Assembly (NCBI GenBank): GCA_036345935.2
Contig: JADWOT020000009.1
Span: forward strand, 4,731,381-4,795,380
DNA: 64,000 nt
Direction of reading: 5' to 3'
Source of the DNA: Taenia hydatigena
Lineage: Eukaryota; Platyhelminthes; Cestoda; Cyclophyllidea; Taeniidae
Below, in pieces: positions 1-64,000 of this stretch. A program made the translations under genes and the position numbers. The notes beneath the pieces were generated by a model that was not told the DNA's origin, did no database searches, and saw only the letters and a list, made by a program, of their open reading frames with translations. How positions within the stretch are numbered: the stretch's first letter is position 1; every line of letters begins with the position of its first letter.

Positions 1-752
1 TAAACTGAAATAAAACTTCTGTTTTTATCTGTTTAGGTTGACCCTACGTGATGGTTTTCATAATGAATGTACCAGCCGTTAACCTTTGAATTCCCAGATG
101 CCAGTAGACAAATAATGATGCCAAGTTTTCGGAGTGTAATCTTGTCGCCCCGCATGCAAATCAGGGGCATAAAATTAATCAGCTACGACTTCAGTGAACT
201 TTATTAGGTCTAAGTGAAATATCAATCGCAATAAAATCGCGTTTCCAACTCCCCATACCCGTTGATGGTTCTTCTTTTTCACCAGTTCAATGTGCTCGTT
301 TCCTTTACCTTATACCCATTGATTCTACCCCTCCTTTTTAAGAATACCATGTACATTTCAAATGGAAAAGTATGATCTGATATTGGGTCTCGTTTACGAA
401 AAGGTTTGAGTAACACCAGGAACCTACTTTCGGTCTTATATGAAGTTAATGTTACTCGTTAGCATCATTGCAACTTGTGGATCATCTTAAAATTGACACA
501 TCATTTGGAATAAAGGAGGAAAGTGATTATCAAGACTAAGTATACTCTCTAAAGCATGATGAACGTAATGTGCCATTGTCACGCTGATGAACGGTGTCAC
601 GAAGGTTATGGCATAGATCAGCACCGGAATGACGATTTTGGGTACAGTTCTGATTACTCGATGGACCGCAGTGATGTAAGAGCAAGCATGAAAGCGATCT
701 CATCAATGATAGGACTCTACACAAAGCTCCCATCAAAGCCATTTGGGCGTTT
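1..752. other. 3' flank of the DZIP1-like gene, no gene recognised
   Basis: This stretch lies downstream of the stop codon of the minus-strand DZIP1-like gene. I see no family match. A reverse-strand AATAAA, seen as TTTATT near 200 on the plus strand, is the only polyadenylation-signal candidate and is rather distant from the stop. A 73-codon plus-strand open frame at 556-777 has coding-like composition but no recognisable match and lies antisense to the presumed 3' UTR. Confidence 0.4.
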
Positions 753-3700
753 TCAATCTTTGACTATTGAAAGATGATGTCCAAGAATGCTGTGGCTTGT
801 TGGATCTAGACTGTCATCTAAACATGGAAGATTAATAGGATAACTTGATAGTAAGATTTTGGGAACAATATCAATCCATGAGGAAGCTGTTAAATTCCGA
901 GTTATTTCATCGACCAACTTAAATAACGCCGTTAAGACAAAGTTTGAGGTGAAGACTTACCTTCATCTGAGTTATTAGTTTTTTTTGACTTGTTTTCAGC
1001 AGAAAACTTGACTGAATGACTAGGAGATGGATTTTTACTTTGCGGTCGGCCATCTGTCCCTTCGTTCGTCCACTGGTGGGACTTTTTGATGGCCCTGAAA
1101 CACATATGGATGAAGCTCACCACAGTGAATTCTTCCGGTTTAAATGGTCATGTACCACCATAAAGAATGGCGGTGTGTACATTGACACAAACTTTGAAAT
1201 AAAAACGAATTTCCAACGTTTCACTCGGTCGTGCAAACAACTCATGTTTGAGTATGAACCTAGTTCAACCCAAGCCAAACTGGGACTCCACTTAAAATAG
1301 TAAAACAACATTTATCCATTTGTTTTTCGTATACTATAACAAGTCAATCGAATCGCTGTACTTCAGATAACATTGTGAGCCGAGGCCTCAGCATTGGATG
1401 ATCCTCTCCAGTCGAAGTTTGATTTACTTACAGCTGAATTGACATAATTTAAATATAAGGAAATAACAGAGGGAAAATGGTGAGGAAAAGGAAAACCATT
1501 GCATAATTGAAAGTTGGAAGCGGTATGAAAAAAGTCAGAAGTCAAAAGATTGAACAGAAAGCATACAGACTCCGAGAAGGAAAGAGATTTTGAACAGCAA
1601 CAGTTTTAACATACTGTTGTTTAACCCCATCTTCGTTCAAATCATCCAATTTACTGGTCGTCCCGATTTTTTGCGCATTTAGTGGGTGTGATTTGATTAT
1701 GCCTCTCAGAATCCTCTTCTCTTTGCTGAATGGAGAAGTTATCAAGCATTAACAACGACCTTCTGAGAAAACAACTTAGATATCTGTAAACTCCTACAAA
1801 CTAGGGAGCAGCGCACACTTTCCCATTCATTCTACTTGCAAGGCTTTTTTGTTCGCTAATATAAAATCTACCTTATCAAAGCTGCTCTTATATTTGCTTA
1901 TGTTTGGCTTAAGAGGTGGTGCTAATATTTTGATTGCAAAATACATAACTAGTAGGCAGCAGAGGGATCTGAGGGTTTGAGTCAACGTTAGCATCCCTTA
2001 CATCTTGTAACTATCTTCTTTGCAACTATCTCCAGATTTTGATCTCAGATCAACATCCTGAACTGCGAGTTTGGTAGAGTCGCTAGGGGCTATGGCTTGC
2101 GGTGGCGGTGGGGTGGTGGGAGTGTTCACGCAGGGGGTCGCCACGTCCACGTAGGCTGTGAGACCCACATTTGAGGGTCTTAAAGTGGACCACAGTATAG
2201 CAAATAAAACACACCGGTTTCATTACGCAGCCGGTCATCATAACCTTACCTTGAAGTGATTTTTATTGATGGCATTTAGTGCTCCATGTGGCTTGTAATA
2301 GGCAAGTGGCATTAAAAAATTATTGCAAAAATAACATTCGGGACTTCAGCGCCTGCATTGATAAGCCACTATTAATTTCCTGGCTTTTTAAGTTTGAATA
2401 ACTTTAATACGCAGCTCTACTACTTGTGCATTTGGCACATGAATATTATTGCCTGACCTCGGTACAAAAATACCTTATTAAAACATGAATGACCCTCCCG
2501 ACTCATCTAGGACGCGAGAGTATTGAACAAGGGACAGCAAATTCCAAAGCATGCATGAAGTGGTGTAAAAAGAACTTCTATCCTTTAGTATTGTAAGTGT
2601 GCTCTTTACGTGATTAAGATTACACCCAGGCATCTTGGGTTTGAAGTTCATCAGCGAACATTGTTTTTAACTCGGATATGACAACGAGCTGTGTGCACTC
2701 AAATCCATACTTTGTACATAAAATTGTGTAAACCGCTGAGACGGTTAGAAAACTGGTGGGAATTATGCTAAATAAACCTTTTTATTGCATTCAAAGACAT
2801 TTCAAAACGACGTCACCGCAAACACAGAGTACCATATGAACAGAAATTAGACGGACGCGCAACAGTTCCCAAGCTTCCTTGTTCACTCGTCAATACTGTA
2901 CGACGATCTTTCGTCGATTTTTATGCTAACGCTATGAAAATCTGCGTTTTAGGTTTGAAAATGGCTTAAGGAGCAACCAAGGTAATGCGGTTCAGAAATT
3001 ACCTATAAACCGCAGTTCTCCCTTCCACCTTTCCCACTCTCGCAACATCATCGCCATCATCGTCTCCCTCATCCTCGGTGTTCTCGAAGAGTGACTGTCT
3101 GGACTGAGTTGGGTTGGTCTTCCTCAGAGCGGGACTGGCGGTGGCGAAGCGCCGATGCTCCGTGATAGGTGAGAGGGTGTGAGTGAGCGAAGTGAGGGAG
3201 GCTGGTCGCCCGCTCCGTGGTCGGCTCAGCGCATCGCGATCTGCGATTCGCGAGGATCTAGGTTTCTTTTGCGAACCTCCCCCGTCTGTATCTCCATCGC
3301 CTCCACCAACAATACTTCCTCTCCCTCTAAGGGACGAATCTTGACGTTCGCGCTTCGAATGAAGTGCTATCAGAGCCATTCGATCCACTCTCCGTGCTAT
3401 CGACTTAAATGGGTCATAAAATATACCGACTAAGATGAATTTAATGTAACTTCAAGGTTCTCTTCCGCTTCCATTGGTATAACTGAACCAACTGTTCCAT
3501 AATTTTAAATAAAATTATAGAAGTTTTGAAGGCAATACGAAATTAAGTAGTTGGGTAGAGATTTTAATAACCGTTGCTTATTAATTGAAAACAGGAGAAA
3601 TCACATTGGAAGTCTTTTAGTCGAAAGGGTTTTTTTTTATTAATCGAAATGCCTTTAATTGCAATCCTTTCACTCACCCTAAACGCTTGCGTTACACGCA

Positions 3701-6700
3701 ATAGTTCCATCAGTAAAATGGTAAAAATAATTCTAAAGTACCATGCCACTATACGTATCTTAACAAACCTCAGGCTCATTAATGCAGTAAAACAGCGGCA
3801 ACAAGTGCATCGTTCATCACCGGAAAAAGATGATACATTTTTGTAAAATCATGCAATAAGAACTTACCGCACGAATTTCCGAGAAATTGGGATGTTTTCT
3901 TGTTAAATGCTGTCTCTCCTGACCGAGGATGTCCAGCGTTTCATTGAACTTGCCTCTCGTCAACCCGCCGGCACCGCCGTCCACATCATGGTCAATCAGC
4001 TGTTCCATCAGAAGGGCTTCTACTTCTTTGCGCAGGCGTTTCATCGCATCTGCGTCAGAACGAAATTCCTCCAACTGATCTTTGTAGCGTAAACTGCTCT
4101 CCAATTGATCTACCTTGAGTTCCGAACCTAAAAATGCATATTTTGTTCAAGTTTCAATGAAGACTTGCCGGCTGCTTGTAAAATAATTACATTTATTCCG
4201 ACTTACCGTTTGCTTGCAGAGATTTGTGCGATTTTTCAACACCAATCTTTTTGGGCTGCGTAATTGAGCAGGATTTGTTTGAACGTTCTTTCGCGTATTC
4301 GGACTTGTTACTACTATCATCAACTGATTGCACGATCCTATTACTTCCAAGTTCAGCTTCGTTGTAAGGTCGATACCTCTCCCTTTTTGGTGATGCCTAG
4401 ATTTTAAAAACAACATAAATTTGTTACATTTAAGAAGTGACAGTTCCAAAACTATAATTAGGGTAGAGAAGATGTTGAACTGAACGAGAACACAACTACA
4501 TAGACCTCATTTAAAACCGTGCGCAAGAGGCTTGGTGAGGAGACCGCAAATGGGATCAGATGGATGCTTCGGGTTCTATCCGATTCACCATCTTCCTCAT
4601 CCTCAGTTCTGACAATTAGACTCTCCACTACCAGACCCTTGTTGGTGAGCAAGGTCTGCTGCTTCTGTGGGCTGGCAAAAGTGCAAGCGGCCAGTCGTGA
4701 GGTGACCTCATTCAGCGTCACTTGAACGGAGGCGTTCGTGAGACTGAGGGACTCACTATCACTTGTCTGCTGGCGTCTAGAGCGCTTTCTGGTCACACTG
4801 GGAGTCACATGGCTTAGACTGCTGGTTTCACCACTGCAACTGACGCCTCGGGAGACCGTGGGCCAGCTGCTCCTCACTAGGTGCGCTGCATTGTTTGTGG
4901 TTCTCGTCATTTTAGTTATTGGAGGATCGGATGAGGACGGTAGTAAGGAGGACTTCGCAGGCGAGTGTTTCTGTAGTGATACGGCAACCATTTTGGGCAT
5001 TGGAGATCTTACCTCCGAATGCGGATATACTCACAGAAAAAAACTCGCCAAAGGAACACTAGGTTACAAAATTTGCAAATTCTGGCAATATTTGTCTGTT
5101 TTAACAATGTGGAATGCGTCATTCTGAGTCGGCTACAAAACGGAAAATACTACATGAGTACTATCCGTTTTTTTTTCTGTCACCACAGTAACCCCCCAAC
5201 TTAAAATCATGCATTGAAGTGCTTTCGGCTTTATTCAGGCATTAGGAGGGAATCGAAGCACAAATAGTTAAACCTCAACTAATATCGTTCTTTACTACAA
5301 AGGAATTTACTTTTATAATATTCGCTGGATGCTTAAATCTCGCAATGAAATGCCACACAGTTTTACGCATAATAAATGGCATACCCTACCTCTAGGCTTC
5401 TGACTTGACGTTCTAACTAAAAGACACACAAGAATAACGTAAGATTGGCCTAGAGCTCCTTGATAAAATAATAGCACGAGTGGGCACAAACCTGCTCTGG
5501 GACGTCAGCCTCCACGTCTTCGAAGCTAGAAACGTTGGCTATAACAAAAAATGCAGCGTTTAGGGTGTTGATTACGGTGAAAATATTCATACTCGCTTAC
5601 CTAAGTGCCCTCACCTCTTTTGATTCGCAGTTGAATTAATTGTCTCTGCGTTTCCAAATTTTCCTCTCTGAGATTTCGTAGCTCCATTTCAAACATCTCT
5701 CTAACTCTTTCGACATCGATCTAAGTAAAAAAATCAAAGACATTTTCCAAGCTTTTTAGCAACGAAGAGTTAAATGGAAAAAAATTATTATAAGCGTTGT
5801 TCTGTCAAGAAAAAAAGGATAAAACTCGTGTTCATATTCTAGGGGGACTGTGATTGTCCTTTGAAGAAAACCAAATTGATGTGAGACAATATAAGCAATT
5901 TCCTTTAAAAAGCCATACAAAATATCACCTAACATGTAGTGGAGCAAATCTCAAGCTGCTATTTCAATAGAAATAGCCACTGCAAATCTGTCGGCATTGG
6001 GATATGACGCCGATTTCACGAATTGTCGCCTGGAGTCCACATCTCGACTCCGCGATTCAAAGTATGCATAAACAAACTACTTTTCAATATACAATTTTAA
6101 GTTAGAATTCTTTTTTTCGTCAAACAGGTTTCGAAGTCTCAATTATGATAAACTATAGCTTGATTCATAACACTGAAAATAAACTGGAGAAAGGTGAGAC
6201 CATACCCTTTTACTTTACACGGAGAGACGGTAGATATTATTGAATGGCAACTGAAGAATGAAAAAGTCTACTGACATTTTCTTGGTAGGTTACTGTCATC
6301 TTTAGCAAGTGAATGCAAGCGTAAAAGTTTATGGAAAAACAGAAGGGGATTAGATTAAATCGATTCCTAACGAATGCTAAAGAATTTCATTATGCAAATT
6401 GAAAAGTGGAAATTTAGACACTGCGCGCCTAGTGCATAGATAGACCTAAAACTAGGCAAATACAATAGCTAAGCCACTCTAATATTGCTTGTGAGGCATG
6501 GGAATTCAGAAACTCTTCGTGTCAATCACAGCAGATATCATCTCGACAGGGGATGAGGAAACGCACCCTATGCTGCGAGGCAACAGAGTCCTGCCAAGCA
6601 CGGTTGCGCTCCTCCAGTTGGCGCAGATGATCACGCTCCTCTTCAAGCTGGCGCTCCAACTCGGCGGTTCGTTGTCGCCACGCAACCTCCACTGCTGCGG

Positions 6701-8321
6701 AAGGACAGGGGCTCGCCGCATCCTTAACCTCAATTGTCTGTACCACTGCAGAAGTCAGAGTTGGTGGTTGTGGTAACGGTGGTGGAATCTGCGACTTGAG
6801 GTGGTTCAACACCTCCTGAATTTGCTGCTCCAAGTTGGGCGCCTGTAGAGAGGATTAAGAAAACCAAAAGTTCCGAATGAAATTTGAAACACCCGTAGTA
6901 AATCCCAAGCACTTGATTATAAAATGATTATAATCTAAACAGCAAACAGAGAATCAAAACTTTTAGAGTAAAATTTTTGATTAAAAATACAAATAAGACC
7001 ACTTTGCATTCTTGCAACTTATGACATTTACATGTAAGGAGAAAAGGTAATTAACAAGTGTTTCGATGCTTTACTGGAACGCACCAGAGCATGTGGTTTT
7101 TCAGTAATGCCCTTTTCAGCAATGAGACTGGTCCCACTATCCAACGGGAGGAGGCTGACCTGATTAAGATCGATGTCTTGAAGAGCCGAGACTACCTCGG
7201 CGTGGCGGCGAAAGAGGTGTGCATTGAGGAAGGAGGCATTAATGAAGGCTTTAGTGCAGTGAGGGCACCGGTGGTAAGACTGCGGTCCGCTGTTCATCAG
7301 ACGCTGTTGGGCAAGGAGGAGCAGGCGGCGGCGATGACACTCCTTTCGCGTGCTTGTTAAGCGTTGTGCCTGTTGCTCCAAACGCTTTTTTAAAACATCA
7401 GTCTCCTATAAGAATTAAGTAATCACGGCAAGCCTCCACATTTAACGCATAGGAACTTCACCAAATTTCTACCATAAATAACACTACGAAGCATGCATAA
7501 AATAAATTCAAATGCTAGTGTTAGCAGTAATATAAATGAGTTTGGTTAACAAATCCCAAGAAATCGGTCCATTTAATGAACAAATGTAGGACAAAATCAA
7601 AGCCATGCAAATTTTTACTGTCGCTTAATACAAATAGAAAATCTAGGAAGCAAATGCGAAGGTAAAAAAAAAACTCATTTAATCAAATCCATCCTCTGCT
7701 GCTGGATTCTGGTGAAACTCAAAAAAGTCAGCAGCAGGAACTCCTATTTATTCTATACCAAAAAAAGCGTATTCGAAGATCAGGGAAAAATCTATCCAAG
7801 AAAGTGTGCATTTTCAAAACTTGGTTAGAACAAACCTTTTTAATTGTTTCATTCTCCAGTCTTAAACTGTCGACAGTATTCGTAAGGTAGTCTTGTGAAT
7901 ACTGAGAGGCAAACGCAAAAGGTAAATAAAGTAGTCCCAAGAAATTACGCATTTTAGCATACATACCAGAAGGTATTCGATAAGAAGCTGAGCTAATTGA
8001 AAAAGTTTGATGAAATTAGTGTCCACATAACGGGTATCCTATTTAGAAATAAGTTATCATAATTAAATACACCCACTATTTCCGAGTTAATGTCACAGAA
8101 AGCGACACTAACAAGGTTATCTTGCAAAGCGTCAATATCTATTTGACTAGCCACGCGACACACGTCAACCGAGGCTAAAATGAGTCATGGAAGTGTCAGA
8201 AACAATCATTACCTAGACGCTTCCAGTCAATGCGCTCAACTCTTTTCCTGAAAAAAAATCCAGGCATTTTGCTGGCACGGAGAGGCACGTGACCAGGTAA
8301 ATTTGGATTAAAGGTCGTCAT
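753..8321 (-). CDS. DZIP1: DZIP1/DZIP1L-like (Iguana) ciliary zinc-finger protein, 14 exons, about 858 aa
   Basis: DZIP1/Iguana proteins act at the basal body and ciliary transition zone and are needed for ciliogenesis and Hedgehog signalling (family knowledge). Minus-strand exons by eye: 8321-8213, 8174-8077, 8038-7967, 7901-7836, 7405-7160 (or 7196), 6842-6567, 5720-5615, 5538-5492, 5012-4506, 4396-4207, 4127-3868, 3403-3003, 1094-961 and 817-753; all phases agree. An in-frame TAA directly precedes the ATG. Exons 1-3 hold the family N-terminal block: IDWKRL, then a VDVCRVASQIDIDALQDN stretch and QLAQLLIEYLL. Exon 5 carries the single C2H2 finger, CPHC then HLFRRH, near residues 162-183. Exons 6-7 are Glu/Arg-rich coiled coil. 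Exon 11 resembles the conserved segment after the coiled coil (KFNETLDILGQER, PNFSEIRA). Exon 12 is Gly/Asp-rich. The length is close to human DZIP1. The least certain boundaries are the acceptors of exons 9 and 12 and the donor of exon 5. Confidence 0.87.
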
Positions 8322-9282
8322 TTATTCCGTAATCTGCAAAGCAGATACAGTTAGTATTAACCTCCTCACATAATCGGTGAGCTATAAACAGGTGCTACTT
8401 TGTGCTTACATTGTCAACCAAAACAAATACATGTAAGCAAGTTGAAGAACCTTATCTGCAAAAAAAATATTATTTGAGAAGGAGGACTATCTGTTGCCCA
8501 ATATCTGTGTCATGAAACACAAAAATACAAGCCCTTCAGTACTTATTTATAGTTTTGTCACAAAATATATGAGTGGTCATTAAAGAATATTACTATTAGT
8601 TTTCTTAAAATGACGCATTCAGTGTAAGAATATTCTACACTAACTATAAAATAATAAAGAGCAGCAAAACTTGCCATCTAAATAAAACTCCTTGAGTGAC
8701 ATATTGAAAATGTGCTAGAAAGCAAAAAAAACAAAGCGACTAAAGCGCCGCCAATGTAAAGGAATCTAAGAACGTCATAGATCTCAATAGGAAATAGCCT
8801 ATGATTCCCGACATAAGGGTTATGATGAACTGAACTTAATACCATCTATTAGTCAGTACAGCTCATTCATAAGCGCAGTATACTCAGAACTTGGGCCACG
8901 GGATGAACATTACGGCCACAATTAATCTGAGCGAGGAACCGAAATACGCGCCTTACAACCAAGCGTCCAATCTGTGTACCGAAAAGTAAATGCATTGGTT
9001 AAAACAAAATATAACCATGCTTTTGCTTTTTATTACTAGTTTCTGTTAATAGCAAAAGACTCCAAAAATGTTACTCTGCGTGGTTAGTGATGAGCACTTA
9101 GATTTGTTTGCTTAATGGAAAAACTTAGTCTCAAATTCTGCTAACATTTTCATATTATTCAAAATTACGCGTATTTGCCTTACTTTTTAAAAAATTACAT
9201 GTTAAGTGGCATTATAATAATATCTTAATTGTTCGAGCTGCTCGTCTCTGGGCCCAAATATTTAGGTCAAGAGGCTTAAAGG
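8322..9282. other. 5' flank of the DZIP1-like gene, no gene recognised
   Basis: This is AT-rich DNA between the start codon of the minus-strand DZIP1-like gene and the LTR cluster. It should contain the DZIP1 promoter. I see no TATA box that I would defend and no coding match. Confidence 0.4.
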
Positions 9283-9287
9283 AAGCT

Positions 9288-9635
9288 TGTAGCGTCCCGA
9301 GGCTCCCTTGAGGCAAAAGAGGGCAGAAGGTAAAGGGAAATGAGCTGCTGGCGTGGCTTGAAGGCCATTCTACGCAGCTGGGGCAATATGATTACCTCTA
9401 TGACCCTGACAGGAACCTGTATTTCAAGCAAGCAAAGTTGTAGTACTTTGTTTGTTAGAACTGGTGGTTTCTGTCAAGGACACAGAGGTGGCCGTGTTGC
9501 CATAGCAGCGCGGGCTGGCCTCTAAGCCATGCCAGCAGCCTTTTACCCTCTGTCCGGTGAATATATATATTCTACCCTTGCATTCCGCCTTCTTTTGCCT
9601 TCAAGGGAGCCTCGGGACGCTACAAAAGTATTATA
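9288..9635 (-). mobile_element. Solo LTR of the TRIM family, interrupted by a second LTR
   Basis: Read on the minus strand, this LTR ends in CGCTACA at 9288. Its start is disrupted near 9630-9635, where ATTATA replaces the usual ACTACA on the plus strand. The body is split by the plus-strand LTR at 9439-9624. The flanking pentamers AAGCT (9283-9287) and AAGCC (9636-9640) match at four of five positions, as expected for an old 5-bp target-site duplication. The copy lacks the TATA-containing segment found in its relatives. Confidence 0.75.
9439..9624 (+). mobile_element. Solo LTR (186 bp) of the TRIM family, inserted in another LTR
   Basis: The element starts TGTAGTACTTTG and ends GGGACGCTACA, so it has the TG...CA termini of an LTR. 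It is flanked by an exact 5-bp duplication, AAAGT, at 9434-9438 and 9625-9629. It contains a TATA-like ATATATATAT stretch in its 3' third. It sits six bases from the end of an older copy in the opposite orientation, so the two together form an inverted repeat with arms of about 150 bp. Confidence 0.88.
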
Positions 9636-9640
9636 AAGCC

Positions 9641-10987
9641 ATCTTATGTTGTGTAAGCTGTAAACTGTCAGGTTTTCATTAAAAAATGATTTTCGCCCTT
9701 ACTTTTGGGATCAATATCATTTTCTCAGCCAGAAAGGTAGTGAACTTTGACGTCTTATTATTAATAAATTATATTCAAACAGTCATGAGTTATTTGCTTG
9801 GTTAACTCTCATTTTCGATAACGGACCACTTAGCAGCTCCAAACTGAAGCCTCTGCCGCGCGGTTTGGACTCCAAACCATGTTAGTAGTCCTAACTTTTT
9901 CCGCTTCCTAATCGAATACTTTGCCTTCCTACGTCTCCTGGATTGAAAGTAAACTTGGTCTGCAATGGCAACGTAACTAAAGAAATACACATGCTGTGAA
10001 TAAGAAAATCGGTGACGGGTCATAGCTGAAAGGCTAAAAATATTGTCCACCTTTTCTATAAGTCCATTTTTGTGCCGTGGAGGATAGCTGCAAACAACAG
10101 GAGCGACTCGTGTCGTGATTTGTCTGGCGAATTTTCAATGCGAAATTGCTTACCTTGCTTATATGGAGACCTCAAATATGGTTGGGCAGCTATGAGGTGA
10201 TATTGACTTGAAGACGGTGAAAAGTAGCAAAACCATACGTCTACGGAACTGTAACCAGTCTCGTCCCGCATTACGCAAAATCAAATTTGGGCTAGCGTAC
10301 CTATGACTGGCTTTGGACAGGCATGGTGATAAGCATAGCACTTGCCCTAAACGCAGTTTTCATGCAGAAAAAAATGCTAAAATTTATAGAATTACCAGGA
10401 CAGATCAGTAGCTTTGCTTTCAGGTAATTCTTCATTTGTATGGAAATTCGATAACTGACAAAATTAACTCCTGGATAGTACCTATCGCCACGGATTCAAT
10501 TGTACTGACTGATGCGGAAGGAGAGCATCAAAGACAGTTTTTAAAAGAGGAGGGGGGTTATGCAATAGTTCAAATGTTTGCTTAACTCGCGATTTTGGCA
10601 GAGAAATTTCTCTGCGTCTTCGAAACTTTATCTCGGCTGGGCGGCTCGGACATTAGCCTATAGCATTTGACCCAATCTCTTCCATGGGTCAGGAAAAACT
10701 CGAGCTGCTACGGAAGTACATGTACCCTATGGCGATAGAGTGATGTGTCGAATACGTACAAATCGAAAGAAATGGCAGATGATCGTTAGAAACCACCATA
10801 ACTACCAGCAAATGCCTGGTTTTGAAATTAACTTTCAAATGTGACCGCAATTTAGCCCTCAAATTAATTCACCTTCATATAAATGTTCAAAAAACACTCA
10901 GCTACTTAAGGAAAACAAAGCTTAAGTCCAGAAGAAGATTCAGCATCTCTTAGCGGTCATTTGCCATACTAGCACCGTAGCATCCTG
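9641..10987. other. Intergenic DNA between LTR copies, nothing recognised
   Basis: The open frames here are short, lie on both strands and show no family match. I see no RNA gene and no further LTR copy. Confidence 0.4.
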
Positions 10988-11114
10988 TGTAATAATTTGT
11001 TTCATCTGACTGCCGGTTTCGGTTTCGATCGTCCGGGTAAGAATATGGTCCCATCAGCGTGGACTGGCCTCTGGGCCATTCCCGCCCTTTATTGAATCTA
11101 TATTTTGCCCTAGT

Positions 11115-11294
11115 TGTAGCGTCCCAAGACTTTTTCAAAGGCAAAAGAAGGCAGAATGTTAGGGTAAAATACATATATTCAACGGAGAGAGAAATAAACC
11201 GATGGCATGGCCCGATAGCCAGCCCACGCAGCTAGGGCAGTACGGGCACCTCTGTGACCTCGACCGAAACCGGTAGTTCCAGCAGAGTACTACA
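11115..11294 (-). repeat. 3' LTR of the TRIM element
   Basis: This is a 180-bp terminal repeat. On the minus strand it begins TGTAGTACTCTG and ends ACGCTACA. It carries a TATA-like ATATATGTATTTT and is preceded, on that strand, by a purine-rich tract. Confidence 0.88.
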
Positions 11295-11819
11295 TTGCCC
11301 CTCTCCTCTTTCGAGCGTCGTCCACGACGCACCCCTCGCTACACCTCCCGCGTCAGCCATCACAACATGCTCAGTGCTGCAACAAGCACCCACCAGCTAA
11401 CCATGCCACTCGCCAACATTCGACGCGATTGAGGCAATGCTTCACACCAACGTCAGTCATCCCTCTTGGCAATGCATTGGACTTATAGTTTCGTTTGGCT
11501 TGGGAACAAAGTTCAAAATGAGTGGTTCTGCCGACCATCAGTATGTCCGTAGGGAGGCGTTAGCACGCCGATCTCCTTAAGAAAGAATATTGGTGGTAAT
11601 CTTTGGAACGATACTTTCCAGGTGGTCCATGGCTAGTGTCGTCTCAGTTGTTGATGGCTTTCTTGTAGAACACGGAGAAGGTGTAGATGCCGGAGGTGGA
11701 CGTGGTTCGTGGCCCATCCGCAGCACATGCACTTCTTTCGCACCGCTGCAACATGCCACAGGCGGTAGAGATCGGGATGAAAACCCTATAGAGTCGGGTC
11801 CGCTTTCCGCTGCCATCAA

Positions 11820-12001
11820 TGTAGCGTTCCAAGACTTCCTCAAAGGCAAACGAAGACAGAATGTTAGGGTAAAATACATATATTCAACGGAGAGAGAGAA
11901 ATAAACTGGTGGCATGGCCCGATAGCCAGCCCACGCAGCTAGGGCAGTACGGCCACCTCTGTGACCTTGACCGAAACCGGTAGTTCCAGCAGAGTACTAC
12001 A
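11820..12001 (-). repeat. 5' LTR of the TRIM element
   Basis: This 182-bp terminal repeat is closely similar to the copy at 11115-11294. On the minus strand it begins TGTAGTACTCTG and contains the TATA-like segment that probably drives transcription of the element. It ends ACGCTACA next to the candidate primer-binding site. Confidence 0.88.
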
Positions 12002-12075
12002 CTAGTATTATGCCTTTTTTGCCTTCAAAGAAGTTTCGGAACGCTACATATATATTTTCCTTAAGTATCACATCA

Positions 12076-12107
12076 TTTCGCCTTCATGGGAGTCACCGAA
12101 CGCCACA
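12076..12107 (+). repeat. Short terminal remnant of a TRIM-family LTR
   Basis: The segment resembles the last 30 bases of the family LTR: CGCCTTCATGGGAGTC followed by ACGCCACA, against the consensus TGCCTTCAAGGGAGCC and ACGCTACA. No left portion is visible. Confidence 0.5.
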
Positions 12108-12325
12108 ATCGTGCTTACTAGTTTCCATTCCAAAGTGATCAAGACGACTTTTGGCATCAGGGTGGATTGAGGTGGCGAATAATACCTTGCTGATATGCCG
12201 ATATCAACTAAGGCTAGGTTATTGTACAGAGGCTGTTTTCCAATTGACATTAAATATACGTACATATGTGCACAAGAATGTAAAAGATTCCGTTTTAGGT
12301 AACATTTTGTTATTGAACTCAGCAC

Positions 12326-12473
12326 TGTAGCGCGCCGAGGCTTTCTTGGAGTAAAAAAAGGCATAATATTAGAGAAGAATGCATATGTTCAGCAAACAGA
12401 GTGATCAAGGTTACTGGCAATATGGCCAGTTAAGTGAAAGTAACCAAAACCAGCAATCAAACAAAGTATTGCA
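12326..12473 (-). mobile_element. Degenerate solo LTR of the TRIM family
   Basis: On the plus strand it begins TGTAGCGCGCCGAGGC and ends CAAAGTATTGCA, matching the reversed LTR ends with substitutions and internal loss. The flanking pentamers AGCAC (12321-12325) and AGCAT (12474-12478) match at four of five positions. Confidence 0.75.
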
Positions 12474-12964
12474 AGCATACTTGCGGTACGGTATACTAAC
12501 GTTAATTTTACAGTCTAATAACTTATTGTCTGCTGCTTTTAACACAATTCTTCGGATATTGCTAAGTGACAAGCTAGATTTAAAAGATAGTGGATTCAAA
12601 ACAGTCAACTTTTATGCAACTTCTACGGGTCCATGAATTTGCAAATTCCGAATTATGAATGCAAGAGTAAATTTTCAGTGAATGAACTGGTTGACTTCAT
12701 GGTTTGTTTAACCGTGTGGGCGATATAGGCTCTTCGTAGTGTATAGTTAGAGGAGGCTAACGAACACGTATCTCGCTAAGGGTCTGACGTTATGGCCTCC
12801 GAAAAAGGAAGCGTAATCTGCACACATTTGGACTGCGACATTTGTACCTCTATTTTAAGGCTGCTCAAGAAGGCAGCTTTTTGTCTCGTCTTCTCGTTCT
12901 ACAAATGTGAAGGCATAGTTAAAAGAAGGAAACGCCAAGTCAATTACAATTGCCATTACACTTT

Positions 12965-13250
12965 AGGATATGATGTTTGGGCCAAGCTGGTGGCTAGTGG
13001 GTGCCTCTTGCAGCACTGATTACGTTGTGATGGCTGACATGGGAGATCTTCCAAGAGCAGAGGGGCAATGTAATACTTTGTTTGGACTGCCGGTTTTGAT
13101 CATGATCACAGAGGCAGCCATATTGCTCTGGCCGCGTAGGCTGGCCTCTGAGCCATGCCAGCAGCTCATTTCTCTCTGTCTCTTAAATATGTACAATCTG
13201 CCCTGATATTTTGCCTTCATTTGCCCTCAAGGGAGCCTTGGGACGCTACA
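12965..13250 (+). mobile_element. 5'-truncated TRIM: end of interior plus 3' LTR
   Basis: The stretch from about 12965 to 13068 aligns with the last part of the interior of the element at 11115-12001, including shared TTGCAGCACTGA and GTTGTGATGGCTGAC words and the purine tract AAGAGCAGAGGGG. The LTR follows, from TGTAATACTTTG at 13069 to GGGACGCTACA at 13250. The 5' part is missing or too diverged to recognise, and no target-site duplication is visible. Confidence 0.75.
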
Positions 13251-13415
13251 TTTTAACCCCTATTTGCTGTTCAGCACTATTGGAACTGCCTAGAAAGCTG
13301 CAATTATTAAAAGAAAGATCATAATATTAACGATAACATTCATCAAGTACAAAGTAACAATTTCGTTCAATAAATCTGTATAACTAATGCTTTAACGCAG
13401 GCGTAGATCTTGGAT

Positions 13416-13605
13416 TGTAGCGTCCAGGGACTCCCACTTAAGGCAAAGGAAGGCAAAGTACTAGGGCAGAACACACATATAATCAATTGACGGAGCCGAT
13501 GGGGCTGCCGCAATGGACCGGAGGCCAGGCCACGCAGCTCAGAGCGATACGGCCACCTCAGTGACACTGACCGAAACTGGCAGTCCAAGCAAACACATCA
13601 TTGCA
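13416..13605 (-). mobile_element. Solo LTR of the TRIM family
   Basis: On the plus strand it begins TGTAGCGTCCAGGGAC and ends CACATCATTGCA. It contains the CCACCTCAGTGACACTGACC block shared with other copies. The flanking pentamers TGGAT (13411-13415) and TAGAT (13606-13610) match at four of five positions. It ends about 260 bp upstream of the MIPEP-like start codon, so it lies in that gene's promoter region. Confidence 0.82.
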
Positions 13606-13868
13606 TAGATGGCTTGAAAAATTATTTGTTGGCAAAAAATTTTTGTTTATCTTGATATGTTAACGCATTCAGATGCATTTTTCTTTGGATGGGCTCTTTG
13701 TATTACTGGCCTAACACACCATGAATCACCTGTTTTATCTTAACCCTTTGCCTTTAAATAGTGCAAAACTGCCACCAGTGTCAAGTTCTTAATTAAATTT
13801 GCAGTGAATTTACTCGCAGCCTTTTGCAAATTGTTTAGCTCTACTGTTTCTGTAGCGGCTTTGATAAA

Positions 13869-16800
13869 ATGCTCCGCTCGTTGTCTCGCTGCCGTTGTTT
13901 CTTTGGCTTTAACCGTTGTATACGCGGTGCCTTTACGTCTGATCCACTGACAGAGTCAAAGGGGCAATTCTACTATGTGATTCCCGAAATACCTTGTGAT
14001 AACTTATTGAACAATCCACTGATGCAACGTGCGACTCTACCCAGGTTGATTCAATGCGCTTTATAACTTTTAGGCTGGATGATATAAAGGCAGACCAGAT
14101 ATTTACGGGGATATCAAAGCAGATAATTGAATACCAAGTTGCCCTGTCTCAGCTCGCCGAGGAAATTAAGTCGAACAGTATTCCAATCACCTATGAGAAT
14201 ATTGTGTCAAGGATAGACGAAATTATTTTTCCTGCCCAAAGTTCTCTTCAACTTGTCGAGAGCCTCAGCGCCACCAACAATGATCCTGCGTGGCGTCTTG
14301 TAGTTAGTCGTTTGGCTACTAAGTTCTTACGAGCCCAAAGTGAGCATCTGTATAGCAATGCTGAAATCTATGGTGCCTTACATAAGGTCCTCCTTCAGTT
14401 GGATCCACAGGACAAACTCAGAAGAGGTACATTTGCTACTTTATAATGGAGTCGGCAAATTCTGTATACAATACGCCAATTAGTCTGCGACATCAAGTTC
14501 TCTCCTAATGAACTAATTATTGCGTAATAGTTTCGAACTCCTTCTGATACTAGTTTTCACTCATTACGGGAGCACTCTTTTAGCTTGCAGTCCTGCTACC
14601 ACAGTTGTTCGTCACTTTTCTTCGTGTCTTCCATTATCCTTGTAGGAGTAGTTGAGCAACTGCTGGCCGAAGGCTGGTCCAACGGGGCAGCTCTCGCTTC
14701 CGCTGCTGCGGGTAGGATTGAATCATGTAACTCCTGTGGTACTCCCCACTTCCCACATAAGGACGGGAAGGATAGTTGCAGAAAATCTCTTAGCCAACTC
14801 TCCTATCTTCGCTCTGAGCTGATAAAGGCGGAAAACATGTTTGAACAGATGGTCACCAATAGTGCCTACGTTAGTGCTCCCGAAACTATCAGCCAGGCTT
14901 CAATCACTGGTCGTTACGACAATGCTAGACGAATTGGTGCACAGTTGCCCAGCTACCTCAATAACGTGCTTATTCCAAATTCGTCTGGGTACATACCGGT
15001 CTCGGAGTCCGACCTTTCTTCCTCTGCTCCCTATTGGTTTCCCTACGCACTGGGCGGGAAGCAGGAGGGTGGCTACTTTAAGGACATGCGGGTTAATCTG
15101 GGCATTGATAAATCCGCTAGCATGTTCCTCTGCCATTGTAGTAATAGAGAGGTAAGATTTGTCAGTTCTTTTCAATTGCACAGATGTTTTTTGTGATTTT
15201 CGATAATTACTCTCCTCCAGGTTTTTTGGAATATTTGTAATTGTATCACTGAATTTTTATTCTTAGCGTTTAAAGGTAAGGCTGTCTTGGTCCTCTCGCT
15301 TGGTCACATAATCACATATGACCACTAGAATTTTTTTCCGTCGCATCCGAGCATTGTTTCAATCAGCTGCCTCAGTATGACAATTTGAAGGATTGATCTT
15401 ATGTTACCACGGCTGTAGCCATTGTCGGAGGTTCTGTTTTGCCAATTACTGCTTTTTATCCACGAACTGCGGCCACCCTATTGGTAGTTCGCGCTTCGTG
15501 TTTTTACCTGTTATTGGCAAGCAAGGCGATCTAGTTTAGGCATCTACTAAGAACTCAAATGTTTTATCTTTTTTGGGCCCAGAGCGTGCAAACGCTGACG
15601 TTATTTGCTCCCCATTTTCCTCTGCACTCAGTTGCGGCAGGTGGTGTGGCAGGCGCTGGTGCAGCGAGCAAGTCAGCGCACCTTTGGTGGCTCTTCGGGT
15701 CAGCACGCCTCCAACGATGGTCGGATCGAGCAATTGCGGCGTCTGCGCGCCCAAGTTGCTTCAACCATGGGCGCGCCCGATTGGCTCTCCCTCGTATGGC
15801 GCCGCACTGCCGCTAGTGGCCGCGGGCCCTCCAGTCCCGATACCCTTGTCGACAAGGTCCTCGAACCAATTCGCAAAAAACTTTTTCCTCTCGGTAAAAT
15901 CGAGTGGCGCATCCTCAATGAATGGGCTGAGCCCCATCTGCGCATCTCTCGTAAGCTATTTGGTTGGGATCGCTCCTCTTATTCTGTTTCTCCACATTTG
16001 AATCACGATGGGGTTCTGAGATAACTGGCATTTTGAATGTATACCATTAATGAAAATTTGTGCAAGACTGTTTTCTATATTTGGACTGGGACTTTTCTCG
16101 CATATAATAGCATAATCAATTATTCTCATAAAAAACCCTTTGGTTGCAAACCTTTTCGGCTTATGATTGTACGGTGGTGGCTGAGGACCTGTTTTTTTGT
16201 CGTAACTGTTGTGTATTTTACTGTCAGAAAATACTGTATTCTTAAATCTTTTGGATATTTTGATCAAATTTAACAGTAATTTTCGTTACACTTATATTAT
16301 TAACTTAATAAATTTAATGTATTCACCAAACTTACAAGCACACTTCATCTGTCTGTTAGTTTTTCCTGATGGATTAAAAAGCGGTAGAAACTATGTCGGG
16401 TAACATTTTCGTGACGAATATCCTCAACCTGCTTAATATAGCTAGCCTGGAACATTACGACATTGCGTACGCGATAGAGCAGTACAATTTCACGATGTCT
16501 TTGGCGCCGGGATCAAGTCTGTCGACGGACCCTCGGTACAGGCGCGTTCTTCCTTTCGAGGCAAGCATTGACCGCATCTTCGGGCGTCTCGGTGACTTAT
16601 TCGGCCTCAAAGTTGTAAGATTGCCGACGGGTGTGGGTCACGCGACCCGCCTTGGCATTACTGACAGTATCTTATATGAAGTTGTCGACGCCGGTGAAAA
16701 GGGAGTCAAACTCGGTGAAATTCTGGTTGATCTCAATTCCAAGTAGGTGGCATTGCCTTTGTTTGGAAATTAAACTATGCGCGTGGTTTTTCCACCTTAC

Positions 16801-18880
16801 CAGTCGCTAAAACAGCTGACAGTAGAGAATCCTGGTTTGCTGATGGTGACTTGGTAGCTCTCATTTTCAAAATCGACTTCACGACATCAAGAAAGCGATT
16901 GGGCGCGAGCGGGATGGCACTTAAAATAATCCTATAATTTCGTTAGACAATCATGCATTAACCGCGTCAATATTTCCAGTCGAAATGCAGATACGTATGG
17001 CTTAATGACTGTTTACTTGCTGAAGGTAATTTTGTGCAATTGGGTCTTTTCGGTGTCATTGAATTGGTATGATATCATTATCATCGGAAAGTCAACATGG
17101 CTAAGCAGCAAATCTAATTCCGCTGTCAGTGGAACAAGAATTCGCAGTGCTGCACTTTTGTTCCTCTTTCAATAGTTGTGCTCTATCGTGCATCACTATA
17201 TTCCGCAAATCGTGTTAAATTTGCTCCAAACTACTAGATTTCACAAAGTTTTTGTAATCGAGAGCCATTTTTCACCTTCCTATATCACATCGTGTGCATA
17301 TCGCATTGCGCTTCGCCAGTTGCAGTGTCGACTCATTGTTGTGATGTCATTTATTATCTCTTTGACACAGGCATCATTTCGGCGCGGCGTCCTTCGGTAA
17401 CGTGACGCCTGTGCCTCTAGTGACTCGCTTTCCAGTGCCTTCTAAGTCGCCTTCTCACGTTGCCGCTGAGGTTTCCATTGCCTGCATGTTCGGTAATCTC
17501 CCCCCTGACGCTATTCGTATCGGTCTCTCAGAGATAGTACGTGCTTGCTTTGCATTCCCTGCCACAATCGCTCCAAGACTTGAACATCGGCTTCTCAAAT
17601 GATAAATGCCTCAAAGACTGAACCACTTATGTTGTGTTCAATTCTAAGCAGTACCTTCGACTGTAAAGCGCCTGCGTCACATATTGTTTGCATACTGTCG
17701 CATTTTTGTGTATTTATTACTGTTCATTTGGCTGCGAAATCATCCGTGATGCTAACCATTGCCCTTGATTTAGGCTTTTATTTCTAATTATCTCCCATGC
17801 GTTTGGTCTCTTTGTGGATTATGTATTCATGTAGGAGGCGCTGGATATCGCGTCAGCATTCGGCAGATGCCTGCAGCACGTCGTCAGCCGCACACCCTCC
17901 TACACCTTTACGGGTCTAACCACGCCGATGCCGGGTGCGAGCTTCGCCGGCTCTACCGGGGGCACCCCTGTTAGGGACAACTCCTTCCTAACTCAGGACC
18001 TCATCAAGCTCCTTCTTATTCACTCCGGGCCCATGCGCCAAGCCATCTTCGGAGATGCTCTTGGTGATTCCGAGACTAATTGCGTCGTTGTCAACCCCGC
18101 ACATGGTTGGTCTGCTTAGCCTATCACTAAACTCACCTTTAAAAATTAATCTTTTTCTTAGGCTGTTATCGTTTCTTAAATCAATTTAAATCCACCAAGA
18201 TCCGTCATTTTAACTCAATCTGATTCACTTCTCGATTCTGCTCAACAGGTGCATATTTCTGAAAGCGCTGTGCCTTGCTGTTATTCTTTTAGGCATAAGC
18301 CGAGTGATGGCATTGCCGTTCCTACGTACTCTATATGAATCGCGATTCGACCTTGAGTTGTGGGCGGCGGGTCGGTCAGCGTGGAAGACGTGGCATGCCC
18401 TTTCGGAGTCGTTATGGATGCAGCATATGCCATACGCATACCACCCTGATGATCAGTGGGCTTGTTCCGCTTTGGGTATTTTCGGATCCCGCGGTATTCC
18501 TGGCATGCGCTACTTCGAAGTTTGGCGTCAGGTCATCGCTCTTGATTGTCTCTCCGCCTTCACTGAGGCTGGCTTCGAGAAACAGTGGGATGCACAGCAG
18601 GTTTAGACTCTTCTCTTTGTTTCAACCAGTCAGTCACTATGTGGTCGCTTTTAATGCTTCTGCTTGTTCGTATTAGGTTAAGGATCTGTTTACCCGATAC
18701 AGGAAAACGGTTCTTGATCCAGGAACGGCACTTTCTTGTCGTAGCACTTTCCAAGCCTTCAGGGGTCGCGATCCCTTGCCAGACGCTCTCCTGAAAACCT
18801 TCGATGTCTCGCATAAATTGCTGCGGCGATCTGCTCTTTCTTCCAATCCGGTTTCTCCCGAAGCCATTGCGACGCTATAG
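13869..18880 (+). CDS. MIPEP: Mitochondrial intermediate peptidase-like M3 protein with a destroyed zinc site, 9 exons, about 867 aa
   Basis: Active family members are mitochondrial zinc peptidases that remove octapeptides from imported precursors. Exons by eye, phases consistent: 13869-14044, 14074-14426, 14646-15151, 15632-15950, 16442-16742, 17371-17536, 17835-18105, 18293-18600 and 18677-18880. The N-terminus is Arg-rich and acid-free (MLRSLSRCRCFFGFNRC), fitting a mitochondrial presequence. M3 similarity runs throughout: an oligopeptidase-A-like LNNPLMQRATLPRLDDIK start, LRQVVWQALVQRAS in exon 4, HYDIAYAIEQY in exon 5 and LFTRYRKTVLDPG in exon 9. The catalytic HExGH that should lie in exon 7 reads SAFGR (residues 614-618), inside an otherwise aligned context ending RT...TG; the downstream Glu ligand block is also absent. 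The open frame looks intact, so this is probably a pseudoenzyme and not a pseudogene. It is longer than human MIPEP (713 aa). AATAAA follows at 18970. Confidence 0.82.
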
Positions 18881-18969
18881 ATCAGATGCGCCTTGATTTC
18901 TTGCTTTACCCGCCCGGCCCTTCTATCAATTACAGTTATGCCCTACCTTTTACTCTTTGTACTTTATTG

Positions 18970-18975
18970 AATAAA
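18970..18975 (+). terminator. Polyadenylation signal of the MIPEP-like gene
   Basis: A canonical AATAAA lies 90 bases after the TAG stop at 18878-18880. Confidence 0.55.
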
Positions 18976-19391
18976 GCAATGGGATTATATCACTCCTTTG
19001 TGCGCAATTTCTGCCTTTTTCGTACTGTTGTTGTTTTCCACTGCTTAAGTGCAGATATGAAAGGTTTTGACATGATTTTGCCCGAAATTCGCTTTCTCTG
19101 TGTTTTTTAACACCCGTTGTTCCTGATTGCTTGTGTAATAGAGCATATGTCGCTCATAATCAATCGTACTGATCAAAAAGGCGTCGATTTTCTTTGTAAG
19201 ACCGTCCACACTGGCATTTATAGTGCTAGAAACGCTGCTCTCAGACTGCTTATTTATTCGTTGTTGAATTAGGGACTCTGCCCTATCAACACTGTTCCTT
19301 TCTGCCACTATAGACGCCTTGTTTCTGAAGGTGCTATTAGGTTTGCAATGGTAATCGAAGACATTGGTCGTGGTGAAGCGTCACTGTTCCA

Positions 19392-21088
19392 ATGGCTCAC
19401 ACTGGACTCCCTCTTCTTGTTGTCTCAGTGCTTGACGCGATGTTACCCTCGCCGCGATGTTTGGGCTTAGCGCTGGAGTGGTCCTGTCATGGAGTGCCAT
19501 GGTTCATCTTCTCTGGAGGATGGATCCTCGGCCTGCTCATCAGTAGCATGGCCCCACCACCTTCCGCAGGCCCTGCTTCTGATCCCTACGTGGCGCCGCG
19601 AAGCGCACGCAACCTCTACGGATGGCGCGCCGCCTGTCTCCTTTTCGCCCTCGTCCTCGACGTTCTCGTTGTTGGCTGCCTGAAGTTCATCGTTAAGCGA
19701 CCTCGCCCCGAGGCCAACTACTCCTCCGATATGCTGCTCACCGTCTCCATTGACGATTGGTCTTTCCCCTCTGGTGAGTCTTGAGAGAAATCGCCTAACA
19801 CCCTATTTGCATAAACTTGTTTCAAAATTTGTTTCATGGACTTGATTTGAAATGATCCCACCTTTGTCACCAGAAATGCTGCTAATTCACCAGCTTCAAA
19901 AAATGCCGAAACTGTTCCCCTTGATGTATGCTTTTTTAAAGCTGTATTATAATATCAAATTTCCTCTTTTGAATGCAATGGTTCGAGATTCCTCTTAAAC
20001 TTTTTATGAACCCACTGACCCGACTCTCAGTATTACTTCTTCCGTTCGGTTTCACATCGTCCCTCCACCTTCACTCGTTAATACGCTCACATCTCTGTGC
20101 TCCTTGGTGGATAAACTTTTAGCATCATCCGTCATCGCAGTTTTTGTTAAAAGTTCTGCGCAACGATTGTGCGAACTGGTGCATTCTACACGTTTGCTAA
20201 CTTGTTTCCCCGAAGTAGCCTTCTCTGGCTTCTAAATCGATCTAATTCCATTTACGTTCCCACTCTTACTCGGGATCATTGAATTCAAAAGTGAGCTCGG
20301 TGCTATAAAACTCTCTCACTTGCACTTTAATCTGCAGCCTTTATTGACTTTGCAGTTATAGCATCTTGGCCCACACCGCCTCTCCACCTTCGAGCGAGTT
20401 GTTTACTTAATCGGCATATTATGCTAATTGACACACCACTTGTTTGGACTCCCTAATGCGCTTCACTTTTTGTAGGGAAGTCGCACAAGTTTATGGTATT
20501 CCTTTTACCCAGTCTATTTTGCTAGATTTTCTTTTTAGCATATTCGTCGTGAATTGCTGATAAATGGATCCCTTTTTAATGCACTTTTTGCAACTTATCA
20601 AAGTCGAAGTTCCTTTGTATTAAATTGCCTGATGGTACTTTAAGTACTCCTGCTTGCGTCGGCTGTTCCTGGTTGTGAGCATGCTTGTTTAACCATACAA
20701 GTGGGGAGTGTGCTTGTCGATTTGTAACCAATGTGATTATAATGTACTATGAGTTTGAAGCCTAAAACACTGGATAGTGTATCGCAGTCATTAACGTCTT
20801 CCTCATGCGGAACGAACGGGAGGCAATGCGTGACCCGTACCTATGCACTTGCCAGGTCACTCGAGCCGAGCGGCAATGTTGCAGTGGTTGTTGCCGTGGC
20901 TTTTCAACCTCTCGGGTTTTTCGCGGCTCCTCATCTCCGTGTGGACAGTTTCGGTGTGCGTCTCGCGTCTTGTCATGCGACGCCACCACCTCGAGGACAT
21001 CTTCTTCGGCTACGCCTTGGGCTTCTGCCTCTACTACCTCGTCACGTGGTGTATCGACTGGCCCTACTGGTTCCGCTTCCTTGGCTGA
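19392..21088 (+). CDS. PLPP6: PLPP6-like polyisoprenoid diphosphate/phosphate phosphohydrolase, 2 exons, about 204 aa
   Basis: PAP2-superfamily membrane enzymes of the PLPP6 (PPAPDC2) type dephosphorylate presqualene, farnesyl and geranylgeranyl diphosphates in the ER membrane. Exons are 19392-19773 and 20856-21088, joined in phase 1. All three PAP2 signature motifs are present: C1 as KFIVKRPRP (K98 to P106), C2 as PSGH (126-129), and C3 as SR with five residues before His171 and then three before Asp175 (SRLVMRRHHLED). Hydrophobic segments alternate with these motifs. The SFPSGHSSRAA and LEWSCHGVPW stretches favour PLPP6 over the lipid phosphate phosphatases. The protein is shorter than human PLPP6 because it lacks the long N-terminal cytosolic region. 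An in-frame stop at 19374-19376 closes the frame just upstream, although a further 5' exon cannot be excluded. Confidence 0.85.
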
Positions 21089-21249
21089 GGTATTGGCTGC
21101 ACCACTCCTTCCCCTCCTCCTCGTGTGCTTTCAACGTCACCGCCGCCACCTCGCCGTTGCTGCTCCCTTCCTTTGCTTGATACGTGTTGGTACTACTATC
21201 CCGCCTTTTTCAAACCGCTTGGGGAGGCACCCGTCAACTTGTATGTCCC

Positions 21250-21255
21250 ATTAAA
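21250..21255 (+). terminator. Possible polyadenylation signal (ATTAAA) of the PLPP6-like gene
   Basis: ATTAAA occurs about 160 bases after the TGA stop. It is the commonest variant signal, and I see no canonical AATAAA nearer. Confidence 0.3.
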
Positions 21256-21973
21256 GTGAGGCTCATGATTGGTCAAGCAGCCTCCCTACTTCCATCCATC
21301 GGCATTTTGAAAACACTACGCCTTCACGCGCGAGACTGTTACGCTACGATTAACCGAGTAGTTTCTCCGCATTTCCTCCAAAAAACTCAACATCCCACAG
21401 AAATCTGTCAAAGGAAACATCTTTGTAGTACAGTATGAGACATGAAATGCTATGACCGATTCGTGCAAGCAGTGGCTTCATTGCTTGACACCGTGAGAAG
21501 AATAGTGATAAACATTTCAGCCTTGATGCATAGGCTTCCCCTCTCTCAAACTAAAGACATTAGTTCAATAATTCTTAATGTATGCTGCACCAATAATTCA
21601 GAGGTCTGTTTTTTGCTAAGTCTCTTGGAACAACTATCTCCAAGTGGACAACAGAAAGCTGCAAATTTCAGACGCCTCGCGTCTATTCCGCGTCAAGGTG
21701 ACAACTCACAACTACGAGGAGGGGCGATCCGTTGGGTGACGCGCTGCTCAAGCGCCCTCTGCACAAATCGTGATAATTCGAAGTCTTCTCGGCTAATGAT
21801 CGGAAATACCTACACTTAATAATCGATCCCTCAATATAGTCTCACCTAAGCGGCCGTGGAATTGGTTTTGGTTGCGTTCCCTTCAGGCGAAAGTAACTAA
21901 CATGTAAATCTTAAGAAAACAATTGTTATGATTACTCAAGCTTTTTTAAGAAAGTGCGCCCAAAGGTGGGAGT

Positions 21974-23489
21974 TTAGAGGAGTCCTGGGAAGAGTTTCTC
22001 GGTTCTGTACTCGACGACTTGCTCGCACAGTTGCTCCGCGTCGTCGGCCTTCACACCGACCATTGCGGGTAGCCACATCTTGCTCTCTAGTCGCTTCACC
22101 TCGCGCAAGACGTACCTGCCATGTCAAAGAATATACTTAAAAATAGTGAGGCTGGGCAGTCCAGCTGAGTGAAATCTGCGTGCAGGGCGGTATGTTGTAG
22201 GGTGGCGGGATGAAGCAGATGATTAAGATTTAAATGCATAGATCACATCGAGGAATGTGGTTGTCATTCATGTGATAGGGGAACAATAGTCCCTTGCTCT
22301 TCTCAGATACCCAAGCAGCTAACTATGCAGACGCTAAATCAAACTGAGGGCGCGTGGCAGGACGTACTTATCACCTAGCCTCCATTGCAGGCGCGTGTCC
22401 CAGAGGCGTAATAGGCAGCCGTCCACCCGCAAAAAGAACCGTTGGAGAATAAAGAATCCTGTTGGCATTACACGGATCTTGACGCTCAGTAATGAGATTC
22501 CATTATCTCCCAGTTCATCTTCAAAGAGACTTATGTTACCGAAAAAGAGGATGGGGTCGCGGGATCGAATGAATTTCTGGTCAAGAGCCTCAGACGTACT
22601 TTGAACGAGCCAATCACCTAAGCGAAGCACCGACAGCAGAAATCAGAATCAATACTAGCGATAATAAAATCGGCAGTAGGTGGCGGCGTATGAACGCTTT
22701 GTCAGTAGGGTAAACTCAGCGTGGGCGCTATGGCTATACGAGTTAAGTTCTGAACAGAATAGAAGAAACTGACAACGAATAGAATACCATATAGAGAATG
22801 ACAACAGACTTGTGGCCTGGAGGCCGTTCAAAATGTTGATATTGAGCAGTAACACACAGTGAGCCATAGGATGCATTTAGCTGGCGCAGCCTGAAGAACG
22901 AAATATTACATCAAGAAATATGATCCCGAGCGTATCTAAGGTTATTTGAGGACCAGCCACATGGCAGTAACGGTGGAAGTTATTTCTAACTTACGCAAAT
23001 TAACATTAAGATGGCACAGACAACGAACTAACACGCTTACGAACGACAACATACCGATCATAGTGCCATCATAGGTTGTAGAAAATGTCCAGTCAAATGG
23101 ATGTAAGGTCGAATATTTGTGGAAATGCGTTCTACTCCATTGCTTAGCGGCAGGAACTTGGACATGAATTCTAGACTTGTCAACTAATTTCAGTGCGTCT
23201 AGGGCACGGAATTCTATCTTCACCTCCCTTTCACCCTCTAAAATAGCACAAATATAAGTCAAATGAAGGTTTTACGGCTGAGAGAGAGGGATAGAGAATT
23301 TTTTGAAAATAACATTTCAGGAGTGTAAGGCAAATCTAGCTTCGACTCAAATAGCTAAAGTTTTGGTTGGGAGAAAACGACCAATACCTCCCTTTCATCA
23401 CCCGAAGCTTTGAGAATGTGACTCTCAGTGGTTTTAAATAGCCAATGACCGAGTTGATGAGATTGCTCTTTTACGTTACTCAGGTCCAT
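21974..23489 (-). CDS. TIPRL: TIP41-like protein (TIPRL), 5 exons, about 251 aa
   Basis: TIPRL/TIP41 binds catalytic subunits of PP2A-type phosphatases (PP2A, PP4, PP6) and links them to TOR and DNA-damage signalling (family knowledge). Minus-strand exons: 23489-23388, 23354-23276, 23237-23055, 22617-22368 and 22115-21974, with phases closing exactly. Diagnostic stretches are LDLPYTPEMLF in exon 2, HPFDWTFSTTYDGTMIG across exons 3-4, and LFEDELGDNGISLLSVKIRV with FFLRVDGCLLRLWDTRL in exon 4. Exon 5 reads YVLREVKRLESK and ends after LFPGLL. The protein is slightly shorter than human TIPRL (272 aa), mainly at the C-terminus. The gene is tail-to-tail with PLPP6 and divergent from TIMM50. Introns 1 and 2 are only 33 and 38 bp. 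Confidence 0.93.
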
Positions 23490-24414
23490 CTAGAATCCAC
23501 CTAGAAAAAGAGGCGAATCGTGCTGATATGAGGGAGCACAATACGCACATCTCTACAAGTTAGGACTCAAATATCAATAAACATCTCGAGGGAACAAATT
23601 TTGCATTTGAATCGGAGAAAAATATAGAAGCTGCCGCAAAGAGGACACAGATAGGCAGGATCCGACGTAGACTAAGAAACAAAATTGTCCGGAACTTGTG
23701 ACTTGCTACTGATAACACTCATCAAAGCACAGCATATAACAGAGCCGAAGAAAAATTGGGTGAAAATGAGATGAAAATTCAGAGCATAAGACAAAAGACG
23801 CAACAGTAACAGAAGTTCGACTACCGCGCGCTAAAGAAACACAAAGCATGATGGAACAATTGTAATATAGATGTTTTAAAGCTTAATTTAAGAACACATC
23901 TTAGTGGTTCATCTTCGCATGCTTTAGTACGGTACCATTAGTAAGCATAATTGCTCTGTCGCTTGCGATCATTTATAATTACAGCTTGTGGCTAAATAAA
24001 CATACAAAGCAGCTTAAAGTTTGCCCTTGTCTGGTCAGGCTTACCTTTGCCAAAATCATGCTGCTGATTAATCTTCTGAAGCATGGAATTTGTCCTCACA
24101 CCTGAGGCTTCAAGTTATATTTTTATTTGATCCTTACCTTTTGCTATTTGCCTGCACAAATTACTGCTAATTTTCGATGCGTGGAAAATGTGAACTCAGA
24201 ACAAGTTAAGCAATCATTTACGGTCCTTGCACACTTATTTTTTGTGTCAGTCAGATAGAATCCATATGTCTTGGTTAATAGTTAAGGTAGAAGCATATAA
24301 AATTCCGATCTCAATAAAGAGTCGTGGATGACCTTGCCTCCCTGATGCTTACTTTTTGATTTGCATCGCATTTCGAAACCACCGCCAATTTAGCGTTTTG
24401 CATGTATTTTGGGG
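23490..24414. promoter_or_regulatory. Intergenic region shared by the divergent TIPRL and TIMM50 genes
   Basis: The two start codons are 925 bp apart and point away from each other, so both promoters must lie here, together with any non-coding 5' exons. I see no clear TATA box and no coding match. Confidence 0.4.
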
Positions 24415-26560
24415 ATGAACGCGTTGTCTCAAATCTTCTCCCAGAAGCTACATTTCCTCTTTGTTTCAAACCTTAAGGCGCTACGGTATACTGGTGGGAG
24501 GTTTATCTCTGCCAGCGCGCCCGGTTTCCAGTCACCACATAAAAATGAGAAAAGTTCTGAAACTGGATCTAGAAATGAGTCAGGTTCATGGTCTGGAAAA
24601 AACGCGTGGAAATTGGGTGCCTTAAGTATCGCAGCGTCTGCTGCATTTGCGGCAGGCTGTGGAATCGCTGTCTGGGGTACATTATTCTTAAAAGTGCTGT
24701 ATTATTTTTAGGACCACCTGGCAGAGATGAGAATGACGTTGAGGTAATATCTGGCGTATCCGATTTTTTTTTAGATAAAAGACGAATTTTCTAGTCGTAT
24801 GTGTTTCACTGATTTGCTTTTTCGTTAGTCCCAAAATGGAGAGGATACATATGTCGAGCATGGCAAACAATGTGGGATTTTAACCAGGTTTGCCTTTTCC
24901 TCACTCATTGGGTTTTAAGAGTATTCGGGATCCTATCAGTGAAAAACTTCTCCCAGACCCAGTCGAGCCTCCTTACTATCAACCGCCATATACCATTGTT
25001 TTGGAGATAAATGACGTACTGGTCCATCCAGATTGGAAGGTTTTATTTTTTGCAGCGTAATGTTTGCAGTTCAGATCCGGTTGGCGTTTTAAGAAACGAC
25101 CTGCTTTGGAACTGTTTTTACAACAACTCTCTCCTTTTTATGAAGTCGTAGCTTTCACACAGGATTCTGCAATGGTATAGTCAGCTTTAGGTTAAAAATA
25201 TGCTGCCGCCACTTGACTTTCATTTATTTGTCAAGACATTTGGGAAGTTGTTTTCTTGTTAAGGTCGAAAGCTTACTAACCGTTTTTGGGAGCTTATTCA
25301 ATGCTGTTTCGCTGAAATTAAATTAATCTTCCTGCATTTTCACCGGTTTAACGCCATTAGTACTTATTACGTCAACAAACATGTGGTTTAACCTGTTTTC
25401 GGCCAGACTGGAATGCCGGTATTGGCGCAAATCGATTCAAAGGGGCAGTATATCCACTACCGTCTTTTCCGTGAATCGACTCGCTATCGCAAAGGCAAGC
25501 ACATAAAGGATCTTTCTTGTTTGAACCGAGACCTCTCACGGGTCATCTTGATTGATTGGAACCCTGACGCTGCTTCCATGCAACCACGGAACGCCTTCAT
25601 CATTAACCGTTGGACTGGTGATGATTCGGATAGAGAGCTAATTGACTTGGTTGCTTTTCTTCGGAGTAAGTCTCTTGTTTATCCCAAACTCCTCGTCGGT
25701 GATATACCACTTTGCCTTGTATGGGTTCTCTCGTAAACAATCCATACTTCATATTGTCATGTTGTTTTTGTATCATTTCGAATTACCGCCAGTTGTTGTG
25801 CTTGATTTTAAGTAAAAGTGAGAACCATGGCAAACATTCACATTGATGACGTAAGCTTCTCAAACCGAGATGTTCCCTGATTTTTGTTAAATGTTTTGTG
25901 GCAGATTTATGGTAGAAGGTTGGGCTACAGACGCTTTCTCGAAAATTTTGGCTTCCTTTTCTGCACTGTTGTTTAGATAGGCCGAAGTCTGTACTAAATC
26001 ATCAATCTTTCAACGCTTCTGTTAGCAGGCTTATTTTTTAGCCAAGCATACTTCATCATGGATACCTAGTTGCATTGTGCCTTGTGTAATCGTTTCACCT
26101 CTCCTTCACTTACATGAGTTACTTGTTTTGATGTCCACTTACCATTGCATATCTTCATGCATTTAATTAGACTCTTTTTTTGGAACTTGTAGTGATCGCC
26201 ATGAGCGGAGTAAAGGATGTGCGCCCTGTGCTGGACCACTACCGCCAATTTGACGACCCACTTGCTGCTTTTAAGGAGAAGCACGAGCAGCTCATGGTTG
26301 GTCGCCATTTCAATATTGATTCTCAGTGTGTAGCTTTCACTGTCTGGCAGTAGGCGGTTGCAATCCCGCTTCAATAATTAAGTAAATCTAACGAACATAA
26401 ATCTTTGTATTGTTCTGGAATAGGGTGTAACTGCCCTTTGGCAGCGCCCTCTAAGATATGCTCATTTTAGGAGGCCCAGGCGAGGAAGAAGGAGCAGGAG
26501 AGAATGGCTGCAAAGAAGAAGTCATTTGGCTTTAACTCGTTCAGTGGTTTTCGGCGATGA
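24415..26560 (+). CDS. TIMM50: TIM50 subunit of the mitochondrial TIM23 translocase, 9 exons, about 350 aa
   Basis: TIM50 is the inner-membrane receptor that accepts presequences from the outer-membrane pore and passes them to TIM23. Exons: 24415-24676, 24712-24743, 24775-24796, 24829-24887, 24920-25039, 25070-25174, 25407-25665, 26193-26296 and 26471-26560. The N-terminus is a basic presequence, followed by one membrane span ([18 protein letters not shown]) after a Ser/Asn-rich linker. The FCP1-like domain has [50 protein letters not shown] and [19 protein letters not shown]. The phosphatase-type DxDx(T/V) signature is degenerate (LEINDVLVH), as it is in human TIMM50, so catalysis is not expected. 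The length matches human TIMM50 (353 aa). The first ATG in the exon-1 frame was chosen as start. Five consecutive introns are 30-35 bp. Confidence 0.93.
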
Positions 26561-29500
26561 AGCATATTCTCAGTGTATCTTCTCACCCTCAACCTGTAAA
26601 TACTGCAGTACTGATCCGTTGCTCCGGTTATTTTGTGCAATGAAAGCGCATGATCATACAATTGTTTCCCTTTCTCAACGTGGTGTGCTACTTAGCCTTT
26701 AACAGTAGCTGCTCTGTTCTACTGGCTTCCTCGCCTCACCTTGCCATAGAGGTGTTATTAACGGAAAGGTACGAATTTCACGTCAGGTGGTGTTGCTTCT
26801 CTTGCTGGGACTCATGTCTGAATCTTCGCAATCATGATTCATTGCAAGCAATCCCTGTAGGTTCGGAATCGCAGACCCGGGATAATTGATGCGATGCCGT
26901 GCGGCCGCTTCTCGCAACCTGATAGGTGTGAGTGATGAATATACGAATAGGTTGGTTTCTGCCATCGGTGCCTGTATCCCCGCGACATTGTGGATTGCGT
27001 CGCCAGTCCTTTTTCACTGGTAATGATTGACCAAAAAAGGGAGTCATTGCAGACGCAGATCCCTGGTACAAATCGGTGATAATGATCGGTCATGCAGAAC
27101 GGTGCTTCATTCCCCACAACAGCGGCGAAGATTGTAATACTCAATATATCTCAAGTTGAAAAATTTAACGCTGCACTGTTGATAAACTTAAACAAGGTTT
27201 TAATTGGTTGTGACGCTTTAGTATCGTTTCGCTCGTTTACACTGAGGCAAAAAGGAGTGCGTTTTAATTTTGCTAAAAGTTTTGTAAACAACTACTTTTG
27301 TTTAGTGAATTTTCTCATGCCGCGTAAGTGATGCTGAGGGTTATAGTCCTGCGGATTGCGATTCGAACAATGAAAGGATATAAAAATACGTGTTGAAGTG
27401 GCCACTCCAATCTACGGATACTTCGAGTCGGCCGGCTTGTGTGTGCTTGAGCTTGCAGCATAGTAATGTAAATGGAACACATATATTTAGTCAGAGGTTA
27501 CTTCATGTTCTTGAAACTGATGGATCTATATAGCAATACATGCCGAATATTGTTCCTCATCTTTGAGAGGGTTAATTCCAATTAAGCACTCGTAAGATGG
27601 TACAACAGTCAGGGCAGCGGTGCGTGCCACGAGCTCCTTCAAACTGACTCGCTTCGCACTGAAGCGGTAGTCGTACCACGCGGAATGTATCGCTGTAATG
27701 CTTTCTCGATTCTCTATATTCTGAGTTCGTCAACAATGGCAATGACGTTTAGATTTCACATCAAAAGCGGAGAAAATACAGACGGAAGTTGACCGTTTTG
27801 AAGCATACGAGGAAGGTCTTCTCGAATGCATTCAAGTCGCAACTCGCTACAGCCGCCCTAAAATGCAAGTGGTGCTCTCTGCCATTTTTCGGTGCCACTT
27901 CTGCATTGGAACACCAAACAACTTTGACATCATCATTTTATCACATTATTTGCATGCAGGGCAGTAACAAATATAGGGCTACAGTAGATTTAGAAAATAA
28001 AAGTCCTATTGCCTCACTTTTTTGCAGTTTTATGCTATTTAGCCACTTACCACGAATGCATTGTGGTTGCCTGACAGAGAAGAATGGAAGAATGTCTTCA
28101 CGTCAGTGGGCAGCGAGCAATAACTTATGTACGCACGATAGTGACTTTTAAAAACGTTTTCTTTTTTGGTATTAAACATCGACGACGGTTCGCTGTTTGT
28201 AGCTCTGGTAGATTCATATGGCATTTAACGTTAGAGCATTAACGTGTGACAGCGGTACCTCTGGTGATTGGCACTATTAGGAGGTCGGCCACTGCCTCCT
28301 TAGATTGTCAGTCTGGCCACTTCAGTTGTTTGCGGTGCTACTTGTAACGGAGGAAACAGAGGAGCCCATTCATCAGCCAAACTTGCTCATGGTAGAGTGA
28401 ATTTCTCAGGCTCATTCAATTAGGGTGGAGTGTGAACATGGGCGGTGGAAATAAGCAAAGGTTTTATTAGGCGCATGAAATCATTGTGTAAATCACCACT
28501 GTTTGGAAAAATACGGTGATGGCTGCCTTAATGTTGTTCAACTCTGCAACTTGCATACTTTCTGCACCTTCTAAGGTCAAAGGACAGTTCTATCTACTGA
28601 GGCGCCCAGTGCTTATTTTCCAAATTATTGTGACAATTAGGCAAAAGGATTGAATATTTAAAGCAACCCAAGTCGTCAAAGTAAAACTATTATATCGGTT
28701 TCAAGTAGGAAGCTAAAAATGGCCTTATGCAAGTGTAAAGTGAATATTGAAGCTTGTACTGACAGTTGACAACCACCTATTATCCATTTACCTTGCAAAG
28801 AAGGTCATTATGAATGCAGTGCTTCAAAAACGGAGCCTCACGTGAAATGAATAGGTGCCTCGCAGTCAGTTGGCCTACTGTCATTTGGCAACTCCACACG
28901 AAACTTCCTTCCCTTATCCCCTCCTGATTAACCAATGATGGCTGTGGATTCGTAGGTCGAAAAAAAAAATCATCAATCAAATCACACTAAATAAATCGCG
29001 TAAAAGACAAATTTGGGTCATTTTAAATGAACAGTATTTTGCAGCCTTCAGGACGCTTCAAAACGCGTATGTAGATCTCAAATGAATGTATCGCATTTGT
29101 CTACCCATTACCAAAAGCGACCACTTAATGGATATATTGCCCTCCCCTTTCAATACGTTACGACCATTACTGCTACCGATGGTTACGCTTTGAAGAATTT
29201 GGGTGTTAATACAACTCCTAATTACCTATCAATTGTGGCGTAACCTTTGATGTGCCGCACTCCAAGTTAATTGAGATCTGAGCGGTGTGTTTAATCGTTT
29301 TAAAATTAAGTAAGCATTAGAGAGTGGCTGTTAGTGGACCTCTTTGAAATTGACTGATGCGTCCGCCCTCGAGTTGTCAATTGGGCGCAAATGACTCCGC
29401 CGCCAGGACAAAGGCGTTTAAACAGGCATTCAACTTCAAACGTGGTTTATCGTCCGACGATGTGCGCGTGTGTGACGGGGTGCCACTGATAAACGCCGTT

Positions 29501-32500
29501 TATCAAAGCGAGGAAAATCATCTTCACGTCACAGTTTTAGTCCAGCAAATATCTTTCCATTATATGCACTGACATCATTCACACATTTTGAAGTCGACTT
29601 ATTAAAACCCGTATGAGTCGTAAAATTTGTAGGTAGCGAAAATGCGTAATCTTGCCGATGTTACGTGCTCAGTATGCTATCATCAATGTACCCCGATTTC
29701 GCTAAGTCTGAGATCCTTTGAAATGGAAACCATTCACAGTGGATGGACTGCAATTCTGATGGGCGAAGTTTCAGACCTATGTGAATCTCTTGATTTAATC
29801 TCATATGCTTTTCTTTTCAATGGTAACACTGGGTCTTACAACGTTACTTTCGCCAGGTTAACAAGAAGTCTTCCGCCATCCTCTCATGATTCTGAGGTGG
29901 AAATATCTCCTAGACGTGAATATATGCGATATCAGCAAAGCCAGATCTTCCAGTATTGTGGAGCGGTTAGGTGGAAGAAGTTATGAGGAATAATCCTTAC
30001 ATTACTTCTATGAGATAAATGAAGTTGTAAATACTCGAGCCGAGTAATGAATAACATTATGTTGTTAAACTATTCCAATCGAATTGCCGACATCACTGTG
30101 CAGCATATACACTCGCCACAGGATTATACTATTATATTATACTTCGTTCACAAAAGTATGAAGAACGCAGATCAATGATTCCAGTTGGTGCTGCTTTTTA
30201 TCTTCAAGTAAAAGTGACAAAAGTTGTAGGTTGCTCTTTCCCTCCAGACTTTGTGCCTTAATCGACGAGGAAAAGTGTGACTTTTAGGCCAATCGGGAGG
30301 ACTGACAGAAGTCATGGGAAACAAAGCACATCATCACAATGCACAAGTCCAAATTTATCCCATGGATTAAGGAAAATATATAGGCAAAATATATTGTGAC
30401 AAGATACATCTTTTACCTTGCGCCAACTTCTGAAGGCTGCCGACCCACTAATCCCCACGCAGGAAGTAATGCCCCGAAAATGCCAGTCCACTCAAAATAC
30501 AGTCGTGGCGGAACAAACCTTTGTTTTGAACCAGGCCGAAATTGTGGGATTCTTTGTTTCAACTCTAAGCCATCGCATGAATCAAAAGGCTTTGACTCCT
30601 ACAGAAGCTGGTAAGAAAAACGGATTCTACCACTAGCATTTGGCGATGGAGGGAAATAGCTTAAGTGGATCTTTCATGCATAACTCTGGTTGCAAACTTT
30701 AGTTATTAAAGGTGAAAAATTTAATAACGAGTGTACCTCTAATTCTATTCTAATTTGAGACTTTTCCACAAGTCATTTACGGAGGAAGGCTTGAAGTTAA
30801 AATTCTCAAGTTATTTCGTAAATGAAACTTGTGAAGCAGATGCTGCTTCCGGGGATAAAATATGGATACAAGCAAATGGGCATGTGGTATATCGTGGAAA
30901 GGGATTTGGGAAAATCCAGAGCCCAAACAAAGAAATATATCATATATTGTAACCTTTCTTTCATGAAATCATTTTAACAGACAGGAGAGTTCCCTACAGT
31001 TGGGTTTTAGCTTAAAGTGTTGCCTATGCGTGGCTATTCATCACGTATTAAGTGGGATTGCATATTTCGCCTAAAAGGATCACAGTGAATCGTTAATGAT
31101 TTCTATGAGAGGCTATTTAACCGGAAAATAAACACTTAAACTTTTCATACTACTGAGGTGAAGGATGTTGACCCGTTTAGGTTACACCCACTTTCCACTC
31201 AGGTGTGTTTGTGTGTGTGCTTGCCATTGTCTCGGCTGACATTCCAGCAAAGCTATTTGATGAAAAAGCACTTGGTGTAGAAAAAATCGTAGGATGCTGG
31301 TGTCCATTTGTGATCCATGGGTGGGTCATAAATAAAATCCGTCACTGGTGGAATAGTATCAGTGTTGGTGTTTCGTTTCAAGCTTCACCCATTTCTGCTC
31401 CACACAGAACAACTGGTCCGTTTAACTTTGGCGCATTAAATCCCTCCATCTCAAAACAATACAGTGAGAGATTCACAAATGAATCGAGGCTAAGTCGTTC
31501 TTCTACTTTTGCAATACTCTGGCAGCAGGGCTGCACCTACGGCAAATGAGTTTTAAATCTGACGAATATTTCAAATAGAAGGGATATGCATTCACATTTC
31601 TGGCGTTAAGTGTCGCTTGAATGAATTTGTCAGTGGGGCACAAACATGCGGTGATGATAATCAGTTGCCGTGACAGACGAGCAACAAATGTTTTGCAAAT
31701 TTTGCTAGGAAGGCGTTCAAGTAAGTCCCACTTGTATTATCTGTGTAACCAATAAGCATGTCATCTCCTCTGCCACAAAAATCGAATTTTCGGAACATTC
31801 TAAATCTGAATGTCTAAACCATGGAAACGACTCGCTCCGTAAATTGTTACGGTTTCAGGGGAACGTTGATCCAAGTTAAACTTTTGCTAGCGCCTTAATT
31901 GCATAATCACTGCCGGCCTCATTTAGAGCCACAAGACACAACCCGCTCGTCCACCTCCACCCCGATTCAAACTCCTACTTTTCGTCCCGGCAACCATCCT
32001 CACTGTCGCGTCCCAGAGAAGCTCTTCAGTCACTCACGTACGCACCCTCAAACGCTACTTTTCCGCCGTCGACGAGGACAGCCAGATGTTTGAAATGCAG
32101 TGTCACTGGGAAATCCTAGAGCACTCGGAAAATTTAAGTGTTTTATGCCTTCTTATGTGAATAACGCGATGTATGAAAGAGTTTTTCATTCACGTTCGAG
32201 TGATCAGTAATCATGCCACAATAAAATCTCTACGTCGTAGGAAAGGTCTCAATGTTTGCAAAAAAAGATTAAGATGTCTATCAATAGAGGGTAATTTTTT
32301 ACCATTTCATTGTAAATGGTAAACTCCTCTAAGTCTTCGAAGCCTTATAAATAGAGCACTTCGCCGTTGCAGTCACATAGAATCAGTAATTACCCGGAAG
32401 ATCGAAATGTTAGCATGCAGCGTCTCCTGATGCTTATTTGTATCAAGTAATTTCGGAGAAGTCTCTGAAAAATCTTCGAGATTAGTGGCATGCTCAGTTT

Positions 32501-35500
32501 TCGTAACATTTCTACTTTTAAGTCCACTAATATGCAGTAGTCCATGGAAAATGTAATTTATAGAAATGGGAATTCTCACATTACTAGCTGATGGCTAGAA
32601 GGCGGGCATATTTCCCGAAATCGAATAGAAGCGCGTGCTCTCGAGATTAAGTGCTTCCATACGTGCAGCAAGGTAGGCGAATTCTAAGTGGAAATACACT
32701 GACGGCATTTTACTTCCAAACCACACTGAACTGTTGTCTATATTCTTTAACTTAAATTGCTGCTCCTTCACTCCAGCGCTTCATTTAATAACCTCTAGAA
32801 CAATCTCTTTTAAAACTATCTTTTCGATGACCGTGAAACTAATCAACTGGGACTTATTAATCGGGTAGAAGCATTCGTTCATAATGACAATATGAGTGAT
32901 GTCACTCAAGTCCCTTTAGAAAGGCCTTTCGTCATTCGACCTCCTCATTTCTATCTTCATCTCACCAATTCCCTAGACTATCCTAGCATAACATGAATAG
33001 CTCAAAGTTGAAACGGACAAGTTACCAATCAGTTCTTCAAGGAATACGTCGATGGGATGGCTGGACCGGTAAAATATGCACACTCCTCTAAAATCATCCA
33101 TTCAGCTGTTTGGTCGTTAATCTGTCATTAGCACAACAGAAGCAGGAACGGGGGACCATAAGAAATCCTTTATATTCATAAACAGGAATTTTGGTAAGTG
33201 AAATGTGATAGATGAGGCGAATACCGTCATAGAGCATGATTAACCCTTCCTATGACCTCGTCCGTGTAGGAGAACAGAGCTTATAAAATGCTGTAACAAA
33301 CGGCCTTCAATTTATTCTGTCAGTCGAGATCCTCAATTTGATACTTTAATGATGCTTTGCGAATCCTCTTTAACAATTGTCAGCCCTTCGCTACGCTAAA
33401 GCAAAGCACTGCTACAGCTGAAACATCACAAATGTTTCATAATCAAGAGTTGTCAAATGGGCGAAAATGCTCCAGCTGCACACAGTTTTGTTTTTCCCTT
33501 CAGATCATATGCAACAGCTACTTCAATGTGTAAATGTAATATTCGCTGTTAATTAGACGTCGATTCCTTTCGGTAAGCCTCTTTCCTGACAAATTTGATT
33601 AGTCGAAACGCATGAAGGTTTGCGGGAGGCATTGAATGGACTCCCACTGGGCATTTATTAGTCATTGCCAGTTGTTTGAACAAATTGGACAACTTCATTG
33701 TTTCAAGGCAGCTAGACTATCGCTTTGTTTTTTCCTAATTACGCGTTTATGCTTTTACTGCAATTTCTGAAGGACTCAAAATGCTGGTCTAAAGTTGAAG
33801 AGAAGTCTTCCAATTCTAACTCTTTCCATTATCATGCAGACTGCTTCGAAGCCTCTGACCACCTTCAAAAATGTGACTAAAATTACCTTGTAATTATGTT
33901 TCAAAGAGAGTTATTTGGCAAGCCATGTCGGGTTGGCCGCTAATGCGGTGATAGATGCGATGGCATGTGTCAAAGATCACCAAATGCAGGCGCACATCAA
34001 AGTTTAACGATGGCGGTGTCGTGCTTCGGTATGATTTGTCAGACTAAAGTTAATTTTGCCTTGCAAACCAGACGATACATGAGCATAGAATACTTTAAAC
34101 TGTTGTATCTGAGGCATGACTCAATCAAAACTATATTCTCTAGTTAAATATTTTGTTTATTTTATTGTTTTATACTTTCTCCTTCTACACGGTTACCTTC
34201 GATGGATCCGAGTCGCATGGCATAGCATGACCTTGCTTTGGGTCACTCACTGATCACGTTTGGACACTGTGTTCAAGATTTCCCACACACCACACGCATA
34301 TGAGCCCTTAGCCTTAAGTAATTTGACTGAGACAAAGTTACTGAGGCATCAATAAGTAGCTAGCGAAATACTAAGCCCATTTAAACTTAGTTTATTTTTA
34401 AAGGGTTTAAAAACGAAAATTTATGTGCAAACTTACGCTGTTTAGTTATGTACGAGAAGTAGTTAAAACCCCATTTTAATGCTTTTGCTCGATTGGGCGA
34501 CTAAGATCATAAAGCATACATCTGATCTTCATGTCATGCTTCAGCCGTTTTGGCATTGCAAGTTTAGGACTCGCTTTTTGCACCTTCTTATCGCTGAAAA
34601 AGATGTACAATAAAAGGAATCAGCCACCTTGACATGCTTGGTTACACAACCCTAAATGCACCCGAAATTGCAAGGCAAAACAGAAATCGGTATTTTTGAA
34701 TTTTTACTTAGCACATAAGTTACAAATCATAAATATGTGAAATTTCGGCCACTAAATTAAATGTTTTGTAATCACAGAATTGGTTTAGGCGAAGTCCGGA
34801 AGGGCTTTCATAATTCGCGATTTCCTCGCAGTATGTGACGTTGCCTGCTGAACTTGTGCACATCTTATGCGGATCACACGTTTACATCAAATCCCTGCCT
34901 CTACCACTGCCGGGGTAAACGTGGGAAATTCTAGGCAGTGATGGCTTTCCCGAACCTCATTCTGGGCATATTAATATGCGGCTTAGACAGAGCCATTTTT
35001 AAAGGCGGACTGTGATGTTATACTCTGACACCTCTGCAATCCCTTGACTCATGCGATGCCGGATCAGCATCCGAGGTTAATCTCTTCAAAGTATTTATTT
35101 TTGTATTGAGCTACCGAAGGTAATGCGTTGGATTAACCAGGCAACACGGTGACGCGTGCGGTTCGGATTGGCAGTGTGCGTGTCCTGATCCCGACTCTTG
35201 TGACGTGGGAAATTTTGAACACTTACACAACTGTGTCAAATCACTGAGCAAAACAAACGATTACACTATCGTTTCAAGCGCGGTTCCAGCTCGTGGCTTT
35301 TTCTGGTTTTGGAAAACAGAAACGCGTCTGCGCTCTTTAATTTTAAGGCATACTATCTGCTTTTGGTCAAATTGATTCGGGATTCGCAGCTCTTTAGTTG
35401 CTTAATGCGCATTTGAAAATCTCCTTCGCTATTTCGTTTTTTGATAAATAATATAAAATGCTCAGAAATTCCTATGGCATATTTCTTATATAAGGAGATG

Positions 35501-38500
35501 AACTTGGTGAGTAATAAAACATTTTTAATGCAAGTGAAAATATTTAACATCGATGAAATTATTCGTATAATGGACAAAAAATCCGACTCAATAATCAAAG
35601 ATTGTGCCGAATGCATACGATTCAAAAATGGTGCAATCCCCTTATTAGGCTTATTTGCGGTCACTACGGCAATTCTAAGGATTGCACTTTTGGCTTCAAT
35701 TGTGCAAACGGGGATCGACAGGTTCAAGGGACTTTACTTTTGATTTAACATTTCACTCTTAATGCATAGTGTTGGAAAGGCACACATAAAAAGGCATAAA
35801 ACAGGCAGTTCAACTTGGACGATTGTCCAACATGGGTAGAGAGCCGAAAACTGTACGATTGGGTTTAATCAGGAGAAGCAATAAATTAATTAGAGGAATT
35901 TGATTGGGAGGATACCGAAGGCAAAAAGGTCACAATCGGGAATTCCTTTAACCCACATTACCGAAGGAAAGCGTGGAAGTTGAAAGAGAGTGCTTCGCCT
36001 CCTTTATACGGATGGGATGTAAAACAGTGCGTGCGATAAGGTGATAAGACAATACGGGGTTGAACATCCGCAAATTCGCCTCAAATGTGCATTGAATATC
36101 GGTTGTATTATGGCCCGGGCTAATTTCGGGACAGGAGCTTTTGACAGCTACGAGGGAAGCGTTTTGCTTTATTAAGGACTGGTAAGTGTCAGTGGGTTGC
36201 AGAGCCTTCTGACACCAATGACATTATTAGGCTGAGGTTAGAATGACGGTTTCCTTGAATATTCACCACAATCACCGGGCCGATGAAGAAATGTGGTTCT
36301 GAAACGCATTCCTGTTTCATAGGTTTCGCCGGGCACATTCAACGAGGTATTTCACTCGATTCCAAGCCAAACTTTTCCCCATCACCAATCCAAAATAATC
36401 CAGGCTCGTTAGCAATCTTATCCATAAATAGAATTTGGTCGTAATTAATCGTACTTGCTAAACACTTTCTAAATGTATGGAAAAAATATCGTTCGAAAGC
36501 GCCTTTTATATAGCATTTCAGGGGAGACAATTTGCTACTACATGAAAAATATTGATATACTTAAACACGCAGCTAATGACTAGGATGTTTGAGGTTTCGT
36601 ATTAATCCTTTTATGGCTGATTAATTGATTTAAATTGTGAGAGAAAAGTAGTTGAGTCAAAATCCCATAAATTGCAAACCATGTCCCGCAAGCGCTTAAT
36701 CAGGCAGTCCAGATGTTCTATGCCTTGGCTTAAAATAGCCTGTTTGCAGCATAGAGGATGGAATACCTTTGATATTGTCTAGTGGGAAAAATCACACCTC
36801 GGACACAGAGCCCATATAATCCGATAAGCACCTGTCGGGGAGCGATGAGATTGTACAGCCGCGCGTCGTGGGTTAAAGTGTGTGCGCGCCTCCGGATTTA
36901 GGTCACCTCCAAAGCCGCCACACTCGAAGCAGGCGATTTTGTGCATAGAGTATCCACAGAGTAGCCACGGTACGAGGCCAACTCCATCCATCCCGTGCCT
37001 TAACGGATGCCGATTACGGGGCGAGCCTATTATGTTTTATTCATATAAAGCCGGGACCCAATCGAGGAAAACGTCCTCATTTGCTTAAAATGTCACCGGT
37101 TGTGGATTAACAAATTAAAGGCGAGCTGAGCGATTCACCTCAGGTAAAAGGAATGTGAGACGCCGGTCGGCGAATTCCCTTTGAAATTCTGCAAACATGT
37201 CATGAGCGTTAAAGTAGTAATTTAGTGACTCTTGCTTGAAGGCATTAAAACTATACCTATCATTATTTTCAGCGCTGTTATAATTTAGCTTGGATGCATC
37301 AGTCATAATACATAAAGGAACATCATGGATAAGCCTTTTGCTCGCAAACAGTGCGCATTTTGTTAGCATTCAACAAGTTAGCGCAGAACGGCCTTTTGTT
37401 TTTCGATGCTCCGTGCGTTTAGCATTTCGATTTCTAAAGGCCTCGAGCATTGGCTGTGGGCAATATGCAATTGTAATTGTACGTCCTTAAAATGAAATGA
37501 AGGTATTGAGTCTTTAACTGTGGCGTTTAGCCATCCCTTCGAGGCGTGAGTCACACGTACTGCCGTAGTGTGTTCGCCCTGTAGCCTTAGGGCTTTCCTG
37601 CTAATGGAAGTCAACAGCAACCATCTGACTAGGGATAAATAAAGGCTAGACACCAGGACCACCTCCCCGCAACTGCGCGATGGGTTGCATTTATTACATC
37701 CCTTTTTGAACTCTATACTTGGTGCTTCAGTTAGGCATTGTTGACCTAATCAAATGATTTAATTACGGAGTGGTGATTGCTGCGTAAATTTCGTTGAATA
37801 TTTCTTAAGTTTACGTGGGTATTTCGTTTCGTTAATGGAACCATAATTAAGGAATTTAAGATCATTTTCAGCCTGGCCTTATCACTGTCAAACTGCGTTG
37901 TTTCACCAGCTTTCTAAAAAAGTGAAGAACCTACTCTTTCATGCCTCAACTTGCAAAAGATGGTGATCTGTTCGATGAAGTTTCTGCCCATATCTCAAAC
38001 ATGGGCCATTCTTGCTGAGAATCGCATCAACTAGAAATCATAATTTTTGGAGGTTTATAAGGGTATTCTCCAGCCCATTTGGAGCTCCTTTTGTAATACC
38101 AACCCATATCAAACAACATAAACTTTCACAGTTGATTATTTGTAAATAGGGGCATTTTATCAGTTATATGGTGAGACAAAATAAGACCTTGACGACTAGG
38201 AATACGGTGCGGTCTTTTTGCGAGCCATGGGGTCCGTCCATAACTCCAACCTGTTATGGTTGAGGATACACGTGTGTCCCCTCCCAGGGGTGTACGCGTG
38301 CGTGCATGCGTGCCTTCAGGCCCCATAAGGAGGCAACCTGCAGATTTACCATTCACTGAAGTAGGCACGGAATTGGGGAATGGATGAATGTAAGAAAATG
38401 ATGCACAAAACTTCAGAGCTACTGTATCAAATTCACTTAAAAGCATGCAAAACATCTACGCATTTGTAGCGGTCGGCAACATCTTCCCTTATTCATATTG

Positions 38501-41500
38501 GTTGGGGGCTCCCCTGTTTTACCCTGATTAGGAACCCACGTGAACGCTCTGGGCCTCAACCGAACACCAAAACATTGATCTATTATTCACAAAATTTCAA
38601 AGCCCTCTGCTTGGACCGATAAATACTTGAGCATGAATTAAGCTTCACTTTATTAGTTGATAGTGTTTATGCAGCACGGCGCTAAATCACTGACGCCTTT
38701 TTGGCGAAAATCATAAAAGCAAGCTCGCTATTCGGTATGTAAGGCTTGATGAAGGAATCCTCCTTGGAAATGCAATCATAATATAAAGAGAATGATACGC
38801 CATTTCTGGCTTGAAACAAATGCCCATCATCTTGAACTAGCACAAATTTCTTCGAAAGGTACTTGCTTGTAAGTGCCAGATACATCGAAATGTCAAATGT
38901 CAGATATCCCAACTCTTCATTTCCTTCTTGAATCAAGAAGTGGTGATTAATTTAATTGACCATGTTTACGAGGTATTTGACTGATTTAATGAAAGGAGTG
39001 TTCAAAACATTTTTTTATTATTGATAAAATCCCACTATCAGCAGTGGTGGGTGAAAGTTAATCAGCGAATCCGAGTCTACTTAAAACATTTTGGGAGGTA
39101 CATCTGAGGAGCTTTTGCCAAGCATTTACAATGAATAATGTATAACTCCGCACAACTCAAAGCTTTGTGTGCCTTCTAGAGAGACGCTATCTATCTTACT
39201 TAAAATATGGTGTCAGTAATCATGTTAGTTTTCAAGAGATAACGAATGAAAATGCAGCTACCGTTGCGACCACAAGAGCTGTAAGTGTTATATATGGAAT
39301 GAACTTGCAAAATTTTATTGAAAGACCAACATGAGGTGTGACATTCATTTTTTTTGCCTCCATTAAGAATATCTCTTTAGTAGGATACTTTGGAAAACTG
39401 GATTTATAGTCCCTATTAACGATTATAATGGTCATTTGATTTGAAGACTTCCGTCATCGGCTACTTTCATCAGTTGCGGCACATGGTGTGATCCAAGCCA
39501 GCGACAGTATGCCAAGTCTTCTGCTCTCGAGTCGAATTTTCGCCTAATTACGGCGATTAGGTTTTATCGTGGCTCAGCTGACGCACACCACCCCTTCCAC
39601 ACAGCCCCTTGCCCTGACCCTCGCCTCGTCCACCTCCCACCGCCATCCACTGCCTCCATCGCCACTGGGACCGGTTAATAAGGCGTGTGCGGACGCGAAG
39701 AGGGGAGAAGAGGGTGGGCGATAGGGTGCTGTGATTAGGTGCGCCTAGGACTCGAGTCCACTTAGCGGTGACTTTAAAAGAGCGATCCACCACCAACTGC
39801 GCTAATTAGGTGACCAAAAGGTGGGATTAATACTTGCATAATTTCCTTTTTACCTGTATCGGCACACGTACACACTGAAACATGTACGTATATGTGGCTG
39901 AAGATGCCGAAATCCGGAACTATTTGTCCGGAAATGGTTGAAGAAGAATGATTTGCTTGGCTGTTTTCGGATCGGAGATCCACTTTAATGAGTCGCGCTT
40001 CAGTGATGCCTAAAGTCGTGTTGATTTTGCGAAACAATCGGTCGTATTTTACCTCAAGAAGGGTAAGACAAACCCGGAAGGACCGCTGCACAGCTGATTA
40101 CACAAGTCTATACCTCTCTGGCAGGTAGACTTATCCACATTAGCAATTAATCAGGATTGGCTGAGTGACATTGTCATTCTCCCTTTTAATGCAAATTTGG
40201 ATGGAGGTGAAACTGTTCGAAGCGATCAAAAGCCTTGGTTTGTCTATAAAAATGGCCAAAATTTTTCACTAGATTACCTTGTACTGCTTAATCGGAAGCT
40301 AGAATCTGGATTATCCAGCTTATTACCCTAAGAAGGTCCCAGTGATGAGTATTGGGAGCCACGATTGTAGAAACTTATCGAAAACTAAGTTATGGGTTCC
40401 GCAATGTGTGGTTGAGAAATCCCATTAGATTAGCTTTTAGGTTCTATGATGCTCACCTCGGCCCCCAAATCTGACTGCAACTCGTAGGTCTTTTTGTAAA
40501 TTAATGGCGATAACATCATGGCGAGGCACTTTATTAATACACTTAAAGTACACTTGAAACACTTGAATGTCAAAGCGGCAAAGGTCTTGGATGTGTAATG
40601 CTATGAGATGGCTGTAGTGAATGCCAACTCAATCATATTCCTGCGCTCTAATTTAGATAATCGCGTCGGACTTTGGGAAATCAAGTTGGCATTCCGATTT
40701 ATTAATAGCCGGGGAATAATGAGAAAATCAACAATTGACTTGTAAAAGAAGCCTAAGAAGTGCGAGCACGTGTGCGTTTTGCAGAGTGATTCTCCAGCTC
40801 TTTGGAACTAATGTTGCATGCTAATAGCTGCTCACTTTTTCATCGGCAAGGAATAATTTAGATTGAATAAGAAGGAAAACAGGCACATTAATAGGCTCAC
40901 AACAGGGACTGACCACCATGTTCTAGCGTAGCTTACGCAATAATATTTTTGCGCGAGTGGGAGGAGGTTTCGGAAGTAACGCATTTCAGGATGGCTGCTA
41001 CGGTACAACTGGACTTTTCTTTGCTAGTTTTCGTTAGCTCATAAACTGTCGCAGTTTTAGTTATCCAAAGAGTTGTCATGCTTTGTGCTCGCAGTTGTTA
41101 GCACCACTTACAGCTGATCGGAAAATCTCAGGAGGTTTCCTTCCATCAAGCACCTAACTTGTCCGCACGCACACGTATCCCCATATGGTTTTATGTGTCA
41201 TCGAGCTTTCGACAGCTATCGTGCAGGCTTGTCAAGCAGATCTGATTCAGTAGTTTTTCGCCCAGTTTCTTGCCAGAATAAACCACACACTACCTACTTT
41301 ACCTAACCTCCCCAGTCCGCATAGCATCCCAATTTCCCAGACAACTAGCAGTCTAAATGCTATTTTCAGAGATAAAACTCCGTGATGATGCGTAGATCCC
41401 CATTGGGATGAGTTCCACTAGCTGGTTTATCTTCCTTGCCTTGAGCTGATTAAGTGCCTTAACTGTCACATCAATTTTTATGGTCCGGGTGCACCAGCAC

Positions 41501-42831
41501 TAAGGATTACCCTATTTGTGCGTCCGTTGATGCAGTAGCTGAGAGAGCATGCGCAGGTAGGTTCGTTTTAAACTGAGATTTGGATGGGCTAACTATTCAA
41601 TCAAATTAATGCATCAAATAAACGTTGCCAAGATATTTACTTTGGATAAATTAAACTATTCGGTTACAGCAGTCTGCGAGGTATTATCCTTGACGAAGAA
41701 CCATTACGGATTAATTGAAGTGCTAGGTATTAAAACTAGAAAAACCACTGTGGAGTAGAATAAATTTTATAACTAAAAATTGCATTGATTTGCAAAAAAA
41801 GTGACAAAACCACTTTTCAAACGCACTCCGCCTATTTTGACGTCAGTCAATGTGCAATGGGAGGGAATGAGGATATTTCCTTTTTAGCAGTCTAAAACAG
41901 CATTTGAGTATGCCATTGTTCGAAAATACTAAAATAGCACCCTTACCTATTAAGGTAGCAGCATGTGAGAGTCTCCACCACTTTTTAAGTCAATTCTCGG
42001 CAGTACACAGACAAAAGGAAACACAATGATTTTCTGGACGCTACCTGATTCTCCAGTAGGGCTGAGTACTGTGGTAATGGAAAATAACCAACGATTATAA
42101 CTTACCTTATACTGTGATCCAAAGCGAAGGGCATTGAAACCATAAATACGAAAGTTCATGTTTAAAACATTGTTGCAGGCTTTTTTCGTTCTAGCACACA
42201 CAGTAGAGGTATGGATGGAGGAGATCTTGGGTAGGGATTTCGCAACAAAGAAGGCAGTTGCTTCTTGTCCACTTTAGACAAAGTTCACGATTCCTATATT
42301 CCCTTTCCTTCGCATCACCATACACCATCCCCAGGTGCACCTTTGTTGAAAAACCACAGAGTAGATGAAAATAATTCCTATTTCGCAAAAGTCCATAAAA
42401 AATTGCCAAGTGGGATAGAGAAAAAGTTGTGAAATAAGGAGTCATCTGAGCTTTTTGACCTTAGAAAATCCCATAAGAAGGTTTGTTAATAAATAGCGTC
42501 ACGTGTCAGTTTTGACTCCCTATGATTGAAATTATGGATTTAGACTAAGGATTAGCTCTATTGCGTGTTCTAGGCAGAAGTATTTTGAAAAACGTGTTTA
42601 TATTTAAGTTTTCTAATTCAGCATCGTTTTGGATAGCAACCTTTAAGGCGCCTGACATGATCGCACTTCCAAACTGTCCAAAAGAAGCCTTGAGTAAACC
42701 GCATAATTTTTGGGGTCCGTGGTATTGAGACATAGATCACCTTATCGTCTCTGACCTTCGATCTCATTAAGTTTTTGCTTTAATTTTTGCAAGATTTATT
42801 AAACTGTATGCCAATGTGGAGCGACTTCTAC
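26561..42831. other. First part of a long gene-poor interval, no intact gene recognised
   Basis: I read the longer open frames on both strands and found no complete gene. Open blocks with coding-like composition but no identified family occur at 27746-27967 and 30400-30636 on the plus strand. A short RNase-H-like peptide occurs at 37115-37369 on the minus strand. Otherwise the sequence is AT-rich, with homopolymer runs and no tRNA. Together with 43022-50240 it forms the upstream flank of the Delta-type gene and may hold its long-range control elements; that role is inference. Confidence 0.4.
39560..39740. other. GC-rich patch inside the gene-poor interval
   Basis: About 180 bp is strikingly richer in G and C than its surroundings, with C-rich then G-rich runs (CACCACCCC, CGCCTCGTCCACC, GGGGAGAAGAGGGTGGGCG). 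It supports an open frame on the minus strand, but that looks like a by-product of composition. It could be a promoter or an enhancer; I cannot decide. Confidence 0.3.
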
Positions 42832-43021
42832 TGTAGTAAATTTGTTATTCACTTAACTCTCGGTTTGGAACACAGGCACTTGGTTTGCCACTTTGTCTTT
42901 ATCGGGCGGGCTAGCCTCTGGGCCATGTCAGTAGTCCCAGTCCTTCCTTTTTGCCAAATATGCATATTCGGTCCGAGCATTATGCCTCCAGTTGTGCTCG
43001 GGGAGATCTCGCGGCGTTACA
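42832..43021 (+). mobile_element. Degenerate solo LTR of the TRIM family
   Basis: It begins TGTAGTAAATTTG, contains the diagnostic GGGCTAGCCTCTGGGCCATG block, has an AATATGCATATTCGG stretch in place of the TATA region, and ends GGCGTTACA. No matching target-site duplication is visible. This is the most diverged complete-length copy in the window. Confidence 0.6.
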
Positions 43022-45694
43022 GGCCAGCCGACTTATCTTGCAATGGGATCTCGCACTTAAGTTCTTCGCTCATGCACGATACTTCATCCTTCGGGTGGAC
43101 TCGACCTAAATTGACTTTAAAATGTTGGAAAAGATTGGCTATGAATAAGAAAATGAGTTCTATGTTTCAAAAAATAAAACGGAACACTTTGAACAGTTTG
43201 TATAAGTAAAATGTAATAACCACCGCGACTAACGACCCAATTAAAATGATTAGCATCTCCAAAATTTTATGCTGAAGTTCATCAAGTAGTGCAAAAAGTT
43301 CAGCGTGTAATGTACTATTATCCAGGAATCATTCGATTTTCAAACAAGCAATCGCATTATTTTATTGCAATTTATGAGTAATGGCCTGATTTATGCAAAA
43401 TAATGAAATGCAAATTCGTTAATGGGATTTCTTGAGCAGGGGAAGAAAACACCCTTAAAATCCAATCCTAGGATTTGGTCTCAATTGAACCAATGTTTCA
43501 TTCATGCTAATTATGCGGTGAGAACCTGTGCAATCGGCCATGTGAATATGAATCTTAATGGTTTTCACGGTAACAGATCGCACGACTCCTGTCTCAAGCG
43601 TTCAATGCCAAGACCAGTGGACTTGAGATCACACAACCTTGATCCGTAAGTTGCATGCTTGATGGACACGGATAGGTACTGTCGATGGCATTTTAGTATG
43701 AGAATTAGGAAGAGTTTCCCCATTACTGTACGAGAAGCTGCCATCATGTATGTCATGTAGAAGTATGAGTTGACAATTAACTAATGAAAAAATAGACTGT
43801 CCATCAAAAAAATTATTGCCGGCAAAACAGTGCGGTTGCAAAAAATAAACATAAAATTCTCCAAAATAAGCTTTGGAACAGCATTATCTCATCTCGCGGC
43901 AGGTGCGATATCCTATTACACAGATGCATAGGTCGAGAACGTCGTGTTTTGCGGTTGAAATTCAAGCATTTAATTGACTCGGCCTTGCATCTTCGCGTTG
44001 GGTTTCTTTCAGTCTTCGCAAGTGAGGGAAATTCCGCGTAACTTGCCGGTTTCTTCCAAAGACCATCGAGTTTGTGCGTTCGCTAGCGTTCAACACGAAT
44101 TCAGAGCAGTTAGTCTGACAGCTAACAGCCGACAATGGTAACAAAATTTAAAAGTTTGGCTTGATTAATAGCATCCGATGCTACTTGGTTCCAGTGAACA
44201 TCCTGACGGCTAGACGAGTGAGTTATTACGAGAAATTAGTTGGATAGCTAATGTTATAGTGTGATGGAAACTAATTTCATGTCCTATCACAAAAGGGAAA
44301 CTCGAATTTCTAGTGTTTGAAAATCATTTTGCCCGTCAAACTTTTCAACATCATACCATCGTTTCTGGGCTACAAACTTTTAATTGTAGGCAGGTAGACC
44401 TTGTGGGAAAGTGGTAAAACAGAAATTATTTGCTGGGAATACGCGGTCGAAAGTATCACAGGACACAAAGTGGCAATCGTTCCTAAGATTCACCCATCCA
44501 AAGAAGCAAAACGGTGAGACATTTCCGGAATTAGCTTTAATGTCCTACTTGACCTAATAAAATTTATAACTTTGATTTTTATATTTTCTCCACGTATGTG
44601 CAATAAAAAGCGGGAGTTGTTAGGCCATTCAGCAATCGACTATTTTTCCGTATGGGGTGAGATGGTGACATTTTGGACAATAATAAAACTTGGAATGACG
44701 AATTGCCAGTTTTCCGTATAAAGAATGTTTCCTACATAAACCTTCATCCCACTAAGGAATTGATAGCTCCATAAATACGCATCTGATAGGTCCAAACCAA
44801 CTGCAGTGCTAAATCTCCTTCAAGGCATATTGGAGGATTCCCGATATTAGTTAGCCGAGTATGATACTAGAGTGACCAGAAGAAATGAACCATTTAAACT
44901 GTACCACAGGCAATTATGCACCTGATCGGTGTAATGCAGCAGACAATTTATAATTCCGTCTCGGACCGATGCGCAATTGGTTGTAAATCAAATCGGCGCA
45001 GCTTGAATGTTGTGGCTTTTTATATCTGCTATGTTGGAAAAAAGCGCACAAATTAGATAAAAATTATTCAAATCAAAAAGTCCGATTCTTAACGCTTTTC
45101 AAGACATCAAACACCACAAACTGAGGACTACATATCATTCAAAGGGCATCAATACCAAGACTGATTTTCGTGTACCCATCTTCAAAAGATGTTACTTGGT
45201 GAACTTAACGGTTTGGGATGACACTTTGCACATATTTAACGTAACTTTATGAATTTGATTTCTGCATCTATTAGCTTGGAAATGTACCTACATACAAGCG
45301 GGATCGCAGTAGCTGTTAGTCTGATTAAGGGTGCGGTTTTGCAACAAATGTTGCTTGAGCAATTTCGCCCAGCTTACGTTAAGTCAACGGTAGCCTTCGC
45401 TTTCACGCCTACACATAGTGGAGGAACTACACCTTAGCCTTCGCACTCTGCGCAACCCTTTGCGGTTGCAAAAAGGAGGCTTGAATCACTTCAAAACTTC
45501 GCATTACGAGTCGCGTCTAGGTCCAAAGCCCACAGTGTCTGAATGAGTATTTTCTATTTAAACTGCCGCAGACGAAGGAGCTTCGAGAGGGTAATCAGCG
45601 CGGATGACGACCCTTTGTCAATGTAAAATTGTCGGCGTTAGCAGCATTAGCAAAGTAGCGGTTGCGCCTAGTCTCCATTTCATTTGTTCGAACA

Positions 45695-45760
45695 CTAGCT
45701 CTCGTTCTCTTTTCCTTCTTTCCTTCCTTTTCATCGCCTTCGCTCCTTTTCTTTCTTTTA
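45695..45760. repeat. Polypyrimidine tract
   Basis: About 65 bp is almost entirely C and T on the plus strand (CTTTTCCTTCTTTCCTTCC and CTCCTTTTCTTTCTTTT). It explains the Lys/Arg/Glu-rich open frame on the opposite strand, which I do not call. A homopurine-homopyrimidine mirror tract of this kind could adopt a triplex. Confidence 0.6.
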
Positions 45761-48700
45761 GGTGCAAACCTTTTAAACTCTCCTTGTCGATATGAAAAGC
45801 TTGAATTCCAGCCAAAATTAGGTTTACTAGTCTTTTTTGCTTTTATCCTTAATATTGTTCGTGAGAGGAGGACATATGGGAAGTAAGTGTGAAAATCACC
45901 TCGAAAGACTCATTTCAGACGATTATCCTGTAGCGTTTTGCAACAATAAAGTGCCCTCTACTTCTTGAACTTGATAATTTGACCACCTCGACTGCATTTT
46001 TTAACATCGGTAGTGAAAACCGAGTCGCATTCCATTCGGACAGTAAAGTAAATCAATGGTTCAAAGGGCATTTTCTAAGGGATAAATTTTCGTCATTGCA
46101 TCCAAATAATGGAGTTGATCAAAGAGCCCAAACACCTGCATTGTGGGAAGTCGAACTATACCCATATAGACGGAAAATTTTAAAGAGAACCTTTATAAAT
46201 ATTCATATGCCACGCTTTTAATACCGTCTCAATGTCATCTTTTTTATTTAAAACCCTTTTAATGTAAGAAGGCAGATCGACGCCTTCCTGGTTAAGCAGC
46301 AATAATATGATTCATAGATTGAATTAATTTTAAAGTCTTGCTCATCACTATCGGTTACCGTTTGGCTCATGACAGACGGAGCCGTGAGAATTTTGTGATT
46401 CCAGTTGCGATCAAACCTAAGGCGTATTTTTCGAACAAACAAATCTACCTCTTTCGCTGATGAGCCGTAGACGGGAAGCAGAATCTTCAACTTGCAGCAA
46501 AGTTTGCTGCTATTAAAAATGTAGAGGTTCCACGCATTACCGTATTTACTGTAGCCTCTTCGTAACTCATAACCCATCGAAACTATTCCACCTTAACTGT
46601 TATGTTTGCTATCAGCAATTACAAAAGGTATCTTAAATTCTTATGCGAATATTCCATTAAAGTTTTAAATTTAAACAAGTGGTGATAAACTTGTGAACAA
46701 ATAAGTCTAGTCAAATTTTCATGAAGGCTAGTCAGAAAATACAGTAAGAGTTAAATAAGTGGATAGGTTGCAGTGGCATCTGCAACAATTCAACTATCCG
46801 TATCAACTACCGTTGATTGCAGGACAGCAGATTAGTAGTGGATGGGTTAATAAAGGAAAACAGTAGGTAGTTTTTGAGGATGATAAATGACATGGCAGCA
46901 TAACACACTGGTAATAAATTACGCTATGCCTCTACTATTGTTTGCCTTTGCCTGTCTTTGTGTAAGTCTGGGGAGCCTTTCTCCCCTTCATCTGCTTGGA
47001 TCCAGAACCAACGTTCTTTTCCTTTGTCCTCCTTAGTACGTTAAAAGAGCCAAACTATTAGGCAGCTGAATCTGATCGTTATGGCTTTTCTTTTTTACCA
47101 CAATTTAGAACCTTTTCGGATACAATCAGCGTACAAACTCATGGTAAACGTTGATACAGAAGGAGTCATGCCTACGATGCCATCGTGACTAAGTGGGCAT
47201 ACGTGTTAGCCTGTCGCTGGAGGGGGAAATTTTTTTCGAAGGAGCTGATGGTGACCCACTGTGATTCATCTCGATGTCAGTTTTTATCGTCCTTTCAGGT
47301 CTTTGTTTTTGGCTCGCTTACCCACTATTTCAATTCAAACTTGGTTTCAGCAGTGCATAAAGGTAGCCGTGGAAGTGGTACCGCGGTACTTCCACTTGTG
47401 GATTCTCTCCACTCCAGAAGCCGGATTGGTTTCACGCTACCACAAAAACGAGACCGCCGGAGAATGCTTCCAAACAGGAACACAATTTTTGAACTTGGGT
47501 GCATCTACAGTTGCGCATATCCTTCGGGCTGGGGGCTTAATGTCAGTAATTGAAAATGAAATTATCATTTGCTTTTTCCCCGAGGACTAGTATAGAGAGA
47601 CCGAGAGGTAGTGTTTGTGACAAGCATGCTATAATTTTCACTCAATGACCCACCATTTGGATGGCTCCTGCAGCTCCACTTAATCAAAAGAATTATAACT
47701 GTAGTGACTGGGTTGCGTTGGGATACCTTAGAAATTCAGGTCAAACCCTGTTCATGATCATGTCAAGGAACCGCGACTTTTCGGTCATAAATAGGTAATA
47801 AATCCGCATGTCACCTCTTAACTACCGGCTGTGTATCACCGAATTGGAATGTTTAAGGTCGTTATGGGGCAAGCCTTATAACTGCAAAAGCAAATTTTAT
47901 CCCAACATTTGACAAGGCTAATTAATTTAAGGCCTCATAAAGGTCTGCGGCCATCGATGTGTGCGAAGCGTTGTGTTAGCAATTTCCGAAATCTTACTTT
48001 GTCATTACTTTTGGAAGAGGCAAGTTATTGGTTGAGCAGGACAGCATTTAACTTTTCCGGATAACGTCTAGTTACCAAAAGTCCTCGCTATTAGCCTTTT
48101 ACTATTTTTCTCTTTCCAGTGCAAAATCAAGGAATCCATATTACGGTGACCAACCAAACCGATGGGAAATAAATAAGCCTCTAGACTTCGCTTCGTTTAC
48201 AGACTCACTTTTTGCCTCCGTCTAGTATGTCGGTTGGAATTGCTGCCAAAGCTTCGTTTACCAATTCTTCTTCCCATCGCCATGGAAATTTCTCACAAGT
48301 TCCCCTCTAACCCTTTCATCCGTCAACAGCCATTTACTGGAACGGTTAGCTAATCGGTCAACCAATGGAGCGTCAGCTCTTCACTGGCACAGACGACTAA
48401 TAGGAAGTAAAATGGGTGCTAAAATTTGTGGTTTCTCCTAAAAGACGGACCTCTATGAAGCTAATTTTGGACCACGTGCAATAAAAATGTATTCACATTA
48501 ATGTTTATAGCAGTCAACTCTGAACACAAAATTACTTCTATAAATCCAAGCAACTTAGTTGCTTAGCCATTGAGTTTCCCTTTTTAGCCGGTGTTACATA
48601 GATTTCAGCCTTTGGGCCTTCCTTTCTACTCTCTTTACTGCTTCAGTTCAGTTTTATTCGCTCGCTTGACCTTGTAAAATATCAATATCAAGGCATCACA

Positions 48701-50162
48701 AATTTGCACCTAGACTCAGGAAATGTTTGCTTAAAGGAAGAGACTATTATTTGTGCAAGTAAAGAACTGCCATATAAATCCAATGCTGTTTTTAGCTGAG
48801 GTAATTAAAATCTGCTCAAAAGTTATGCTTACTATGCCCACATCAATTAGAGATGGCAGTAATCGGATCTTAATTTTATTTCGGATACGATAACTTGCCA
48901 CCGTTTATTTTGCACCCTAGTTCGTCCTCCCATTCAAATTCTTCGCACTTGTGCGCTATGGATTTTCTGTGCTGTTTGGACGTCTCACAGACGCAAAAAT
49001 ATGGTCTGCACAAGCATATCGTCAGTCACTAAAATTAACTTCAACTGTTAACTTGAGAGACAGCTATTCAAAATTTCTGTCAGGTCTATAATTTAAAACT
49101 AACTTCGATTGAAAATTTTAAACGACCTATTATAGTTTATTGAGGTTCTTCTCTAGAGCGCAGCATGAAGTTGTCTGAAAGATGGCCATCAATCACAGGA
49201 TAGCCCTAAAGTTGGTGCAGAGTCATGTAAAAGAGCCTTTGAATGCACCTTATTTGAAAAGAGAAGTGAATTTTAAGCAAACTTAATTTGCCCTTATTAG
49301 TTAATTTCTCTGTTGTTCTATGGCAGAAAAAAGCAAAATTTTATAATATTCTCTCACAACCGTTTTTCCAACGATGCTCATAAACTACCTCTCTATCATT
49401 AAAACTGTTCATTTTTGCAATGTTTCTATGCGATTCAAGAAAGTATTTTCGTTTAAGATAATGAAAATCAATTTCTGGTTTTGCTGTCGCGACCAATGTA
49501 AAATCTTAAGAATCTATCAAATTACCCAAAAGTATGTCTCGTTGAGAAACGCATTCCAGTGCAAAGGCCTTCCCACTTCAGCTCAATTCATTAATGTGGA
49601 ATAAATGGGTGGGAGATTCCTCTCTTTTCTGGCTTGCCATATATCATCAATAACGTAGAAAGTAAATGTTAATTGCTTGATTGATAGCACAAAAGGCATC
49701 TCTTTTTCTTTCGCTAGACATCCAGAACAATGTATCTCTGCTTTTGTACCCTTGAGGACAATTATGAGGTGGGAGCACTTTTGCTCTTATAATGAATAGC
49801 GACCCCGGATTTGAGTTAATGATTCAGTATTACCGAGCAATCTCGTCACACACAAACTAGGATTTCACTTCCAGCACAGACAAGGCTGCATGACCAATCA
49901 TGGCACCGTAAAGTGCCTCTCCTGATTGGTGGATTGCCACTGGAGTTGCCGAAGTACATTGCCTCAGAATTGGCTGGCCACATAGGCCAACAATATCTAA
50001 GCACACACACAAGCAACCATAGATAGAGGGATTTGAAATTGTTGAAAAACTAGGTAGAGGAAATTGTCTGCATGCGTGTGCTGTGGGTGGATGGGTTGAT
50101 GTCCATTCAGTTATCAAATGGCCCGTCACTACCCCCACTTTTAGGCCTTTAGCGCATGCGTA

Positions 50163-50217
50163 TGTGTGTGTGTGGCCTCACCCTTTCCCGATTTCGCACA
50201 CACGCATACACACACAC
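50163..50217. repeat. TG run followed by CA run upstream of the Delta-type gene
   Basis: A TG dinucleotide run (50163-50174) is followed about 20 bp later by a CA run (50195-50217). The two are complementary and could fold into a hairpin. They sit 30 to 90 bp upstream of the CCAAT and TATA boxes. Confidence 0.7.
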
Positions 50218-50249
50218 CCCGCCTCCCTCTCCCCCTCCCCCCGACAGAG

Positions 50250-50310
50250 CCAATCACAGCTGTCCGTCACCGGTTTATATGAGGAAGGTGCAGAAGCAGA
50301 AGCGATCAGT
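50250..50310 (+). promoter_or_regulatory. Core promoter of the Delta-type gene (CCAAT, TATA, initiator-like)
   Basis: A CCAAT box at 50250-50254 follows a C-rich stretch with CCCGCC at about 50218. A TATA-like TTTATAT lies at 50274-50280. An initiator-like TCAGT lies at 50306-50310, with its A about 32 bases from the TATA centre. The ATG follows at 50401, giving a short 5' UTR. The spacing is right for an RNA polymerase II start; the start itself is inferred. Confidence 0.5.
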
Positions 50311-50400
50311 CAAATTTTAAGCGGACATAATCACCACCGAACACACATACACATACACATCGGCAGACAGAGTTCAATACAGTTGGAATTTATACTAGCA

Positions 50401-53400
50401 ATGGCCGTCAAAACTCGACTGGCACACTACACTTTTCTCGCGTTGTGTTGTGTAAGTTTGTATAATCCACAGACTTCATACGACTCACTTTATTTGTTTT
50501 TAAATGCTCTTTAAACTGGTTACTAAAGAGAACTTAAAGTGTATGTTAGGACTATGTGCGGTTTATGCATCGTGGCTAGTTGAATTTAAAAAGGATGCTT
50601 TTATTGGAAATTTTTCCTCATCAAAGTAGTGTCATGCTACAGATTATAGGGTTTAAAGGCGGGTGAAATGTTCGGGATAGTAGAACCCTCGATTGACTTG
50701 AAGAGAAATGAGATTATAACCGATGATTTTAAGTAAATGATTGGGCTGCTCTTGGCTGTTTTCGCCTGGAAGGAAACAGGGCAAGTGCGATGCTTGTGTG
50801 TTGTGCGCGTCTGCTAGAAACGACCGTTCAGTGATATCTGAACATTTGGCATTTCGTAGAGAAAACTATTTTGACAAGCGAAAGACTGATTGATTTGCTA
50901 CGTGTGTGTTGGGTTGCACTTATGTGCGGGTTTGTATTTCGTTAATTCTCCCACTACATGCTTAATTACTCGCAATGCAATGTATGCATTTGGATTAAAG
51001 GCTTGGATTAGTTTACCAACATGTACCAGTTGCTACACCCCTATAAGCCGAATTTTAGCCATAACAAGTACTGAAAGTTTTAATTGGCTTTTATGCTCTC
51101 AATTTTGTGGCGCAATTAGTTGTAGGGTTTTGCCTTGTCTCTCACCTTTTGAGTGGCCTAAGGCCAGTAATGTTTCTGCCCGTGTGTCTGCGATAGGACG
51201 GAGCGATTCAGGCTTTCAGATAATTAATTATGACTACAACCTGTTATGACGCACAAACGCCCTACATCGAATGCGGATTTCTTTCACTGCATATGGTGCA
51301 AACTACAACACAATTCTCACATCTCTCCACACAAAATTCATTGATGCCAATTTTTGCTTTACTGCTTTTGCCTTGGTGGATGTTAGTCTAGAACTTCTTC
51401 GTAGGAGCCTTGCCTTTTACAGAAATGTTTCCAGCAAAGGTCCTCTTTAATATTTATAAGGCCTTTAGTGCTTATTTGATGGATTATCTTGGCTATCAAA
51501 TTAAAGTAATATTTACAAGTTGAACTCATTCACTAATTGGAAAATATTAGGTTCAAGTCATGGGCGTTTTTTGGCGTAAAATTGGTCTATAGAATGGTTT
51601 AGCCCTTACGAAAAGAGATGATTACTGAGGAAGATTGAGATCATCTTGGAATAGCAATGCTGCAAGAACAATAACCGAAACTACTGAATCTTTTAACAAC
51701 GCTGAAACACAGCAAAAACTCACACACCTAGTTCGATTTTCAGGATTTATTATCAATAGACCCTTAAAATTCTGTAAATTCATGGGTAGAACCAACTACT
51801 TTTCGCCCCAAAAAGTACTCTTATTCTTGCTCCTTTGGCAATTCAATGAAAGGTCCTCATAGTTGCTGTCCAGTTAAAAATCCTTCACCCGGTTAGTCCT
51901 CCACTTCCGTTGACTCGATATTGGCAGATGCAACGCAAACGTTCACTCCTTTCCTTGATCATGTGTTGAATGCAATGAAAAAGAGGTGTTAAAAGAATGA
52001 GGAAGTAAGTGAGCTAAATCAGGTAAAATGATGTCTAAGCTAACAATTGTGTGAATGGCTGATTTCATTTCTTAAATGCGTAAAATGAATATCAACGGTA
52101 AAACGTGACAGAATCCCGACGCGCCATTTGATGCGTGTCACCTTAATTCCTTGTGAATGAAAAGGTGTTGTGTATTCTAAACCAATCCAGCTTGCTACTG
52201 CAGCTCCCAGCAGTTGTTGCTGATTGAGCAGATTATTCGAAAAAATGAAGCCTTTAGCAAATTACTAATAAATTTACGTTCTGCGAATTCTTTTGATGCG
52301 AGGGTCCATTGACTACTCCTCGTGGCGATTAGTACCTCCATAACAAAAATCAACTGTTTGTTGGGTGGTGGATTTCATATAATATGTCTGTTTTGTGTTT
52401 TCATCTTAAATAATAATAACAGCAAAGCTTTTTGTGTACTTCCCTCGTAATTTAGAAAAAGTCGGACATTAGTAAAACTTCAAGCTGTCTCAATATTTAC
52501 TGCAACACGACTGTCATCGAGTAACAAATTTTGGAGTGGCGCCTTGAAAAGCTACCCTAGTTCATCTCTCCTAAAACCGACTTTATCAACCATTTATGCA
52601 TTACCATATGTAAAACGGAATATTTTAATTATTTAATAGCAAAAAAAATTCATTTTATTAACGATCTAAACTTCTTGAATTCTTTAAAAAAGTAATCACC
52701 AAATTCTACAATGCCGCCTTAGCACTAGCTGCTAGTGATGATTGGCAGCAATTAATTGTTGTCAATCAAACATCGTTTCCGCCGCTGTCCCTCTCCTCCA
52801 TCAATTACATGGTGTGAGGTCACAAGCTCTGCTCACCAACACCTAACACGTCTTTATGACAAAGGTTCCACAATGTGCTTCCACTAACTAAAAAATCCTC
52901 CTCCCTGTCCTCTTCCTCCTTATTATTCAACAAGTGTACTCAGAAAAATTGCTTCGCTACGCCGTTTTAGGCTCTTGTGGCGGGAGGTGGCATATTCGAA
53001 ATTCGAGTTGAAAGATTTCAATTGGACGAGAACTTCCCGGCTGCAAAATGTTGCCCTCAGGATGACGATGGAGATGCTGACAGATCCTTCACAGCCTGCC
53101 TTGCCAAATGCCAATTTCTTATTCGGGTATGTTCTGCATTTAAAACTCCATGCGAGTGGACGGATTTAATTTAAGGCACTTGCCGTAGCTTGAGAAGTTC
53201 TTATAAGTGGTCATTTTCGTGACTTATGTTCGGGTTTCGGCTCTTTAGGTTTGTCTTGACAAATATCAGACCGTCTGGAATGCTGACAGGCAACCCGAAT
53301 GCCCACTAGGGAGTAAGGTCGTTCCACTTCCGTTGGCACAGCTGAAGAAGCCACTAGTCAATATCAGTTTTCCTGTTCAAGCAACCTGGCAGGTAATTTG

Positions 53401-56400
53401 CTGTTTGTGGTTAAATTTGGCATTAAAATGTTATATTAATAATCGCACTTTTTTATTTTTAGGAGAACTTCACACTAATGCTGGATATTCTCCACGACGC
53501 TGGTGAACCAAGTAGGAATCAGTCCTATTTAACCTATTTTCAAAGCATAAGTTAATTTGGTATTGCTTTCATGTTTTTGACGCATAGATTCGCCAAAGCT
53601 GCTCTTCCGACTGCCCTCAAATGAAGTCAACTTTACTTCACACCACCACTGGAAAGTGAAATCTTTCGGAAGTCGCTCACCACTCGCATATGGGAAACCA
53701 CACTCTCAACTGGCGCCCACACAACGTGGAATCGGGCTCAGCGTTCTCACGACGTTCACTTTTAAGTGCTTACCCGGATTTTTTGGCCCACTGTGCGAAA
53801 ACAAGTGCGATTCGGAGGGCAGCCAATTTGAATCTGCTGATTGCGAATCGGAAGAAACACAGTGTCCTCAAGGCTACAAGGGTCAACACTGTGACATACG
53901 TAAGTAAAGTTATTCCATTGATACTTTTCTGTCCAGAGTTTAGTTGTTAATTTGTGGTTAAAATGTTCAAAGTGTTGGCTGTCGTATGGTGTCTTGCGAT
54001 GACTAATCCCCATATGAGGCCAAGTCGAGGTTTATTCAACTTCATTAATAAACTCTAGGCATGAGATCATGAACTTTTTTTAAATGACCTTCGTCTTTTG
54101 CAGCGATTTGCACCAAAGGATGTCAAAACGGTGATTGCGTTGACCCCGACACTTGCAGGTGAGCCACAGCAAACGTGCATGTCTCTTTGACCTTTAAGAA
54201 TATCTTAAGCGTAAGCCCATATAACCTATCACTTGACCGAAATTCGAAAAAAAGATATCAAATCATTATTTGGCAAATTTTCATGTTAAACTGTATTTGG
54301 AAATTTTGAAAATTTGTTTTAATTTAATTCAGATGCCATCAGGGTTGGACGGGAAAAGATTGTAGCGTTTGCCAAGCATACCCAGGTTGTAAACACGGTT
54401 CGTGCTCTTTTGATCAGAAGAAAAGTCGTCATCTTCCATTCACGTGCTCTTGTGAGGATGGATGGGGTGGAATGCTCTGCGATATAGGTGAGCTGACTGT
54501 ATCAGTCGCTTTTAATGTCTCTTTTTTATTGGTGGATTATAAATGCATTATTTAGATTACATTTTTATCTAATTTTGCAGACCTTCAATTCTGTCAGAAT
54601 AATAAAGGAGTCTGTAAGAACAATGGGAAATGCGAAAACGCGAGAAGCCCCAGTGGTCAGCCGTACCGTTGCGTCTGTGCCCCCGGTTTCCGAGGTGACC
54701 ACTGCGAGATGATGCAACTCGACTGTCTCAGTCACGGCTGCCGCAACGGTGGCCAGTGTACCCAACACATGGACGGACAGGTGGACATTTGATCATCGGC
54801 ATATTGGTACTCAAATGCAGACAGTAGCCTAACCCTCTCCATGTTTATTGCAGACCCGATGCATTTGTCCAAAGGGCTATTATGGCAATTTGTGCGAATT
54901 CAATCAGACAATCTGCTCAGAGCATCCCTGCCAAGCTGCCAATTCAGTCTGCCATCCGTTACCTCGACCAAAAAATGGGCGGCAGTTCTATTGTGCTTGC
55001 CCACCTGGCTACACTGGAGACAACTGCGAAATCAACATTGATGACTGTGCATCAAAACCTTGCCAGAATGGTGAGTGTTACCTCTTGAGTTTTCGTTTGA
55101 GTTGCTTCCTCCTTATTTAAATGTTAAAATACAAACTCTTTAATGATTTGTCTTACAGGAGCATTTTGTGAAGACCTTATTAGCAGTTATCGGTGCATCT
55201 GTCCATCTGGTTTCTCCGGAATTTGGTGCGAAAATCGTGAAGTTGAGTGTCCTCCAAACACCTGTCCGAAGGGCTCTACTTGCTACAAAACTAAAGACGG
55301 CACTTTTAAGTGTTCTTCATTAAGTGGCCCTAGCTCCCAAAAGTATCAGAGTTATTTGGCTGTCAACACCACCCTTTTGACGTCCGCAGAGCCCTTAACC
55401 TCGGATAAGGGCAGCATTGTCATGGTCCATTTGCAGCCCTCCTTCCTCAGTCTCACGATTGGCATTCCTGTTGCAGTCGCGATCTCCGGCCTCGTTTTAG
55501 CCATCGCCGTGTGTCTCTTCATGGCAGTTTGCCTATGGCGACGTGAAAAGACCCAATCAAAACTAAAGCCATCCCCACAAAACTTTTCTCCAAAACTTCA
55601 ATTGGAAGAAGACATAAATGGCTACGCCTCAGAAACTTCCACCATTTGGTCGGCCTACGAGCCACTCAATTCACTACGCTCTAACGAGACCACATTACCC
55701 AAGCTTTCTCTCTATCCAAAACTCAAAGGAGAGGACAAGATAAAACACTTAGAACCCTCACTGTACCACCAACAGCGGTACTGTGAAGCGCCGTCTAATC
55801 GCTCCTTCTCAACTCTTCTTTCTCCTACGTCCACTTACGAAGCACCCGGTAGCTATGAGGACACCGGTGTACCCACGCTACCCCCACGGCCCTCGAGGAT
55901 CGGTTCAATCATCACCTATCCACCCACCTTCCTTCGACCTATCCTTTACCCCTTTGCACCGCAGAAAACATTTCCTGGCCAGCGTTTCACCAACCCGCCA
56001 ACTGATTTGGTCAATACCACGCTCACCGATGCTGCTAAAAGGTAAGCGTACCTCACGGTCTTTTTTGACTAAAAGACTCAGTGTTCAAACAACAGTTTTC
56101 TCACTAAATTACGCCTGCGATTTAAATGTAGACAGTGAAGCGTATTTCAATAAAAATTTCAATACTGGGTAAAGAACACTAAATACAGCTGTGGAGCAAC
56201 ACTCATAGCATCAGGCTGGATCAAAGAATGTTTCTTTTTAAGCAGACGCAAAGACACAATCGTATACGCAATAATAAGATCTTCTGACGTGGCCCAGGAC
56301 CTTTATCCCAACGTTCCGAAAGGGAAGCAATCTTACAAACGCAGCAACAGTAGTAGTGGCGATGGAGGATGCAAGGAGCCCGTGGGATATCGGCCCAAGG

Positions 56401-56525
56401 CACTGCCGCAGCTTGCACTGATAGAGACCAAAGTCGTCAGTGGTCATCGAAGTAGCAGCAGCAGCGGCAGCAGGAGCAATTGTAGGGACCAAATAGTGGG
56501 TACTTCGACCTCTACCCGAGTTTAG
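50401..56525 (+). CDS. DLL: Delta-type Notch ligand (DSL family), 11 exons, about 833 aa
   Basis: DSL ligands are single-pass membrane proteins that activate Notch on neighbouring cells. Exons: 50401-50451, 52971-53126, 53249-53392, 53463-53511, 53588-53899, 54104-54158, 54333-54487, 54581-54780, 54854-55070, 55159-56041 and 56246-56525, with phases closing exactly. Exon 1 encodes a signal peptide (MAVKTRLAHYTFLALCC). Exons 2-4 form the MNNL domain (GGGIFEIRVERFQL). Exon 5 ends in a DSL domain with six cysteines at 194, 203, 207, 219, 226 and 235. About six EGF repeats and one partial repeat follow; the one starting INIDDCASKPCQNG is of calcium-binding type. One membrane helix spans residues 545-572, then RREK. 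No Jagged-type VWC domain is seen, so I call it Delta and not Jagged. The tail ends STRV, a class I PDZ ligand pattern. If the last intron is retained, translation stops at 56043-56045 instead. Confidence 0.9.
56042..56245 (+). other. DLL: Last intron of the Delta-type gene with a stop codon in its donor site
   Basis: The donor reads AAAAG then GTAAGC, close to the ideal consensus, and the acceptor is TTTTTAAGCAG. Read through, the donor supplies an in-frame TAA immediately after the exon. Splicing joins phase 2 to phase 1 and opens 93 further codons to the TAG at 56523-56525. The choice between splicing and retention therefore decides whether the ligand carries the PDZ-type C-terminus. Confidence 0.6.
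56452..56478 (+). repeat. AGC trinucleotide repeat in the last Delta exon
   Basis: A short imperfect run of AGC/GGC triplets encodes a Ser-rich stretch (SSSSSGSR) in the cytoplasmic tail. It is a likely site of length variation. Confidence 0.6.
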
Positions 56526-57462
56526 TTCCTCTGTATGCACCCAATGGCTTCACTGCCTTCAAAATAACACCTTTGACTTATTCATAATCAGAGAAGGAGT
56601 GAGAATTCTGCATCGTCTCTCGCATTTATATTTAATCGAAGGAAGCGATCATTAAATGCTCCACTCCCCTTCCTATTGCCGGGTCTAGGCTAGCCCAATC
56701 ACCAGACTTGCCTTTTGCGACTACCGATATCCTCTGTCAGGGTCGCTTCCACCCCTCTTCTATCCCCTTCCCCTTCTTTACTCCTCAAATCACCGCACAG
56801 CCCGAGAGACATACCAGCAAACACACTAGTGCCTTCATCTGTTCCATTAACTTGTATGATTTGAAGAATCACCCGGATTTGTGTATTTAAAATTTAACTT
56901 GAAATTGTATATGTCTGATGACAGCTATCTCGATTATTTCTGCTTTTCCACGTCTTGATTAGCGCTGCCATTGAGGATCAGATTCCTTTTAGCCACCCAA
57001 GTTAGCTACATATACCCATTCTCGATTGTTCATGACGCGCTTAAGTGCTTCCTAACATGTAGAAAAGTTAGCTTTTGGCCAATTCTCCACACGCCTTTTT
57101 GCTTCAATGGAACTCAAAGTAATCAGACATGATTCGTTCATTCTTAGGCATCTGCATTCAATTTCATATGGAATTTTTATTTTTATCATGGCTGTGGTGC
57201 TATTCCTAAAATGTGCTTATCTCCATAAAAAAAATTCAGGAAATTTTGCGTCAACGCAGCAGCGCCCATAATTACTCATGCACTCACTTACCGCATAGTG
57301 GAAGTAATGTTGACAAACTGCACTTTCAAAGCAGCCAACGTGCTCTGCATATTTCTCGCGAGCTTTGGCATATGAGTCAGGTGGGTGCTGATTCAAATCG
57401 CTTTTGTGATCCGCGCCAAGACATGTCAATTCACCTGGAGGCCCCTTTTCACAGGGATAGAT
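56526..57462. other. 3' flank of the Delta-type gene, nothing further recognised
   Basis: An ATTAAA at about 56651 is the only polyadenylation candidate. The plus-strand frame at 57213-57509 may contain a frame-shifted upstream part of the FUT8-like pseudogene, but I could not align it with confidence. Confidence 0.35.
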
Positions 57463-58318
57463 CAGACCATTGGCGAACCACCTGGCCGAACTTCTGGAAG
57501 GTCAAATAGGTCGGCTACATAAACCAGCAAACTGTGACACAGGCAAGTTTATCGCAGCTAAACTCCCAAACTGTGGTTTAGGATGGCAAGTTCCCCACAT
57601 TGCTGTGATGTTTAAAATAGGACATGCCTTGAAACTCACCTTCTTCGTGGATACTGACAATTGGTCCGACTCATTCAACCTAATCCCAAGTTGGTCTCAC
57701 ACTAAAGCTAATGTAGTTCGCCAGCCCACTTTAGGATTTGGAAACAAACTGCCTGGTCTGAGGAGAGACTGAGCAGAGGCTTGGCTTATGGGTTGTGCTG
57801 TCCGCTGTACCATTCGAGTTAAGCCGAGTGTTTTACGAAAGAAGCTATAGGCCGATTTAAATAAAATTAAGACCAAACCACTGTTCGGCTTTCATTTTCG
57901 TCGAATGGATAAGCTTCGACCTGAGGAGGTCCATTTTCCACTGTCGCAGTACATGGAAAATGTCAAGCGGGCCGATTGGTGGTCTGAATTTTAAGAGGAG
58001 CTGCTGTCCCTTGAGGGTCAGATTCAAAAAACTGTCGTCTTGGCGTTTGATGATCCGGAAGTCTTCAACGAACCGCCATAACTCTATTCAGATTACGCTA
58101 ACGTTGGTGATAAAAATCGTGAGCAAAAACCACTGGACGAGAAGCCAGAATACGGGCTTACAAAGGGTCAATTCCATTATTGCAATCTGGCAAGCTGTTA
58201 CCATTTTATTTGTGCATTCTCTTCCGACGTCCGTCTCCTCGTGCATGCACCTCACATAACCGATGTGTGGATGGACAGTAACAGATCAACTCACGCTTAC
58301 TCCATTTATATGGTCTAG
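57463..58318 (+). pseudogene. FUT8: Decayed alpha-1,6-fucosyltransferase (FUT8-like) pseudogene
   Basis: FUT8 adds core fucose to N-glycans in the Golgi. A single reading frame (the frame of 57470) keeps its similarity for about 850 bp despite in-frame stops at 57770, near 57836, at 57992 and at 58079. Matching pieces occur in the family order: LHKPANCDTGKFIAAKLPNC against the LQNP..C...KL.C region, then FHFRRMDK at 57893-57913 against the GDP-fucose-binding VHVRRTDK, followed by EEVHFPLSQYM. Next come VVLAFDDPEVFNE against VYLATDDPSLLKEA, and FICAFSSDVRLL against FLVCTFSSQVCR. No introns are apparent within the aligned part, which suggests a processed retrocopy or one large exon. The N-terminal membrane anchor and the C-terminal SH3 domain are not recognisable. 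Confidence 0.72.
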
Positions 58319-59305
58319 CCCATGCATGGCCGAGGTGAACCCTCCTAAAAATTCATTTGATTTTTAACTGGAAATGATGCTAAAAAAGTGGCATTATAGT
58401 AGTGCCAAGAAGCATCTGGAATGATAGTCGAATCTTTCCTACGTACACTGGAAAAGAAAGTGTTTCACGGTTCCCCGATAAGTGATATCTCTTGGAATCT
58501 TATGTACTTACGCTGATCTTTTTCTCGACATTGCATGCATTAGCTGGCTTTTTTGACCTAGGCTGCATGAACAAGACTCCCGCACTTAGAGGGGCAAAAA
58601 ATTCTGAACTGAAGAGACTTCTTATTCCCACAAGTAGGCAAAATATTCACATGCAGGCATAAAATGTCATTGCGAAACAAATAAACACCTAAGACAAAAT
58701 TCAACTTCAAGTGCAGTCGTCTTGGAACATACTTCAAAGTCACTTGAATCCTTAACGGATTCTAACCCCCCCGTAATAGGTAAATGAAAAGTGATAAAAA
58801 AGACAACGTTTGGTTGTGTAGTGGCACAACCAGAAAGGGCGGAACATGACCAGTGAAGCGATGCAGCAGTAAGACCAACGCTACGATGTGGAAACAGATT
58901 GAGCATATGCAAACGGTTGGATGTGATGTTAAGTGTTACACTGCGCACGCTCCTCGCCCCGCAAGCCCTTTAATTGTATGCTTAATTAACATTGCTGAAT
59001 GTCAAACAGCCCTGCGAAGTGAAATATTTTTAGGCACGATACAACACCGTGTATTGTAAAATTTGAATAAAAGCAAACTTTAGGCGAATAACATCAACTG
59101 TATTTGTCAAAATATTTGGCGGCATCACAGTGTCATCACACTTACAATGAACGATTGGGACGGTTGCACCATTGATGATCTTGAATGAGTTTTAAATAAC
59201 CAAGTTGGTATTATTACCTGGAAAAAAGGGATCTGAAATTTGCCAAGATGATCTAATTACCATGGATCAGTCACTCGTTTGTGAGCCTTGGAAACTGGCA
59301 TCGCT
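58319..59305. other. Intergenic DNA, nothing recognised
   Basis: The open frames here are short and without a match. The segment at 58320-58560 could hold the eroded C-terminal part of the FUT8-like pseudogene, but the similarity is not convincing. Confidence 0.35.
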
Positions 59306-59317
59306 AGGATCTTTAAC

Positions 59318-59572
59318 ATGCAAGCAATGGCTCCTGATCAGATTGCTGGCCTTGCCTTGAATGCCCTCAGCCAGCCCAAGAAGGGAGACGCGGTAAATCA
59401 ACTTTACTAGCTTACTGGTCTTACTATGGAAAATTAGCGTCCTCCGGATGAATCTTACCTAATGTACCATTTGGTGTTCCCTTTGATTTCCCTCTTGCTG
59501 TAACAGTTGATATCCGCTCCATTTTTACAAAAAATTACTAGAACTTCCTAGGCATCAGAGCAACCTAAATGA
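59318..59572 (+). CDS. Possible very small spliced gene or tail of one, unknown function
   Basis: I do not recognise this protein. The first exon, 59318-59392, encodes 25 residues with strongly protein-like composition (MQAMAPDQIAGLALNALSQP, then KKGDA) and ends at a GTAAAT donor. A CTTCCTAG acceptor at 59551 joins it in phase 0 to ASEQPK and a TGA stop. AATAAA follows two bases later, at 59574-59579. The alternative acceptor at 59908 would add an 18-residue tail and stop at 59963-59965. The frame stays open upstream to a TGA at 59282, so this may instead be the 3' end of a gene or a gene fragment whose earlier exons I cannot find. Confidence 0.3.
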
Positions 59573-60385
59573 AAATAAAAGTAAATAACCAAATTCATAT
59601 TTGTGACGGATAATTTAGCACTGAATGCCAAATGTTGTGACAGTATGCTTTATCTTTCTATCTAAAGGACATCGAAATCTTTCACCATGCGCAATCAAAT
59701 GATAGACATGGCTTGTGAACTGAGATTTACTATCGACGAGGATACTTTGTCATTCATTGTGATAAGCTAACGTAGCCTGATCACATGAAATGATAAAATA
59801 AAAGTTTAATTTTAAGTTTGATCTGAATAGATACAACGAAAACGAAAGGTGATACTTTTCGTTTCAACACAAATAATGTTACACATACGTCTTTCCTTCA
59901 AATCGCAGCCTCTCGAACGCTTAGCACTACCACGACGGGAGTCCCACCGGAATTTTATGCCTTAACAGACCATCGGAAGTACAAATAAGCAAAAGTACAC
60001 TGACATTAGTCTTTAGCACCCAAGTCTTTTCTGAATGCAGCGTGGACTCTATGAGGGTGTATAATGCGAAGATTTACAAATGCTCAAATATTTATGGGAT
60101 CTGATCTTGTTTCTACTCTGGGAATTAATGGTGTTTGCCCATCTCAAATGTGTCTCCAAACAAGCATTCATTTACTTATTAACGTACAGGAAATAGTAGC
60201 TGGAAAGCCATACAGTCAAACGAAAGTACAAGTCCAGGGAACTGATGCACCAATACGGCAAATTTTTTGATCAGGCATGACAAACCCAAACGTACATAAC
60301 AGACATTGTGCTTGGTAGCGTAAATTTTCAAATTACTAAAATCCATAGCATTAATAAAGCACCAATGGGGAAATCAGAAACAAGG
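59573..60385. other. Intergenic DNA, nothing recognised
   Basis: AT-rich sequence with short unmatched open frames, including one at 60064-60270 that has no family resemblance. Confidence 0.4.
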
Positions 60386-60572
60386 CGTAGTACTTTGTTT
60401 GTTTGTGCTACCGGTTTCTAGTCAGGGTCACAGAGGTGGCCGTGCTGCCCTAGCTGCGTGGGCTGGCCTCCGGGCCATGCCAGCAGCCTATTTCCCTCTG
60501 TCCGTCGAATATATATATTCTAACCTAGCATTCTGCCTTCCTTTACCTTCGAGGGATCCTAGAGACGCTACA
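60386..60572 (+). mobile_element. Solo LTR (187 bp) of the TRIM family
   Basis: It begins CGTAGTACTTTG (first T mutated to C) and ends GAGACGCTACA. It contains GGTCACAGAGGTGGCCGTG, GGGCTGGCCTCCGGGCCATG and an AATATATATATTC TATA-like segment. The flanking pentamers CAAGG (60381-60385) and TAAGG (60573-60577) match at four of five positions. It is one of the best preserved copies here. Confidence 0.85.
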
Positions 60573-61349
60573 TAAGGACTATAAATATTATATTATACCG
60601 ATCTGTCTAGCGCCACATTGACCTGACTAACCAAATATTTTGGGCGCTAAGCTAACTTTAGCATATGTATACATATGAGAGTCTTACAAGCACTGGAAAA
60701 ATATGCCTGATAATCAAGTTAAATTGAAGGCTAAAGCATAAGTTGCTAATACGCTTAACAAAAATCAGAATGTCTGACTTCTCCTTAGGCTAATTAAAAC
60801 AAACATTCAAAAGGCCTTGAATTATTTGCACGACTTTAATAAAATGTTTAGTGGACAATATCAACAAGCCAAAGGTTGACCTTGAAGCTGGTTTTAACAT
60901 GCCACTGCACTGGTTGAGGTGTTGTTGTCGCATTCGTGCGGGATGGGTCACACTTGTTCCTTTTACGCTGCTCATGGTATTTTGCCTCACAGAAAGCTTG
61001 TAAATGGCGTAGACTTCTAGAGTTTTTGTTTCAAGGTCCTTGTCTCTAGTTATGAAAAGATTTTGCGCATAGTACACGACTTGGTCGTTTTGAAGTGACG
61101 TGTTGCTCTTTTTGAAATAAATCGGTCCCAATATTGTGATATTTTCAGCTAAGTAGGTTACTCATTATAGTTTGGCGTTGAGCTGATACAAATTTACTCG
61201 TTTATATTGGATTGCTCGTTGGTGTTCCATGTGTTAAGATGAAGTTGGCTTGTGTTTGAATAAGTTGAAGTCTCTTCGACTGTAATTGTTCTTCCAAAAG
61301 CCCCACGGACGCTCTGCAAGTAATACCGAGCTTGGTGCAAGATTTGCGC
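60573..61349. other. 5' flank of the endonuclease V gene
   Basis: This should include the endonuclease V promoter. A 113-codon minus-strand frame at 60790-61131 has no recognisable match and I do not call it a gene. Confidence 0.4.
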
Positions 61350-63736
61350 ATGGAAGATCTAAGAAAACTTTGGATCGAGTGAGTCCAATGTCAGTGTTGA
61401 TTTCTCTGGAAATGAGGGTTTCGTTTCTTTTCCTCATTTTTGTTCATCTGGAATGCTTCTAAACCACAGAAAACTGAACATTTTGCCTGAATTAGTATCC
61501 GGAATGGTCTCTCATTCCGTGCTACTTTGAATTTTTAGAGAACAGCTGAGATTGAAACAACAATGTGTACTAGAGGATTGTCCCGAAACCTTGGAGAAAC
61601 TCAATGGTGGTACGCTGATTGTGGGAGGTCTTGATATCTCCTACTCCAAAAATGATTCGTCTCTGGCCTTCGTTGGCGTTTCTGTGGTGCAGATCGGTGA
61701 TCCTGCTTCAGGAAATCAGGTAAACCATTTTAGCACCAACTTGTTTTACCAGCTGCTCAGAGATGACACTATTGTGCTACTAATAGTACCGTTATGTCAC
61801 AAGAGTGTAGTGTAGTGAAAAATAGTTAGCTCTCTTCGACTAATTCTTTAAGCCCGGATCGGCTTATGCGGCAATAAGCTTTTTCCATGAATGGCCCAGC
61901 ACAGAGTATGCGATGAATAGTTAATTTCAGCATTATTTATCAGTTCATAAGACATTCTGTTTGAAGCAGAGATTTCATATAAATTAGTGAAAGGCGGTAG
62001 AATATACCTATTAACCCAGGTTTCATTTGTGATGTTAAGATCTCTCACTCTATGTGACTACATTGGATTTAATTTTCACCTCACACAGTGTAAAACGCTG
62101 GCAGTGGACTGCTATCGCACAACGGTAGAGGTGCCCTACGTACCCAATTTCCTCGCCTTTCGAGAGGTACCCGCTTACGTGGCTGCTGTGCGTGCGTTTG
62201 AGGCGCATCACTCACTCCTCGCTCCCGACGTTCTCATGGTGGACAGCAATGGGACACTGCACCCCCTCCGCTTTGGCGCAGCCTGCCACCTTGGCGTGTT
62301 GCTTGAGCGACCCACCTTTGGTGTGGCCAAAAATTTGCCCCTCCTCGAATCTTCACCCAATTGTTTTCCTCTGGATGCGGACGGACCCACGCAGAAGCAC
62401 CTCCTTTTGCAGGTGTGGTCCTCTCTTTGGTAGATTCAAATCGTGCATCCATGCTAGTTGATGAACTGGCGTTGTTTTCTTTGCCAGTATTTTTTTAGCA
62501 TCTAAAATGTCGATCTGTATTTTTTTGGAAATTGAGCCTTAAACTATTTCCTCCTCCAGATAAGCACTAGTATGGTTTGTCTACTGATAATTAGAAATAA
62601 TTGAGCCTAAAATTGGTTAAGTTCGATTTTTTTTCGCTTCCTCATTTTGAATTCTAGCATTTCATTTGGCATAGTTCTTTTCTTGGTGTTCCATCTTAAC
62701 GATTTTAATCCACATATGGAATGTGCGGAAGAATTCCGCAAAATGAGTTGTACATTGTGTTTTATTTTCATTCTTTTCAAAAAGAGGAGGTTGTTACACT
62801 TTTTGGCGATAAATTTTACCATCATATTTCATCAATTCTGTGACCAAATGTGGTTTGTGGCTTCCGATTTCTTGTTGAAATTATTCAAATTCGAGAAGAC
62901 GGCGTTTTTCATTGGCAATTCCTTTGTTGTGCTTATATTTTCCCCGTTTGCCACCTTGTTTTAGCGGCTGAAACAAATGAAACGAGGAGAAAAACTTGAT
63001 CTTTTTGGCAAAGAAGGATGGATTGATGGTGCTGTAAGACTCTAATTAGTGTCATTGTTTGCCATTTCGCTTGTAATTTTCATTTATCCGTTGTTTATGA
63101 TGCACTAAAGGATTAAGTGCTAATCTAACTAAGGACCGTTAACTTATTCGAATTCTTAGTTGAAGCGTCTCAGAAGTGAGTAAGTTGGAAAGTTAACAAG
63201 AAACACTTTCAGGCCGCAAGGCGTCAACTCATGTATCGGTTCTGTCTGAAGAACTATTTTATATGGGAATTGTATTGTCCTTTTTATATGTAAAAACGCG
63301 TTTGACGAATTCGTACGTACTGTTCTAGGCCCTTCTCAATAGTGCATCATCAAATCCCGTTTTCGTCTCGCCTGGGCATCTCATCACCCTTCGAACTGCT
63401 GTGGAAATAACTCTGCGCTGCTCCATCTATCGGATCCCGGAGCCAACACGGAAGGTAATTTGACACCCAGCCTACTTTCGCTTCCTCTGTAGTAATTTGA
63501 TGGCCGCCCGTATATGTCGTATCTTACTTTAATTATTTCCTGTGAGCACCCTTTTACACTACTTTATTGTTCATTGATCATTCATTTGAATTGTTACTCA
63601 TCTTTCCTTACCGCCTCACTTTTGCCGATTTTTAGCCTTTTTCTCTAGCTTTTTATGAATTTTTTAGGCCGATTTGCGAACACGTGAAGAATTGGCCAAA
63701 TTCGTAGACGCCGAAAAAGCTGACGCTGGGCTGTAA
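61350..63736 (+). CDS. ENDOV: Endonuclease V, 6 exons, about 265 aa
   Basis: Endonuclease V cleaves near inosine, mainly in RNA for animal enzymes, using an RNase-H-like fold and two metal ions. Exons: 61350-61378, 61539-61719, 62089-62412, 62965-63033, 63329-63454 and 63668-63736, with phases closing exactly. The 29-nt first exon gives MEDLRKLWI and splices into EEQLRLKQQ, as in the family N-terminus. Catalytic positions are retained: Asp42 in GGLDISY, Glu96 in PYVPNFLAFREVP, Asp122 in VLMVDSNG, Lys151 in FGVAKN and His218 in SPGHLITL. The FGAACHLGVL block and IYRIPEPTRKADL are also typical. The protein lacks the long disordered tail of human ENDOV and ends AEKADAGL. Confidence 0.93.
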
Positions 63737-64000
63737 TCTCCATCGTTGTGCTGTCCTTTGCTATTTGAACTCTTTTTTGGAGCCGGAATTGGGAACGCTT
63801 ACATTTTTCCTTATTTTCCCCGCAATTAGAGGTCCTGTATGCGCTGCCTGCGATTATCTTTCCTTTGTCCTATGGATCTTTAGTTGGTAAATAATTTCTA
63901 CTTAAATTAGTTAGTGGCGTGTGTATGCCACTGTGTTAGCCGAATGCAGGGGTGGGCCATCATCACGGTGTTTGTCTTGTCTGTAACCTCATTTGTCCAC
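63737..64000. other. 3' flank of the endonuclease V gene
   Basis: The window ends 264 bases after the stop. No canonical polyadenylation signal is visible. Confidence 0.4.

Follow-up and report, generated by a model that had tools for sequence, protein, structure and literature searches.

A nine-exon gene on the forward strand at 13869–18880 of the window, a 64,000-nucleotide stretch of the Taenia hydatigena genome, encodes a homologue of peptidase family M3 of 867 residues which, like every tapeworm row examined, is devoid of the zinc ligands and the general base as judged by alignment. Because the frame is open, the changes relative to Echinococcus are conservative, a single copy was found and the dead site is conserved above average, the gene is, on this evidence, a maintained pseudopeptidase rather than a decaying gene, as a preliminary description of this DNA had proposed. 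The reading that we favor, and consider probable, is a conserved pseudo-oligopeptidase of the oligopeptidase A/organellar oligopeptidase (OOP) lineage that lost its zinc site before the split of the tapeworm orders, was kept by selection and acts in mitochondria by binding.

All introns of the gene have GT donors and AG acceptors, and the phases are consistent, as described earlier, giving an open 867-codon frame over all nine exons, of the same length as the protein of Echinococcus multilocularis. The GC content was 0.526 in the exons and 0.385 in the introns. Exon 1 (13869–14044) carries the start codon, a basic presequence-like N-terminus and an oligopeptidase A-like start (NPL...LPR), and exon 2 (14074–14426) encodes the N-terminal helical part. 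A tapeworm insert, C-x-S-C-x3-H-F-P (residues 204–213), and a second stretch, GYIPVSESDL..., lie in exon 3 (14646–15151), which is followed by exon 4 (15632–15950) and exon 5 (16442–16742). The acceptor of exon 5 was set by the orthologues (SPSLEHYD) at 16442 and not at 16388; the latter start gives an alternative model of 885 residues, which was used in some of the searches described below. Exon 6 (17371–17536) encodes the stretch ahead of the former catalytic helix, exon 7 (17835–18105) the former catalytic helix and the third-ligand block, exon 8 (18293–18600) the former His/Tyr substrate loop, with IFGSRGIPGMRYFEVWRQ instead of HIFAGGYAAGYYSYKWAE, and exon 9 (18677–18880) the FRGRDP segment and the stop codon; all are on the plus strand. 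Residue numbers are valid for both the window protein and the tapeworm orthologue P0001, the two being aligned without gaps.

Exon 7 encodes EALDIASAFGRCLQHVVSRTPSY..., within which SAFGR (17853–17867, residues 614–618) stands at the HExGH position of M3 peptidases, with the letters and the position given in the preliminary description. In the main alignment, which comprised 7 tapeworm proteins and 33 OpdA-type proteins (29 from bacterial loci and 4 obtained through the protein searches), the His, Glu and His columns of HExGH were occupied by these residues in 33/33 OpdA-type rows and in 0/7 tapeworm rows; the latter had Ser or Ala, Ala or Gly, and Arg, Asn or Thr, with the intervening Phe and Gly invariant. 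The column of the third zinc-ligand Glu held Glu in all 33 OpdA-type rows and Thr in all 7 tapeworm rows, and residues 609–686 of the window protein contain no Glu at all, whatever the alignment. The block supplying this ligand had been described as missing; the Glu has indeed gone, but the block itself is replaced rather than simply absent, reading PMPGASFAGST, with a four-residue insertion, where OpdA-type proteins read like G-VEWDAVELPSQ. In the substrate loop (HIFxGGYAAGYYSY), whose His and Tyr positions we take to bind substrate, as in work on thimet oligopeptidase and neurolysin, His is changed to Gly or Ser and three Tyr residues to Ile or Val, to Arg and to Glu, respectively, while Tyr 771 is retained. 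None of the three features of an active M3 enzyme, namely HExGH with its general-base Glu, the third-ligand Glu and the His/Tyr loop, was thus found in the protein.

The motif was absent from 9/9 tapeworm rows covering the site, that is, from the window protein and eight database proteins, the variants being SAFGR, SAFGN, AAFGN, AAFGT and AGFGT. A splicing or assembly artefact that conceals a normal HExGH exon could be argued for in so far as the gene model is computational and two candidates existed for the exon 5 acceptor (16388 and 16442), but no HExxH was detected in the six frames of 13801–19000, a count that a motif split by splicing would escape, none of the 8 deposited tapeworm proteins covering the region has the motif, and the substrate-loop residues of exon 8 are lost as well. 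With the six-frame count and the motif-free orthologues, a hidden HExxH exon was ruled out, and an artefact of any such kind is close to inconceivable.

The changes were not spread evenly over the protein. Of 54 columns near-invariant in the OpdA-type rows, 25 are kept in tapeworms and 29 are lost, and the losses fall in 27 of the 38 columns within residues 540–782 versus 2 of the 16 elsewhere (Fisher p 9e-5, the range having been picked post hoc); looser thresholds of near-invariance gave p values of 1e-3 and 4e-4 for this clustering. There are 33 positions at which 90% or more of the OpdA-type rows agree but the tapeworm rows present (five or more) share another residue; these include new fixed residues at former active-site positions, such as Y to R 770, Y to E 773 and E to Q 777, and tapeworms have RYxExWRQ where active enzymes have YYSYKWAE. 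The former active-site stretch (residues 608–660) showed a mean pairwise identity of 0.73 versus 0.61 overall among six species, at the 93.5th percentile of windows of equal length. This pattern of column losses, fixed replacements and identity across residues 608–660 suggests that the M3 scaffold has largely been kept, that the catalytic residues were lost and that the substituted site has changed little since.

Comparison with E. multilocularis revealed differences at 95 of the 867 residues and no gap. Of these changes, 83 can arise by a single nucleotide substitution, and their mean BLOSUM62 score was +0.18; 5000 simulations of random missense change in the window coding sequence averaged -0.53 (sd 0.18), the highest reaching 0.17. 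For Hydatigera, 94 of 815 residues differed, and the 84 changes of this kind had a mean of +0.30 versus a simulation maximum of 0.20. A genome search with P0001 gave nine matches, 9/9 at the window locus, corresponding to one copy; the stops reported in this search fall where matches run into introns. A dying gene, with an oligopeptidase dispensable in parasites and drifting, would fit the loss of the catalytic residues, the weakly conserved stretches (identity 0.32 in the C-terminal tail, 0.43 in residues 661–697 and 0.52 in exon 6) and the several database models that are truncated or lack pieces (P0002 and P0004–P0009). It is nevertheless very improbable, given the 867 codons open in the window without any indel relative to Echinococcus, the conservative substitutions, whose mean score exceeds random expectation by about 4 sd, a pairwise identity among tapeworms of 53–70% (86–88% in two close pairs) with a pseudo-active site conserved above average, and the 14 of 16 near-invariant columns kept outside the active-site half. 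With catalytic residues lost and the gene conserved, the protein corresponds to what is called a pseudopeptidase. Since the gene has lost the parts that cut yet has remained whole and is conserved in several genera of tapeworms, its product very probably has a different, non-cutting job.

A protein search with the 885-residue model, which scored the 7992 candidates with the most words in common, yielded eight proteins, all from tapeworms, of the genera Echinococcus, Hydatigera, Anoplocephala, Mesocestoides, Hymenolepis, Schistocephalus and Spirometra (two entries). A profile search added the Dibothriocephalus protein and two other M3 proteins, and a region search two further M3 proteins, which brought the total to 9 tapeworm proteins and 4 others; of the latter, one was named as planctomycete and one as 'oligopeptidase A', and two were without a name. 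No fluke protein was among the matches of these searches, for which about 8000 word-sharing candidates were scored in two and 95 in the other. Eight of the nine tapeworm database proteins span the motif site, P0008 being the exception, and in all eight the aligned motif is missing. We take these genera to belong to Cyclophyllidea and Diphyllobothriidea, and since 9/9 tapeworm rows are without the motif, the loss of the zinc site is judged to predate the split between the two orders. Two of the deposited entries are irregular. P0006 (Schistocephalus solidus) bears the UniRef name 'Rab-GAP TBC domain-containing protein', which misfits, Peptidase_M3 being its sole Pfam match at a threshold of E 0.1, and the deposited model of P0004 (Mesocestoides corti) does not contain most of the exon 6 equivalent, perhaps through a gene-model error or an alternative donor. 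As for other flatworms, the available portions of the respective papers mention thimet oligopeptidase (M03) in vesicles of Schistosoma mansoni (PMC5818524) and thimet oligopeptidase in Fasciola eggs (PMC9209485). A protease survey of T. solium places MIP in family M3 and leaves out inactive homologues in the part accessible (PMC4070553), and the accessible parts of papers on S. japonicum (PMC4183426) and M. corti (PMC13248251) contain nothing on M3.

Membership of the window protein in family M3 was confirmed by Pfam PF01432, which matched residues 338–861 of the 885-residue model at E 3.8e-18 and 66.5 bits (cut-off 27) and was above cut-off in 6/6 orthologues scanned. The lineage within the family differed from that proposed in the preliminary description, which had aligned the protein with MIPEP. 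In a sequence search of solved structures, oligopeptidase A proteins ranked first, with 4put at E 7.8e-14, and a tapeworm profile gave 46–47 bits with oligopeptidase A chains, 19–24 with neurolysin and 14.7 with thimet oligopeptidase; this search by itself is undecided on MIPEP because no MIPEP is among its matches. When the 33 OpdA-type rows were made into a profile, it matched the window protein with 125 bits, spread over three stretches (E 2e-35 for a database as large as the PDB set), and also, as expected within one family, fragments of a MIPEP-like gene of the same genome described below (best 33 bits). This gene served as the single MIPEP-like comparator in pairwise segment scores, without a tree. 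In length-matched comparisons of the YYSY-helix segment, 33/33 OpdA-type rows scored above the MIPEP-like segment for 7/7 tapeworm proteins (medians 49–61 versus 20–30), and in those of the RGRDP segment 33/33 did so for 6 of the 7, with 26/33 for P0005, which is without that end. Five segments further upstream did not separate OpdA-type from MIPEP-like sequences in length-matched Smith-Waterman comparisons. The tapeworm profile had no match in fragments of the MIPEP-like gene, a result that is uninformative because OpdA-type pieces of equal length score no better there. The best NCBIfam model for both P0001 and P0006 was that of oligopeptidase A, NF008159, at 38.4 and 29.6 bits, below its equivalog cut-off of 927 bits, as was P0011, in which HEFGH is present, at 830.9. 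These data suggested that the protein probably descends from the oligopeptidase A/organellar oligopeptidase lineage and not from MIPEP. With the motif absent and the C-terminal segments nearer to OpdA-type rows, MIPEP does not stand as the closest relative; a MIPEP paralogue was rejected as improbable on the C-terminal core, in which the OpdA-type proteins resemble the tapeworm proteins far more than the MIPEP-like gene does.

A second M3 gene with an HExGH motif, HEWGH, is indeed present in the genome, at about 2253500–2255850 of contig C9 on the minus strand, some 2.5 Mb from the window. It encodes TDLAELPSTLMEHF and carries both HEWGH and the Glu block; three of the four frames scanned in it exceeded the Pfam M3 cut-off, and the fourth fell short of it. 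By its likeness to the human enzyme, we take this gene to be MIPEP. A genome search with PF01432 gave three matches, 3/3 in the HEWGH gene, and it therefore missed the window gene's own exons, while searches with P0011 and P0013 gave three weak matches (E 0.08 to 0.42). A second copy of the window gene or an active paralogue of the OpdA/TOP type was not seen, since the genome searches returned the window locus and the HEWGH gene only, although a divergent copy could be missed because these searches are of limited sensitivity. The HEWGH gene is possibly the only M3 gene here with an intact zinc motif.

The preliminary description had placed the protein in mitochondria. Residues 1–22 have a net charge of +3 to +6 in 6/6 sequences that have this end, and in four of these six no internal stretch of equal length is as basic, which favors a mitochondrial location and may reflect a presequence, but the N-terminal helical moment exceeded that of shuffled sequences at the 0.05 level in just 1/6. 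In the favored reading of a pseudo-oligopeptidase acting by binding, the zinc site and the majority of the substrate-loop residues would have disappeared from an ancestral protein of the oligopeptidase A/OOP lineage before Cyclophyllidea and Diphyllobothriidea split, and selection would have retained the gene after this loss. The basic N-terminus would direct the protein to mitochondria, where the retained M3 shell may hold peptides such as released presequences uncut or dock with another mitochondrial protein, and the residues newly fixed where the active site used to be (e.g., RYxExWRQ) could form the binding surface. One form of this explanation is that the protein, instead of binding free peptides, serves another mitochondrial peptidase or complex, such as MIPEP or the presequence-degrading machinery, as a subunit with a regulatory or structural role. 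M3 peptidases are usually monomeric and a partner is not known, but an HEWGH M3 gene is present in the same genome, and we regard a subunit role as a serious possibility that still falls short of even chances. Precedents for it, in the available part of a review, are the inactive alpha subunit of the mitochondrial processing peptidase and the core proteins of complex III (PMC11266112).

The insert C-x-S-C-x3-H-F-P has Cys, Cys and His invariant in 9/9 tapeworm rows and sits opposite gaps in 33/33 OpdA-type rows, and a further His occurs within residues 204–214 in 8/9 tapeworm rows; the GYIPVSESDL... stretch of exon 3 is likewise largely without a counterpart in OpdA-type rows. As a lead, the Cys-Cys-His insert might bind a metal or act in redox chemistry. 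Residues 201–210 had a mean pLDDT of 57 and form a lower-confidence stretch of a predicted structure whose fold depended on bacterial sequences, a model from tapeworm sequences alone being of no use, and residues 201–225, with an identity of 0.50, are less conserved than average. That the protein is a new enzyme, using the old cleft or this insert with a different metal or chemistry, draws on the new residues fixed at 33 positions, several of which belong to the former active site (R 770, E 773 and Q 777), and on the invariance of the insert; we consider it improbable, as there is no known catalytic signature and the insert lies in this less conserved stretch of low pLDDT. Somewhat less doubtful, though still rather unlikely in our view, is an M3 shell neofunctionalized in mitochondria of the tapeworm lineage, in which the cleft has been rebuilt with the fixed Arg, Glu and Gln, the insert may bind a metal, and the shell as a whole would have a new ligand or partner; if true, such a protein would matter to tapeworms and have no equivalent in their hosts.

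The solved structures that the window protein matched best in sequence were those of OOP (4ka7 and 4ka8), Arabidopsis TOP2 (4put) and bacterial oligopeptidase A. It has in common with them an NPLL...LPxF-type start and FRGR[DE]P near the C-terminus, and its C-terminal core is nearer to OpdA-type proteins than to the MIPEP-like gene. In contrast to these enzymes, it has neither the zinc ligands nor the general base, the substrate-loop His and all but one Tyr are replaced, tapeworm-only inserts are present, and identity in the alignment is 18–23%. OOP acts in plant mitochondria and chloroplasts, and many of its relatives are cytosolic, according to the accessible part of one paper (PMC9291397). 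MIPEP/Oct1 shares family M3 and possibly the compartment but is represented here by the separate HEWGH gene. In 6/7 comparisons the tapeworm proteins scored no higher with the YYSY-helix segment of this gene than with shuffled versions of that segment, and both of its C-terminal segments resemble them less closely than the OpdA-type segments do. The inactive alpha subunit of the mitochondrial processing peptidase is comparable in principle but belongs to family M16 and has a known partner. In the available text of the review, Gone early (M13) and the FtsHi proteins (M41) are pseudopeptidases substituted at all or nearly all key positions, and the old site of Ebp1 and Tma108 is thought to bind nascent chains, a precedent for the binding role favored here (PMC11266112). 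Gone early and FtsHi differ from the tapeworm protein in being of other families and membrane or membrane-complex proteins. The tables in the part accessible of this 2024 review of metallopseudopeptidases name pseudopeptidases in M1, M12, M13, M14, M15, M16, M24 and M41, with none in M3, and its section on other families lists none in M3 either (PMC11266112).

The sequences of the tapeworm proteins are already deposited. Among the matches listed from the open-licence literature, main texts without supplements, we found neither a description of an M3 pseudopeptidase nor a remark on the inactivity of these proteins. The E. multilocularis protein is deposited as 'oligopeptidase', a name that implies an activity which the protein very probably lacks. 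The gene is common to tapeworms of two orders and is the sole oligopeptidase A-type gene found in its genome; if the pseudopeptidase is confirmed, it would be a natural experiment on an M3 shell without catalysis and a caution to surveys of helminth proteases and to inhibitor screens not to count the protein among the peptidases.

The surroundings of the gene were also inspected. The adjoining gene at 19377–21088 on the plus strand encodes a phosphatase of the PAP2 superfamily, PF01569 being found in two exon frames at 27.9 and 38.4 bits (cut-off 27.2); the usual PAP2 motifs are, by our reading, legible in it, and the neighborhood is therefore not decaying. On the other side, copies of a dispersed repeat, the longest about 185 bases, lie within 9331–13595 in both orientations, near 9451–9624, 11106–11294, 11811–12001, 13069–13252 and 13541–13591, the listed pairs being mostly 65–96% alike. 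Translated stretches resembling this repeat were also observed at the locus of the HEWGH gene.
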